Source: Gavia stellata (Eukaryota > Chordata > Aves > Gaviiformes > Gaviidae). From it: a DNA stretch of 64,000 bases. Shown piece after piece: positions 1-64,000 of the stretch (positions are counted from its first letter, which is position 1; each line of letters begins with the position of its first letter). Where the stretch lies: NCBI RefSeq assembly GCF_030936135.1, contig NC_082618.1:6235034-6299033 (forward strand). The letters run 5' to 3'. A model generated the notes under the pieces. The model saw only the letters and a program-made list of their open reading frames with translations, did not search any database and was not told the origin of the DNA. The translations under genes and the position numbers were made by a program.

Positions 1-2616
1 GCCTGCTCCCCACCCCAGGGCTGCTGGCTGGGTGGCCGGATCCGGCTCTGGCTCCTCTCCCTGCAGGGGCAGCCCTTGCCTAGGGGTACATTTTTGGCAG
101 CACAGGGGAATATTTTGCCAACCCGCAGTTGGCAGGAGGGGAACAGCTTCCCAGCACAGAAGAGGAGCCCCAGAAGTTTGGGACCTGATGGGCTTTCCTG
201 TTCCCACTCCCTGGAACCACTCAGGAAGCCCGTCCTCAGCTCCGGCTGGTCTGGGGAAGAGAGCATCCCTCTTTATCCAGGGAGATATCTTTGCTGAGCC
301 GGGCAAAAACACAGCCGAGAGCCCCCAGAAATAATGGTGCAATTACCAAAGTAATTATCCTGGCTGTTGTGCAAATCCTGCCCAGTTAATGTCAACAGTG
401 AGGGGGGGGCAGCACGCAGGTCCTGCCTTAATTAAACTTCCCCCAGCCAGTCAGAGGAGATGACTGCGGAGAAGCTCTTGTTATTGCTTTTATTCCCGGA
501 AAATAAATCTCTCCCACTGTCGGGAATATCCCTCCATCCCCCGTGATGTGGGGCATCTCCACGCGCAGGACCACGGTGGTGGAGGCGGCATCGTGGGGCA
601 AGAACAGGGATGGAAAAGCAGTCGGGTCCTTCATGGCCCCTTGGGTTTTGTGGTCTCTGTCCCTGTCTGAAAAATCCCACCACGGGGACAGAGCTGCACG
701 TGGAGGGGACATGGCTGGAGGCACCTCAACGGGAGCACAACAGGGGTGGGGTGGGACTGCGGAAAAGGGGCCCTGATGGCTGTTGCTGGTTGAGAGAAGA
801 CCCAAGGCACAATGGGGGAGATGATGGGGGGGTGGATGGAGAAGGGGGGGGGGGGTAGTCTGGGGCACAGCTGGGGCTGACCTCAGCGGAGGAAAATTCT
901 GTTTTTCACCCTCCCTCCCTGTTCTCTCTCTGTGGCATGAAGGCATTGGGTGCTTTATGATGAGGTCTGGGGGATTTTTTTGTTTTTTTTTTTAAGAGCG
1001 TATCATTTTTTAAGGGGAATATTAGGTTCTTGGGAAGGTGGCAAGATCGGGGAGAGGCCAAGCATCTCTCAGGGTGCAGGGGTGCCCATCCCCAGCTCTG
1101 CCTCCTCCTCACAGGTGGTTTGTGCAGCCTCAGAATGCCTCATTAAAATGCAAATTTGTCCCTGCCTGCTGGGAGCAGATAGTAAAACGCTAAACAGGAA
1201 AGAGGCAGCGGAGAATAAACAGAGGGCAGCGCGAGAGGGGAGCTGGAATAGAGGCTTCTTTTAATTATTTTTCCTCTTTCTTTTTTCCTTCAATAAGATT
1301 TGGCTGTTTGGTGGGGGTTCATGTAATGGGACCTGAAGCAAGAAGGGAGGAAGGTGCCGGTTTCGGACTAGCTGGGTGCTGGGGCGCATGTGGCCGGTGG
1401 CCGGTGGCCGGTCCTGGCGGGTGCCACCCGTGCCTGGCGTGAGGGTGGTCTGCAGCCTAAATTGCACCATCTCCAACTGCTCTCTTGGGACTTTTTGTTT
1501 TATATTCCATGTCCCAGCTGGTCATTCCTGATGGGAAAAAACCCAAATTGCAGTAGTAGGAGTGAAGAGGACCAGCTGGGGAAGAGACCAGGCACTGTCA
1601 GAATCCATCAGAGCCTTCACAGTGTTCCCATTTTCCTGGGGTTTGTCCCCAGCGGTTTGCCCACTGCCTGCTGCTGCATTTGCTGCCGGACTTCAAGGGC
1701 ATCAGGAGCCCAAATAAATTGTTGGTGAGCTTCTTCCCTCCTGCTCCTAATGCCCAGGGTAGGCTTTTGAGGGCTGGGGTGGTGGGTGATGCTCAGGGGC
1801 AAGCGTGTGTGTGTATTTATAGGTGTATGTATGTGCATATATGCACACATGCACCCAAGCAAAGCCCTTTGCATCAATCCATACAGGGACTACACATATA
1901 TATATAAAAATATATATATGCACACACATATTATGTATGCATAAATATATACATATGTATGAAGTATAAATGTATACATATTTATATATCAATAAATAGA
2001 TAGCTATGCAGCTCTATAGAAGTTTTTCCTCTCTTCATTCAAAAGCGAAGCCACCCTGAGCAGGTCTCTCACCCTCCCCGCTGCCCCTTGCCCAGCACCG
2101 CACCGTCCCCAGCAGCTGGAGGGAGGCAGCGATGCTGGCAGGGGTGACTGGACGGAGGTGCCTGGGTGGCAAGAGCTGCTGGTAGGACATGAGCTGGGGG
2201 CGAGGGGGGTGTGCGTGGGCATGAGAGCATCATCAGCTCCCGCAAACAGCTCGGGCTCCCCTGGTCCATGGGTGCTGCCTTCCCAAGGGCTCTTAGAGAC
2301 CCGAGCCAGATCCATCAGCTGAAATGGGAAGTGATGGGCTGGAAAACCGCCACTGATGCTTGGTGTCAGACCTTGGGCCTGGCTACAGCTGCCGAGCACC
2401 GGGAGGAGGCAGTGGGCGAGCAGCCAGCGCTGCTCGGGGGGGCTGGTGGAAAGCAGCCTGAAGAAGGGGGGCAAAACCTGGTGCAGGGCCAGCCACGGGG
2501 ACACCCCACACCAAGCCCAGCCAAGCTATCTTGTCCCTGACCCTTACAGGTCTGTGTCCCCCCCCCCACCGCCTTCCACCTTCACAGCCACCGGGACACG
2601 CTCACGCTGCCTTGTC
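1..2616. other. Downstream flank of TMEM132E, no gene seen
   Basis: No open frame here has a recognisable protein signature or splice context. The stretch is GC-rich with short G runs (for example 847-856) and carries the AT/TG-rich repeat listed separately. It lies beyond the most likely poly(A) site of TMEM132E. Confidence 0.6.
1806..2000. repeat. AT/TG-rich simple-sequence block
   Basis: An imperfect mixture of TG, TA and ATGTATA-type units of about 195 bp, read directly from the sequence. It is an ordinary microsatellite-derived block. Confidence 0.8.
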
Positions 2617-2634
2617 TTATTACAATTATAAAAT

Positions 2635-2640
2635 TTTATT
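2635..2640 (-). terminator. TMEM132E: Distal poly(A) signal candidate of TMEM132E
   Basis: The minus strand reads AATAAA in an AT-rich setting about 2.3 kb past the stop codon. A second AATAAA at 3385-3390 is the alternative. Confidence 0.45.
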
Positions 2641-4846
2641 ATACACTCTTCTTACCTCCTTTCCCCCCTCCTTTTCTTTTTTTTTTTTTTTTTAACAAAT
2701 ATTCATATATGTTAATTTAACAGGGAGGTTTGGCAGTTCCAAGCAGGGAAGTCAGCTGTATTAATTTTACTGCTCGGAGCCGCTATCAGCTCAGCAGCTC
2801 GTTCAGCCAGACCTGGGTCCTTTAGATAACGGGGCACAGTAAAACCTAACTGCATCATCCACCTGGCCTTTGAGCACATCTCAATTCCCCCATATATATA
2901 TGTATATATAAAATCAGCATAGAGCGATCAGGTAAGTTTTAAGGCCACTCGGGGGAGAAACTTTCATAGCCCAAAATTGATAAACTCTTTAAAGAGGCTT
3001 TCGAAACACCGCACACCACCACGGACTGCTGCTTGCCTGCCAGGGAAACTGAGGCACGGGGGCCAGCGAGGATGGGGCTGCAGCATTGCCTGGTCCCTGA
3101 CCACCCGTCTTTGATCAGGCTGCCCAAGAGGGGAGGATTTTGGATGGGGGAGCCCCAAATCCACAGCTTTGACCCCAAAGTGCTCAGAGCTTAGGTGGGT
3201 GTCAAAGCTGAGCCATGCCCCAGGACTCTGGCAGTGTGTGTCTCCCCCAGCAGACCCCACGCCCACCGGGGCTGACCCCCAAACCGCTGGGAGCACCCAC
3301 CCCGGACACAGATACGGCCATCACAGTGCTGCAATGCCTTTTGGTTTTGGCTTTTTGTTCCGTCGTTTTTTTCTTTTCTGGTCTTTTATTTAAGAAAAAA
3401 AAAAAAAAAAAGAGACACAGTGGTGGGTAACTTCCGATCCAGAAATAATCCACTGCCAGCCTCCACCTCCCCCCTCCACCGGGTGATGCTGGGGGGGGGT
3501 CCCCATCCCCACACGCTCAGTGCCCACAGGTATGACAGCACAGCCCAGGACCACCAGCCCTCCAGCCCTGGTACCCGGGTGTCCCCGCAGGGTTAACCTG
3601 GCTGAGGATGCTCTGTGCTGGGCTGGGAGATGGGGTGGCCCTGGGCTGGTGGGGGGCCTCTCGGCTGAGCTGGAGGGGCTGGGAGCTGCCGCCAGCACGG
3701 GGTGACTGGGGAGGCATTGGGTTATGGCAGTCAGAAGGCACCACGGAGGCTGAGCCTGGCTCCAGGCATCCCTGCTGGGCTGGCACTGGGGAAACTGGGC
3801 CAGCACTGGGAGACTCAGGCCAGGTGTGGTTGTGGGTGTCCCCATGCAAGCTTGGCCCCCCCCGGGGTGGTGGGAAGCCCCCACACCACCTCCCAGTCCT
3901 GGAGCTACATCTCAGCACTGGGCAGGGGGACAGAAACCAGGGGCTGGCCCTGGAGGTCCCAGCAGAGCTGTTGGGTGGGGGGGTCCAGCACCAGCCCTAC
4001 CGCTGGGAACAGAGGGAGAGGCAAGGGCAGGCAAGCTCCCAGGCAGCAAGCTTGCTGGCCACCCCCAAACTGCCCCTGCCCGGGGGCCACAGCCCTTCCC
4101 AGGCAGCAAAGGCAGTCACCCACAGTCCCCAAGGGTTGTTCCTGTGGCAAACATTACTGTCACGGTCCCACAAGACCCACACCAAAGGGAGTGGGGCGAG
4201 CCCAGCATTTGGGGCTGGGACGCAGCAGGCGATGGGGACAGCAGTGCCCCGCATCCGTGGCCATGGGGTTCCAGCCCCTGGGCAGCCATCCTCCCCTCCT
4301 GCCTCACCCATGCAGCATGGCATGCAGCAGTGGGCTCCAGGTGGGGGAGTCCCCCGACACCCCAACAGCTGTGGGGCAGCAAATCCCTGAACCAGCAGCC
4401 ACCTCCAAAATTGTGCAACCGAGTACAGCAAAGGCAGGGGGGCTGCCTTTGGGAAGCCCCCACCCGCCACCTCCCTGCTGGGCTCTTGGGTTGGGGGGGG
4501 GGGGATGACGACATGTCCCCTCTTCCACCCCCTGCACAGCAGGACCCACAGCATCGTCCTGCCCCATTCGCCATTGGACACGCGCACACACACACTGAGG
4601 TTTTGACCCATCCATCTCTGTCCCCTGGCTCACCTCCCTTGCTGCCCCCTCGCTGTGGGCCGGCAGGTTGGGGGGCCACACATGTGCTGATGCCTCCCCT
4701 GTGAAAACCAGACGGTAAAGGGCAAGAAAAGAAAAAGGCCCCCGGGAGTGCCTTCCAAGGGGGTGAGTAGGATGTGAGATGTGAGGAAGAGAGAATGGGC
4801 AAGAGAGCCAAATTTGGGTCTCCAGCCCTGGGGAAGCAGCTGGCGT

Positions 4847-4900
4847 GCTGTGGCATGGTGTGGCGTGGCACGGGGTGGCGTGGCGTGGCACAGCCTGGCA
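4847..4900. repeat. TGGC(A/G) pentamer tandem array
   Basis: About ten imperfect copies of a GTGGC/ATGGC-type pentamer, 40 bp past the TMEM132E stop codon and so inside its 3' UTR. Read directly. Confidence 0.75.
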
Positions 4901-4937
4901 TCCCCCTCCCTCCCGCCCCATCCCCTCTGCCCCTGCA

Positions 4938-5966
4938 TTAAGCGATCTCTTTGATTCTGCGGATGTAGTTGTGAAGCTCTTCAGGGTCTTGCAGCCCCAT
5001 GTCCTGGCAGACCCACTCCAAGTCCTCCTCATCAGCAATGGGGATGGAGTTGTAGGCCAGCTCGTCGGAGGGCAGGGTGGCAAAGGTGGTGAACTTCACC
5101 CGCTTCCTTTTGGAGGTGGGCGAGTTGAGCGGGTCCTCGCTCTGGTCCCGCGTGGAGCCCCCCGAGGAACCATCCCCGCGACCATGGACCTGGCTCTGCA
5201 CGCTGGTCTGCGAGCTCCCGCTGCTGTGGTGGTCCCCATGGCAGCAAGTCTGGACATTTTCCAGGGGGTTCCCGGGGCTCTCGGGCTGCGGGGAGAGGTC
5301 ATTGTGAGCCCGCAAGGGCTGCCCATTGCCCAAGAAGACCCAGTGGTGGGAATGGTCCATGTTGGTCTGGCCTTCAGGTGGGATGCGTTTGTGCCGGTAT
5401 TTCAGCACAAAGACAATGCAGTTGATGAGGAAGACCAAGATGGCCAGACAGAAGACACCTAGGAGGGCGTACATGCCTATCTCCAGGTCCGTCAGCCCCC
5501 TGGTCACCTGGACGAAGCCAGTGGGGATGGTGGGGAAGTCCTCGGTGGGGTGAGATGCACTGGACATCCTACTGTCCTCGCTTGGCTCCTCTTTCCTCTC
5601 CACCTCTGCCCGCAGGGTGGTGCTCGCCCCTGTCTCCACCAGCCCCAGCTTGCTGGACACATGGTCATAGTCATAGGTCGGGTCCTCCTCGGACCCAAAG
5701 TGGACCCGCACGCTGGCCAAGGCTGTGAAGAGCACGCTCTTGCGCTTTGTCTTCTGGCAGGTCTCGCAGATGACAAGCTCAGCCCGCAGCAGCTCCCCTG
5801 CGCCCTCGCTCTCCGCCACCACCAAGGGGAATGCCCGGTCCTGGGTCACCGAGACCACCTTCTCGTCCAGGCTGCTCACCACCAGGTTGTAGTCCTTGGG
5901 GTCGTAGAGGGAGAGTGGGGCTGTGGTGCCATCGCTGTAGGAAATCCACAGGCTCAGGAGCGCTTC
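4938..5966 (-). CDS. TMEM132E: TMEM132E coding exon 9 (last)
   Basis: Encodes residues 710-1051: the last part of the ectodomain, the membrane helix (about 873-898, around MYALLGVFCLAILVFL), the basic stop-transfer KYRHKR and the whole cytoplasmic tail. The tail holds a His/Ser/Gln-rich stretch, then KRVKF (997-1001) and FTTFAT (1001-1006). It ends at TAA (4938-4940). The acceptor CAG is at 5967-5969, phase 0. The linker before the helix (about 809-855) is Glu/Ser-rich and looks the least conserved part. Confidence 0.97.
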   Translation of the reverse strand, partial: EALLSLWISYSDGTTAPLSLYDPKDYNLVVSSLDEKVVSVTQDRAFPLVVAESEGAGELLRAELVICETCQKTKRKSVLFTALASVRVHFGSEEDPTYDYDHVSSKLGLVETGASTTLRAEVERKEEPSEDSRMSSASHPTEDFPTIPTGFVQVTRGLTDLEIGMYALLGVFCLAILVFLINCIVFVLKYRHKRIPPEGQTNMDHSHHWVFLGNGQPLRAHNDLSPQPESPGNPLENVQTCCHGDHHSSGSSQTSVQSQVHGRGDGSSGGSTRDQSEDPLNSPTSKRKRVKFTTFATLPSDELAYNSIPIADEEDLEWVCQDMGLQDPEELHNYIRRIKEIA

Positions 5967-8900
5967 CTGTGGGACCAACACAGGCACCGGTTGCCCAGCA
6001 CGATGCCAGTCCCACCTGCACCCGTTTGTCCATCCCTCTATCTATCCATCCTTCTCTCCATCCAATTCACCTTTTATCCCTCCATCATCCACCTTGTTCC
6101 TTCCAACCATCCCCTAGTTTTTCCCTTTTGCCTGTTCTTCCCTCAATTTTCTCCATGCTTGCCCAGGCTCACCCCAAATCCCAGCCCCAGAGGTGCCAGT
6201 TGTGGCTACCAGAGCTGGGCTGGGAATTGTACAGGATTTCTTCCAGACCCCTGTGTCCCCATGGCTGTGTCCTGTCCCCAGGCTGGGTACAGTTGGTTCA
6301 TAGGTCTGCGTGAAGGTTTCTGGGGTGCTTTTGGGGTCACCAGGGTGTCTGGAGGACAGCAGGTGCTGTGGGCAGGATTTGGGAGGGGGAGTTTGCAGAT
6401 GGGAGCCCTTACCCCACCCTAAGTCCCCCAGCGGGCCTCCCAAGCCCGAGTGCACCCCACTGGCCTCACCTGCTTGAAGAAGCTGAGGGTCTGCTGCACG
6501 GACGTCCGGGCAATGATGGTGTGGCTATTGCCGGGACTGGGGTGGAGGGACAGCGAGAGGCTGGAGACCACCTGGGCCTTCAAGTCCGTGATGCTGACCT
6601 TCTCCTCTGCCACTGTCACCAGTGTCTCGCCCAGCACTGCCTCCATGAGCGGGGACACGACCTGCAGGGGACGAGGGTGCCCCATCACCGCCTGCCACCC
6701 CCAGCCAAAGCGGCAGAGGCTGGCAAAGGCGGCTGGGGGGGTACCTTGAAGAGCGTGGTGCCCGGCTCCCTCCCAGCCAGTGTGAAGCTGTCCACCATGT
6801 GGGCCACTCGTGGGTCGTCCACACGCATAAAGTCGCTGACCAGGTCGGTGACCTCCACCAGCCAGTCGGGCCCCAGCATGGTGACCACCTGCCCTGTGCC
6901 CTCCGCCGCCGTGGTGTGAAACTGGGTGAAGACCTGCAGTGTGGCGTGCTGGTACTGCAGGGCACAGCCCCGGCTCTGCTTCCGCTCCTCTTCATCCTCC
7001 TCATGCTCGCTGTCCCGCACAGACCTGCGGGATGGGGCAGTGGGTGGGCAGCGCCACCAAGCTCCCCCCTGCCGCAGCTCTTCAACCCCCCCAGCAAAGG
7101 AAAGGGGTGGCCAGACAGGGAGAAACGCAGGGTCTCCCCAAGCATGGGAAAAAACTGGTGGCTCCTAGCCAAAAAGATGCCTGTTGCCCATGAGGTCTCT
7201 GAGGGCTTTAACAGGACCTGGCAAGGGGGGGTCACCAGCATCTCTGCCCCTAACCAGCCAAGAGGAGAAGACATCTCAGGTTGGGACGGACACCTGGAGG
7301 TCTCTAGACCTCAAAGCAGGGCTAACTTTGGAGTTTTGACCATTGCCAAGGATAGATGTTCCCCACAAGTGCCAGCATCTGACCACCCTCATTGTGAAAT
7401 TTTCCTCCTTCCATACAAACATGCAACCTGTGTCCATGATCTCTCACCTTCTCACTGGGGACCCCTGAGATGACTCTGGCTCCACCATCTTTAAAACCCC
7501 CTCATTAAGTAGCTGAACAAGGCAATTAGACCCTCACCACCACATTCACCTTGCCTTCTCCAGGCTGGACAGTCCCTGGGCACAGTGGCCCCAAAGCACC
7601 CACCTCCTGTCCGGCAGGATGGGCACCCTCCAGCCCTTCACTTGGCTCAGCCGGGCATCCGAGAGCTCAATGTGCAGTGGCAGTTTGGGCACCCACACCG
7701 TCATCTCCAGCGGGGCAGAGAGGTGCTCATAGGTGAAGGTGACCCGGGCGCTCATGGAGCCTCGTGACTCCTTCCCGCTGACGAAGACGTAGTCGCAGCT
7801 GCTGGAGACCTGGGGGAGATGGGAGGATGGAGGGTTGCAACGCTCCCACAGACACACCAGACAGCCTGGCATGAGGCTGCCCGGAGGATGGGAAGTGCTG
7901 GAGGAGCAGAATTTCACCCGGCATGTACCAGGTTAAAGGTGGCCCCAGGAGCAGGGATGCTCTGTCCTCCCCAAGGTCCCTGCTCAGAGGCATGGACCCA
8001 CACACACCACGTCTGTAACATGTATTTCCCTCTGATCCAGCTCCTCTGCCAGCCCTCGCAGGCACCTTCATTTGATGCTTCAGCTTCTTTGGCCCCCACG
8101 CTGAATTGTACCCCGTTACTGCGCTTGAGCTAGAGGCATCCATGGGTGCTTTACAGAGGTTGCAAATTGCTCACCCTGGATATTTGCCTCAAAATCTCCT
8201 CCACCCATGCCCAGAGGGCACAGGCAGCGAGCACGGACCAGCCACGTGCCCATGTGCAGGTACCCACCAGTGCCTCGGCCCCATCTCTCCTGCTAACCCC
8301 AGGAAGAGCTTCCCAGAGTCCACCTGAATTCTCACGTTCATCTTCTCTCTCTCATTCTTTTAATTCCCATTTATGCAAATGCCGTTAGTTAAATATGCTA
8401 TAAAACAAATACATCCTGCAGGGGCCACTCATTACCAACCGATCCGAGCCAATTAAGGAGCTAAAAGGATGCCACAGCAGCATCGCTTGAGTTTCGGCTT
8501 AGGCCGTCAGAGTCAACAGCACCTTCTCCTTCCCAGCAAGGGTGGGAGGAGACAACCAGGCTGGGGAGGCTCCAACCTCTCATCTGCAGTGGCCCCATGG
8601 CCCAACCCCAACCCCCTTTCCCTCCCCCTACACCATCAGGAATTGCATCTGAGTTGTTTGCTGCTGGGGTAAAATAAAACCCATTTGGTCAGCCAGCAGC
8701 ACAGTCGCTCTCTCAGATGCACCGAGCATCTCAACAGCACAGAAAGGCTTATTTCCAAGAAGCTGCTATCCCACGTGGATTCTCTGATGGCTGATAAGGG
8801 GTTGAGTCCATCCTGCATGGTAGCTGACAGCGGAGGTGATAGCATCACTACCTCTCTCCCCACCTTATCTTTGGGCACCTGTGGTCACTGAGCTGCAGGA

Positions 8901-11900
8901 ACCTTGTATTCCCAAGCCCACGAGCAGGGCCTGATTTCTACAAGAGCTCCATGTTTCAGCTGCGGGAGCCCACCGTGAGGCGCCCGTGGTCCCCAGGGCT
9001 GGTGGAGGAGGTAAAGCCTGGGACCTGGGCTCCTTGGGAAGTCCCCGCTCCCTGGGCACAGGAGGGAAGTGCAATGCAGGAGGGTTTGTTCCTTGTCTTC
9101 CTATGAGAGATACCAGCTCAGCACATCTGAAAAGACAATCTCATCTCTGGCGGGGCAGCATCTGAATAAAGATGAGCTCCTGGGCAAATCCTCCAGCAAA
9201 GGAGTGCTCTGGATATTGTGCCATTTATCACAATAAATATGATAGGCTGCTGCTTGCATTACCTTAGCTAATAAATGCCCCCGGCTGCTTCTTCTGGGGT
9301 CCACTTGCTTTGCAATTGGGGGGGTTGAAACTACAACAACAAAAAATCCCAGCACATCAGGCTTGTCCTGATGATGGAGTGACTGCAGATTAGCTTTTAA
9401 ATGAAGTGCATGCTTGTTCGGCGAAACTTCCCGGATTCGCAGCAAGGCGTCGGGAAGCGAGAGGCTGAGATCTGCCCGGGCTCCGAGCCAAGGCACTGCT
9501 GGCTCCACTTCTGCGGCCAGGAGCTCCCCCCTTGGCACAGCCTCAAGCATGGGATCAAGGGGACACATTCTCCAAGGCCCTTGGTAGTAGGAAGAGCCAC
9601 TGTGGCTGGTGGGACCCCATGTTGGCCACTCAGTGGTCCCGGCGGTGGCTGTGGGTGACCAGAGTCCCCGAGGCTCAGCCCCATGGAGCTGACTTGCTCC
9701 TGGTGGGTCCCCAAGCAGATGTGGAATGTGGGCTCCTAAAAAAGGTTCACACAGCAGGTGAGGTTGAACATCTCCCATTGAGCGTCGCTGGTGGCAGAGG
9801 TGGTCCTTCCACTCCCTCTGTGTCCCTCAACACGTACGCAATCCCCACGGCCACAACACAGGCAGGGAAGTTTGTACGCTACCTTGGGTGATGAGGTCCT
9901 TCTCTCTGGGTTGAGCACGGGCAGTCACCCTGTGTCACCGCAGAAGGGGATGAGGGTGACAATTCCCACCCGTGCTCTCACACCATCCTTCACGGGTGGC
10001 CCTGGCAACCTTCACAGCTGTGTCACCACCAGGTCCAGGACATGTTCCCTCCATGTTACACATGAGAGCAACCACCACCGAGCCACAGGCGGCATGGGGA
10101 GAAGCAGCTCCCCAGCCCTCCTTCACATTAAATTATTTACAGTAACAGATAGCGCATCCCACTATGTAAGCTTTGATTTATGTAACAGGTTTACAGCCCT
10201 GACACTGTAATCATACTCCCCAATCTCAGCAGGTAACTGAGAGCTCCCTCGGAAACGAAGCTCCAGCACAAACACAAAATAACTCAGCGAGAAATTGCAC
10301 GGGGCTCCGAGCGGCGAGCGGGAGGCGAGCCGGGGCCGGAGGGCTGCTCCATGCATTATTCATCCCAGCTTGCGTGCACGTGTCTGCTCCCCCCAGGTCT
10401 GGGGACAGCGTGTAAATAGATTTATGAGTAGAAAGGCAGCACATTAAACAGTTTAAGTGTCTTGGAGTCCATCCTGAAGTGTATTATTGCTCCAGTGTTT
10501 TATCACGCTGCGGAGGACCAGTCTCCATAAATTAGCCCCGGCACTGTAAATCGCACAGATCAGAGTTTTAGTCAAGAACTTGGGTAAACAGTTTGTGACA
10601 GCGGCTGTCACCCGCCCGCGCACCCACAGACCAGCCAGGGAGAGCAAGTCCCAACGCAGCTGGGGCGCGGGGCAGGGGGGCCGGGGCTCTGCCTGTCACC
10701 CCTGGCTCGGCTGGGCGAGCAGCCAGCGGAGAAGGGGCCATGCCACCTGGGAGAGCCCAGACCCCCAGCGTGGCTCCCTGCCTCTTCCCGACGCAGCGGG
10801 GACACGCAGAGGGTGGGCTGGCTGGGTGCGTGCAGGGGGGTGGTGTTTGGGAGAAGGTAATGATGTCTAGGAGCGGATGGATGGGTGGATGGAAATGGTG
10901 ATAGAATAATACGGGCAGGTGGGTAGATGGATACATACAGAAGTAGAAAAATGTATATGGATGAATGGGTCTGATGATGGAAAAATCAGGGCTGGATTTG
11001 AGGACCGACTGCAGCCTTGGCGGCTGGGATGGATGCATGGGCAATTACTGCTGCTGTAACAGCACACCTTTTGCATTCTCCTTATCAGCATCTCTCCCAT
11101 GAAGCCCATCTTGCTCCTCTCCCTCAGCCCCCCTTTTCCCTCCATTGACCCCAACTGCCCAGCTCATCCCCCCATGCCTCGCTGGGGCCAGCCCCCAGCC
11201 CGAGCTCAGCCCGGCGTCCGATCCGAAGGGGAGATAAATGTCACCTGGAGGCACAAGTGAAGCCACTGATGGAAACATGCAGCTTACACTGTGAGGTGAC
11301 AATATTTCACCTTATCAGCACTAAGTGCTGTGATAACCCATAGTTATAGCTGCCGCCTGGTGCCAGTCTGCGCAGCGTCAGAGCATCCCGCAGCCTCTCC
11401 GGGGACAGTGACAAAGTGTCTTGTCCTTCTCCCAACAGATCTCAGGGAGAGGCACACGTGGACTGAAGCCACCGAGGGGATGATGCTTGGGGTGGGGTGG
11501 GCTTGTGCGGCACGTCAGCTCAGCCACCAGCCCCAGCTCATCCAGCTCCAGCCCGCACCACTATTGCGGTCAGCACCCCTGAGGGAAGCTCAGCCCCTCG
11601 CTAGGGCCACGAGAGCCTCTTCCCTGCACCCACCTTGATGATGTCTTCGTTGTTGGACTTGCACTCGACCATAGCCGAGACGTCCACGATGATGCCGCTC
11701 AGCTCAATGGCGATGACCTTCACAGGAATGGCCACTGTCCGTCCCGTCAGGATGGCTGTGTTGATGATTTCTGTGTCCTGGGGACGGGGCATAAAGGGGA
11801 CCATCACGTTAGAGGGTAGCCTGTCCCTGATCCCGGCTGGCCCCTCTCCTGCTCCAGCCCTAGGGCAGAGAAGGACCCATATGTGGGTGCGTAGACAGGA

Positions 11901-14900
11901 TGTATGGATGTATAGGTGCTACAGGGCGGATGGGCTGGTGGGAGATCCCTCAGGGGGACTCAACCCATCCCCAACATCAAACCAGATAAGCTAAGCAGAG
12001 GGCAGGGACACAACCCCAAACCTGCTCACCATGGCCAGGGGCACGATGGCCCGGATGTCCCTCTGGATGACCGTCAGTTCTGTCACCACCTTCTCCAGGT
12101 CGGGCGGGGGGTTGCGGCCCCGGTAGTCAATATGCCACATGATGCGGCGCGTCACTGACTGGCTGGTGAAGTTCTCCATCTCGAAATCCAGCTGCATGAT
12201 CTCGGAGGAGGAGTCCCCATCCCTGGGCAGGAGGACAGGAGGGGGATGCAGTGAGCTGGGTGCCCGGAGTCCCAGAGACACTCTGGGATCAGCATCGGAC
12301 AGTCTCCTGTAGTGATGCAGAGCATCCCCAGCAGGTCCCTTTTCAGGTACCCGTGCCTGTGCTGTGGGTGCCACCATGATGCTTGTTCCCAAACACAGCA
12401 GTCCTGATCCCTCCCTCCACCAGGGGCTGCTCCAGTGGGAACCTGCAGATTCCCATGGGAATCTTCCCAGTGGGAGAGAGAAATGTATTTCACTGTCTCT
12501 CCCCAGCAGGAGAAAAACCTCGGGGGCTCAAGCGGGTGCTCTCCCATGGCTGCTGGGTGATATATTATCACAGGGTGAGTGTGTGGCCATGGCCCCAGGG
12601 GACAGTGGGTGGCTGCAGGCGCTGCCCTCATCTCCCCGGCTCCGTCTTCCCGGCAGCACGGCTGGATTTACTGCCCTGGGCTGCTCCTGCTTGCACGCTT
12701 GTCTCCCGCAGGTGAAACCCCAAGAGTCCCACACCCAGGAGGGAAGCATGCTTGGGGACAGCAAATAAGTCCCTTTACAAAAGCCCAGCTCAAGCTGTTG
12801 ATTTTATAGCACTTTCCAAGGGGATCATATGGGGAAACTGAGGCACAGGAGAAAGCAGTTCAACCACAGACAGCAGGTGGGACAACACTGGGCTGGGACT
12901 TGGGGCAGGGCTGTCCTTCAGCCTGCCCGGGCAGCCATGGGGATGCATGGGGAGGATGGGCAGGGAATAGGGAGGTAGACAGGACCAGCAGGGAATAATG
13001 ACCCCAAGACCATCAGCTCATCAAAACCCCACTCATTTAATGCAGCTGCTGAGGACAGTGGGACCCAGAGCTAACAGACAGGGAGCAAACCCTGGGGTGT
13101 CCCCAAGGTGGGATGGGATGGAGAGGCTGAGCACAGCCAAACCCGGCACATAATGCCAGTCTAAGGGGACGAGGAGACTCAGCAGCTGGTGTCCCTTGTC
13201 CTTGGCTCGGACACAGTCAGATGGCAGCAGCATAAATCACTCTTACACCCCATCCCTATGAGCAAACCTCCATCAATGCGATCCTGCCCTCCCATTTCTG
13301 TGTCCAACCTGCAAATCCCTTGGGGGGACTTAGGGTTCAACCGCCCGCCCAAGTCAAACTTTTCCAATTCTCCCCCAAAACAGAGCATCCCCAGGGGACA
13401 CCCCAGAGCCCCCACAAACCACAGAGCCGGCAAAAGTCCCCCAGAGCAGGAGGAGGGAGTGGGGTGAGGAAAGGTGAAAACCCTGCAGAAGGGGAAGCCA
13501 GGACCAGCCCCTCTCTCATCACGCCATGTAGCAGCTATCGAGAAATTCCTATCAATCTGGGGATGCAGGATACAGTTGGGTTCCTCTCTGATAAATATCT
13601 AATGAGTGAAAGGGAGCAGAGAAAGGGGAGAGCAAGAAGCCGGGGCTGCTCCAGGCCACAGTAAGCCCTGCTCCCTGCTCCCGCGGCAGGGATGATGGGC
13701 TTTGCAGCGGAGCTGCCACACAAGGGTTGGTGGGGTCCTGCTGGGACTTTGTGCCCCCAAGACAGCTACAGAGGTGCAAGGGGAATTGCCAAAGGCCACT
13801 CAGTCTGAAGAAGGGGATTTGGCTGCTCACCGCCTCTTCCAACGCAGAAGTATTAAATACAGCCGGGAAAAGCTGGGTTCAAAGGCAAACTAGAGCTGCA
13901 GCTTCATGCCAGAGGCAGTTCACCGTGGGGTGCCCCCAGGCATCCCAGGAGCCCTGGCAGGGGCCAGCCACCATCTTCTGCCCTCCCCGAGCATCATCTG
14001 CTCTCAGCCACAGCAGGGACAAGAGCTGGGCTGCCCAGACTGGGGGAATAACTTAGGATGCAGCTGCTGGCATTCAAAACGTCCAAAATTGCCCATTATC
14101 ACCCCAAAGCTCAGGGCCCTCCCCCCGTTCCTGCACAGCTGGCGCTGCCAAAAGCCCCCAGAGCCCCGGTGAAGCGAACTCCTCTGGTTGCACAGCCTGG
14201 AGGGCAACACGGCTTTGAGTCATTCATACTTTCCATTCCGTTAATATTTGATGGAGTTGTTTGTCTAAAAGGTGATTGTAATCACTTTAAATTCATCCTC
14301 CGTCTCTAACCTTTCCAGGCTGATTTGAAGCGGCGGCGGCAGACGGGGAGAGGGGGAAGGGGGAGAGGAGAGGATCTCGCTGCCGCAGGTCTGGCAGCCG
14401 CGTGCAGGGGTGCTGGGGTGGCTGTGCAGAGGACGGGGTGGCTCGTGGCCCCGGGGACACTCCGATGTCAGCCATAGGGCTGCAGGCTCGGATGCTGCGG
14501 TTGCATTTTGTATCTGGAAGCAATGGTGTGGGGTAAAGGAAAATCCACCCTCCAGGTAAACCCTTTGGAGGGGCTTTCTGCAGATAGCTTTTGAGCTCAC
14601 GTTCAAAGCAGTCAGAGCTGAGGATCATCTTTCTGCAACAGCTCGTCCCCAGCTTTACTTAGTTTTAGGGTGAGGGGCAGACATATGGGGAGATTTCCAA
14701 CACAGAGGGCAGGAACGGCTCAAGTGCATCAACTCACATTAACACAGCTCCTGGAGACATTTGTCTCCCTGTCCCCAAAGACATGGTGATTGAGATGCCA
14801 TAGCCAGGGAACAATTGCACTCCAGCACTTCAAAGTCTTTCCTGCTAGTGATTTTGAGCCCGTGCCCATTCTCTGTGTCCATTCTCTGCCCTTGCTTGCG

Positions 14901-17900
14901 TGTCCTGCCCACCTGGATGCAAGGGGCAAAGCTGCCCCTCACCCTTGCAGCCTCCATGCGCTCACAGGCCAGTCCCACATCTCCCTGTCTCCAGGCTGAG
15001 CAGCCTCTGGGTTTTCAACTTGGCTTTGTGGGTCCTCACTCCTTCAGATCATTCTCATTTCTATCCCCCGGACTCTCCTCAACCAACCCAAGCTTTTCCC
15101 AGAGCCCCAGGAACGGGCATCATCCTCATATCGAGCAGGGTAGAACTGGCTCTGCCTGTCTCAGGTGCTGCCTTGGTTCATGCTCCCCATCTGACACTCA
15201 TCCATCACCTTGGGGACCAGATGGGACCTTGCCTGGGGACTGCTCCCCTTCCTTCCCAGAGGAGATGCCAGGATAGTCAAAGAGCTGCTGCCTCTCATGG
15301 TATTAAAACTTCTTCAAAAATTAAAATACTTCCACCCCAAACTGGGGGATCCTCCATGGATTCACAATTCAGCCCCAAAATCCACCACGTGTGCTCACCA
15401 GCATCCGACATGGCCAGGCGATCCCGGCTCAGAGCCAGGAATGAAGCTGCAAAATGGTACCCATGACTGATGAGTGCTTGCTTGAGCCCCAGCTTGGTCA
15501 CCTGTGCTGACCACGGAGCAGATCCCACCTGAACCACCACCTCACACAGCCCTTGGGCAGCTGCCTGCCCGACCACAAACCTGCCCACCTCGGGCTACAA
15601 AACCCACCTTCACCTGCCCTTTAGCCAGCTGCACGGTGCTGGCCGAGATTAAAAACCACTCAAAAAATTAAGCCCCTTCCAGCGTCGGTGCGGGAACCTC
15701 GGCTGGCCTGAGAGTTTGACCCCAAAATTGCTCATCCCCCTTTGGTGCCTCCAAGTCCCATGCTCCGGGCTGTGCACTGCTGTACCTCAGTTTCCCCTGC
15801 CAGCACCCACATGGCACTGCAGCCAACCAGGCATCCAGGGTGGGGATGAAGGGAGAGCCACTTTCGGCCAAACCCCAGCAATTTCCCCAGCTCCCCCTGG
15901 GCTGGGGTGGGGGAGAGGGGGGTCCCTTACCTGGGCCCGGGACTGTCTGCCCTGGCCACATCAACGGTGGCAGTGGAGTGCTTGCCGCCCGTCAGCAGCT
16001 CCGAGCTCACCAGCCACTGCCCGCTCCTCGACTTGGTGCTGAGCAAGTTAACGCCTTTCTTGGCCTTCACCCTGCGGAGAGCGACAGTCAGGGCCAGCCC
16101 TTGCCCCTGGGCACCCCTGGACCCCCCTGGGCACCCTGCCATAGGTGCAGGGGGATTTTTTTCCCCCCGATCCCTCCTGGCTGTCGGAAACATCATCCAG
16201 GCTGGCAGCAACAGCCATGGGGCTGAGCCCACCCCTGCTCCTCTTTTTCACAGGATTTTGTCCCATCCATCACCCCTCCAGCAGGAGTTTGGTCCCCCAG
16301 CCCCAGAGGTGCCCCCCAGGACTGTAATACCCCTGTGGGGCTGGGCATCCCTGGGGTGAAGGACAGGAGAGTCTTGAGTGCCGTGTCCCCTGTGCCAGGG
16401 GCTCGCTGCTGGCCCAGTGGCCACAGGGATGCTTGTAAATGCCCTTTGAAGGGATGTGGCTGGGGCTTGTCCCTCCATCCTTAGGGACACGCAGCGAGGG
16501 GGGTTCCCCCGCACAACTCCCCATACTGGGGTGCTCAGCACCTTCTGCGCGCTGCCCCATTCTGCTCCCACCCCAGCTCTGGGGGACGCGGGGAGCCCCT
16601 GCCCGCTCTGCAGCAGCCCCATGGTCATACCGCACCTTGTCCCCAAAGTGGCTGTGAACAAACCCACATCTGCTGGCAGGGCCCTAATCTGCAGGGCTCC
16701 CAGTGCAACTGGGAGCAATGGGAAGGTAAAGGCAGCAGTCCATAGTGGGAATGCAGAGATGGAAACCCTAAAAGGACAGCCCTTCCCTTCCCTCCAAGAA
16801 GCTCCCACTGTAAAGCCCCAAAATGTTGCAAAATCACATGCTGGCTGCTCCTCTGTCCTCCCTCACCTTCCCAAAGCCCTGCCAGACCCGGTCCAGCCCC
16901 CGGCAGGTCCCATAAATGCAATACACCCTCCCCATCCTCTCCCTCCTGCCCACGGCTGCGTTCACACAGCCCAGCCAAAACAACCACCCCCTCGAAAGGC
17001 AGCTGCTCCCAGAGTGGGGACAACCCTGGGACCTTACCTGAGCGTGAAGTGCTCCACCGTGGAGTTGGACATCAGGTAGAGGAGGATGCTCAGCACCTCA
17101 CCCGGCTTGAGGGGCTTGTCGGGCAGGCGAATGAAGACATTGCTGTCCAGCCGATGCTCCTGCATGGGCTGCCCGGCTGTGGGCTGCAGGAGGCTGACAC
17201 TGCCGATGCGCAGCAGCGGGTGCTGCGTGGGACCCTCGGTCCTGGCCCCCCCGGCCCCACGGCGGGGGACCGTCTCCCCAAGGCACTGGCCGGCCCCGTC
17301 GGGGGCATGCAGGGTGTAGTACAGCTCGGCTTGCTGGCTCTCGCCCGGCACTTCCAGGCTGTCAGGGCTCTTCCGCCTGCCCAGTGGCATGGCCGGGGGG
17401 CCAAACCAGGCGTGGGGCAGCTCTGCCTGCACTAGGCATGTGGCCAGGCTGCCCCGCAGGCGACACGAGCTCTTGATCTCATGGGCGTCACGGAAAGCAT
17501 GGAGCCGCACGCAGGGCAGCCGGTCGGTGACATCGAAGTCATCCCAATCCCGGCCAGCTACGTAGAAGAGCACTTGGACCACGGGCTGGTTGGCCACCAG
17601 CCGGGGCTGGATGATGAAGGCGCGCACCTTCCAGTTGACGGTGAGGCGGTCGGGGACCTCCAGGGTGCTGGAGGGCTGCAGCTGCTCCTTGGGCAGGACC
17701 AGCCCTGTGCTGAAGGGCCCCAGGGTGACGTTGAGGATGGGCAGCTCCTTGGTCTGGAAGACAACGAAGGGCTCGGCGCGTTGCAGCGGGGCACTGCCGT
17801 TGCCCACCGGGCCAGCTCCCACCTCCTTGAGGAAGAAGGCCAAGCGGGTGTTGGACAGGCGGTAGCTCACAGGCAGCGTGATGGCACCGGGGGGCTCGGC

Positions 17901-20900
17901 GGGCTCGGGGCTGGGGGCTGGCCCCTTGGCATGGGCTGCAAAGGGGAGAGAGAGTGTGGGTTAGTGCAGCACATCCCCCCCCAGAGCATATCCTGAGCCC
18001 CAGAGCAGGGAGAGCAGACCCAGGCAGGAGTGGTCCAGCCCCGTAGCGAGGAGGAGCTGGTGCTTCAGCCCTTGGACTGCTTGCAAGGGCAGCAAGAGCC
18101 TGGCTGGGTTTCTCTCCTGCAAATCAAAACCACAGAAGACCTCCCCAGGACTTTGGGCATCATTGTGCTTCCCGGCGGGTGGCTCTAGCCTCACCAAACC
18201 CACCCTCGGCACGGGATGGGGTGTCCAGTGAGGAGGGATGCTCAGGGGCTGCCCAAGGCTGGGCCAGGGTGTGTTGAAGCCACATCCAACCTGGGTATTG
18301 CCCCTGGGGAGCCCAAAACGCTGGTCACCCACCCCAGCACCCATGCCAAGGCACCGGCCGAAACAGCACAGACCTGCTCGTAGAAATTGGGCATAACTGG
18401 CTACATCCCTGCTTCCAAACGTGTGGAGAAAAGGATGCTGAGTTTCTCCAGAGGCTCGTGACCAAAAATTAGGCAGGTCCGGGCTACTTTTTGGCTGGCA
18501 GATCCCACCAAGTATCTACGATCGAGGCTTTCCTCCTGTTTTTAGCTCCCAGATCACACAGGGAAGGTGGCTAAATCAGCTCCTTCGCCTCAGACCCGCT
18601 CCGTCCCTGCGGGCTACCTGTAAGGGTGGTGTGACCGCCAGCCTGTCACTCGTCACCCACGCAGGGGTGCCACCCACGTGGTGCTGTCCCTGTGCACCAA
18701 AGCTGGCCGAGCCCCAATTTTTCCAGGCATGGACATGACCTGGTGGAAAAGTGATGAAGATGATGTTGGTGCCACCTTGTGTAAACCCCAGCAGCGCCCA
18801 GGTCTGATGGCCCTTAGGAAATCCCTTTTATCCTTCATTTTGACCATTTTGCCTTAAAAAAAGAATGAACACCACACAGGCAGAGCAGGCAGCCACTGCG
18901 CAGGCAGCGTGCAGTACCTGATGGCCATGCACTCCCGGGGGCCGGAGCTGCCCGAGCCCCTCGGAGGGAGCCGGCTACTCCACTGCCGCAGCCGGCAAGC
19001 AGAGAGAAAACCCAAGAAAATCTTTCTGCTAAAGCAGATGCTGCAAAAGGCGGTCGGTGCGAAGCCGGGCCGATGGCACGCGCTGTGCCGGCAGCTGCGG
19101 GAGCCTGGAAGACATCTCAAGGTCTTTGCATCCGCCAGCAGCTGCCAGCAATTCCCAGGAGAGCTGGGTCCCCCCCCGCCTCCCTCAGCTCTCCGCCAGC
19201 CCCTCGCACCCCCTGTTCCTGGTGCTGATTGCAACCGCTCCCAAGCGGCTCCTAAGCAGGAGAGCCCAAATTACCAGTGTCAAACAGCAGTGTGGATGTG
19301 ACGGCTCAGCCCCCTCCCTGGCAGGGACTTCGGAGCGTGCTGGGACCCCGGAGTGTGCTGGGACCCCGGAGGTTTCTCCAGCTGGGACCATGGCCTTGGC
19401 TGGGCCCCCCGGGGCTGAAGGGGAAGCAGGACCCCGCAGCCCACCCAGGGAACTCTCTGCTGCAGGGCGCGGGTGCGTTAAGCAGCTTAGAGTGCTCATA
19501 AAAGGATTAGCACTTGATACAGGGATGGGCAGCATCTGCAGCTACGCTGCCTGGAATGAAATTTGTCCAAAAGCCAGGCAGAGAATTCTCTAGGGCCGGG
19601 CAAATGCCAGGGATGTGCTGCCAGCATCACCAGCAAGACCACCATGCTGGCACCACCATGGGCACAGCTCTGGCACCTGCCACGCTTGCCACCGGCTGCT
19701 GAACTCATCCCGCTCGCCCGCTGTTTTCCCACCTCCCGGAGAGCCAGGAGCTGCTGCAGAGGTGCTCAGCCCCAGAAAGCACCCATAGGTGCCACTCTGC
19801 TCAGAAATAACCACCAGCGAGGGGCTTTCTGCTCCACCGGCTCATGGAGGTTGCTTTCTGTCGCAAAACGTGAAGGTTGGCATACTCCCTGCATCCCAGC
19901 TGACACAGCTATGGCTGCTCCCACCATTCCCAGCAATTAGAAAAGGCGATTTTTTCCAAGGCATGAGATTATTTGCGGAAAAGGATCCACCAGCTGAAGC
20001 GACATGAGCCTGACTGCTTGGGTGAGGTACCGGCGGGACCGAAGGAGGCAAGGGCAGCCAGGGAAGGAGGCTCATTGAAATAGCATCAGTTTTTATCCCT
20101 TAAAAATCTTTGGGGTTTGGGGAAGGATCAGGTCATTTCACAAAGAAAACCCACCCAAAAACCACCCGACTCAATGCCCAGCATGGCCCCAAGCAAAACC
20201 CACCCTTGGGATGGTGCAAAACACCTGGTGTCACCTTTGGTGGGGGGACAGGAGAGCCTCTGTGCCACCCCAGCAAAGCACCCAGCCCACACCCAGCTGC
20301 CTGCTGGTGAGGGGCACCTGCTGCCACCCGCTGCACTGGGAGGGCAAAAGCAGCCAGTTTTTCGCCTGCAATTTGGCACCCAGCCCCGGCTCGTGGCAGA
20401 GAGCCCCAGCCCGAGCCCCCAGCAACAAGCTCCTTCCTCCTTGCCATGGGGATTCTCTGATGGCAAATAAGGGTTGTGCGCCGGGGGGTGATGAGGAAAG
20501 CCCCTCTCCTCTCTGCAGCTGAGCGGGGCTCTCAGATGTGTGCTGGGGACCCTTCATGACTCAGAACAGGCACCACTGTGCCAGGCCCTGCTGTGGGGGG
20601 GACACCCAGAGTGGCCGCAGCACCGAGCCCACGCACAGACCTGCACCCCGGCCATGCCGGATGGGGAAGGGAGTGGGGACGAGCTGGGATGGAGATTAAT
20701 GCAACGGTCACAATTAGTTCGGTGCAGGCGGACTGCCGGCACCCAGAGAAGCTATTTCCTTCCACAGACAAAATGCATTTAAATGATGCTATAATCTGTC
20801 GCCGGGAGGGCGACGGGACTGGCGCCTCTGTTCCTCGGCCGTAAACTAATCCTGCCGGGAGAGGGTCTAACCCAGCCTTATCCAGCCCAGGGTGGGTGCC

Positions 20901-23900
20901 AGGAGGGTGGGTCAGAGCCCAGCGCAGCCCGAGCCTCTGTGCTGTGGTGGGACAGAGGGTGGGGAGAGAAGGAGAAGGGAGGAAGGAAATGTATGGATGA
21001 ATGGCTGCTGGCTAGGTAGCAAAGAAGAAAGGATGGATAACGATAGATGAACCAGCAGAGAGAATGGAGGGTCGTGGATGGATGGATGGAAGGAAGGAGA
21101 CAGGCAAATCAGGAATGGTTGGACAGCAAAAGAATAGCTCTAGGAAGAGGGAGAAGAGGCAATGGATGGAAGGATGGATGGACAGCACAATGGCTCAGGG
21201 GATGGAAGGAAGGATGGAAGGAAGGATGGAAGGAAGGATGGAAGGAAGGATGGAAGGAAGGATGGAAGGAAGGATGGAAGGAAGGATGGAAGGAAGGATG
21301 GAAGGAAGGATGGAGAGCACAACAGGTCAGGAGATGAAAGGAAGATGGATGGAAGGATAAAGGATGGACAGAGAAGCAAAACAGCTCAGGAGACTCCAGT
21401 GCCCACACCACTGTTCCCAGCCCCCACTCTGGTTTCTAGCAGCCCCTGGGAGGGAAGGCAGCTCTTGTGCCCCCACCTCTGGCTGGGTTTGGGAGGACAG
21501 AAAGGTTAAGCCCTGGCCACTGGCTCTGCTCTGCGGCCCACTGTAGTTAACGGGATTTGCAGCGCCTGACCTGCATTCCCGGGTTTATTAGGCTGGCGCA
21601 GAGGGGACCATATGGTCCTTCCACCCTCACAGCTCAGCACCGCAAGAAAAAAGCAGATCTCCGTGCCTGGCCAGGCTCCGAATGGCCCAGGGGCTGCCTG
21701 GACCAGCCCCAGGCTGACAAGCCACCCCAGCCCCACAGCAGTATGGGACATGACTCCTGTGTGTCCCCTCCTTCCCACCCCACAGCAGCCCGCAGGGAGC
21801 CGGGGTGACCTGCAACCCACAGTGGGGAGAGGGGGGAAGACAGGGAGATGGAAACACAGAACTGCCAGCAACCCCCTCGCCAAGCCCCCACATCTGCCCA
21901 GCCAGATGTGCCCCACGCTGGCCACAGCCGCACAGCCAGATGGGCTGAGCCGCTTTCCCCATCCGCGAGGGCAAACGGGGACAGCGACAGCACCCTCCAG
22001 CCATGCCTCAAAATCAAGAAGATGCCCCAGGCCGAGGGGCTTTGGCACTGCAAAAAGCAGCACCCCTCATCAAGAGCCCCGCTGCGGGGTTTCAGTCACC
22101 ACCAGCCACCCTCTTGCTCCATCCCCCCTGCTTGGCGGCGCTGGGGTCAGACAGACTGACTGACACATGGGAAGAGAGGCTGTCGGACAGACTGGACGTA
22201 GCTATGGCTGGTGGGGGACACTGGCTCATTCGCCTTCCCTTCTTTCCCCAGATGCCCAGCAAACGGGGCATGGGGGGAGCATGGCTTGGTCCCTCCATCC
22301 TGCACCCGCTGCAGCCTCGCCAGCCCCATCCCTGCTCCCATCCACCATCCCGAGGCCGAAGAGCCTCCTTCTCCTCATTTTCCCCTTATCCAGCACTGAT
22401 AGCCAGCACTGACCTTCAGCTTAGCCCCAGCCCCAGCTGTCTGCCATAGGGATCACTTTAGCTACGCTCCGGGGGTGATCTTTATCCTGGCTTATCCTGT
22501 GGGATGCAGCGGGGGGCTCCCAGCACATATATCCCCACTTAGCAGGGGAAGAGCATATAGGAAAAAGCTCTGGAGAAGAAGAAGAGGGAAGGGAGCTTTG
22601 AGGTCATGCCAGGAGGGTTAAAACCTCTCATGGTGTTAATGGGCAGTGCTGGGGGCTTGGTGTATCAATGGGCCAGACGGAGGTCCGAGGGAGATGCCGA
22701 AATAGTGGTGATGTGAGACACCAGCCTGGGCTGCCCTGTCTCCTGCCAGGCCACCGCCACGCACAGTGGCCACCACCACGCACAGTGGCCACGGCCCACA
22801 CCAGCCCATCGTGGCTGAGCTACTGTGGTGGTCCCGCATCAGAGCGAGCTGGGAAAGTCATCCATAAAGCAATGACTTGAGCTGACACGATGACAAAAAC
22901 CCCAATAAATACATGGGAAGGGCTGCGGGGAGGGACGGCGGGGTGGTGGCGGGGAGCTGTGTTACTGTCCATAACAGAGGGCTTCACACTGGGTCCAAGC
23001 CTGGCTCAGGACTCCTGTGGAGGGGTTCTGGCACTCACTGGTTGCCAGGATTCCTGGCCACAGGATGAAAAGGCAGCAGGATTTCATCAGTGGCCAAAGC
23101 CCCCGGACACGGGCCCCGGGACCCTGCCAACTGCAGCAGCCCAGCTATCGTCTCCGGCTCTCTGCAAACACAAGCAGGGGATGCTTCTCCTCACAGCCAC
23201 GCAGCAATATCCCTCCCACGGGGCTGCAGGGACCACCAGTCATGCCGGGACCACTAGTGCTCCCATTCTGCCCAGACCCTGACCCATATCAGGGTGACAA
23301 GGTGACGATCCCACCCCTGAATCAGGAAGACGAGGGCAGGACAGGGCGCTGCCTCAGTTTCTCCACATGGGTCAGCACCCGGATGAGACAATGGGGTGAC
23401 AGGTCTACCCAAAATGCCGAGAGCCAGGGGTCCATGGCAAAACCCCGCAGCCCCCGAGGAGGAAGCCCAGCCCGGCTGTTCCCCACCAGGACACCAGCAC
23501 AGATATCCCAATTAGTGTTTCATTTCAAGCCAGCACAAAGCCACCCCGCTCCGCCGAGCATCCCCCAGATCCCCGGCTGAGCCTTCAGAGACCCAAAATC
23601 TAGTGGTCCAGGTTTTGCCCCCACAGCTGTCAGAGCCAAGCGCAAAGGGGAAACACAAGCGGCAATGGCCCCAAATGCCAGGGATGTCCCACATCTGGAA
23701 CTCCCACATCTGGAACTCCCCCATCTGGATGTCCCAACAGCTGGATGCTCCAGCTAGAGGTGGCCCCAGCTCCCAGGGAAGGGCCGGGCTCGCACCCCAT
23801 CTTCCCATCCGTCCTGGGAACGGGCATCGCACCCATCCCTTTCCATCCCCGCCCCGTAGCACTGATCCCCGCCATGTCACACTCCCACCCAAGGGGGATC

Positions 23901-26900
23901 AGCACCTCACAAAAAGGGGAAATAGAGGCCTCCACGCCTTCACCTCTCCCCAAAACTCAGTCAGCCCCAACATGAGCCCCGCTCCACTCCACGCTTCAGC
24001 GTAGCCGGGGAAAAAAAACACCCAGTAATAAAACACAAGCCAAAATTAGAAAACACAAGCAGGCCCCTTGCGGAAACCTCCGAAACGTTTCCCAGCAGCC
24101 AGAGCCTTGAAAATTGTTTTCAGCGACATAAAAGACAACAAGCTCTCCCTTCCCTCCGACGCACCGAGAGCCTCCATCTCCAGTCCCAGCTAATTGGAAC
24201 TCAATTAAGTGAATAATTGTTACAAATGTAAAATTACCTTCCCTTGGTGCGCGGCAGTGAGACGGCCCGGCTGTGGCCACGGGGAAGGGAGGGACGCGGG
24301 GACATGGGGATGCTCCCGGCCCCCAGCTCTGCCCGCAGCCGCAGCAGCGATGGGGTGACAGGGCTGGGAAGCCCCATGGTACCAAGAAGTGCAACGCTCA
24401 GCCCAGGAGGTTAAACTGGTCCAGGCTTCCCAAAAACAGCCCACGGTAGGAATTGAGTGAGTGCTGGCCAGGAAAAGTGAATCAAGCCTTCCTGCGAGCA
24501 GCAGCGCTGGCTCCAAGTGGATTCTCTATTGTCTAATACAGGGTGGTGCTTATGCCTGGTGGCACTGCTACATTCTCCTTTCTTTTAGGTCCTTGAGACT
24601 TCTCCCCTTCCAAAAGGTCCAGCCCAGCTTCATCGGCAGAAGCAATAAAATAAGAAATGCTGGTGGGACTCAGCCCTCGGCCAGCACACAGCCTGTATTT
24701 TGGGGCCGGCAGCACTAAGCAAAAGGGAACCATCCCCGCGCCACACCAGGTTGTGGTGCTGAGCTCTGCATTTCCCCCAGGAAATTATTAAAAGAGAGGG
24801 GGAAAAAAACCAGCAAGAAACCTAAAGGAATAAATAAATATGGCCTAAATGGGATGTGCCGTGCAGAGGCGCAGCCTGCCATAAATTTCTGGAGCAGGCA
24901 AGGCTTTTACGCGGCAGCTACTTTAGAGCAATTTCCACAAATCACGGCAAGGGACAGGCCAGGGGACAGGAGGAGAGGGCCTTTACGGAGGAGGAAGAAA
25001 AATGAAGGAATGAATTAAAAGGAGGGGGAAAAAAAAAAAGATGAGGAAGTGCCTGACCATGAATGTCCACAGGCATGCCTGGGGGCTCCAAAAGGCAGTG
25101 GGTGGGGAGCAGCCCCAGATTAAAGCCGGCAGCCCCTGAGTCCCCAGCTGTTGTGGGTCCTGGGCTGGGTCCCCCCCCCATGCTGGGTTCCCCCCATGCC
25201 AGGAGCTGGGAGCAGCCCCCCAGCAGCAGGCAAGCACAGATGGTTTCCCCAAATAACCCCCCTGGGGAGCCAGAAGTGGGAGGACAGGCAGCAGGGGAGA
25301 GCCCCGAAGGGTGGCCTGGGGAAGCAGGGACAGCAGCTCCCCAGGGAGAAGCCCCCAGCATCACAGTGTTGGGGCGGAGGCGATGCAATGATCCCCAAAA
25401 AACCCACGTGTCCTGCTCGGATCCCTGTCCCCTCTCCATCCCCTCCCACCATGGCCAGGAGCAGGAACATCTTCCCAGCACCCTCCAAATCTGAACACCA
25501 AAGCTGTGCCCCCCCCCAACTGTCACCGCCAGCCAGGGCTATGCAGAGTGACACGTTTCAGACTGATTAGAAGCCGATTAATTTTCCCCCCTGGTGACGT
25601 GTGTCAGACTGTGTTCGGAGCCGGATTCAATTCCAGATGCACCCAAGGAGCACAAGGAGCCTCAGATAAACCCAGTCCATAGCCAGGGCTGGGGTCCAGC
25701 ATCATCCCCAGACCCCAGCCGGTGGCCCCAAAAGCAGGGTCAGGGACAGGCACTGAGCTGGGGACTTCACCAGCTCAGCACTTTGCCACCTGGCAAAGCA
25801 GCCACAGCACCAAACACGCATGGCTCGAATACATCCCCTTCCTTTTTTTAATTTAGCTGGTACCCAGAGAGGAGTGCATCCAGCGGCCGCACCGAGCTGG
25901 CAGAGGCAGGTATTGCATTTTCTACCTTATTTATCTTCAAGAGGGAAAATATAGCTTTTCCTTAAAAAAAAAAATAAATCAAAATTAATTCATTCTCAAC
26001 TTTTGCCAGTCCTGGGGAAGAGCCCAGCCCGGCCCAGCCAAGCCCATTTAATCACAGCAAAACCTGCCCTGTTAACTCTTGCAGGGGCTGGGACTCGACA
26101 GTGCCTGCGAGTGGGGGCAAAGCCACCCCAGCAGCATCTGCTTGGGCTTTCAGCAGAGCTATTGAAAAATCAAGGACGGCAAATATTGTCCAAGCGATGG
26201 GAAAATGCTTGCCAGCAGGAGACGGCGGCTTCATCAGAAGATTGCAAATTGCCTTGATTACGGTATCCTCCCAGAAGGCAAGACCAGCGAGCAAGGGGCT
26301 CAGCACCCAGTCGGCGGCAAGGGATGTGTGCACAGCGGGGAGCAGCAACAGGTTGGGCTACAGCTTAAGAAAAATGAAGGGACCAGTCCCCAGGAGAGCC
26401 ACATCCCAAGGAGCAGCCTCCGCACCCCAAACCCGGGTGTTTGGGGGAGAGGAGACAGCCCAGAAATCCCCCAGCCCAGCTGGTGCCTCCCGTGGGGCAG
26501 GGATCGCTGGGCCACCATCAAACGTGGCTGGAAGACCCCGTTTCTCCCAATTTTCATGGAAACTGAGTTCCAACCTCCTCTGCCCTTAGCGAGGAGCACC
26601 AGGATCTGCCTCACTTTTCACTATTGAACCATTTCTCTTCCTGGCATCCCATGTGGACAAACTCCCCGGGAGGGACCCAGTCCCCAAAGGCATCACTGGG
26701 GTCCCCTGGCCCCATCACAGCGTGTCCCACCCCAGAAGCAGCCACCTCCCTCCCTCCCAGGGGAGCTGCTCGTTAGCAGAGCCATGTATTTAATAATAAA
26801 AGACTCTGATTAGATTAGCGAGAGTGACCTTTTCCAGATGGATGGGATGCTCGTACGGCAGCAGCGACGGGCGCCACGCGGGAGGGGAACACGCGGGCAG

Positions 26901-29900
26901 CTCGCCAATTCCTCCACACACCCATCGCAGGCGATTTCAGCCAGGTGATTGCAGGAGCCGAAAAAAATAGGGTTATGCCGTGGAAACACCCCTTCCCTCA
27001 CCCATCATCTCCCCACACCTCCCAGGATGAGGCCGCGTCCTGCTGCCTACCTCCCTGTTAGAGCCTGGGGGGCTACGGGAGGCGTGGAGCTGGGATGTGC
27101 TGGTGCAACATCGGGGATGCTCTGCAGGGACCCGGCTGGGTTGGTTTTTCCTTTCCTCCTCTTTTTAGGATGCAGAGAGGCTGGGCGAGGAGGGACCTCA
27201 GCAGCATGGTGGGGTGAATTAAATAGCAGCACTTAAAAAAAAAAACATAATAGCCACGTTTCTAAAAATAGCTGAGCAATCCCCAGCTGGGGGGTTGCTG
27301 CCACCCCATGCTCTGCCTTAGTTTCCCCCAGCGATGCAGCAGGGCTGAGCCCAGGGTGCGGCATTGTGCACGCACAGACGCATGCACACACAAAAGGACG
27401 GTTCTGGCCGAGGGTATCAAGGCACCTAACACCTCTCAAAATCCCCAGGGCCAAACCCTGTGACTGATGCTTGCCAAAATCATCGCTCAGAGGATTTCCA
27501 TCGTGCCACCGATAGCATCCCTCGTCCTTCTCTCTTTCCTTGACAACACTGAGAGGACAAAAGGGGTAGAAGAAAAGGCAATTACCCGGTGGGGTGTCAA
27601 ACTTCACACCTGTGTCCCAGCACAAGCATCCTGCTAGGATTTAAGATATCGGGGTTGGGGAGAGATGGAGTGGGCCCTGGGGTCACGCAAGGGCACTGAA
27701 GGCAAAACTTGTGCCAGGTTTAACCCCGCTCAGAGGCCGGATCGTGTCCTCTCACCTGCCTGCCAGGGTGAGGAAAGATCCTATTGCCCCTTCTCTGCTC
27801 CTGGCTGGAGCTAAGGATGCTCAGCTGCTCTGACCCCATCGGCATGGCCGGGATGGGGGCTGTTAAATGCCGGGTGTACATTCTCGGTTCAGGCGTTAAA
27901 TGAGCAAACGCTGAGCGTACGCTCCTGGTTCGGCAGCGAGTTATTGCACATCTCCACCTGCTGGTCTGAAAATCATGGAGCTGGGAGATGCTCCGAGCCA
28001 AAACAGGGATGGGGGGTGGTCTGTATCCCCCCCCAATGGGGTTGGGGTGTGCTGGCTGAAGCCCCCCACCAGGGATGGAGCCACGGGCCACAGCATTGTC
28101 CTTCACCCCCAGCCTCACACCTGGGAATTGCCCATGGTGGGAATAACCAGTGGGAGATATGGGGAGAGCGGCATGGCCCCATCCCCACCAGCAGCAGGAC
28201 GTAGGTGCCGGGGCTGTAGGATGCAGCGCAGGACCCCAAGCCTGCCTTGAATGCCAAGACAGATAACCCCAGGACCCCTGGACCACTGCCTCTGGGTGAG
28301 TGCTGCCTCCAGGAGAGGGGAAACTGAGGCACACTGCAGGGACAAGGCTCAGCAGGCAGCAGAGAGAAGACACACAGTCCAGGCTCAACCCCATGGACAG
28401 CACAAGTTATTTTGCAAACTGGTGAGTAAATCCCCCCCCCCGCCCTGTGCCACATCCCAAAAGGGCCGTTACAGCTTCACAGCACAACTGTGCCGAGCAC
28501 ACACCACTGGCACCCTGTACCGCAGCCTCGGGGTCCGCCTGTCCCTTCCACAGCCCTGGGGCCACCCCGGTGCCATCCCACCCCAGAGGTGCCAAAAAAT
28601 CCCTTTCTGGAAGCAGCTGATCTGGGGCCAGCAGTCAAGCGGCTGCCAGGGCTCCCAGTGCTGGCAGGGGAGCTCAGCAGGGGCGAGGCTGGTGCTGAGG
28701 GTTGTTCTTAAATAAAAAACACGGGAAAAGGGAATAAAAAATCCTGGCCAGGAGAGCAGGGCACTGCTTCACCGCTGGCTCACCCCTGCCACCAGCCCGA
28801 GCGATTTATAAGAAAGGCTGGGAGAATTAGGAGCTCTCAGCTTCTTTTTCTAGCTCCCTCCGAGACCTTTATTTGTCCAGGAAAGGCAGCAAGGGCAGCT
28901 GCACATCCTGAAAAGAGCCTAAAAACTCCTGGCAGAGGCTTCTCTCCCCGCCGGCACAGGCAATCTCCCGCAGCAGTGTGGTGAGCCCCAGCCCCGCATC
29001 CGGCACAGGCCACCCTCGCCTGCTTCACGCTGGCATCACTGCCATGGGGACCTCCCACCCATGGCATCCCCCAGCCCAGGGGCCGGATCCTGCCCTGGGA
29101 TAAACCAGAGGCCTGACCCACAGGGCTGTTCGTGTCCCAGCATCAACAGGGGGGCTTGGAAATGCCCAGGAGGGGATGCGGAACAGGGGGCCGCATCCAG
29201 CCCCTGCACCGGAGGCGATTCCTCATGGATCGCTCCCACAGGGATATTTCCCGTTGCCTGCCAGCAAAGCCGACAGCCACCTTCAGCAGCGCATCCGCCG
29301 TGGGGAAGTGCAGATCCAGACGGCTGAATCTCATCCAGGCAAATCGAGGAGTGGAAGGAGATCGCGCTTCCCTGCCGGCTGCCAGACCCCTGCCTGCAAA
29401 CCCCCGGACCTGGTGGTCCCAAAGAGGAGAGCTCTGCCCAGCAAACCCTGCTCGGGCAACACCCCAGGAAACAGCCAGTCTTGGGGTACAGGAGGTACAT
29501 CTGCCACCCCAAAGGATGCTACGTAAAGTTGCGGTGCTCGCCAGCCTGGAGCATCTCTGCTCCTGCTCCTCCATGGGAGTCAGAGTGTTTTAGGGGGGGA
29601 ACCCCCTGCCAGCTCCCCGCAATGCTCCCCAACATCTCCCCTCCTCCTTGTTTCACCACTGTGGGTGAGCAGCTCCCCAGGCTTCTCAAAGAACCTCAGG
29701 GGGGCTGCAGATGCCCGAGAAAGCCCTGCTTGAGCCCCAAAAGTGCCTTGGCCAGGGGCTGCCTGTGCAAAATGGAGCTGGGCACAGTCCATAGACCCCT
29801 CCAGCTCCTCGGGGGTCTTGTTTGAGCTGGGCAGCACAGCCCCCGGGACATGCCGAGCCCGCGGCCGGGCTGGCAGGAGGGGTCTGGGTGGCTCCCCCCA

Positions 29901-30925
29901 AACTGCAAGCAGCCCCCCGCTTGCCGCTTAGCCAAGCCAGCTGCCGGGGAAAGCGGCTTTGACTGGGGCATCTGTGGGGCTTGGTTTTACACAGAAACCA
30001 TCTGAAAAAACCATCCACGGAAACCAGCCCCGTGTCACACAGGGTACGTGACCCTGCTTCAGCCTTGCTCCCCAAAAAAAGCCCCCAGCAGCAGGTGCCG
30101 ACATCCCCAGGGCTGTCACCAGGCCAGGCCAGGATGTCACCGCAGCTCGGCCATGGCACGGCACTGATTTGGATGCAACTCAGGGCAAGCGAGTGCAGGC
30201 AGCGGGGGCCCCCCCTGCCCAGGCCGCAGGCAGGGGCAGCACCACCAGGCCCAAAACCCCTGCCCCAAACCCCATGGGGGGGGATTAGTAAGAAGCAGAG
30301 GGATGGCAGGGTCTGCACCCCCATCCCCACATCCCAAAATGATGCCACCTCGGCAGCGCTTGCCCTGTAACTCAGCGCAGGCTGGGAAAGTGCCTGGGTG
30401 CCTGTCTGGGGGATAAGCAAGTGGATAATAGCGGATAAAGCCCCTGATCCTCCTGCTAAAGCAGCTCTGCATTAAGGAGACAAGGGGCAGGGGGGGCTCG
30501 GGGTGGGGGGACCAAAGTCCCCTCGCCCCATGTCCTCCCCTGCCACCCAGCTCCCTGCCCGGGGAAACAGCCCGCTGCAAGCGCTCGCAAGCACAAGCTG
30601 TCATTTTATTAAGCCAGGAATAAACTCTAATCTTTACCCATTTCGCTGGGGGGGGGCACAGAGGACCAGGGGAGGTGGCGGCTGCGGGAGGTGGGGGTCC
30701 CAGCTGGGCACAGAGGGGCAGGGGCTGCCCCTGGGGGGGGGGGGGCAGATGGGGCTGGAGGGGGGAGATGGGTGCAACCCCCCCCCCCGTATTGCAGGCA
30801 CACACATAACATCTATATTCCGCCCCCCCCGCCCGGTGCCGGCAGCACTTACCGGGGAGCAGCAGGGAGCAGAGGCAGCAGAGCAGAGCGCCCGGCCCGG
30901 GGTGCATCTTCTCCGGAGAGGCCAT
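4938..30925 (-). CDS. TMEM132E: TMEM132E, single-pass transmembrane protein 132E
   Basis: The coding exons on the minus strand, in transcript order, are 30853-30925, 17038-17935, 15931-16071, 12030-12222, 11634-11777, 7604-7809, 6745-7024, 6470-6661 and 4938-5966. All junctions are GT/AG and the phases join cleanly to 3156 nt, or 1051 residues. From memory, the protein follows human TMEM132E closely, from a signal peptide (about 1-25) through a long extracellular part to the C-terminal end NYIRRIKEIA. Family knowledge describes the ectodomain as a cohesin-like domain plus tandem bacterial-Ig-like domains. N-glycosylation sequons include NGS, NVT, NST and NFT. One membrane helix lies at about 873-898, followed by a 153-residue cytoplasmic tail. 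The first ATG has G at -3 and G at +4. A second in-frame Met is at residue 7. Family members are neural and sensory adhesion-type proteins, and human TMEM132E is linked to recessive deafness (DFNB99). I see no breaks. Confidence 0.97.
5967..6469 (-). other. TMEM132E: TMEM132E intron 8
   Basis: A 503-bp intron with a GTGAGG donor. It contains a short, degenerate CCAT/CCTT run at about 6028-6115 and nothing else that I recognise. Confidence 0.9.
6470..6661 (-). CDS. TMEM132E: TMEM132E coding exon 8
   Basis: Exactly 64 codons, phase 0 at both ends, residues 646-709, starting VVSPLMEAVL and ending TLSFFKQ. It matches the distal ectodomain of human TMEM132E. Confidence 0.97.
6745..7024 (-). CDS. 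TMEM132E: TMEM132E coding exon 7
   Basis: 280 nt, residues 552-645, entered in phase 2 (AG from exon 6 plus G makes Arg). It starts with an acidic stretch (DSEHEEDEEER), followed by the family-typical run around LQYQHATLQVFTQFHTT. The intron after it is only 83 bp (6662-6744). Confidence 0.97.
7025..7603 (-). other. TMEM132E: TMEM132E intron 6
   Basis: A 579-bp intron. I see no repeat, RNA gene or second exon in it. Confidence 0.9.
7604..7809 (-). CDS. TMEM132E: TMEM132E coding exon 6
   Basis: 206 nt, residues 484-552, starting VSSSCDYVFVSGKES and ending ILPDR plus a split Arg codon. This is one of the most conserved parts of the family and lies in the Ig-like region. Confidence 0.97.
7810..11633 (-). 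other. TMEM132E: TMEM132E intron 5, with AT-rich blocks
   Basis: 3.8 kb with no coding signal. Three AT-rich stretches stand out from the GC-rich background: 8340-8470 (with an octamer ATGCAAAT at 8373-8380), 9180-9300 and 10120-10570. A fourth at 11230-11350 is similar. GGAT-type simple sequence lies at about 10870-10980. The AT-rich stretches could be conserved regulatory DNA, but this is inferred from composition only. Confidence 0.6.
11634..11777 (-). CDS. TMEM132E: TMEM132E coding exon 5
   Basis: 144 nt, 48 codons, phase 0 at both ends, residues 436-483: DTEIINTAILTGRTVAI through NNEDIIK. Nearly the same as the human exon as I recall it. Confidence 0.97.
12030..12222 (-). CDS. TMEM132E: TMEM132E coding exon 4
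   Basis: 193 nt, residues 371-435, containing the LDFEMENFTSQSV motif with an NFT sequon and ending IRAIVPLAM. Intron 4 between this exon and exon 5 is 252 bp. Confidence 0.97.
12223..15930 (-). other. TMEM132E: TMEM132E intron 3
   Basis: 3.7 kb without a recognisable gene. One AT-rich, non-repetitive block at about 14205-14310 looks like conserved noncoding DNA. The rest is GC-rich and featureless to me. Confidence 0.6.
15931..16071 (-). CDS. TMEM132E: TMEM132E coding exon 3
   Basis: 141 nt, residues 324-370, starting VKAKKGVNLLSTKSRSGQW. The exon is entered with a split Arg codon (AG plus G) and left with another (AG plus G), which fixes both boundaries. Confidence 0.96.
16072..17037 (-). 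other. TMEM132E: TMEM132E intron 2
   Basis: 966 bp. I see no repeat, RNA gene or additional exon. Confidence 0.85.
17038..17935 (-). CDS. TMEM132E: TMEM132E coding exon 2
   Basis: 898 nt, residues 25-324, the largest ectodomain exon. After a Pro/Ala-rich stretch it carries the N-terminal domain (SYRLSNTRLAFFLKE through YVAGRDWDDFDVTDR) with NGS and NVT sequons, a low-conservation loop around RRGAGGARTEG, and PLKPGEVLSILLYL before the exon end. The acceptor CAG is at 17936-17938 on the minus strand. Confidence 0.97.
19326..19371. repeat. Two-copy 19-bp tandem duplication
   Basis: A GGAGTGTGCTGGGACCCC-type unit occurs twice in tandem with one substitution. Intronic and without further context. 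Confidence 0.7.
21201..21312. repeat. 12-bp minisatellite, GATGGAAGGAAG x 9
   Basis: About 9.3 almost perfect copies of GATGGAAGGAAG, within a purine-rich GGAA/GGAT region at about 20985-21365. One strand is purely purine plus T, so the other is C/T/A-rich. Read directly. Confidence 0.95.
22752..22793. repeat. Two-copy tandem duplication (CACGCACAGTGG unit)
   Basis: Two adjacent copies of a unit of about 19 bp containing CCACGCACAGTGGCCAC. Intronic, with no function inferred. Confidence 0.7.
23688..23735. repeat. Three-copy CCCACATCTGGAACT repeat
   Basis: Three near-copies of a unit of about 15 bp in TMEM132E intron 1. Confidence 0.7.
30853..30925 (-). CDS. TMEM132E: TMEM132E coding exon 1 (signal peptide)
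   Basis: 73 nt, from ATG (30925-30923) to the GTAAGT donor (30847-30852), encoding a Met-Ala start and a hydrophobic core around ALLCCLCSLLLP. It ends in phase 1, and the split codon becomes Ala with exon 2. The next in-frame ATG, six codons later, is a weaker alternative start. Confidence 0.93.
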
Positions 30926-30989
30926 TGCAAGGTGGGGGGCAGCCAGAAAGCCGGGGGGGGCCGGGCGGACCCCGAGCAACCCCCGCGGC

Positions 30990-31012
30990 AAAAAAAAAAA
31001 AAAAAAAAAAAA
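30990..31012. repeat. Poly(A) tract, 23 bp
   Basis: An uninterrupted A23 on the plus strand, about 65 bp upstream of the TMEM132E start codon, so probably U23 in its 5' UTR if transcribed. Confidence 0.9.
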
Positions 31013-31099
31013 GGAATCCAAACCAAGCACCAAAAAAATCGCAGAAATCCCCTAAATCCAACCACGTGCGAGCCGGGAGCAGCAGCCAGCGGCGGAATT

Positions 31100-31123
31100 G
31101 GGGGGGGGGGGGGGGGGGGGGGG
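31100..31123. repeat. Poly(G) tract, 24 bp
   Basis: An uninterrupted G24 on the plus strand (C24 on the TMEM132E sense strand). Runs of this length are prone to sequencing error and can form quadruplexes. Confidence 0.9.
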
Positions 31124-32060
31124 CCGGCTCAGGTTAGGGGGGGCTCGGCTTTGCCCCCCCCAGCTCAGCGAGCAGAGCACCCCATCTCCGGCCCCCCACC
31201 CCTCCCCACCCCGCACCCCAAACCTGCCGCAACCCCCCCAGTGCCTGCAGGGCGACCGGGGGAGCGCCCAACCGGCGGGGGCGGGTCCCCCTCCTCCTCT
31301 TCCTCCTCAGGAGCGGGGGGGGGGGGGAGAAGAGCACGTGTAACCCCCTCCCGGAAAAAAGAAAAAAAGAAAGAGAGAAAAGAAAAGATGTGCTGATGAA
31401 GGATGATGCTGCAGGGCTAGCAGGTCGCCAGCCCCCCCATGCACAAGAATAAAAACAAGATTTCCAGGCGCGGTTCTTCAAAAAAGCTGAATTAAAGCGC
31501 TCCCCCCAGGAAAAAACCCAACGGGAACAAGAAACCACAACCCGAAGCAGGCGGGTGAATAATTAATCCCAGGCAGATGCGATTAATCAGCGGCAGGAGC
31601 AGCTCGGCGGCGGAGTCCCCGCATCCGAAGGCAAAGTTTGGGGGGAGCGGGGCCGGGGAGCGGCCGCCCCACAGCCCGAGGGGGGGTCGGGGCTCACCCG
31701 CTGCCCCCCGGCGGGGGCTGGAAGCGGGGGCACCCGGCCATGAGCATGCAAAGGAGGGGGGTCCCCGCTTCCTCTGCCCCCCCCCCCCCGATTAAAGAGA
31801 GGGGGTGCACCCCCTCCTGCTCGCAAATAAAATTAAAGAAGGGGTGCGGGAGCCTTGGGGAAAGCGGCAAGTTTGGGGGGTTCTGCCCCTTGCCCCCCCT
31901 CTGCCCCCCCCCTCCTGCCGCCGGCGCCGGCCGTGCCGTGCCGTGCCGTGCCCGCCGGGGGGGCCCCGCCGCTGGGCGCTCCCGTGGCCGCTCGCCCGGC
32001 CGGAGCCGCATCGGGCTCCGGTGGGTGCCAGCGCGGGGAGGGCGGCAGGGGGAGGCGCCT

Positions 32061-32091
<31 letters not shown>

Positions 32092-32300
32092 CTTCGGGCG
32101 AGGAGGTGGAAGCCGAGCGGAGCCCCGCTCCCCGCCGGTGCAGTGCGATGCGATGCCAGGCGATGCAATGCAATGCAGCCCCCACCCCCCCGCTTCCTGA
32201 CACCCCCCCCAGGAGGTTTCCTCCGACCCCCCCCATCCCAGCACCCCGGGGTGCTGCACGGGGGGGCTGCACGGTCGGCCCTGCCCTCCCCTGCGTGCCA

Positions 32301-35300
32301 TGCACCGCCACCGCTGAAATGCAAGGGGATAATAATAAAAAATGGGGTTTGGGGACCCCCCCGGGGGGGGGAGCATAGATGCACGAAGCACCGAGGGGCA
32401 CATGCCTCGTCACCCCCGGGGTGGAGACAGCCAGCTGGGTTTGGTTGCTTCTCTCCACCCTGGGGGGGTTTGGGCCCCTTCTTCATCCCTGCTGTGGCCA
32501 GCGTGTCCCCTGCCTCTTGGCCCACTCTGCCAGTGTCACCCAGGGGGGATCAGCCTTGTCACCCCACTCCCTGTGGCACTGTGCACGCAGGCAGGGCCCG
32601 GCTGCAGCCCCTGCACACGGCCAGGGGTGGCTGGAGACCCCCTGTGCCCCCCTGGGGATGGGGGATCAACCACCACCTCACCCCAGTCCCTCGTGGGCAC
32701 ACACCCAGGGACCCCCTCCGCAGGGCCCGGAGAAGCTCACAGCATGGCTGGAGAAGGATTCCCCTTGTCCTAGCTTGCCGCTGCTGGCACAGAGTCACGG
32801 GAGAGATGGGTTTTCGGGGAGTGTTGCTGCCTTCGCACCCTGGCAATGCCACACTCCCCCCAACTGCATGGTGCCCAGGGCGGATGCCCGCGTTTGGGGA
32901 CCGAGTCCCCATCGCAGCCATTCCCTACGTGGTTCACGTGTCCCCTCCCCGTGTGCACACACCACAAGCGGTGCAGCCACCCCAGCCTGAGGGTGGGTTT
33001 TCCTGCCTCCACCGGCCCGTGAGCATCCCAGGTGCCTTCACCATCCCTGCTCTGCTGCAATATATTTCCCCATCTCCCTTCACAAGGAAATATGGCCAGC
33101 GTGTTCCTCCTGGCAGCCTCATTTACAGTGGAAGTGCATAAGACATCTCCATTAATGCCAAAATAATTCACGGCAATTAATGGGATTGACCTTGAGCAGT
33201 GACAGAAGCTGAAGATGCCCCCAAGAAGCAGCAGCCCGGCAGCACTGAGGGGGAAGGACAGTCCCTGGGCTGAGCCCCCATGCACCCCCAGCACCTTTGG
33301 GTGCTGCTGGGACAGCTGGGGGCTGGCAGAGGGACCAGTGTGAAGAAGAGGAGGGAGATGGGGTCTGCTCCAAAACCCACCACCCAGAGCCCTGCGGGAA
33401 GGGCAGAGCATCACTTTTGGTGACCAAAAAAGGCCCGGCTGCTGCGGCGAGCGGCCCCATGCCACCACCCAGGCAACCGCTGCTTGTTTTCATAAAAATC
33501 CCATGATTTATAAGCCAATCTCCCGATTGCTTTGGGGAGGGGAGGGCTGACTCACGGGCCTGAATCCCCAGGGATGGCTAAGCAGCAGACAGAGCGAAGC
33601 AGTGGCCCAGCCATGATTCATCCCTCCCCAGCCTGCCTGGAGGGCGACGGGGCAGAGCCTCAGTTTCCCCACTCCGAAACGGACCCCAAGTTCAGGGAAT
33701 TGGGGACGGTGATGGGACCACGCTGCATCCTGCCCCATCACAGGAGCCTTTTCCTGCTGATGGATGAGTGCTTTGAAAGCAGGGTGTTTGGGTGCCATCC
33801 CTCCCGCCTTCCCGCAGCGCCTCTGGCAGGTTCTTGGCACTGCCGCTGGGATGTTTTTCAACTGCTACAGAAATAAGTGTTTTTACCCCGGTTGGATTTT
33901 ATTTATGGCTCTGGCTGTGGCAGGCGGAGGGCCAGGGTGGGCAAGAGCGGGTGGCTGTGATCTCTCTTTCCTGAGTGAGGACTGAAGCCAGCGTGCTGGT
34001 GGGGTTGCCGCTTGTACTGGGGAGATGCCAGAGATAAATCCTCTTATTTTAGCAAGAACCAAGGCAGAGAAGGTCAAAATGCCACACCAGAGCTGATTTC
34101 CATCTGTCTTCATGGGGACCCACCTGAGCATCTCCTGCTTTTTTGGACATACGATGCACTGGAAAGCCCAAGGATGGATTTCCCAAGGAGTTACCCCAAA
34201 AAACATTGAGGGATGTTCAGGCAGGGCTGAGTCTGGCTCCCCACATTGCCCCCAGAGAGCTTGGGGACACCGACTGGCACCGGTGACCTCCCACCACGCG
34301 TCCCGCTCACCCCAGTGGCATTGGCTGCACTCCCAATGGCATCGCATCCCAACTGACTGCAACAGCCCCTTGAGCCCCTGAGCGGAGAAGGACTTTGGGG
34401 CGCAAACCCTACGGGCTGGAGGCACTTTGGAGCCACTGACATCTGTGTGGATAAATCCTGGCTGTGGGAGCAAACCACAAGCAAGAGCGTTTGTGCCAGG
34501 TCGGGCAGAAAGCATCCGCAGTGCCGGGACAGCCCGGTCTCTCCCCGGTAATCCCTGACCTGCGTTTCACCTGCCTGTAATCCCGGAGCAGCACTAATCG
34601 CTGGGATAACAGTGCCCGGGAAGTGCTAATCGCCCAATCCGGCCCTAATCCCTGTGGGAGCCGCTGCGAAGGTGTCGCGGCGGAGCGGTGACACGGAGAG
34701 AGGCGGGCAGCGGGTGCAGGGGCTGCTGCGAAGGGCCCCCCAGGTGATGGGTTGCATGGTCCGGGGGGGAACCCCTCTTCCCATTCGCATGGGCAAACTG
34801 GGGCACAAACAGGAATGATGCCCCCCAAGGCACATCCAAGGGTTCCAGGGTTCCCTGGCCCCACTGGTAATGCAAGGATGGAGCCGTGAAAGGCAGCGGG
34901 GAGGGCTCATGGGGTGCAACACCCCCCCCAGACATGGCAGCGTGGGGAAACGCAAGCAAACCCCATCTTTTTGGGGGGGCTTTAAACAAAAAGCCAAGAG
35001 CCAGGGCTGGGGATTTGCACCTGGGGGGACACCCTGGGCTGTTATTTTTCACGCCGTGACCCCCAGGACCCTCCAAAGAGAAAAATCACCTATCAACCAG
35101 AATAAATTTTTTTTAAAAAAGCCCTGGGAACACCTCAGGACAGTGAAATCCTCAGCCCAAGCCTCTAGTTTTCCCATTATTTTCCACTAAAGATTAATGC
35201 AGGCGGGGAATTTCCTTGCCCGCAAGAAGTTCTCTCCGATGGCAGCTGCCTTGTTAGCAGCCGGAGCACTCGCACTCTGGCCCAACAGCTAATTCTGCGC

Positions 35301-38300
35301 GGGAGTTGAATGGCTGATCCTGCAACATGATTAAAAATATATATTAATTCCCTCCCCTTCAAAGCAGCGCCCGAAATACATTTATATCATCCGCCTTTCC
35401 TTATATAGTTCTGATAATGACATAAATATAGAAATCCCGTAATTGCCATAAATTAATTTTATATTATTATTTCTAAAGCAAGGGAAAAAAAAGCCTTTTA
35501 TTGTAATTAATTGTCCAGCTGGTTTCCTCACGGCGTTCATGGCTCGTTATGTGGGTCCATGGCTCTGTCCTGCTCTTTCCCCTTGTCTCTGCTCACTTGG
35601 GGACTGTCCCCATCACAGTTTCAGGGCCACCCCATGGGTCTTCTTCCTCCCAGTGTGATGCTGGCAGAGGAAAATGGGTGGGAGAAGTAAGAAATGGGCT
35701 GAGATATTTCACGACCAAGATGCTGCAGGTCCTGAGCACACCCCACGGTACCCGCAGCCAGCAAATTGTTTTGACTTTCGGGTGCCCCAAACAGTGTTAC
35801 GGCACATTAGATATTGAATGCAATATTTATAATATTAAAATGAATATTTTAATAGCATATAAAAGTAACGGAAGGGCAAATCAAAGCAGTAGCACCAAGC
35901 CCTTTCCTTCTTGCGAGATAAAAATGTTTCATTTCAGTTTTACTGTTTGGATTCGTCTTTGCCTCAACTTTTACGTTCTATTAAAATATTAATTTCGGGC
36001 TATATCATAGGCCTTTAATATTTTATCTGATATAACAAGTCAACATTATCAAAGTTGTTGGGGCTCTGCATAGGGGAATGGGGGGAACGAAATGGCCCTG
36101 TGAGTAGGAAACCCTGCGGGTTCAGCGGTTCAGAGGGGAACATCTCAACAGACCAGCAGTGATTTTTTTTTCCCCTTTCCTTCCAGAAATTTTTACCCCA
36201 TGGGGAAATTTCCCCATTTCCATTTTTTTCTGTATTTCTGAGGAAAAAAGAGGCAAATGCCAAAGCCTGGGTTTCCCTCGCAGGGCAGGACCGATGGTGT
36301 AAATCCCCACGGCTGGGTGCCAGGCTGTGCTCCACACGCACGTGAGAGCATCCACCACATGCCAAAACACCCCGTATTAAAACGGAGCATCCCGGCATCC
36401 TCGCAGAAAATTGATGAACACCACGTTTCTCCAGCCCCGGGGATTCAAGGCACCTAATTACAGCAGCTCGTTAGGAGGGGGCGGTTATCTTGGCAGCCAG
36501 GGAGGCCAGCAATAGCTTTCTTTTCTTGCCTTGCTGTTTGCTTTTTTTTTTTTCCCCAAAAAAATAAAATACCCCGTGGAGTTTCGGGGGAGGATTTAGC
36601 CACTTGGATGAGTTCAAAAACAGCTCTTCCGAAATCAGCAGTGGGCTGATGGCAGTGCTAAGGCCACGAGCAGCCGGTGCTGGATGCTGTTAGATGCGGG
36701 GAGCAGCACAGTGAGGACCATCCTGTCATATCGTTGTTATTTTGGAGGGGTTGAGGAGATTTGCAGCACCTAAATCAAATACCAAGCCCTTGAGGTGAGC
36801 GAGGCATCAGCAGATGCCGGGAAACCAAAGGCAACAGGTTGTGTCTTAAGCAAAAGTACGTTTTGCATCCTGACCTCGGGATTTTGGCAACGGCCGAATC
36901 CCGACATGCCGATTGCCAAAGCCCATACGGTGCCTGGGGGTGCAGGGGGGTTGACGGGAAAACTCAGAGCACCAGTGGATTCAATGCCCAGAACACAGAC
37001 CCTATAGCCCCTATGGATATACACCCACTTGGAGCAGGGCACGCGGCAGGCAGGCAGCAGGCTGGCAGGCAGGAGCAGGCAGGGTGAGCCTTGCCCCTGG
37101 CCCTTCTCCCTCCTGCAAGGCTGATGAGCTTGCAGCTGGTTTCTCCTATAAGCCTGAAGGGATGGCCAGGGTCTCGCTGGGGCAAGGAAGGACGTTCATC
37201 ATCTCCAAACAGCTCCGGAGCTGCAACCATTTATTTCTAGACCTTGAGCGGGCTGAAGGGCAGCAAGGAGGCAGGGAGAAGGCAGGGAGAAGGCAGGGAG
37301 GAGGCAGGGTGGGTGTCTGCAAGCCCCTGCTGCAAACGGACCCTGCTCTTGGAGGAGTTACTGCCACCCTCCACGCAGACCTCACCAACACCTATACATA
37401 TATATAAAACATATTAAAAAATGCAAAATCCCTTCTTTTCCTGCCTTGCTCCCCATACTGTGCTCTTTGGGACCTTGCAGGGGTGCAGGAGAGCACGTGG
37501 GGCCGTGTCCCGAGGGCGGTCCCCATCAGCATCCTGTGCTCTCACAGGGAACACTCGCCTTTCCATCCCTGTGTTCCCCCCCTTCCCTGCCTCTCTGGCC
37601 AAGACGGAAAGACAGACAGGGAAAAGCACTTAAGAGGAGGAGAAAAGCCCATTTGCTTTGGTTTCCCAGTCGCCTCCTCGCTTGGCTCAGCTCAGGCAGT
37701 TTGATTTTCTGGAGGCTTTTAGGCTTCCCCCGGTCCCTAATCATATAAGGGGCTGCAGAGGTGGGGTAGGATTCACGGCTGGACAGCCCTTAATGGTGCT
37801 GCGGGGATGAGCTCACCACGGGGCGCAGTCTTCCCACAGATGTGGCATGACCCTGGTGTCCCCTCCATCATGCCATGCTCCTGGACAAGCTCCCTCCGGT
37901 GCATGCGTGCCCGGTGGGGCAGGATCTGAGACACTTTCTCCCCCCACCTCCAGCTCCCCAGCTGGGATGCTCTGGGCTTGAGCCGGTCCTGGGTAATTTG
38001 TGGGCAATGGAGAGGTTGGGCTGGAGTTAGGTTGATTTGCAGGGTGAGAGGTAGGGTACAGGAACATCCTGGGTGGCCCCAAATCAGGCAAGATATGCCA
38101 ATTGACATGTACTGACCTGTGGATCTTCAGTATCCTGCCACTCCGTAGCTCCCTCCCAGGGGGCTTGGCCATCCTCAGGGTGGGTTCAGCTGGGAGTTGC
38201 ATGGAAAGGGCTGTTTGGCCAGGTCCCATGCTCCCAGGATGCTCAGCCCTGTGCCCGCTGCATCCTCCCGCTCACCCCTCACCGGGTCCATCTGTCCCCA

Positions 38301-38880
38301 GCAATCCCTCCCGGGGAAGCGCATCCACCCGAGGCTGGCTGATGAACTCTCCAACCCCTGCAAAATGGGTCCTGGTGGGATGCGGCAAAGACTGGCACTG
38401 TGTGATTGTCCTGGTAATGGGTTTTCACTGTAAGCTTGGGAGAAGGCGGCAGAAAACTGACAAAAACATATGCACATCTCAGCTTCGAAAGGTCTCTTTT
38501 TGGCATGAGGAGAGCCACCATGAGATGCAGGGTGGGAGAAACGTGGCAAGAGCAGCTTCTCCAGCCCCAGCTTCAGAGCTGTGTGTGCCCCACGGAGGTG
38601 TTACTGAGGGAATGGAAAGAAAAATTGTCCCTTCAGAGAGGGCAGAGGGCAGGGTGAGCTTGGTGGGGGGCTGTCCCCTGAGCACGGGCTCGGTAAGCGC
38701 TGGGGCTTGTGGCTGGCCCGAGGTTGACACTTGTGGCAGCGGCCGAGTGGGATGAGATCCCACCAGCTCTCTGAGGCTGGGGTACTTACCAGGGGAGCAT
38801 GAAAATGGCCAGTTCATATGCTAGCAAAGGTCCACCTAACTCTGGATCTGGTCGCTGGGACGGCCAGCAGCAGCCAGCAG
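32301..38880. other. Intergenic, no gene seen; AT-rich blocks
   Basis: Open frames here overlap on several strands and frames in GC-rich sequence and show no family signature. Two AT-rich, non-repetitive stretches stand out, at 33040-33210 and 35170-36060. The second is listed separately. A small GGCAGGGAGAA tandem lies at about 37269-37312. Confidence 0.6.
35170..36060. promoter_or_regulatory. Candidate conserved noncoding element
   Basis: About 0.9 kb with two AT-rich halves (35300-35520 and 35800-36050), dense in TAAT-type homeodomain cores. They are embedded in GC-rich DNA and carry no simple repeat. Such islands upstream of neural genes are often deeply conserved enhancers. This is judged from composition alone, and no alignment was possible. 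Confidence 0.35.
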
Positions 38881-38887
38881 CCAGCAG

Positions 38888-39235
38888 CCTTCCCTCCCTG
38901 TGTACCCTCTCTCTGTCCCTCCATCTACCTACCCACCCGTCTATGCATACATCCCTATGTACCCTCTCTTTGTCTGCCCATCCATCCATGCATTCATCCC
39001 TCTCTACCTCCCTTTACATCCTCTATCTGTCCATCCATCCACCTGTCCATCCCTCTATACTCTCTCCCTGCCCATCCACCCCTACCCCTCCATCCCTCCA
39101 TCCCTCACCCACTCCTCTATCCCTCCAACTCTCCCTCCACCCATCTCTCCATCCCTTCCTCCCTCCATCCCTCCCTCCATCCCTCCCTCCCTCCCTCCAC
39201 CCATCCATCCCACACTCCCTCTCTGCCTCCCCCCC
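38888..39235. repeat. CCAT/CCCT simple-sequence array
   Basis: About 350 bp of imperfect CCATCCATCC and CCCTCCAT units. It generates long Pro/Ser-rich open frames that are not genes. Confidence 0.9.
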
Positions 39236-42200
39236 TAGATGCTCCTCATCCCGGATCCCCTCTCTCCCCACGGCCACCATGACCTTTCCGGGTGAGGACC
39301 CCCGCACTGGCGGCTCCACGTCCCCCGCAGCAGGGCCCCTCCACCACCTGCCCCAGCACTGCCCGGCCGGGGCCGAGGAGCGTTGCCAGCCAAGTGGCGA
39401 GAGGCCGTGGCAGTGAGCAGGGCCTCCCTTTCCCCTTCGCTGGACCTGTCACAACAACGCTCGTCGGGGATGGAGATGGCGGCGGGGGGAGGCGCTGGGA
39501 GAAGGGCTGGGACCGGCTGAGCATCCCGCAGCCTGCCTTGTTTTCGGAGGCACCGTGGTACATTGGGCTGAGTTTGCTCCTGGGCAGGGGGTGGTGGCAG
39601 CTCCAATGTCCCACCACCCCAAGCATCTCCTGCAGGACATCCATTTCAGAGTGACCCCAAGCTGGGCAACCTGCTGCACCCCAAAAATCATCCAATCATC
39701 TCCAAAATGCCAGGCTCCAGCAGTAGGAGGGGGTTTTCTCTTCTGTGCCCCTTCTGTGCCTCCTCCCATGGGACATGGTTCAACACCAGCAGACACCTCC
39801 CTAGGGGATCTCCTTCCAGGGCTGGCAACTAATTGCAAGCAAGGAGTCATCAAACACAGCCCTAATTTCCCCCGGCAGCTCCCGAGTGGCTGTCGGGGCT
39901 CCATTGCAGGCAGATGGGGCAGCTGCTCACCCCAGCAAGCCGAAACCTCCCCTGCCCACCAGCCTCCGGAGGCGAAACCAGAGCCCGGCTTTTATCCTGG
40001 AGGTTGGAGCCCCATCCCCAGCGCCTGCCCAGCTGGCGTGTCTGACGGATAACAATGGAGCAGCTGTTAATTCATCTGGGTCAGCCCCAGCGCTGCCTAA
40101 TGGTCACCCCAGTAATGGCTGGGTGTCCTGGGGATGTGGGGTCTCATCTGGAGCGGGGCCCAGCGAAGCCCTTTCCTTCCTGCCATTAGTAGCTCCCAGC
40201 TGGGATTTCCCACTTCTTGCGGTGGGAAGAACCCCCTGGAAGACCATTTAGGACCATGAATTTTTCAGGAGCTCATTTAGCAGCAAACATTTTCCCATCT
40301 GTTTTTGCACAAAGTGGATTAACCCCTTCAGCAGCCCCGGGGGGGATGGAGGAGGCAGACCCAAGTGGGAGTGGGCTGCTGTGATTTGGGGGAGGGCGCA
40401 GGGGGAAAGCAGAGGTATGAGCAGGGGATGGGTTCGATTCCCCGCTTTGGTCTCGGGGGCTGACAGCAACCTGCTGCCTGCATGAGAAAGACGGGTATCA
40501 CGGCCAGCGCAGGCTTGAGCTGGTAGGGAGCGGGCAGCGGCAGCCTCGGAGGCAGCAGAAATTTGGTCTCATCCAAAACATGCCTGAAAACAGCAGAAAA
40601 CCCCTCATTTTGCACCTGGGCATTCGCAGGATGCAAAAGCCTGCAGGGAAACCCATGCAAAGGGCTTTGCCTGCATCCCCATCACCTGCGCTGAGCCTCC
40701 AGGACCGCAGGTAATCCCGTATCCGATGGAAAGGACTGGGCTGGGAGGTGTTGGGGAAAACAGCATTTGAACCATACGCATTGCTGGAGTCAGGAATAAT
40801 TATAGCACTGGGGTCAAAAGAGCCTCCTTCAATGTCATTTTTCTGCTCAACATGCAGCAGCCATTTAAAATAAAATAAAGCCCCTGCAAAGTCTGGACAT
40901 GGAAGAGAGGGATGGAGAATGGTCAGGAGAGAGGGAGGATTTTCCAGCGGGATAGCTGCTGGGCTGTCTCAGGGGCAGGCAGGGAAAGGATCACAATTTT
41001 GTGGCAAAAGCCAGTGTTTAAGGCTTCTAGCAACAATTTCTATCAGAGCACAGCAGTTTTTTCAATGAAACGCTGCTGACCTTGATGGTATCTGGCCAAA
41101 GATGATTCAGTATTTGGCTACAGGTGGTCACATCTCAATTAAAGCCCCCGACATCTTCAGTGATGTGTCTGATGCATCCTTTACATCAACCCTGCTAACG
41201 GGGCTGGATGTGGAGGTGGTTTTTCTGACGTCTGCAGCCCTTTTTCGACCTTCTTGGGGGCAGTCTGAGGGACAATCGCATCCTTCCTCAGCCTTATCTT
41301 CCTCTCCCAAAGCCAAGTGTGGAGGGCGAGGGTCCCCCATTTGCCTGGGGGGTGCCAGTGTGGGCTGCATTTCTCCAGCCTGTGATTATGCTTTGCAAAG
41401 TCAAACAGCCTTTGGGGGCTCTGCAAGAGGTGGCCAAAAGGGCTGAGCCCCTGCCACTGACGTGCAGGATGTCCTTTGTCACCTCCCTTCGCCTCACCCC
41501 CCCTCACCCCTCTGCACAGGTCTAAATGGTTTTGCATTTCAGGTCGTTTCCAGAAGGTGACAAAAGGGCAGCAAAGTGGGGGCTGAGCCCTGCCACCGTG
41601 TCCTGCAGCTGGGGGTCCAGCCGCAGCCCCCCGCCAGTCACCCTGCTCCATGGGGCTTCCCCCTCTCCCACTTCCCCACTCACTCCTCCCAGCCCTGGTC
41701 CCAGCCCTGCCGGAAGGCGAATTTTGGGGGAGCAGCACTGATTTCAGGTTTCATTAGAGCCAGGACCCCCCAAATCACTGGGATTTACTACAAACTGTCC
41801 TGACCAACATGTCCCCTCTGAGAAACCCCCCCAAGAAACCACACTGTTTGCTGCCATGGGAAAGTGCTTCCCCATCCTCTCTGAGGGCAGATGCCCAAGT
41901 CCCACCACACCTCAGAGCACGGATGGCAAGAGGGGATGAACCCCCTTTTGCAGGCTTCCCTCTGCCCCCCTTCCCCTGGCATCTCCTGGGGTTTCGGCCC
42001 CATCCCCGGCTCTGAGGGTGGGTGATTTAATTTTACCATCACAGCATCCTTTTAACGCAGACCTCAGCCCTCAGGAGAGCTGCACTCATCCTCTGAAGGG
42101 TGCCCGTAGGCTGCAGCGGAGGGGGACCCCGGGCTGGCCCATGGGATGTACAGCACCCCAGCGGCACAAGTCCCGCTCCGTATCATCAGGCGTTGTCCTG

Positions 42201-43430
42201 GCACACATAAAAGTCTCCCAGAAGAACCAGGCAACGAGGAAAATAAGAATATGCAAAGGGCAGGCAAGGGAAGGCAGCGGGTTTCTGCTTGGCTGCGCAG
42301 GGAGGGGTCTGCGGTGCACAAACAGCGTCCGCTCCTGTCTCTTCATACCAGTGACATTGAAGAGAGTTGCAAAAAAAATCCATTTTCTTCACCCAGAATA
42401 GAAAAAAAAAAAGACATTTGCAGCCTTGAAAGATTTATGTTCCCCCTCCAGAAGCCGGCGAGACCACGTGGGCTCCGTGGAGGTGCTCAGCAGTAGGGCT
42501 GGCCCCAAACAGCCCTCCCGGGGCGGGGGGAGGCAGGGATGCTCCTCGGGAAAAATGTTCCACATGGGAAAAGCTGGGCTGGTGGGGGCTGTGAGCACCT
42601 GCCCAGCCCTGCTCCGTCTATTAGTGATCCTAATTAATTACCCCCCTCTTGCACTACACCCTCTTAGTTATATGCCTCTGAGACCCTCGGGCAGCAGGAA
42701 GGGCTGCAGCTGAGCAGAAGGACCCCAGAATTAGCTGAGGGACCCCAAAATGAGCAGAGGGACACCAAACTGAGCCTCTCCCCAGTGCAGAGCTGTGAAC
42801 TGAGCACTGGGTGCATGCGGATGTGCCAGTTCTGGGTAAACCCAGAAAAAAATCCTTTCCACCCCAAAGCAGAGCCCAATGAGAAGAGAAAGGACCCGAC
42901 CAGCCTCACCAGCTCCCATCCTCCTTATGGGCTATAGCCCCCCAGACTGGGACCAGCCCAGCCCAAGCTGGGCGAGCAGCCCCCTGAGGCCCTGTGTCTC
43001 TGATAGCTATTAGCGGCGGCCCCTGATCGATGCTGGTCCTGGGCCCAAGTTCACCTTCCTGCGCAGTGAGCCACGCTTCCCCTGGGACCGTGGGGCTCAC
43101 TGTCTCCCTGTCTGCCTCCCCAGAGCTCTCCGGAAAACACGCCGGCGCCGGTGTTATCAGCCCGGCCGCAAGCCAGATCTGCCAGAGCGTTAGTGCCATC
43201 CCAGGAGCCCGCTGTCTATTTTTAATCCCACTAAAAAGCAGGCAATTTGTCACTTAAGTCTCCATCCCGGACTCCCACTTACCCAGGCGGGAAGTGAGCG
43301 GCTGCTCCAGCAGCATCCCCTGCACGAGCAGCTCCAAAACCTGGCTGCAGGATGATGCTTTTCTGGTCGGCAGCAGGGTGGTCCTGGTCCGTGGGGCTGG
43401 GATTGGAGCCTGGGGCTAGGAATAGACCCT
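39236..43430. other. Intergenic, no gene seen
   Basis: I found no coding signature, RNA gene or mobile element. A single kappaB-consensus decamer at 40202-40211 has no promoter context and is probably chance. Confidence 0.6.
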
Positions 43431-43433
43431 GTC

Positions 43434-43615
43434 CTAGTCCTTATTCCTCATTCCTTATTCCTCATTCCTTATTCCTAAATCCTTAGTCCTTATTCCTCAT
43501 TCCTTATTCCTCATTCCTTAGTCCTTAGTCCTTACTCCTTATCCTTATTCTTTATTCCTTATTTCTTATTTCCTTATTTCTTATTACTCATTCTTTATTC
43601 ATTTCCTTATTCCTC
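43434..43615. repeat. TTATTCCTCA / TTATTCC simple-sequence array
   Basis: About 180 bp of degenerate TTATTCCTCATTCC-type units that decay towards TTATTTCC. Read directly. Confidence 0.9.
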
Positions 43616-46600
43616 CACGTTTCCATCTCCCCGTAATTTGGGGAGGGGAGTGAAGCAGTAATTTCCAACCATCCCAGAGCAGATTCCTCTTCTCCCCTTT
43701 CTAAAAATGCCAGAAACTGGGGGAAAAAAAAATCCCATTTCCCATTGCTCTGTCGCCAGCCTGTCCCAGGGGTGCAGCGTGCCCCCCAAAAGCCGCTGCT
43801 CTTTGCAACAGCCCTTGAACTGTGATGCACGCAAAGGAGCCCTGCACTTCATCTGCTGGCAGATAATTTTGCTATTAATAAAACATCCATATTTAATGTG
43901 GGGGTTTTTTTGGAGGGGCCCAGCTCACACCTTTGAGTCACCTGCATCTCTCTGCCTGCCCCTCACCCCCGCAGGTCCTTTGCATCCCAGCACGATCCAA
44001 CAGCTCCGGCATGCCAAACCCAAAATCCAGTGAATTAGAAATCAAAGGCCCCCCTCAAATGGCAAACCCAATCTGATCGCTCGCCCAGGTGGGTGATGGC
44101 AGATAAGGGCCCGGTGCCGCAGAAAAGGGAAAGCTCTCCAGGAGGAATATTAAACCTCACGGCGGATGGATTGGAGGTTTTTCAGCGGCTTTTGATGGTA
44201 ATAGATTTTTGTAATAACCCGACTTTATTACTGGAAACAACGTGAGGATGCAAAGTGGCTTTGAGGCTTGTTAAAAGCATTTTCCAGCCACTTTAACTCC
44301 CTTCTCCCATCACTGGTGCTTCACCCGGGGATGTCGAAGGGTCTGGGCAGGGGATGGGGAGGTGAAGAAATCCTGGCCCAGCCCAGTAAAACCATTGCTT
44401 CAGTGGAGTGGGATGCACCGGTGAAGACACATGTCCCCGAGGAGCGGGCGCACTTTTGGGTGGCACAGGGATGGGATGGGTACATCCCACTGGGGCACCT
44501 TTCGGACCCTGCCCTCACCAGCCGCTGAGAGTGGCAGGGAATTTACCCTGACAAGTAATTGAATTCCCTTTCCCCTTGATCAAATCCCAGGTTATGTGCT
44601 TGACAGGTGATATTTGTACCTCTTTTAGTGAGTAAACTGCAGCGCTCGCATTAAATCAACGTCTTGGATCAGCCCTCCAGCCATCCCCAAGGGATGCTCC
44701 ATCCTGCAGCATCCTCAGACCCTCCTCATCCTCCTGATGGAGGGGGGAGAGGAGGGACAAGGGCAGGGCTGCAGAGTGGGGTGACAGCCAAAATGCTGGA
44801 AACTGGGGATGGGGCTAAAAAAAGGGGCAGAAAAATCAGGCAAGGGCCAAGTCGGAGCCATGGAGAGGAGTGAGCGTGACTGTGGCCAGCTTCTGGCTCT
44901 GGGATGGGCAAAGATCCGAAAGAAAATCCCCCTCTGGGACCGTGAGGTCGGATGCTTTGATTCATCCACATGGGGTTATTTTTCTGTTTTTTTGGCCAAA
45001 ACCGCTAGAGCTTGACCTTGAACTGGTGTCTCGTTTCCCTCTGCCAACCCAAAACTGCTGTTTTTTCAGCAAAATAAAAGTAGTAGCCAGATGAGTGCTG
45101 TTCTTCTCCAGCACTGGAAACAAAGGCAGCTTTACTGGCACCCCAAACACCCCGAATCATCTCCATGGCCCCGCCATCCCCGCAGGGTGACAGCCAGGCT
45201 GGGAGGGGCGGATTTGCAGGTGCCATTTGGGGACACCCATATCTGGTTGGGGACACAGCAGATGGGGAGCCTGGGGAGGAAGGTGAAGCAACCACACCCT
45301 TCCCATCACCATTACCCTCCCAAATCCGGCCCTTTAATATCTCCATCACCCTGTTTGGAGCCTCCTCATGGCAGGGAAGGAGACAAAGACCCCCTTTGGT
45401 GCGTCCTGGGCGGCTCCTTGCACCACAGGGAGCAGTGATCCAAGCCCGGCTCCGACATAGCGGCATCACATAAATAATATTGAATTATTTCCCCGCCATT
45501 TCTGGGAATTGCTGGTTAAGGCTCTTAGATGGCATACACTCACAGCTCCTAATCTTATTCACCTGCCATTTACCCCGGGAGCAGAGCATGAAGTCGCCAG
45601 CCTTTCCGGGGGGCACAGATACGGGGTCTCACGTTGTTAATAAGAGGGAATAATTAATATTAATCGGAGGTGCTGCAAATTGCACACCAGGGCCCTTCAG
45701 GCATGCAGAGTCAGGGTGCAGCAAAGGGAAAAATGCATCTTTGCACCCCAAAATAGCTCATGGGAGGAAAAGGAGGGGGGAAGCAAAAGCCGAGCTTTGC
45801 TGTGCACAGGGATTAATCTGCTGCCTGGCTTATAAACATTGTTCCCCAGATACCCATCCGAGCACTGGCATACCTGCCTGGCACCTGGGAGTCGCTGTGT
45901 CTCCAGGAGGTAAGAGTGGGGATGAAATGGTCTCCCCTTCCCCAGGATTTCTGGGCCTGAAAGAGATCTGGTGACACCGAAAACATCTCCTAACTTGATA
46001 ATCTGATAGCTCATGAAAGTAAATAAGAAAGGAGGAAATCTGAAGCTTTGGGGTTTGCATCGGCAGAGAGAGATGCTCTGCCTTGCAATCACTTCTTCTC
46101 TTTGAAGTGGCCTTCAGGGATGCTGGAAACACCCTGAAATCCAAGCAGCCCCCACCAAAGGGTTTCCTTTCAGCCCCCAAAAAGTTATCATTTAATTAAA
46201 TCCAAACCAAAATGCTTTGATTAGAGCCCAAGACAGAAGCATCTCTTTTTTTAAACCTTCCTATTAACAGAAAACCCCAAAGGCCATGGAGGGTGGGAGT
46301 TCCTGCCGAGTTTCAGGGAGAACAGTGATGAAACAGCATCAGGGATGGATGTGATACCCAGCTGGGCATCATCCCCCCGAGGGAGATCGAGGAGAGGTCT
46401 GTAAGCAAAATTCTCTTTGCTGCATTACACATTTTGCTAAATTTCGATTATTTTTTGGCTGGAAAGTTTTAAAAAAAAGACCCAGGTCTTATCACACCCA
46501 TCCATCTCCCCCCGGACAGGGTTGGCAACCCTCTGCGGGCAGAGCACTGCTCACGCTGCTGGCAAAGCGGGGCTGTGGCTCCCTGTGAAAATAGCGGTGA

Positions 46601-49600
46601 GGGTGCTGACACCTGCTTCGCAACTTCTCCTGACCTCAGATCCTTTTTTTTCTTATTGATAGGATTTTTTTCCTGGCTCATTTCAAGCCTGAGTTGCTCA
46701 GATGCTCCCTGACATCTGCTAATATCCCTGAAACCGGAGCCCAAAGGGGCTGGGAGGCTTTGAAACCACAAACAATGCTATTTTCAGGCCATGATGGGAT
46801 CAGGAGGGGTTTTTCCCACCCTGGGCTCAAAGCCTCACAGTGGGATGCTTGCAGCAGCTCCGGGGGATCCAGGGCATCATCCAGGTGAGTTTTCCACTGG
46901 CTTTTTTGTATGGGGACAGCACGGCCCCATAACAGGCTGTGGCTTGGGGCTGGCAGGAGCCTCTCCAAACCATGACGCATGCACCCGATGAACCTGGGCT
47001 TACGTCTGCAGGCAGGAGAGAAGCTCCTGAAAGAGGGGTTGTGGGTGAAACCCAAATTGCCCCAAATAGCAGGGCTGGCCCATCCCAGAGGGGACCGGCA
47101 GCCGGGGTGCTCCGTGCCTCATCAGCCGGAGACGCAGTCACCGGGGGAAGACGAGGCGTCGGCAGCCGGCACATCCCGCCATGCCCAGCCCACAGGCCTG
47201 CCACCTTCTCCGCTTGTCTTCTCATCCTGCTAATTTCAATCATGGATTACTCCATCTGGGTAAAATAGAAAGCCAGCATTTTTTTTTTCCTTTTCCTTTT
47301 TTTTTGGTGCATATTGAGTGTGTAGTGGATGTAAACTGCGTTATCTGGATGGCTTGCTGGCTTAGCACAGCCTCCGTTTTACCATACTAATGACTTTTTA
47401 CACTCCAGGTAAAATCAGAACAAGACAAGAAGGTTTTAGAAAGCTCGTTCTGACAAATTCCTCACTGTAATTACTGGAGCAGAAAGAACTCATCAGCAGT
47501 ACATGCTGTTGCTCCGGGCGCTAAAAGTCTCGAGTGGTGAATGGCCCAGATATGGAAACTGCAGCCGCCGCCGCATCGCCGCGCGGCACAGGGCCCGGCA
47601 GGTCTCCGCGCCGAGGCAGCAAGCGGAGCCCATCACAGCTTCCCCTGCCGACGGGCTCCTCGCTGGACAAGGAACAATTTTATACACGAGTGATCCGGCA
47701 TAATCCCTGTCTTCCCAGGGCCAGGGACGGCCGCGGGGCGACAGCACTGCTGCGGGGTGCGCAGGGGTGTCGGGTCCCGCGCCGGCTGAGCTCGGCTTTG
47801 TTGGTGATGGAAGACACCAGGCTGGGCTTTGGGAGGCTGGTGTTATTCTCCGGGTACCCCTCGGATTCTGCCTTGCCTGGCGGGGATGGAGGGTGGGGAC
47901 CTCCCATGCCCGCTCCCAGCCCGGCTGGCTCCCACTGCTCGCTCGGGCTTCAGCTCTGCCCTGGCTGCTGCAGCGGGGAGAAAAGGCATCGAAGGCTTTT
48001 ACTTCAAATACATTGAAAATAAGCCCCCTCCCTGGCTGGTGGGAAAAAGTCTGGCGAAGCAGTTTGCTGGCTGCACGCTGCTGGCAGCTGTCAGCAGGTG
48101 TGAAATACCCCCTGTTTCACAGAATCCACAGCTCAGGAGATGCTCGAGGACTAGGTCGGCCACAAAACCCTGGCTGGGAGAGAAAAGCCACCAAGATGTC
48201 CCTGGCTGCAAGAGGATGTGGCACCACAGCTCACTGACCAGCTGGCATGGGATGTAGGGACCAGCGCTGGGATGCAGAGAGGGGATGAGGCAGTGCGGGG
48301 GGTCCCCAGCACCATCCCAACCCCAGCCCCCAGCCTCGCATCCTCACCTCCGAGACCTGGTCCAGACCAAATGCCTGGATCTGGACACCCTGACAGTTGC
48401 ACCCATGAAGTGCTTTGCTTGCACAAGCGACAGTTTGCCTAGAAAGGGGCTGGAAAGAGCTTTTGAGGCTTCTGGGGGGCTGTAAATGTCCCTGTCCCCC
48501 ATCCCCCAGGTCCTGCCTGTGCCTGGCCCAGCAGGCAAGGAAAATCCATCACGAGTTGGCTTTTACTGCCCTCTCCAGTCCCCCTCCAGCTAAGGCAGCT
48601 CCCAGGGGGAAATAACCTCAAAGCATGGGAGAGGGGGGCCCAAAACCCCGGGCTGAGCTGTGGTGGGACCCCCCAGCACTCCCCCCCAGCTCCAGGGATG
48701 GCCAAGGTGAGCCCTCCCCATCCTCGACCCTCTCCCAGCGCCCACCCTGTGTCGGGGACTGCGGTGGCCCAGGATGAGCCTCCTGGGAAGGGTAAGAGCT
48801 GTGTGGTCGGGCTGGAGGCTGGGGGCTGCTGAGATGTCCCCCGACACAGGGGACATGGGGAGACGGTCTAGGAGGGGACCACAGTGGCAGACGGGGTGCC
48901 TGCCCCCTCCCCTCCTGCCACTCCCCAGCCATTGCTGTCACTTAAAAGGTTTGGTCATTGGGGATGAACAGTGGAGTAGACACTCGAGCACATACCGCTT
49001 AGACACCGAGGGCGAAGCATTGGCATGTGGCCGAGCAGTGTGGGCAAGGGAGGGCAGCTTGGGGGGCAGGTTGGGGGGCAGGCAGGCACCTTTCTGCCCC
49101 ACTGGCTGCGGCCAAGAGGTAGAGGGATTTACAGGCACCAGGGCAGGAGGGGGATTTCAAGCCTGGAGGAGGACGAGCATGGACCAAAAGCTGGATGGGC
49201 CCAGGGCAGAGGGAGAAGTCGCCTCCAGCATCCCTCCCCGGGGCCAGCTCCTGCACCCTGGCCCCACAGAGCACCCCAAGCTGAGCAGCCGCCAGCAGCG
49301 CTGTGCTCCCCAAAAGCTCCCCCAGCTTGTCTCTGAGCATCCCCTGGGAAAGCTGGGATCCTGACCCACTCTCTGCAGAAGCTCCCCAGCTCCGTTTGCC
49401 ACCCTCAGCAGCCAGTTCATCGGAACATGGAGGGCCCCATGGTGCTGGTGGGCAAAGATGCTCTTTTTGGAGCAGCCTGAATCTCCAAAAAGACTTTTTT
49501 GCAGATTTTTGTCGGATGGCTGTTTTGGAGATGCAGTGCCTGGGCCATGCACGAGTTATCCCTCCCCTCTCCTACCCAGCCCCACAGTGGGGGCTAGGAA

Positions 49601-52600
49601 AGCAGAAGCTTTCCTTTTGGGGGGACTCCTTCCCTTCCTTCAGGGTCCCTGCGCCCCGGCCTTGGCACTGAGCCCAGCTGCAGGCAGTGCCGTGCCCGCG
49701 CCGCCGCCACGAACCCCCACGCGGCCACAGAGCAAGGCTGGAGCAAACGTGGAGGATGGATCCCTTTGCTCTTAATCTCTCTCTATCTGCTAATTAAATA
49801 TTGATGGTAGTTAAATATTCATAGAACATTTTGGCTCAGAGTTTTTATCTGTCTTCAGGCATACGTGAGGTCTTTGATGTGTTATTTTTCTGGTCACCCA
49901 AGGTCCCAGAAGACTCCAGACTTGTCAACACTCTTTTGAGGTTTTTTTTCCCCCTTTTGCACGTGTGGCTGGTAGAGGGTTTTGGTTCTTTCATTCCCAG
50001 CTTCTTTTCCCTCTGTATCCACTTTCCTATCTTTTTTTCCCAGCATGGAGCATCTTATCTCCCCGCAAGGGACGCCAGTCTCAGGAGAGCTGCTTTCTTT
50101 CCCCTGCACAGGACGGGGAGCGGGAGGATGGCCAGCAGCAGTGACGGCGGTGTCATGGGATGTGGGCATGGGGCTGATCCCCCTCCACCTTACTCTTCTA
50201 GGCTCCTGGATTTGTCCCCAGGTGATTCCCGTGGGGCTGGGGGTGTCTGAGAGCCTCCTGGTGTCTCCAAAGGAGGACTTGAGGCCATGGGGCTGGCTGA
50301 GACCTGCAGCTCTCAGTACATCTCCGTTGGTCAGGAGAAGCCCTGGGGGGTCCCTGCCGGAGGGGGGACGGCTTCTGGGCCCCGGGAGCACCCGGGCAGC
50401 ACCCCAGGCTGGGGACCCCCAGGCGATGGAGAAGGAGCAGAATGGCCCAGGCCATGCGGTGGGACAGCACTGGCGGCCGTTCCTTGGGCAGCACTGACAT
50501 CTTGTGCCAAACAGAAGAAAAACATCAGCCAAGGACTGGAAAGATGCAGAAACTGCTGCTGTGCCCCAGGCCAGCACCCCAAATCCTGCTCGCCCCCCGC
50601 CAAGCCCAGCCCAGCAGAGCCAGGGCAGCCATCCGGTGGGACCAAAGGGTTCCCATGGGCTGGCACCTCACCCGGCTCGTGGTCTGGCCACTGCCGTGAG
50701 CCCCGAGCGAGCCCCCGCGTCCCAAAACCACCAAGGGTCGGTGGGACCCAGCCCTCACCCCATCCCCGCACAGCCAGTGTTCATCCTCATCGCCGGTGCC
50801 ACATCCAGTGCTTCTCCCTTTTAATTTTCCCTGCAGCAAACTCGGTGGGATGGCAGGGAGGAAGGTCTTTTCCATGGCCGACCCAGGAAATATTTGCAAA
50901 AGTGTTTTAGGGAAATTTCCAAAAGCGACTCACGCCAAGGGGAAAGGGCGGCCGTGCTGGAGCTGCTGCACAGCCATGCCAGTCCCTGCTCCCCTGGCTC
51001 GGAGCGGTGCCAGGGGAAGGATGCACAAGGAAAATACCCTGGCGTGGTCCCAGGGGAAATGAATTAATCTTCCACCGGGTGTCTTTTCCTCCTTGGGCAG
51101 GCGGTTTCAGAAAATGCGTGTGAAAACTGACAGTCACTAACACCGCAAAAGCAGATTGTAGCTGCTGATAGCTGCAGCCTGGGGAAAAATACCATGGGAA
51201 CCCGGGGCCAGGTCGCAGGGGCATTTGGGGGGGTGCAGCAGAGCCCCCCACATCCTGGTGATGCTGATCCCCATTGCCCATAGCTGCCTCCCTGCATCCC
51301 ACTGGTGCTGCCCAGCCTTGGGTCTTGTGCCTGGAGAAAATCCAGAGCCCAGCAAGTCCCTAGTGTGAATTTTTTTTATTATTTTTGAGCCCAGCTTCTG
51401 GGTGCAGAGCATTTTATGAGCATCTTACTTGCTCTTTTGGGGTTTCTTCTTTTTTTTTTTTTTCCGTTGAATGCTGCTTCTTACCTTTTGGGTTGCTGGG
51501 AAATCGTGAGACGTGCAACCTGCAGAAATCAGGGTGCAGATAAGGACACAGATAGTGTTTTGGGTTTATTTTAGTTTTTAAACTCTGGGTTTTCAAAGGC
51601 CAAGGTTGGGGAGCAGGGGGGAAGAGATCACTCAACTTGAGCAGCCCAGCCCTGATCGTAATCTCAAGCAGAGGTGTTTGGTGTGACATCAGCTTTGCAG
51701 CCAGGGCCGGTCCCTGTGCGGAGGCAGTCAGGATGCCGGGGGCCAAAGGACACGGGAAATGAGTCAGGCAGCACACGGTGGGCGATGTCAGGGAAGGGGG
51801 AGAGTTCAGCCCGGCACAGCTGAGAGCATATGAAATGCTGGGGGATGAGCCGCCTGAATGGCACAACATGGGTACCTGCAAAGCCCCTTCCCCGGGGTGA
51901 TGCGGAGAGGGACTCAGCACTGGGATCAGCCCTGCCACGGTTACCCTGAGCCCCCCACCCACCACTTTGGGTTGAAAACCGTTCCCTTTGGGACTGCTTT
52001 CCGCGTTATGGGGCCGGTGGGATGTAGGGCGACCTGCATCCCACTGCCCGGCACCGGCAGCCAGGAAAGAGGGGGCTGCACCAGCACAGCCACCAGCCAG
52101 GAGCTGGGCACGGACTCCAAAATCAAGAGAGGGCTCCAAAACCCCAGAAATCTACATCAAAGCCACATGATGCCATTCGTTTCGCTGGGTTCCCGGTTCC
52201 CACAGCCAGGGGAACATCACTGCCGGCCTTTCCCCATGCCCAGGTTAGGCGAGCGAGGGAGAGACGGGCTGATCCGAGCCTGGCGATGCGGCTGCAGCTT
52301 CTTCCAGCAACGCCTGCAGCATGGTCACCATTGCTCCCGCATGATTAACATGCCTGAAATTGGGGCTTGGCCATGATTTTCCTGGTGAAATCTCCCCTGG
52401 ACAAGGATGGCAGCATCTGTTCCGTCTTATTTCTATATGTTTGCATCTTCCGCCAGCAGAAGATGGGCCCATCTTCGCAGCCTTAGGGTGGCCGGGTACT
52501 GGGCAATGCCTCAGAGGCTGCACAACCCGCTCCCACCCCGGTGAGCAGCTTTGCGCGTGAGATGCAGATCCCCAGTGGGTTTTTCAGCCTTGGACAAAAA

Positions 52601-53735
52601 AAAAACCCTCCGCTGCTTTTTAGGGAAGGTGATGGCATGTAGGCAGGAGCCAGTGGGGCTCCACAGTGAGGGGGGACTATGAGCCACCTCTTCCTGTGGA
52701 CAGCCGAGGGTGGACCCATCTCAATATAAACCATCTCAGCAAGCAGCTAGGGAAGTCCCGGGTGGCCGGGGCCAGGCAGGGACCTTAAAAAAGGAAACAG
52801 CACACGCGGGGTGTGCATTTAGTGGTTATCTCACCATCAGCCCCAGCAAGGTAATGGAAATGCTGATCTGACTGAGACAAAGGTTTAAAAGGGAGAAGAA
52901 TAAATCAAACAAATCCTTTATAGAAAACAGACCTGACCTGGCAAAGCTGCTTTGATCACGTTCATGACTTTGGCTGCCCCAGTTGCAGCAGCCGTCCTGT
53001 CCTGTCCCGTGGGCGCTGCACATAGAACTTTCTCCCCCAGGGTCATTGATCAGCTGAAACGAGGAGAAGCACCACAGCATCAATAAAGCATCTGCAAACA
53101 CGGCTGGAAAAGCAACTCTCACCCAGGGGCGAGTGGCATTTCCAGGAGAGCTGTGCCACCAAGCGGGTGTCCCGGCGTGCCCGGCGGTGCCCATCCTGCT
53201 CCGGCAGCTCTCTCTGGCAGCCCCAGCAATGCAGTGCTCTGCGAGGCAAGGCTGGAGCTGGTTCTGAGCACGGAGGGTGATTAAGCACCGACACACTCCC
53301 AGCGGAGGCAGGGGTTTCCCCAAGAGCTGCGCGTGTTTTCTGTTCAGGGATGCAGAAAAGCCCTGGGGAGAAATGCCTGCATGGGGCAGCCATGGGGTGG
53401 CCGTGGGGTGGCCGGGGCTGCAGCATTCACCACTGTCCCCCAGAGCTGGTGGGAGATTTGGAGCCCCTGCAAATTTTTTGAAGGGGGCAATGAGAGCTCA
53501 GCCCCCAGCGGGGTCCCAAATGCCTCTGCCAGCACCCAGATTTGCCACCTTCCCCTGCACTTCTTGGCAGCGGGAGCAGGATCTGTCCCATATGTTTTGC
53601 AGGCGCCAACACCCCCCACCCCACGGGGCTCAGCCCTTCTCCCCCCCGGTGCTCCCACCACACCAGGGGTGTGGGAGGGGTGTAGGGATGAGGCAGCATT
53701 TCCTGGGGTCCTCCACCTGTATCCCCCGAATTTCC
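43616..53735. other. Intergenic, no gene seen; AT-rich blocks
   Basis: No gene that I can support. AT-rich non-repetitive blocks lie at 44130-44300, 45460-45690, 46180-46480, 47200-47500 and 49760-49870, and are candidates for conserved noncoding DNA on composition only. The remaining sequence is GC-rich with many overlapping spurious frames. Confidence 0.55.
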
Positions 53736-53739
53736 TGGA

Positions 53740-53787
53740 GGGATTTCCCCAGCCATGGGATTTCCCAGCGAGCAAGGGTGATAAAAG
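53740..53787 (+). promoter_or_regulatory. Two kappaB sites and TATA-like box
   Basis: GGGATTTCCC occurs at 53740-53749 and again at 53757-53766, both full matches to the NF-kappaB consensus, separated by seven bases. ATAAAAG follows at 53781-53787. This arrangement is typical of inflammatory chemokine promoters. It stands just before the chemokine-like exon below. Confidence 0.5.
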
Positions 53788-53835
53788 CCGGGGCCAGCAG
53801 AGCCCCAGGACCCCACGCTGCAGCGCAGGGAGAGG

Positions 53836-53908
53836 GGGCAGGCTGGTGGCCTGTCCCCAGTAGCTCTGCTCCTCGCCATGCTCTGCAGCCAAGCCCGGAG
53901 CCAGAGCT
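53836..53908 (+). pseudogene. Possible decayed chemokine exon 1
   Basis: This 73-nt window has the same length and phase as exon 1 of all the chemokine genes here and ends in a GTGAGT donor at 53909. Read in phase it gives a signal-peptide-like sequence with core PVALLLAMLC, then SQARSQS and a split codon starting with T. The first codon is GGG, not ATG, and I see no in-frame upstream ATG before the TATA-like box. An internal ATG (53878) would leave too short a leader. I found no convincing second or third exon between here and 56 kb. It may be a relic of a lost chemokine gene, or an assembly or reading-frame problem. Chance is possible. Confidence 0.4.
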
Positions 53909-55980
53909 GTGAGTGCTGGCAAGGAACCCCCCATGAAATGGGGGAAGAAAGGGAGGAAAAGGGTGTTTTTCAGCCCAGACCACATGCAGGACCAAAGGAC
54001 CCGTGGGGCCACCCCAGAGCTGAGACTGGATCCACTCATCACAGCAGTGGGTCTGCCCATGGCCTTTTGCCCTTCTCTGCAGCAAACACAGGAGGGCTGA
54101 TGAGCTGGAGGGGGGTGAAGACCAGTTTCTCCTGAATTCATCAAGAGCCACAGGACTACCTGGTTTTGCCTCTGGCCCCTCTGAACCCGCACGGATACCC
54201 CCGTCTCTGGTGCCAGGTCTGCGCAAACCCAGTAAAGCCCCATCCTAGCCAATGTGGGCAGGGAAAAGGGGAATATTCCCCCTGAGATGCAGGCGAGCCC
54301 CGCGGACCTGGGGGTGCTCAGGGGCTGCCAGCTCCAGGGGCCCAACCAGGGGTGAAAATCCCCCGTGCTCTGAAATCCCCTGTCCGCAGGGTCCGCTCAC
54401 CCCATGGGGCAGATTCCAGCGCCGGGGCTCTGGACAGAGGGCTGCTGCAGGTGCTGGGAACATCATCCTCAGAATTCCCCGGCCTGACGTGTCCCAGCAT
54501 TTTGCATAGGAGTCTTTAAACAGGGCCTTTCCCAGACCAGTAAATCCTCTTATGTTTTCCTTGTGCTTCTGTTTCATTTTCTTATTGCAGGGAACATTTC
54601 CTACCCTTAGAAGGACACATTTACCCCAGCTGCACCAGGAGGTCCTCGGCGCGTGGGAGTACGAAGGGGGATAAGAGGGAAAGGATGGATCCAGGAAGGG
54701 AAAGGCGAGCCAGGCAGTTGCCTTGGACCAGGGCTGGAGTCATCTGCTTTGCTCTGCTCCCCGGGGTCTCCCAGAGGAGAGATTAAATGGGAGGTGGGGT
54801 GATGACGGGAAGGTGCTCTGCTCTGCCAGCCAGGCATGGAAACATGAACCCCCCTTTGTCCGCACCCGCCAGCCCTGGGGCATTGCCCGGCCCCACTTGC
54901 TGCACCCCACTGTTAACCAGCTTGTGCTTCCCAAAAAATTGAGGCTGATTTCTGGGAAATGGCTTTGGAGAAGAGCAAATGGAGGGACACGTGCGATCCC
55001 ACAGTGGAGCTGGCCCCCGTTCCCATCAGGGAAGGTTCCTGCCCCGACCAGCACCCCATGCCCTCCCCAGCCGGGTCTCCAGGGCAGGGCTGCACTGCAG
55101 CCCAGGGTGGCCAAAACACCGGCAAGGTGCCACCAGCGTCCCCAGCCCCAGGGGACGTGGCTGCCCACACAGCCAGGCTGGCAGGGATGCTCATCTGCAT
55201 CTCCCCGCTGCTTCCCAACATCCGCCAGCTGCCGGCAGCTGGGATGAGCCCTGGGATTTGCCGGCACTGGGGAGAGAGGGGACTTTTGGACAGCTGCAGC
55301 CAGGCAAAATCCACTGGGGAAGCCTCAAACTGGCCTCTGCCTTTGCCAGCTCAGCACGGCCAAGAACACGAATTGCTGCTTTGGCGCCAGGGGAAGGGAA
55401 GAAGAGCCACCTGCCCAGTCTCTCCCAGCCCTGACAGGCCCCAAACACCCCCAAAACCAGCACAGAGCTGTGTACATGCCTGGTGCAACCAAACAGAAGC
55501 TGTTTCTCTATGGCTTTTTTTTTTTTGGGGGGGGAGGTATTTGGCCATTTACCCCCTGGGCTGGGATGCAAAGCAATGGGATGCAAAATTTTGCAGTGCA
55601 AGGGAAGGACATGGACTGTCGGGAGCATGTGCGGCTGCTGGGGATGCTGAGCATGGCCCTGGTCCCATCCAAGGGAGATCCTCAGACCCTCTTGCCCTCC
55701 CCAGGGCTCCTGTCATGGAGCATGCAGCCTGCCTGGGGCATCCAAACTTTGGGATCAACCCGGCCACTGGCCCTAATGCTGGAGGCAGGATCTCAGGAAA
55801 GATCCCAAGCCCATCCAGAGCCAAAAGCACAGCCCAGGAGCAGGTTTTTCTCTTCCCAGGGCTGTGCTGGGAAGGGATGAGTATTGCTCACCCTCTGTGC
55901 TTTGGGACGTGGCGGGGGACCAGGTCCTCCCCCTGCCCACGCAACCACTGGCCCTGGGGGAAGCCAGCCCCACTGCTCCC
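53909..55980. other. Gap before the first intact chemokine, no gene seen
   Basis: I searched for a CC-containing exon followed by a GTGAGT donor and found nothing convincing. The only in-frame Cys-Cys-Phe reading, near 55374, lacks the later conserved residues. Confidence 0.5.
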
Positions 55981-55982
55981 CC

Positions 55983-55989
55983 ATAAAAA
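55983..55989 (+). promoter_or_regulatory. TATA-like box of first chemokine
   Basis: ATAAAAA, 81 nt upstream of the ATG. The start of transcription would then lie near 56013. Confidence 0.6.
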
Positions 55990-56063
55990 CAGCCCGACAG
56001 CCCTGACCCCGGCAGACGGCAGCTCTGCCCCGGCACCACTGAGCTGCCCTCCCACAGCTCGGC

Positions 56064-56721
56064 ATGGCGAAGGTGGACGGGGTGGTCTGCACCCTCCTCC
56101 TCCTCACCGTGCTGTGCTGCCAGAGCTTGGCTCAGAGTGAGTACTGCTGCCCGCTCTGTCCCCGCGGGCTAGGGGACGGGGACAGTACCCAGGGCTGCAG
56201 GGATGGGTTTGCTTTGTGCATGGCGTGCAGGGGGGCAATCCCCAAAAAGCCACCATGCCCATGGCAGGAGGGCTGAGATGGGAGGTGAGGGTCTCCAGGC
56301 TAAGCCGAGCTTGTGCTGTCCCCCCAGGAGCCCCAGCCGTGCCGGACAAGTGCTGCTTCAACTTCCAGACAAGAAGGATCAAGAGAGACAACGTCATCGC
56401 CTGCTACCCCACCAGCCCCGAGTGCCCGCACCAGGCTGTGATGTGAGTACCCTAAACCCAGCCCTGTGGGGTAAAGCCCCTCTAGACCCTGCCAGACCCC
56501 GTGCCTTGCTTTGGTGGGTCCAATCCTGATCGTCTGTGCTTCCGAGCCCTTCGGAAACTCAGCGCCAGAGTCCCCGTACCATCACCCTGCTAACCCCGTC
56601 TTCTCTCTGCCCCAGCTTCAGGGTGAGGAGCGGGAAGGAGATCTGTGCCCAGGCAAGCAGGGCCTGGGTGAAGAGGTACCAGCAGAGCTTCCAAGTCAGC
56701 TCCTTCTCCATCCCCAGCTAG
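56064..56721 (+). CDS. CC chemokine, MCP/CCL1-like (gene A)
   Basis: Secreted CC chemokine, expected to signal to leukocytes through a CC chemokine receptor. Exons are 56064-56136, 56328-56442 and 56616-56721 (stop TAG 56719-56721), with phases 1 and 2, giving 97 residues. The signal peptide is about 1-24 (core TLLLLTVLC, ending SLAQ). The mature protein has the adjacent pair Cys33-Cys34, then Cys57 and Cys73, plus the family run AVIFRVRSGKEIC and an amphipathic C-terminal helix (AWVKRYQQ). An extra Cys50 sits just before Tyr51, as in human CCL1, but there is no sixth Cys in the tail to pair with it. It is the chemokine nearest TMEM132E, the place CCL1 occupies in human. CCL1 orthology is therefore possible but unproven, and MCP-type relatives fit nearly as well. 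The ATG has G at -3 and +4. Confidence 0.95.
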
Positions 56722-57122
56722 CGGGGTGGCCGGAGGCAGTGCGGGGAGTCCCCTCCACAGGGGACAGGACACTGTGAAGGTGACCCCTTTGCAGAGGTGG
56801 CTGCAGGGACACCACATCTGGATATATAGCAGCTCACTGGGGACATCCTCCCCATCACGCTGTGACGACCCTCACCACCTCCCCAAAGGCAAAGGGCCTT
56901 TGTCATCCCCGACATCCCACCGGGATGGGGTGTGCCGACCCCGCAGGGTGGTGGGGTCCAGACCCGCTGCCAGCCCCCACGCTCTCAGCCCTGCTTTGCA
57001 TGCAGGCAGCTGCCTGTACCACTCGCAGGCAGCAGTGAGGCTGCGCTCGCCAGCCTGGCAGCAGCAGAAGGGTTAAGGGGGAACAGCTGCATGGTTATTT
57101 TTTGTACAACACACTGAACAGA

Positions 57123-57128
57123 ATTAAA
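57123..57128 (+). terminator. Poly(A) signal (ATTAAA) of gene A
   Basis: ATTAAA, 402 nt past the stop codon, is the only near-consensus hexamer I saw in a suitable place. Confidence 0.5.
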
Positions 57129-57155
57129 CGTGATCTCACGCATGCAAACATCTGG

Positions 57156-57206
57156 CTGTGCAAGTGTCTTGGGAGCAGGCAGATCCTGTGCAAGTGTCTT
57201 GGGAGC
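57156..57206 (+). repeat. 21-bp direct repeat, period 30
   Basis: CTGTGCAAGTGTCTTGGGAGC occurs exactly at 57156-57176 and 57186-57206, just past the poly(A) signal of gene A. Confidence 0.9.
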
Positions 57207-57209
57207 GGG

Positions 57210-57880
57210 CTTTCCTACCGGGATGTTAAATCACATCTGTAAGTGCTGGGGTCAGTATGGAGCCGGGAAGAGCCAAAGCTCCAACCATGTCTCTGTGAGG
57301 GGGTGTGGGGGGGTGCATGGGGCCAAACCATGTCCACACAGGCTTTGGGGAAGCCACCAGTGAGAAGGTCAAGAAGCAGGCACAGCCCGTGAGGAGGGGG
57401 CTTCCCATGCTCCTCGTCAGCCATCCTAACAACTGGAGACCCCAGCCCAAATTCAATCAGATCTGCCCCTGAAGGATGCCTGGTCGGGCCCCACTGACAG
57501 CCCACACTCCGGGGATGCCACGAGGAGATATGATGGGCACTGCCACTGTGACAGGCACCATGATGGACACAGCCACCGCGATGGGCAGCTAGCAATGGGT
57601 CTCAAAGTGGGCAGGGGTGAGCCTGGCCACTGCCAAGCCACTCACTCCGGTGCAAAACTGCAAGAGAGGCATCGCAGCTGAGCTGACAAGAGGTGGTTTT
57701 TGAAAATAAACATGCCGGGCGTTTGGCAATCACGAGCATCATCCTGTGTGGTTTGTTGGCGGCAACAACCAAACCTAAAATAGACTGACGGCCCCGGCGC
57801 ATCACCAGTGGTGCAGAGCTGCCGGCTGCTTGCCATACTTTCCAGCAGCCCTCGGGTACCGCAGGGGCTGGAGGGGCTAG
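57210..57880. other. Intergenic between genes A and B
   Basis: I see no gene, RNA or mobile element in this stretch. Confidence 0.6.
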
Positions 57881-57885
57881 GAGAA

Positions 57886-57987
57886 GGAATTTCCATTCAC
57901 CGGTTGCCCTTTATCAATATCTCCGGGCGGTTCTTTCCCCGGGGAGAGTCCAGAGCTGTCATGGAAAGCCTGGCCGGGGTGTATATC
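57886..57987 (+). promoter_or_regulatory. Candidate promoter of gene B
   Basis: A kappaB-like GGAATTTCC lies at 57886-57894 and a TATA-like TATATC at 57982-57987, 97 nt before the ATG. Spacing to the ATG is nearly the same as in gene C. These are motif matches only. Confidence 0.45.
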
Positions 57988-58083
57988 ATGCTGAGGTGCA
58001 GGCAGGAGAGGCAGGTAGCTCTTGGTGGCTCTGAGGCAGCAAGAACTGCTGGCTGCTGGTGCTGATCGAGCCCTGGGTTGGAC

Positions 58084-59191
58084 ATGAAGGTCTTCTCCTT
58101 GGCCTTGCTGACCCTGCTGCTGCTGGCTATCTGGGCTGAAAGCGAGGGTGTGTCCTGTAAGTACTGCACCGAGCCTTTCCCCACAGTTGCCCCGGTTCCG
58201 TCCCCAGCTCCTCCACTGATGGGGTTTTGGGGGGTCGGGGAGGGGGACTATAGCTTCAAATCCTGCTTCTGCCATGGGTTTGGAGGGCTGAGGGGCATCA
58301 CCAGCTGCCCAAGAACGGGGCTGTCCTGGTCTCATCCAGAATGAGTAAAAATAGGCTTGGGGATGGCTTCAGCCCCAGCACCCTGGCTGGGGAGCTCAGT
58401 AATAACCCCCTGCAAGCAGGGAAACGGGGGGCTTCTACCCTGGGGCAAAGCAGCACCACTGGGGATGTGAGAGGGGACCCCCTGTAGTGGGACGGAGCAG
58501 GGGAGCACCCAGACCCCTCATGCCAGGTGTGAGAGACCACCAAACCCTCTTGCCTCCTCTCAGTCCGCAGCCCCTACAGCGCATGCTGCTACAAGGAGAT
58601 GTTCATCCAGCAGAAAATCCCTGCCTTCCTCATCACGAGCTACCAGAGGACGCCTTCCCACTGCTCCCGCAAGGCCGTGCGGTGAGTACCCCCAGCCCCC
58701 TCCCGGCCATCCTCCCTGGCACCCCACTCCTCACCCTCGCTTGCCCACCTTCCCTACCAGTTGTTCTGCCTTCAGGGATCCCCCAAAACAAGCCACCCCC
58801 AAAAGGGTGCCATGGGTGGGGGTGCCCTGCCCTGGCTCTTCACATGCACCTCCCTCCTCACTGCTTTACCCAAATAGCCCCAAAATCCCCCGTTTCAGAT
58901 GCCAGCCAGAAAAACGGGAAGGAAGCCGAGGTTTCAGAGACTGCTAAAAGTCAGCACTTTGGGGGGATGCGGGGGGCAGGATGCCGCAGGCATCCCCAGG
59001 CTGGTGAGGGAACGCCAGGGCACAGCCGGATTCTACACCCCCCCAGCTAACACAGCCCCTCTCTCCCCCTTAGTGTGGAGCTGCTGAAGGGGAAGAAGGT
59101 CTGTGTGGACCCGAAAGAGGGCTGGTTCCAGAAGTACCAGCAGCAGAAAAAGTACCAGCAGCAGCAGAAGTCAACCAGCACCTCCACATGA
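58084..59191 (+). CDS. CC chemokine, MCP-like with Gln-rich tail (gene B)
   Basis: Exons are 58084-58156, 58564-58681 and 59074-59191 (TGA 59189-59191), phases 1 and 2, giving 102 residues. The signal peptide (core LALLTLLLLAIW) should be cut after about residue 22-24. The mature part has the pair Cys32-Cys33, then Cys58 and Cys74, with family marks RKAV and GKKVCVDPKEGW. The spacing between the second and third Cys is 25 residues, two more than in genes A and C, so the N-loop or 30s loop is longer. The C-terminal helix runs into a Lys/Gln-rich tail with a repeated KYQQQ unit and ends STSTST. It is transcribed in the same direction as gene A, about 1.4 kb further on. I assign it to the CC family with confidence. 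A one-to-one orthologue cannot be named from sequence alone. Confidence 0.95.
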
Positions 59192-59210
59192 AACTGCCTT
59201 CCATATAAGC

Positions 59211-59329
59211 TCTATTTATTTGCATCCCACAATTATCTGTATGTTCTCGTCTCGTTAAGTTATGGAGCCGACTCTCCCCTGCTGTCGCCCCCTCCACACT
59301 ACTAAACATCCCTCGATGGGTTTAATAAA
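59211..59329 (+). terminator. 3' UTR of gene B: AU-rich element and poly(A) signal
   Basis: TATTTATTT at 59213-59221 matches the core of an AU-rich mRNA-decay element. AATAAA at 59324-59329 is the poly(A) signal, 133 nt past the stop codon. Confidence 0.65.
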
Positions 59330-59339
59330 ACATCTTGTG

Positions 59340-60080
59340 CAGACCTGCAGCTGGAGTGAGATGATGTAAATCCTGGGGGAGAAAACAGGGGTCAAAGGGG
59401 TTTAAGGATGCCCTGGGCAGTGGCCCGCCCAGTGGGATGCAGATTGAGGCAGGGGTAAAGGCAGGCGCAGGCTGGCAATGGGAGAAAGGTTGGGTTTGGG
59501 GGGGGCTTTTGAGGGTCGCTTTGGTTTTCTCCCAGCTGGATCAAGCAGTTAAACGGGGGTGGCTGCAGAAGGAGTGGTGCTTGGAGGTTTAGCACCGTCC
59601 TTCAGCCCTGGCCAGACCCCACCGATGGGCACCCAGGGGGGTGACCCTCCTTGTGCCGGGGGGCTCCAGGTCCCCGGTACTCATCTTGTCTCATGGGAAA
59701 ATCCTCCCACAGCCCCTAGAGCCCATACACCCACCGCAGCAAAGAAGAAATTGAAAACGAAGATGCTTTTGGGCAGGTTTCCAGCAAGTGCAGGGAGCCT
59801 ACTCCGGCCACGCAGGTTGGGAGCTAACTCTGTATCCCTGCTGTGACCGGTGGAGCAGGGTGAGAAGTGGTATTTGTGGCAAAACTGGGGATAAGTTGGG
59901 ATTTGACTCCTGGCAGTGGTTTTCTGCCAGCAATAGCGGCAGTGGCTGGGGGTGTCCGTGCCATGGCACCTGAGCTGGGCTGGGCTGTCCGCCCGCAGAG
60001 CAGCTCCGCAGCCCCCCGACACAGGGATGCTGCTGGGGCTGTTGCAAAGCAAATCCCTGCCCGGAGCTTGCTGGTGTTGC
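59340..60080. other. Intergenic between genes B and C
   Basis: No gene or repeat that I recognise. The left end of the inverted duplication may lie in this stretch, because the mirror copy runs past the window edge. Confidence 0.55.
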
Positions 60081-60262
60081 TTCACGGCTGCCTGCTCGGG
60101 CTTGCCATCAGGGCTCCGGCCATGGAGCTTCGTGCCCCAGCCTGGCTCCTGGCCGGTGGGGTCCTGGCAGCAGCGGCAGGGTCGGTGTCGTGGGGGTTTG
60201 GGCTGCGGCCGGTCCTCGCCGGGCACCCAGATGGAATCTGAAAGTCGCAGCCCTGTGGCCGG

Positions 60263-60397
60263 CACTTCCTCTGCTGCCGTTTCCTTGCCTTCTCCAGCTC
60301 AGCAAAACTGGAGGATCCTGACATAATTTCCCCACTATGACGCACTCCTTTTCTTTCCTTGAAACCCTGCGCCCGCCCAGCGGCCGGGGAATAAAAG
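60263..60397 (+). promoter_or_regulatory. Promoter of gene C
   Basis: An ETS/PU.1-type site (minus strand AGAGGAAGTG, 60263-60272), a GGGGAAATTA half-kappaB (minus strand, 60324-60333), a TGACGCA element near 60337 and a TATA box ATAAAAG at 60391-60397 stand in order before the ATG at 60494. The same set occurs in mirror form before gene D. Motif matches only, except that the TATA position is convincing. Confidence 0.5.
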
Positions 60398-60493
60398 GAG
60401 GGCATCGCCACAGGGGCCGAGCAGTGTGCAGAAGAGAGCCTGCAACCCCCCAGCTCCAGCCCCGCTCGCAGACCCCTCGGCCCCTGCAGCACC

Positions 60494-61254
60494 ATGGAGG
60501 TCCCCGCAGCCACCCTGGTCGCCCTCCTCCTCGTGGCCACCTGCTCCCCGTCCAAGGCCCATCTCGGTGAGTCCGGCATCGCCGCCCGCTCCTGGGACTG
60601 CGCGTACCATGGCTCCGCGGGAGCTTCCGGGGCCGCCGGAGAGCCCCATCCCCATCAGCAAGGACCCTCGTGGCTGTGGGGAGGGCTGGGAGCAGGAGAC
60701 CGCTGCCAATGCTGGGACTCAGGCTTGGGGCCAGGCGTCTCCTGGGGGGCCACCGCCAGGGAACAAGACGCAAGGAGGGGGGCGGGAGATGGGGAACCCC
60801 AAGAGCCGGTGGGGCCAGAGCCTCTGCTGTAGCCTGGGGTCTCACCAGGGCTGTCTGTCCGTCTCTCTGCCCTCACAGACGGTGTCCCCACCTCCTGCTG
60901 CTTCAGCTACCACCAGCGCCCCGTCCCGCGGGGCCTCATCGCCTCCACCTACATCACCAGCAGCAGCTGCACCCAGCCGGGCGTGATGTGAGTACCCACC
61001 GCTGCCGGGGGCTTGGGGTGCCATGGGCGGTGTAGTGCCCCGAGGGTGGCCGGGGGGCAGTGGGACACGGCCGGGGACACCCAGGGCACTGCCGGCGGTA
61101 CCCAGCGCAGGCACCCCGCTGCCCCGGCCGAGCGCCCCAACGCGGGTTTTCTCCTGGCAGCCTGGTCACCAAGAAGAAGAAGGAGCTGTGCGCGGACCCC
61201 GAGGCGTCCTGGGTGCAGGCGCATCTGAAGCACTTCCAGACCCTGAAGAACTGA
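60494..61254 (+). CDS. CC chemokine, MIP-1-like (gene C)
   Basis: Exons are 60494-60566, 60879-60987 and 61161-61254 (TGA 61252-61254), phases 1 and 2, giving 91 residues, with an ACC-ATG-G start context. The signal peptide is about 1-22 (core ATLVALLLVATC). The mature protein starts near His23 and carries PTSCCFSYHQRPVPRGLI with Cys31-Cys32, then Cys55 and Cys71. It also has the TKKKKELCADPEASWVQ block typical of the MIP-1/RANTES group, and a short helix ending QTLKN. The Lys-rich segment just before Cys71 is a likely glycosaminoglycan-binding site by family analogy. It probably attracts leukocytes through a CCR1/CCR5-type receptor, which is inference. It differs clearly from genes A and B. 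Gene D encodes the same protein. Confidence 0.95.
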
Positions 61255-61373
61255 CCCTTCCCCGCTGCCACCCGCGGTGCCCCCGGCACTACCCCCGGCG
61301 GGCTTGGCTTCCAGCCCCAGGCGCGCAAGAGACTACGTGAACTGCAGCCTGCTTCAACGGGAAAAATTATTCT

Positions 61374-61533
61374 ATTTAACTTATTTCAGAGAAACTAAAT
61401 ATTTTTGCTAAGAAAAGAGAAAATACAAAAATAATTTAAACTCTATTCAAATGATAATTTAAAGCAAAAAATAATTTAAACTATATCAATATGCCTGTTA
61501 ACAAAGAGTCAGGAGTTTTGATGCCTAAATAAA
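61374..61533 (+). terminator. 3' UTR of gene C: AU-rich stretch and poly(A) signal
   Basis: The UTR is strongly AU-rich from about 61365 to 61500, with an ATTTA at 61374-61378 and several AATTTAAA units, as in short-lived cytokine mRNAs. AATAAA is at 61528-61533. Confidence 0.7.
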
Positions 61534-61889
61534 GTGTTTGTGCAATCAACCCTTTTGGGTGTCTCTGAGGTCCCCGCTGGAGCCCCGACGGAGGAGAAGG
61601 GACCCACGGGGAGCCCCTTGCGCTCCCCATGCCCTGGGTTCGTGCTCCCCTCTGGGCAGAGCGGCCTCCGCCCCCCAGCACCTCCCACAGTGCTTCCCCC
61701 TCCCCAGCCTGGGTCCAGCAGCAATGCCACACAGCATGTCCCCAAGAGGTGACACCAGCATCTCACTGGGGCTGCCGGTGCCGGCTCCTCTTTGGGACAT
61801 GGCCTGGCAGCACCCGTGGTGCCAACAGGAGGGTCGGGCTCACTGGGGAGGCTCTTGCCCTGCAGAACTCGGGCACATCAGCAAACCCA

Positions 61890-62191
61890 CGGGTGAAGTT
61901 CCATCGTTTATTGGTGAGGATCTGCAGGTATCTGGGACAGGGGCTGAGGGCAGTTGGGGGTCAGGTTGTCCTTTGAGGATCCTGACCTCTTCTTCCTCAG
62001 CAGAAGTGACAGCTTGTGCGAGGTTCCCTGTGCCGGGGGGGGGGGGCAGAGTATGGGCCAGCTCCGAGTCGGGGGGCATCGACCTGTTGGGGATTTTGAT
62101 GCCCAGATGAAACATCTCCGCCTGGAAGGTCGCCACGTCCTGGCAAAGCGGTCAGTGAAAGCGGTGCAGGGCAGAGCACAGCGCCTGGCCC
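61890..62191 (-). other. Palindrome spacer; possible terminal exon on minus strand
   Basis: 302 bp not shared by the arms. On the minus strand there is a possible branch point (CACTGAC), then CAG at 62142-62140, then an open stretch whose first frame reads TFQAEMFHLGIKIPNRSM, and an AATAAA at 62... to 61907 in reverse (plus-strand TTTATT at 61907-61912). This looks like the last exon of another gene with its poly(A) signal, broken or blurred by a long C run at about 62036-62047. I cannot name the gene, and it may be chance. Confidence 0.3.
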
Positions 62192-62547
62192 TGGGTTTGC
62201 TGATGTGCCCGAGTTCTGCAGGGCAAGAGCCTCCCCAGTGAGCCCGACCCTCCTGTTGGCACCACGGGTGCTGCCAGGCCATGTCCCAAAGAGGAGCCGG
62301 CACCGGCAGCCCCAGTGAGATGCTGGTGTCACCTCTTGGGGACATGCTGTGTGGCATTGCTGCTGGACCCAGGCTGGGGAGGGGGAAGCACTGTGGGAGG
62401 TGCTGGGGGGCGGAGGCCGCCCTGCCCAGAGGGGAGCACGAACCCAGGGCATGGGGAGCGCAAGGGGCTCCCCGTGGGTCCCTTCTCCTCCGTCAGGGCT
62501 CCAGCAGGGACCTCAGAGACACCCAAAAGGGTTGATTGCACAAACAC

Positions 62548-62553
62548 TTTATT
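62548..62553 (-). terminator. Poly(A) signal of gene D
   Basis: Minus-strand AATAAA, mirror of the one in gene C. The AU-rich 3' UTR next to it (about 62580-62716) is the same as in gene C in the part I compared. Confidence 0.7.
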
Positions 62554-62826
62554 TAGGCAACAAAACTCCTGACTCTTTGTTAACAGGCATATTGATATAG
62601 TTTAAATTATTTTTTGCTTTAAATTATCATTTGAATAGAGTTTAAATTATTTTTGTATTTTCTCTTTTCTTAGCAAAAATATTTAGTTTCTCTGAAATAA
62701 GTTAAATAGAATAATTTTTCCCGTTGAAGCAGGCTGCAGTTCACGTAGTCTCTTGCGCGCCTGGGGCTGGAAGCCAAGCCCGCCGGGGGTAGTGCCGGGG
62801 GCACCGCGGGTGGCAGCGGGGAAGGG

Positions 62827-63587
62827 TCAGTTCTTCAGGGTCTGGAAGTGCTTCAGATGCGCCTGCACCCAGGACGCCTCGGGGTCCGCGCACAGCTCCT
62901 TCTTCTTCTTGGTGACCAGGCTGCCAGGAGAAAACCCGCGTTGGGGCGCTCGGCCGGGGCAGCGGGGTGCCTGCGCTGGGTACCGCCGGCAGTGCCCTGG
63001 GTGTCCCCGGCCGTGTCCCACTGCCCCCCGGCCACCCTCGGGGCACTACACCGCCCATGGCACCCCAAGCCCCCGGCAGCGGTGGGTACTCACATCACGC
63101 CCGGCTGGGTGCAGCTGCTGCTGGTGATGTAGGTGGAGGCGATGAGGCCCCGCGGGACGGGGCGCTGGTGGTAGCTGAAGCAGCAGGAGGTGGGGACACC
63201 GTCTGTGAGGGCAGAGAGACGGACAGACAGCCCTGGTGAGACCCCAGGCTACAGCAGAGGCTCTGGCCCCACCGGCTCTTGGGGTTCCCCATCTCCCACC
63301 CCCCTCCTTGCGTCTTGTTCCCTGGCGGTGGCCCCCCAGGAGACGCCTGGCCCCAAGCCTGAGTCCCAGCATTGGCAGCGGTCTCCTGCTCCCAGCCCTC
63401 CCCACAGCCACGAGGGTCCTTGCTGATGGGGATGGGGCTCTCCGGCGGCCCCGGAAGCTCCCGCGGAGCCATGGTACGCGCAGTCCCAGGAGCGGGCGGC
63501 GATGCCGGACTCACCGAGATGGGCCTTGGACGGGGAGCAGGTGGCCACGAGGAGGAGGGCGACCAGGGTGGCTGCGGGGACCTCCAT
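62827..63587 (-). CDS. CC chemokine, second copy of gene C (gene D)
   Basis: Minus-strand exons are 63515-63587, 63094-63202 and 62827-62920, the exact mirror of gene C. The 91-residue protein appears to be the same, residue for residue, with all four Cys (31, 32, 55, 71) and all splice sites kept. The arms do differ outside the exons (promoter, intron 1, 3' flank), so this is not simply the same DNA read twice, although two haplotypes joined by mistake would look like this too. Genes C and D converge, with their 3' ends about 1.57 kb apart. If real, it doubles the dose of one secreted chemokine. Confidence 0.9.
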
Positions 63588-63683
63588 GGTGCTGCAGGGG
63601 CCGAGGGGTCTGCGAGCGGGGCTGGAGCTGGGGGGTTGCAGGCTCTCTTCTGCACGCTGCTCGGCCCCTGTGGCGATGCCCTC

Positions 63684-63690
63684 CTTTTAT
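63684..63690 (-). promoter_or_regulatory. TATA box of gene D
   Basis: Minus-strand ATAAAAG, mirror of 60391-60397. The upstream elements of gene C are repeated as far as I compared, but this flank holds about half of the substitutions between the arms. Confidence 0.6.
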
Positions 63691-64000
63691 TCCCCGGCCG
63701 CTGGGCGGGCGCAGGGTTTCAAGGAAAGAAAAGGAGTGCGTCATAGTGGGGAAATTATGTCAGGATCCTCCAGTTTTGCTGAGCTGGAGAAGGCAAGGAA
63801 ACGGCAGCAGAGGAAGTGCCGGCCACGGGGCTGCGACTTTCAGATTCCATCTGGGTGCCCGGCAGGGACCGGCCGCAGCCCAAACCCCCACGACACCGAC
63901 CCTGCCACTGCTGCCAGGACCCCACCGGCCAGAAGCCAGGCTGGGGCACGAAGCTCCATGGCCGGAGCCCTGATGGCAAGCCCGAGCAGGCAGCCGTGAA

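Follow-up and report, generated by a model that had tools for sequence, protein, structure and literature searches.

The Drosophila Hsp70 inverted pair is homogenised by gene conversion. Homogenisation by gene conversion is also described for mammalian X and Y palindromes (PMC8981503; PMC3723533). Template-switch inverted duplication in yeast (ODIRA) and copy-number variation of primate CCL3-like genes are covered in PMC11790251 and PMC2621346, respectively. In birds, copy number of the MCP family (CCLi5-10; CCL/MCP-L1-3 and CCL1L1/2 on chicken chr19) varies, with 6 genes in chicken, 5 in turkey and 3 in zebra finch (PMC2935454). Here we describe an inverted pair of CC chemokine genes in a 64,000-nucleotide window (C25:6235034-6299033 on the host contig) and compare it with these systems.

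Comparison of the window and the downstream contig with themselves by blastn delimited two arms of 2072 bp each, which differed by 14 substitutions and 0 indels and were 99.32% identical, introns included (0.68% divergence). Inside the window, 60081-61892 matched 64000-62189 over 1812 bp with 12 mismatches, no gaps and E=0, confirming the mirror sum of 124081 given in the initial annotation. The window truncates the right arm, and the host contig carries on beyond base 64000. The annotated spacer was present but measured 296 bp by the full arm ends, since the claimed 302 bp begins at the mismatch at 61890; the whole palindrome covers about 4.4 kb (Table 1).

Within the surrounding 134 kb no other inverted pair reached E<=1e-10, so the palindrome is not a chance occurrence. 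A control on a non-random sample of 224 kb showed one near-identical inverted pair (at least 98% over 1 kb), which was the palindrome itself. Beyond the palindrome, the sample contained at E<=1e-10 five inverted pairs in the MIP cluster (40 kb covered; 57-941 bp, 68-96%) and one on contig C5 (40 kb covered; 335 bp, 80%), with none in the rest of the 134 kb or in 10 kb of contig C44.

Table 1. Features of the palindrome and its chemokine neighbours (window positions)
Feature	Position	Strand	Basis or remark
Neighbour CC chemokine A, exons 2-3	56336..56694	+	plus-strand array with B
Neighbour CC chemokine B, exons 2-3	58563..59191	+	motif CCX24CX15C
Left arm	59821..61892	+	2072 bp; blastn self-comparison
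Left TATA-like AATAAAAGG	60390..60398	+	AATAAA at 60390; putative promoter role
Left gene coding exon 1	60494..60566	+	GT/AG sites, translation
Left gene coding exon 2	60879..60987	+	GT/AG sites, translation
Left gene coding exon 3 with stop	61161..61254	+	GT/AG sites, translation
Left poly(A) signal AATAAA	61528..61533	+	motif location
Spacer	61893..62188	.	296 bp
Right arm, in-window part	62189..64000	-	260 bp more beyond window, to C25 6299293
Right poly(A) signal	62548..62553	-	motif location
Right gene coding exon 3	62827..62920	-	identical protein
Right gene coding exon 2	63094..63202	-	translation
Right gene coding exon 1	63515..63587	-	translation

Both copies encoded the same 91-aa protein from intact coding sequences and faced each other, so the palindromic duplication with two intact genes and full coding capacity proposed earlier is borne out. 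The protein carried a PF00048 domain (E=1e-19, 70.9 bits against a cut-off of 21.3), and its cysteine spacing, CCX22CX15C with the first cysteines adjacent (counted by eye on the translation), is that of a CC chemokine. GT/AG sites and translation gave three coding exons per copy, with a signal peptide judged by eye in exon 1. The spacer contained an AATAAA on the minus strand (61907-61912), with a minus-strand open frame ending near it; this frame, considered as a possible exon of a different coding gene, had no counterpart in Pfam at E<=1.

The best solved match by sequence was human CCL3/MIP-1, with human matches of 69.3 bits for CCL3, 53.9 for CCL13 and 43.1 for CCL2. In pairwise comparison, the protein was 40-42% identical to three MIP-cluster genes and 34% and 30% identical to neighbours A and B. 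These pairwise values lean against a greater sequence affinity with MCP than with MIP chemokines. A crude splice-site script returned 20 exon candidates in 134 kb, and three of the 12 listed were chosen for a Pfam search for their likeness to TMEM132; Pfam found TMEM132 family domains in exon candidates at 6.5-11.9 kb, which we take to be TMEM132E by synteny. The palindrome sits beside this gene and a CCL1-like gene, the position of the avian MCP/CCL1 genes, whereas MIP-type exons and genes lie at C25:736-760 kb, about 5.5 Mb off on the same contig. The earlier name 'MIP-1-like' agrees with the best human match but is misleading for the locus. Neighbour B has the same motif as chicken CCL1L2 (by visual count, compared with Table 1 of PMC1082905). 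Judged by position, that is by TMEM132, the CCL1L2-type neighbour and the chicken gene order in PMC1082905, the locus is the avian MCP/CCL1 cluster. From the chicken chr19 gene order, the contig appears autosome-like.

Both arms ended sharply, at 59821 and 64260, in flanks unrelated to each other. We favour a real inverted duplication inside the avian MCP/CCL1 chemokine cluster (probability about 0.84) in part because of these clean ends, since a fold-back of two haplotypes should mirror on into the flank. Such a fold-back, in which assembly joined two haplotypes of one chemokine gene head to head (false heterotype duplication), had been raised in the initial annotation. On divergence alone the arms are compatible with two alleles, since 0.68% falls between the heterozygosities of 0.34% and 0.95% in two birds, and same-scaffold false duplications persist in long-read assemblies, both according to PMC9516828. 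However, past base 64000 the mirror ended after 2072 bp in unrelated right flank and reached no contig end. Gaps between copies are a mark of false duplication in the same source (PMC9516828), but there was no N near either junction, with 0 N in the surrounding 134 kb. The join would also require two base-level misjoins, and a search of the assembly with 1812 bp of arm returned, besides the arms, only a diverged paralog on C5 and no third near-identical copy. We regard this artefact as quite unlikely. The sequence beyond the window edge can thus settle most of the question of duplication against assembly artefact.

In the assembly the left flank (2.2 kb) and the spacer had one match each, and the right flank (2.2 kb) matched one further place, a block of 500 bp on C5, in counts that may run low for repeats. 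A heterozygous inversion, with both arrangements merged into one contig, would account for two copies with different outer flanks, but it needs a base-level join of spacer to inverted arm that is absent from either arrangement, and there was neither a gap nor a second spacer copy; we consider it highly improbable.

Under the favoured reading of a real inverted duplication, a 2072-bp block with the upstream region, three coding exons and poly(A) signal of a complete CC chemokine gene would have given rise to an inverted copy 296 bp further downstream. A template switch (fold-back) in replication or repair is the likely origin, as the junction strings, compared by eye, showed no long common sequence beyond the arms. 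We take the left copy to be the probable parent, as it extends the plus-strand array that A and B begin. With the encoded protein still identical between the two genes, the dose of one chemokine would be expected to double.

The C5 paralog was tried as a pointer to the parent arm and rejected. Its 3' flank aligned to arm plus spacer with scores of 676 from the left and 751 from the right, against 474-555 for five shuffles of the left sequence, and we do not read the difference between the two scores as evidence because both alignments share one arm stretch and then continue in gappy matches. Stricter scoring in 12 tests on the spacer, 64255-64480, 61700-61892 and left-flank pieces, with 200 shuffles, left two matches that exceeded nearly all shuffles: one of 26 bp within the arm (0/200 shuffles) and one of 19 bp in the left piece 59700-60110 (1/200). 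Neither bears on the parent question.

None of the 14 arm differences fell in coding exons. The earlier statement that the exons are unchanged holds for these but not for the UTRs: the 3' UTR differs at 61521, a few bases ahead of the poly(A) signal (61528), and the difference at 60425 probably lies in the 5' UTR, about 35 bp after the TATA-like element at 60390. Transitions accounted for 12 of the 14, eight touched CpG in one arm, and no indel was seen despite 16 homopolymers of 5-6 bases in the left arm, which gives the spectrum the look of germline mutation more than of read error. Both arms carried derived changes relative to the 73% paralog on C5.

The duplication is likely young, or arm-to-arm gene conversion may have contributed to the likeness of the gene body at 0.68% arm difference. 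Arms more than 99% identical are expected of a palindrome under conversion, and a young duplication predicts the same. Thirteen of the 14 differences fell outside the central 1.1 kb (60426-61520); in simulation, a stretch of 1096 bp or more holding no more than one difference had P=0.0055, this interval being picked post hoc, and the longest gap had P=0.032. The distribution is a hint of gene conversion, short of proof, and so the conversion suggested earlier gains a hint while youth would explain the likeness too.

An old inverted pair kept alike by conversion, instead of a recent one, is unlikely, with odds that overlap those of the favoured reading. The avoidance of the central interval would fit it, as would the CpG o/e of the arms (0.53 and 0.51), above that of the 2-kb flanks (0.30 and 0.29) and the C5 paralog (0.29), and the chicken MCP-L1 and MCP-L2 genes, about 2 kb apart after CCL1L2 (PMC1082905). 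However, the interval was chosen after seeing the data, and the arm CpG o/e is no mark of conversion because the spacer, which has no conversion partner, is also high (0.48). The same pattern could arise from purifying selection or from a CpG island at the promoter (P=0.14 for no difference in the 276 coding bases taken alone), and the reported number of MCP genes in zebra finch is only three (PMC2935454). The fuller version, an old MCP-type duplication on an autosome-like chromosome with the gene body held identical by conversion and the edges drifting, is unlikely; if true, dose and sequence of one chemokine would evolve in concert, and convergent read-through could also yield a long hairpin RNA.

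The real inverted duplication that we favour would provide a clean, base-level case in a chemokine family with copy-number differences between birds. If the structure is real, it offers a natural experiment on a small scale, both on gene conversion in short autosomal palindromes and on whether such palindromes increase the dose of a chemokine.

The pair is a further case of the familiar inverted gene duplication type. To our knowledge, primate CCL3-like copy-number variation is not an inverted palindrome. It resembles the present case in the gain of full chemokine genes with a possible dose effect, and differs in its locus (MIP) and in concerning mammals (PMC2621346). With ODIRA the pair would share a de novo inverted junction without long homology, whereas ODIRA typically leads to inverted triplications (PMC11790251) and only two copies are found here. 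Its inverted arms, more than 99% alike, resemble the mammalian X and Y palindromes and the Drosophila Hsp70 pair. Unlike these, it lies on a probably autosome-like contig, has arms of only 2 kb, comes from one genome and shows a hint of conversion. In sequence the pair best matches human CCL3, while the chicken MCP-L genes are described as slightly closer to human CCL13 and mouse CCL2 (PMC1082905). Like the avian MCP family, it lies beside a CCL1-like gene and TMEM132, and it shares the CCX22CX15C motif (counted by eye) and membership of a group with variable copy number between birds (PMC2935454), and it differs in that the two copies are 99.3% identical and inverted.

We compared the locus, extended by the 30 kb of contig that follow it, with itself by blastn. 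The results showed a single inverted pair, 59821-61892 versus 64260-62189, with arms of 2072 bp that differed at 14 positions and contained no gaps. The initial annotation had described this palindrome from the window, where it measures 1812 bp with 12 mismatches; the claim was confirmed and extended, as the right end of the palindrome falls past the window's end. In the assembly searched (1.32 Gb, 1185 contigs; window at C25:6235034-6299033, on a contig of 13.5 Mb), the 296-bp spacer had one match and the left flank (57600-59825) matched only itself. The right flank (L005:255-2500, in the contig sequence after the window) had one match besides itself, an 86% relative on another large contig, C5, of the 500-bp block 64476-64976; such match counts are lower bounds for repeats. 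Both arms stopped sharply, and blastn showed no similarity between the two flanks. The surrounding 134 kb contained no N bases and no other inverted pairs at E ≤ 1e-10. Elsewhere in the window, a tandem array of GGATGGAAGGAA (21200-21393; 9.6 copies, 100% match) overlapped an array with a 60-bp period.

The initial annotation had weighed a duplication against an assembly fold-back joining two haplotypes. The arm divergence of 0.68% does lie between the heterozygosities of two birds (0.34% and 0.95%) in an excerpt of PMC9516828, as a haplotype join could show. However, a fold-back should carry the mirror on through the flank until a contig end or a gap is reached, and here the mirror ended after 2072 bp inside two unrelated, gap-free flanks, so that an artefact needs two base-level misjoins. 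The differences between the arms also looked biological: 12 of 14 were transitions, eight of 14 touched a CpG in one arm, and there were no indels even though the left arm contains 16 homopolymers of 5-6 bases. The duplication reading was therefore largely upheld and the fold-back is unlikely. Titles and abstract openings among the matches listed in open-licence PMC, outside which many papers lie, did not describe the palindrome.

Each arm carried one CC chemokine gene, transcribed toward the spacer. The claim of two intact copies held, with the same exon structure and an identical 91-residue product. This product matched PF00048 (E = 1e-19), and among the best 60 of 87 matches the closest solved structures were human CCL3 (69.3 bits), CCL4 (67.2) and CCL5 (60.4); CCL13 scored 53.9 and CCL2 43.1 bits. 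The minus strand of the spacer showed an open frame and, beyond it, AATAAA (61912-61907), an arrangement that resembles the terminal exon of some gene; the frame had no Pfam match at E ≤ 1.

Positions of the palindrome and of its chemokine genes
Feature	Left copy or single position	Right copy	Strand	Remark
CC chemokine A, exons	56.3-56.7 kb		+	upstream of palindrome, left-copy strand
CC chemokine B, exons	58.6-59.2 kb		+	upstream of palindrome, left-copy strand
Coding exon 1, 73 bp	60494-60566	63587-63515	left +, right -	GT/AG sites
Coding exon 2, 109 bp	60879-60987	63202-63094	left +, right -	GT/AG sites
Coding exon 3, 94 bp	61161-61254	62920-62827	left +, right -	GT/AG sites
Poly(A) signal	61528	62553	left +, right -	
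Spacer	61893-62188			

The neutral rate is near 2e-9 per site and year, and without gene conversion the 0.68% divergence would date the duplication to roughly 1.7 million years. Gene conversion between the arms is a live option. All but one of the 14 differences lay outside 60426-61520; when 14 positions were drawn uniformly in 200,000 simulations, a stretch of 1096 bp or more holding no more than one difference had P = 0.0055, for an interval seen before being tested, and the longest empty gap had P = 0.032. The lack of differences in 276 coding bases was not unusual (P = 0.14). CpG observed/expected stood at 0.53 and 0.51 for the two arms, against 0.30 and 0.29 for the flanking 2 kb on either side and 0.29 for the C5 paralog. 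The raised arm values could fit GC-biased conversion, but a local CpG-rich stretch accounts for them equally, because the spacer, which has no conversion partner, also showed 0.48.

This paralog (C5:11137849-11140033, minus strand; 73% over gene and introns) is a related, full-length and apparently intact chemokine (PF00048, E = 3.7e-20, exons joined by eye). Across C5:11137849-11140545 (pieces L008 and L009), a repeat splits the promoter, which is partly duplicated. Judged against this 73% paralog, the left arm changed at 60216, 60217 and 61660 and the right arm at 60148, 60254, 61521 and 61586, with 60148, 60216 and 60217 read by eye from a second C5 alignment. No arm was assigned at 60174 and 61575, two sites at which CpG decay on C5 might give a false reading, or at 60425, where two C5 promoter copies disagree; the C5 base was absent at 59949, 59992, 60783 and 61890. 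The relative of the right-flank block lies six bases from the paralog, in the same orientation to the gene as on C25 (left-arm gene) and in swapped order, an arrangement expected from a circle or from a tandem-duplication junction. It starts directly after the apparent 3' end of an element that we take to be a CR1 (about L009 520-600, C5:11140520-11140600).

As for origin, template switching would have copied a whole-gene 2-kb block inverted, 296 bp downstream; junction strings compared by eye, inner and outer, shared no long sequence beyond the arms. The plus-strand gene array is extended by the left copy, which is therefore probably the parent. Both copies kept promoter-like sequence and a poly(A) signal, so the simplest predicted consequence is a double dose of a single chemokine.

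Three exon candidates on the minus strand (6.5-11.9 kb) contained TMEM132 domains; in the human genome, TMEM132E is the neighbour of CCL1. CC chemokine exons occurred in two places on C25, at 736-760 kb and at the palindrome (at least 11 exon matches, a lower bound, as the search overlooked A and B). The MIP cluster included a chemokine-like exon with an in-frame stop (C25:752143-752241, L026), which may be a pseudogene or reflect a misread frame. A further chemokine exon match (PF00048, 32 bits) lay on the 89-Mb contig C44 (C44:11290374-11290475; L013, L028), together with an exon that resembles exon 3 of the C5 paralog. The duplicated protein showed 40-42% identity to three MIP-cluster genes versus 34% to A and 30% to B, with four residues in one row assumed.

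In kind, the structure is an unexceptional, well-preserved inverted duplication of a gene whose family is known to turn over in copy number. MCP-family members number six in chicken, five in turkey and three in zebra finch in the excerpted turkey genome paper (PMC2935454), so gain and loss are already known, and a vertebrate chemokine survey, as excerpted, describes birds as without mammals' large chemokine clusters (PMC3568907). Gene B showed CCX24CX15C spacing (counted by eye), as listed for chicken CCL1L2 in Table 1 of PMC1082905. Parts of that paper order CCL1L1, CCL1L2, MCP-L1, MCP-L2 and MCP-L3 at 4491-4508 kb of chicken chr19, and place CCL3L1, CCL4L1, CCL16 and CCL5 in a second cluster at 240-266 kb. 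Since C25 shares this two-cluster arrangement with chicken chr19, the duplicated gene is by position a member of the MCP/CCL1 cluster, even though in sequence it stands closer to MIP-type genes.
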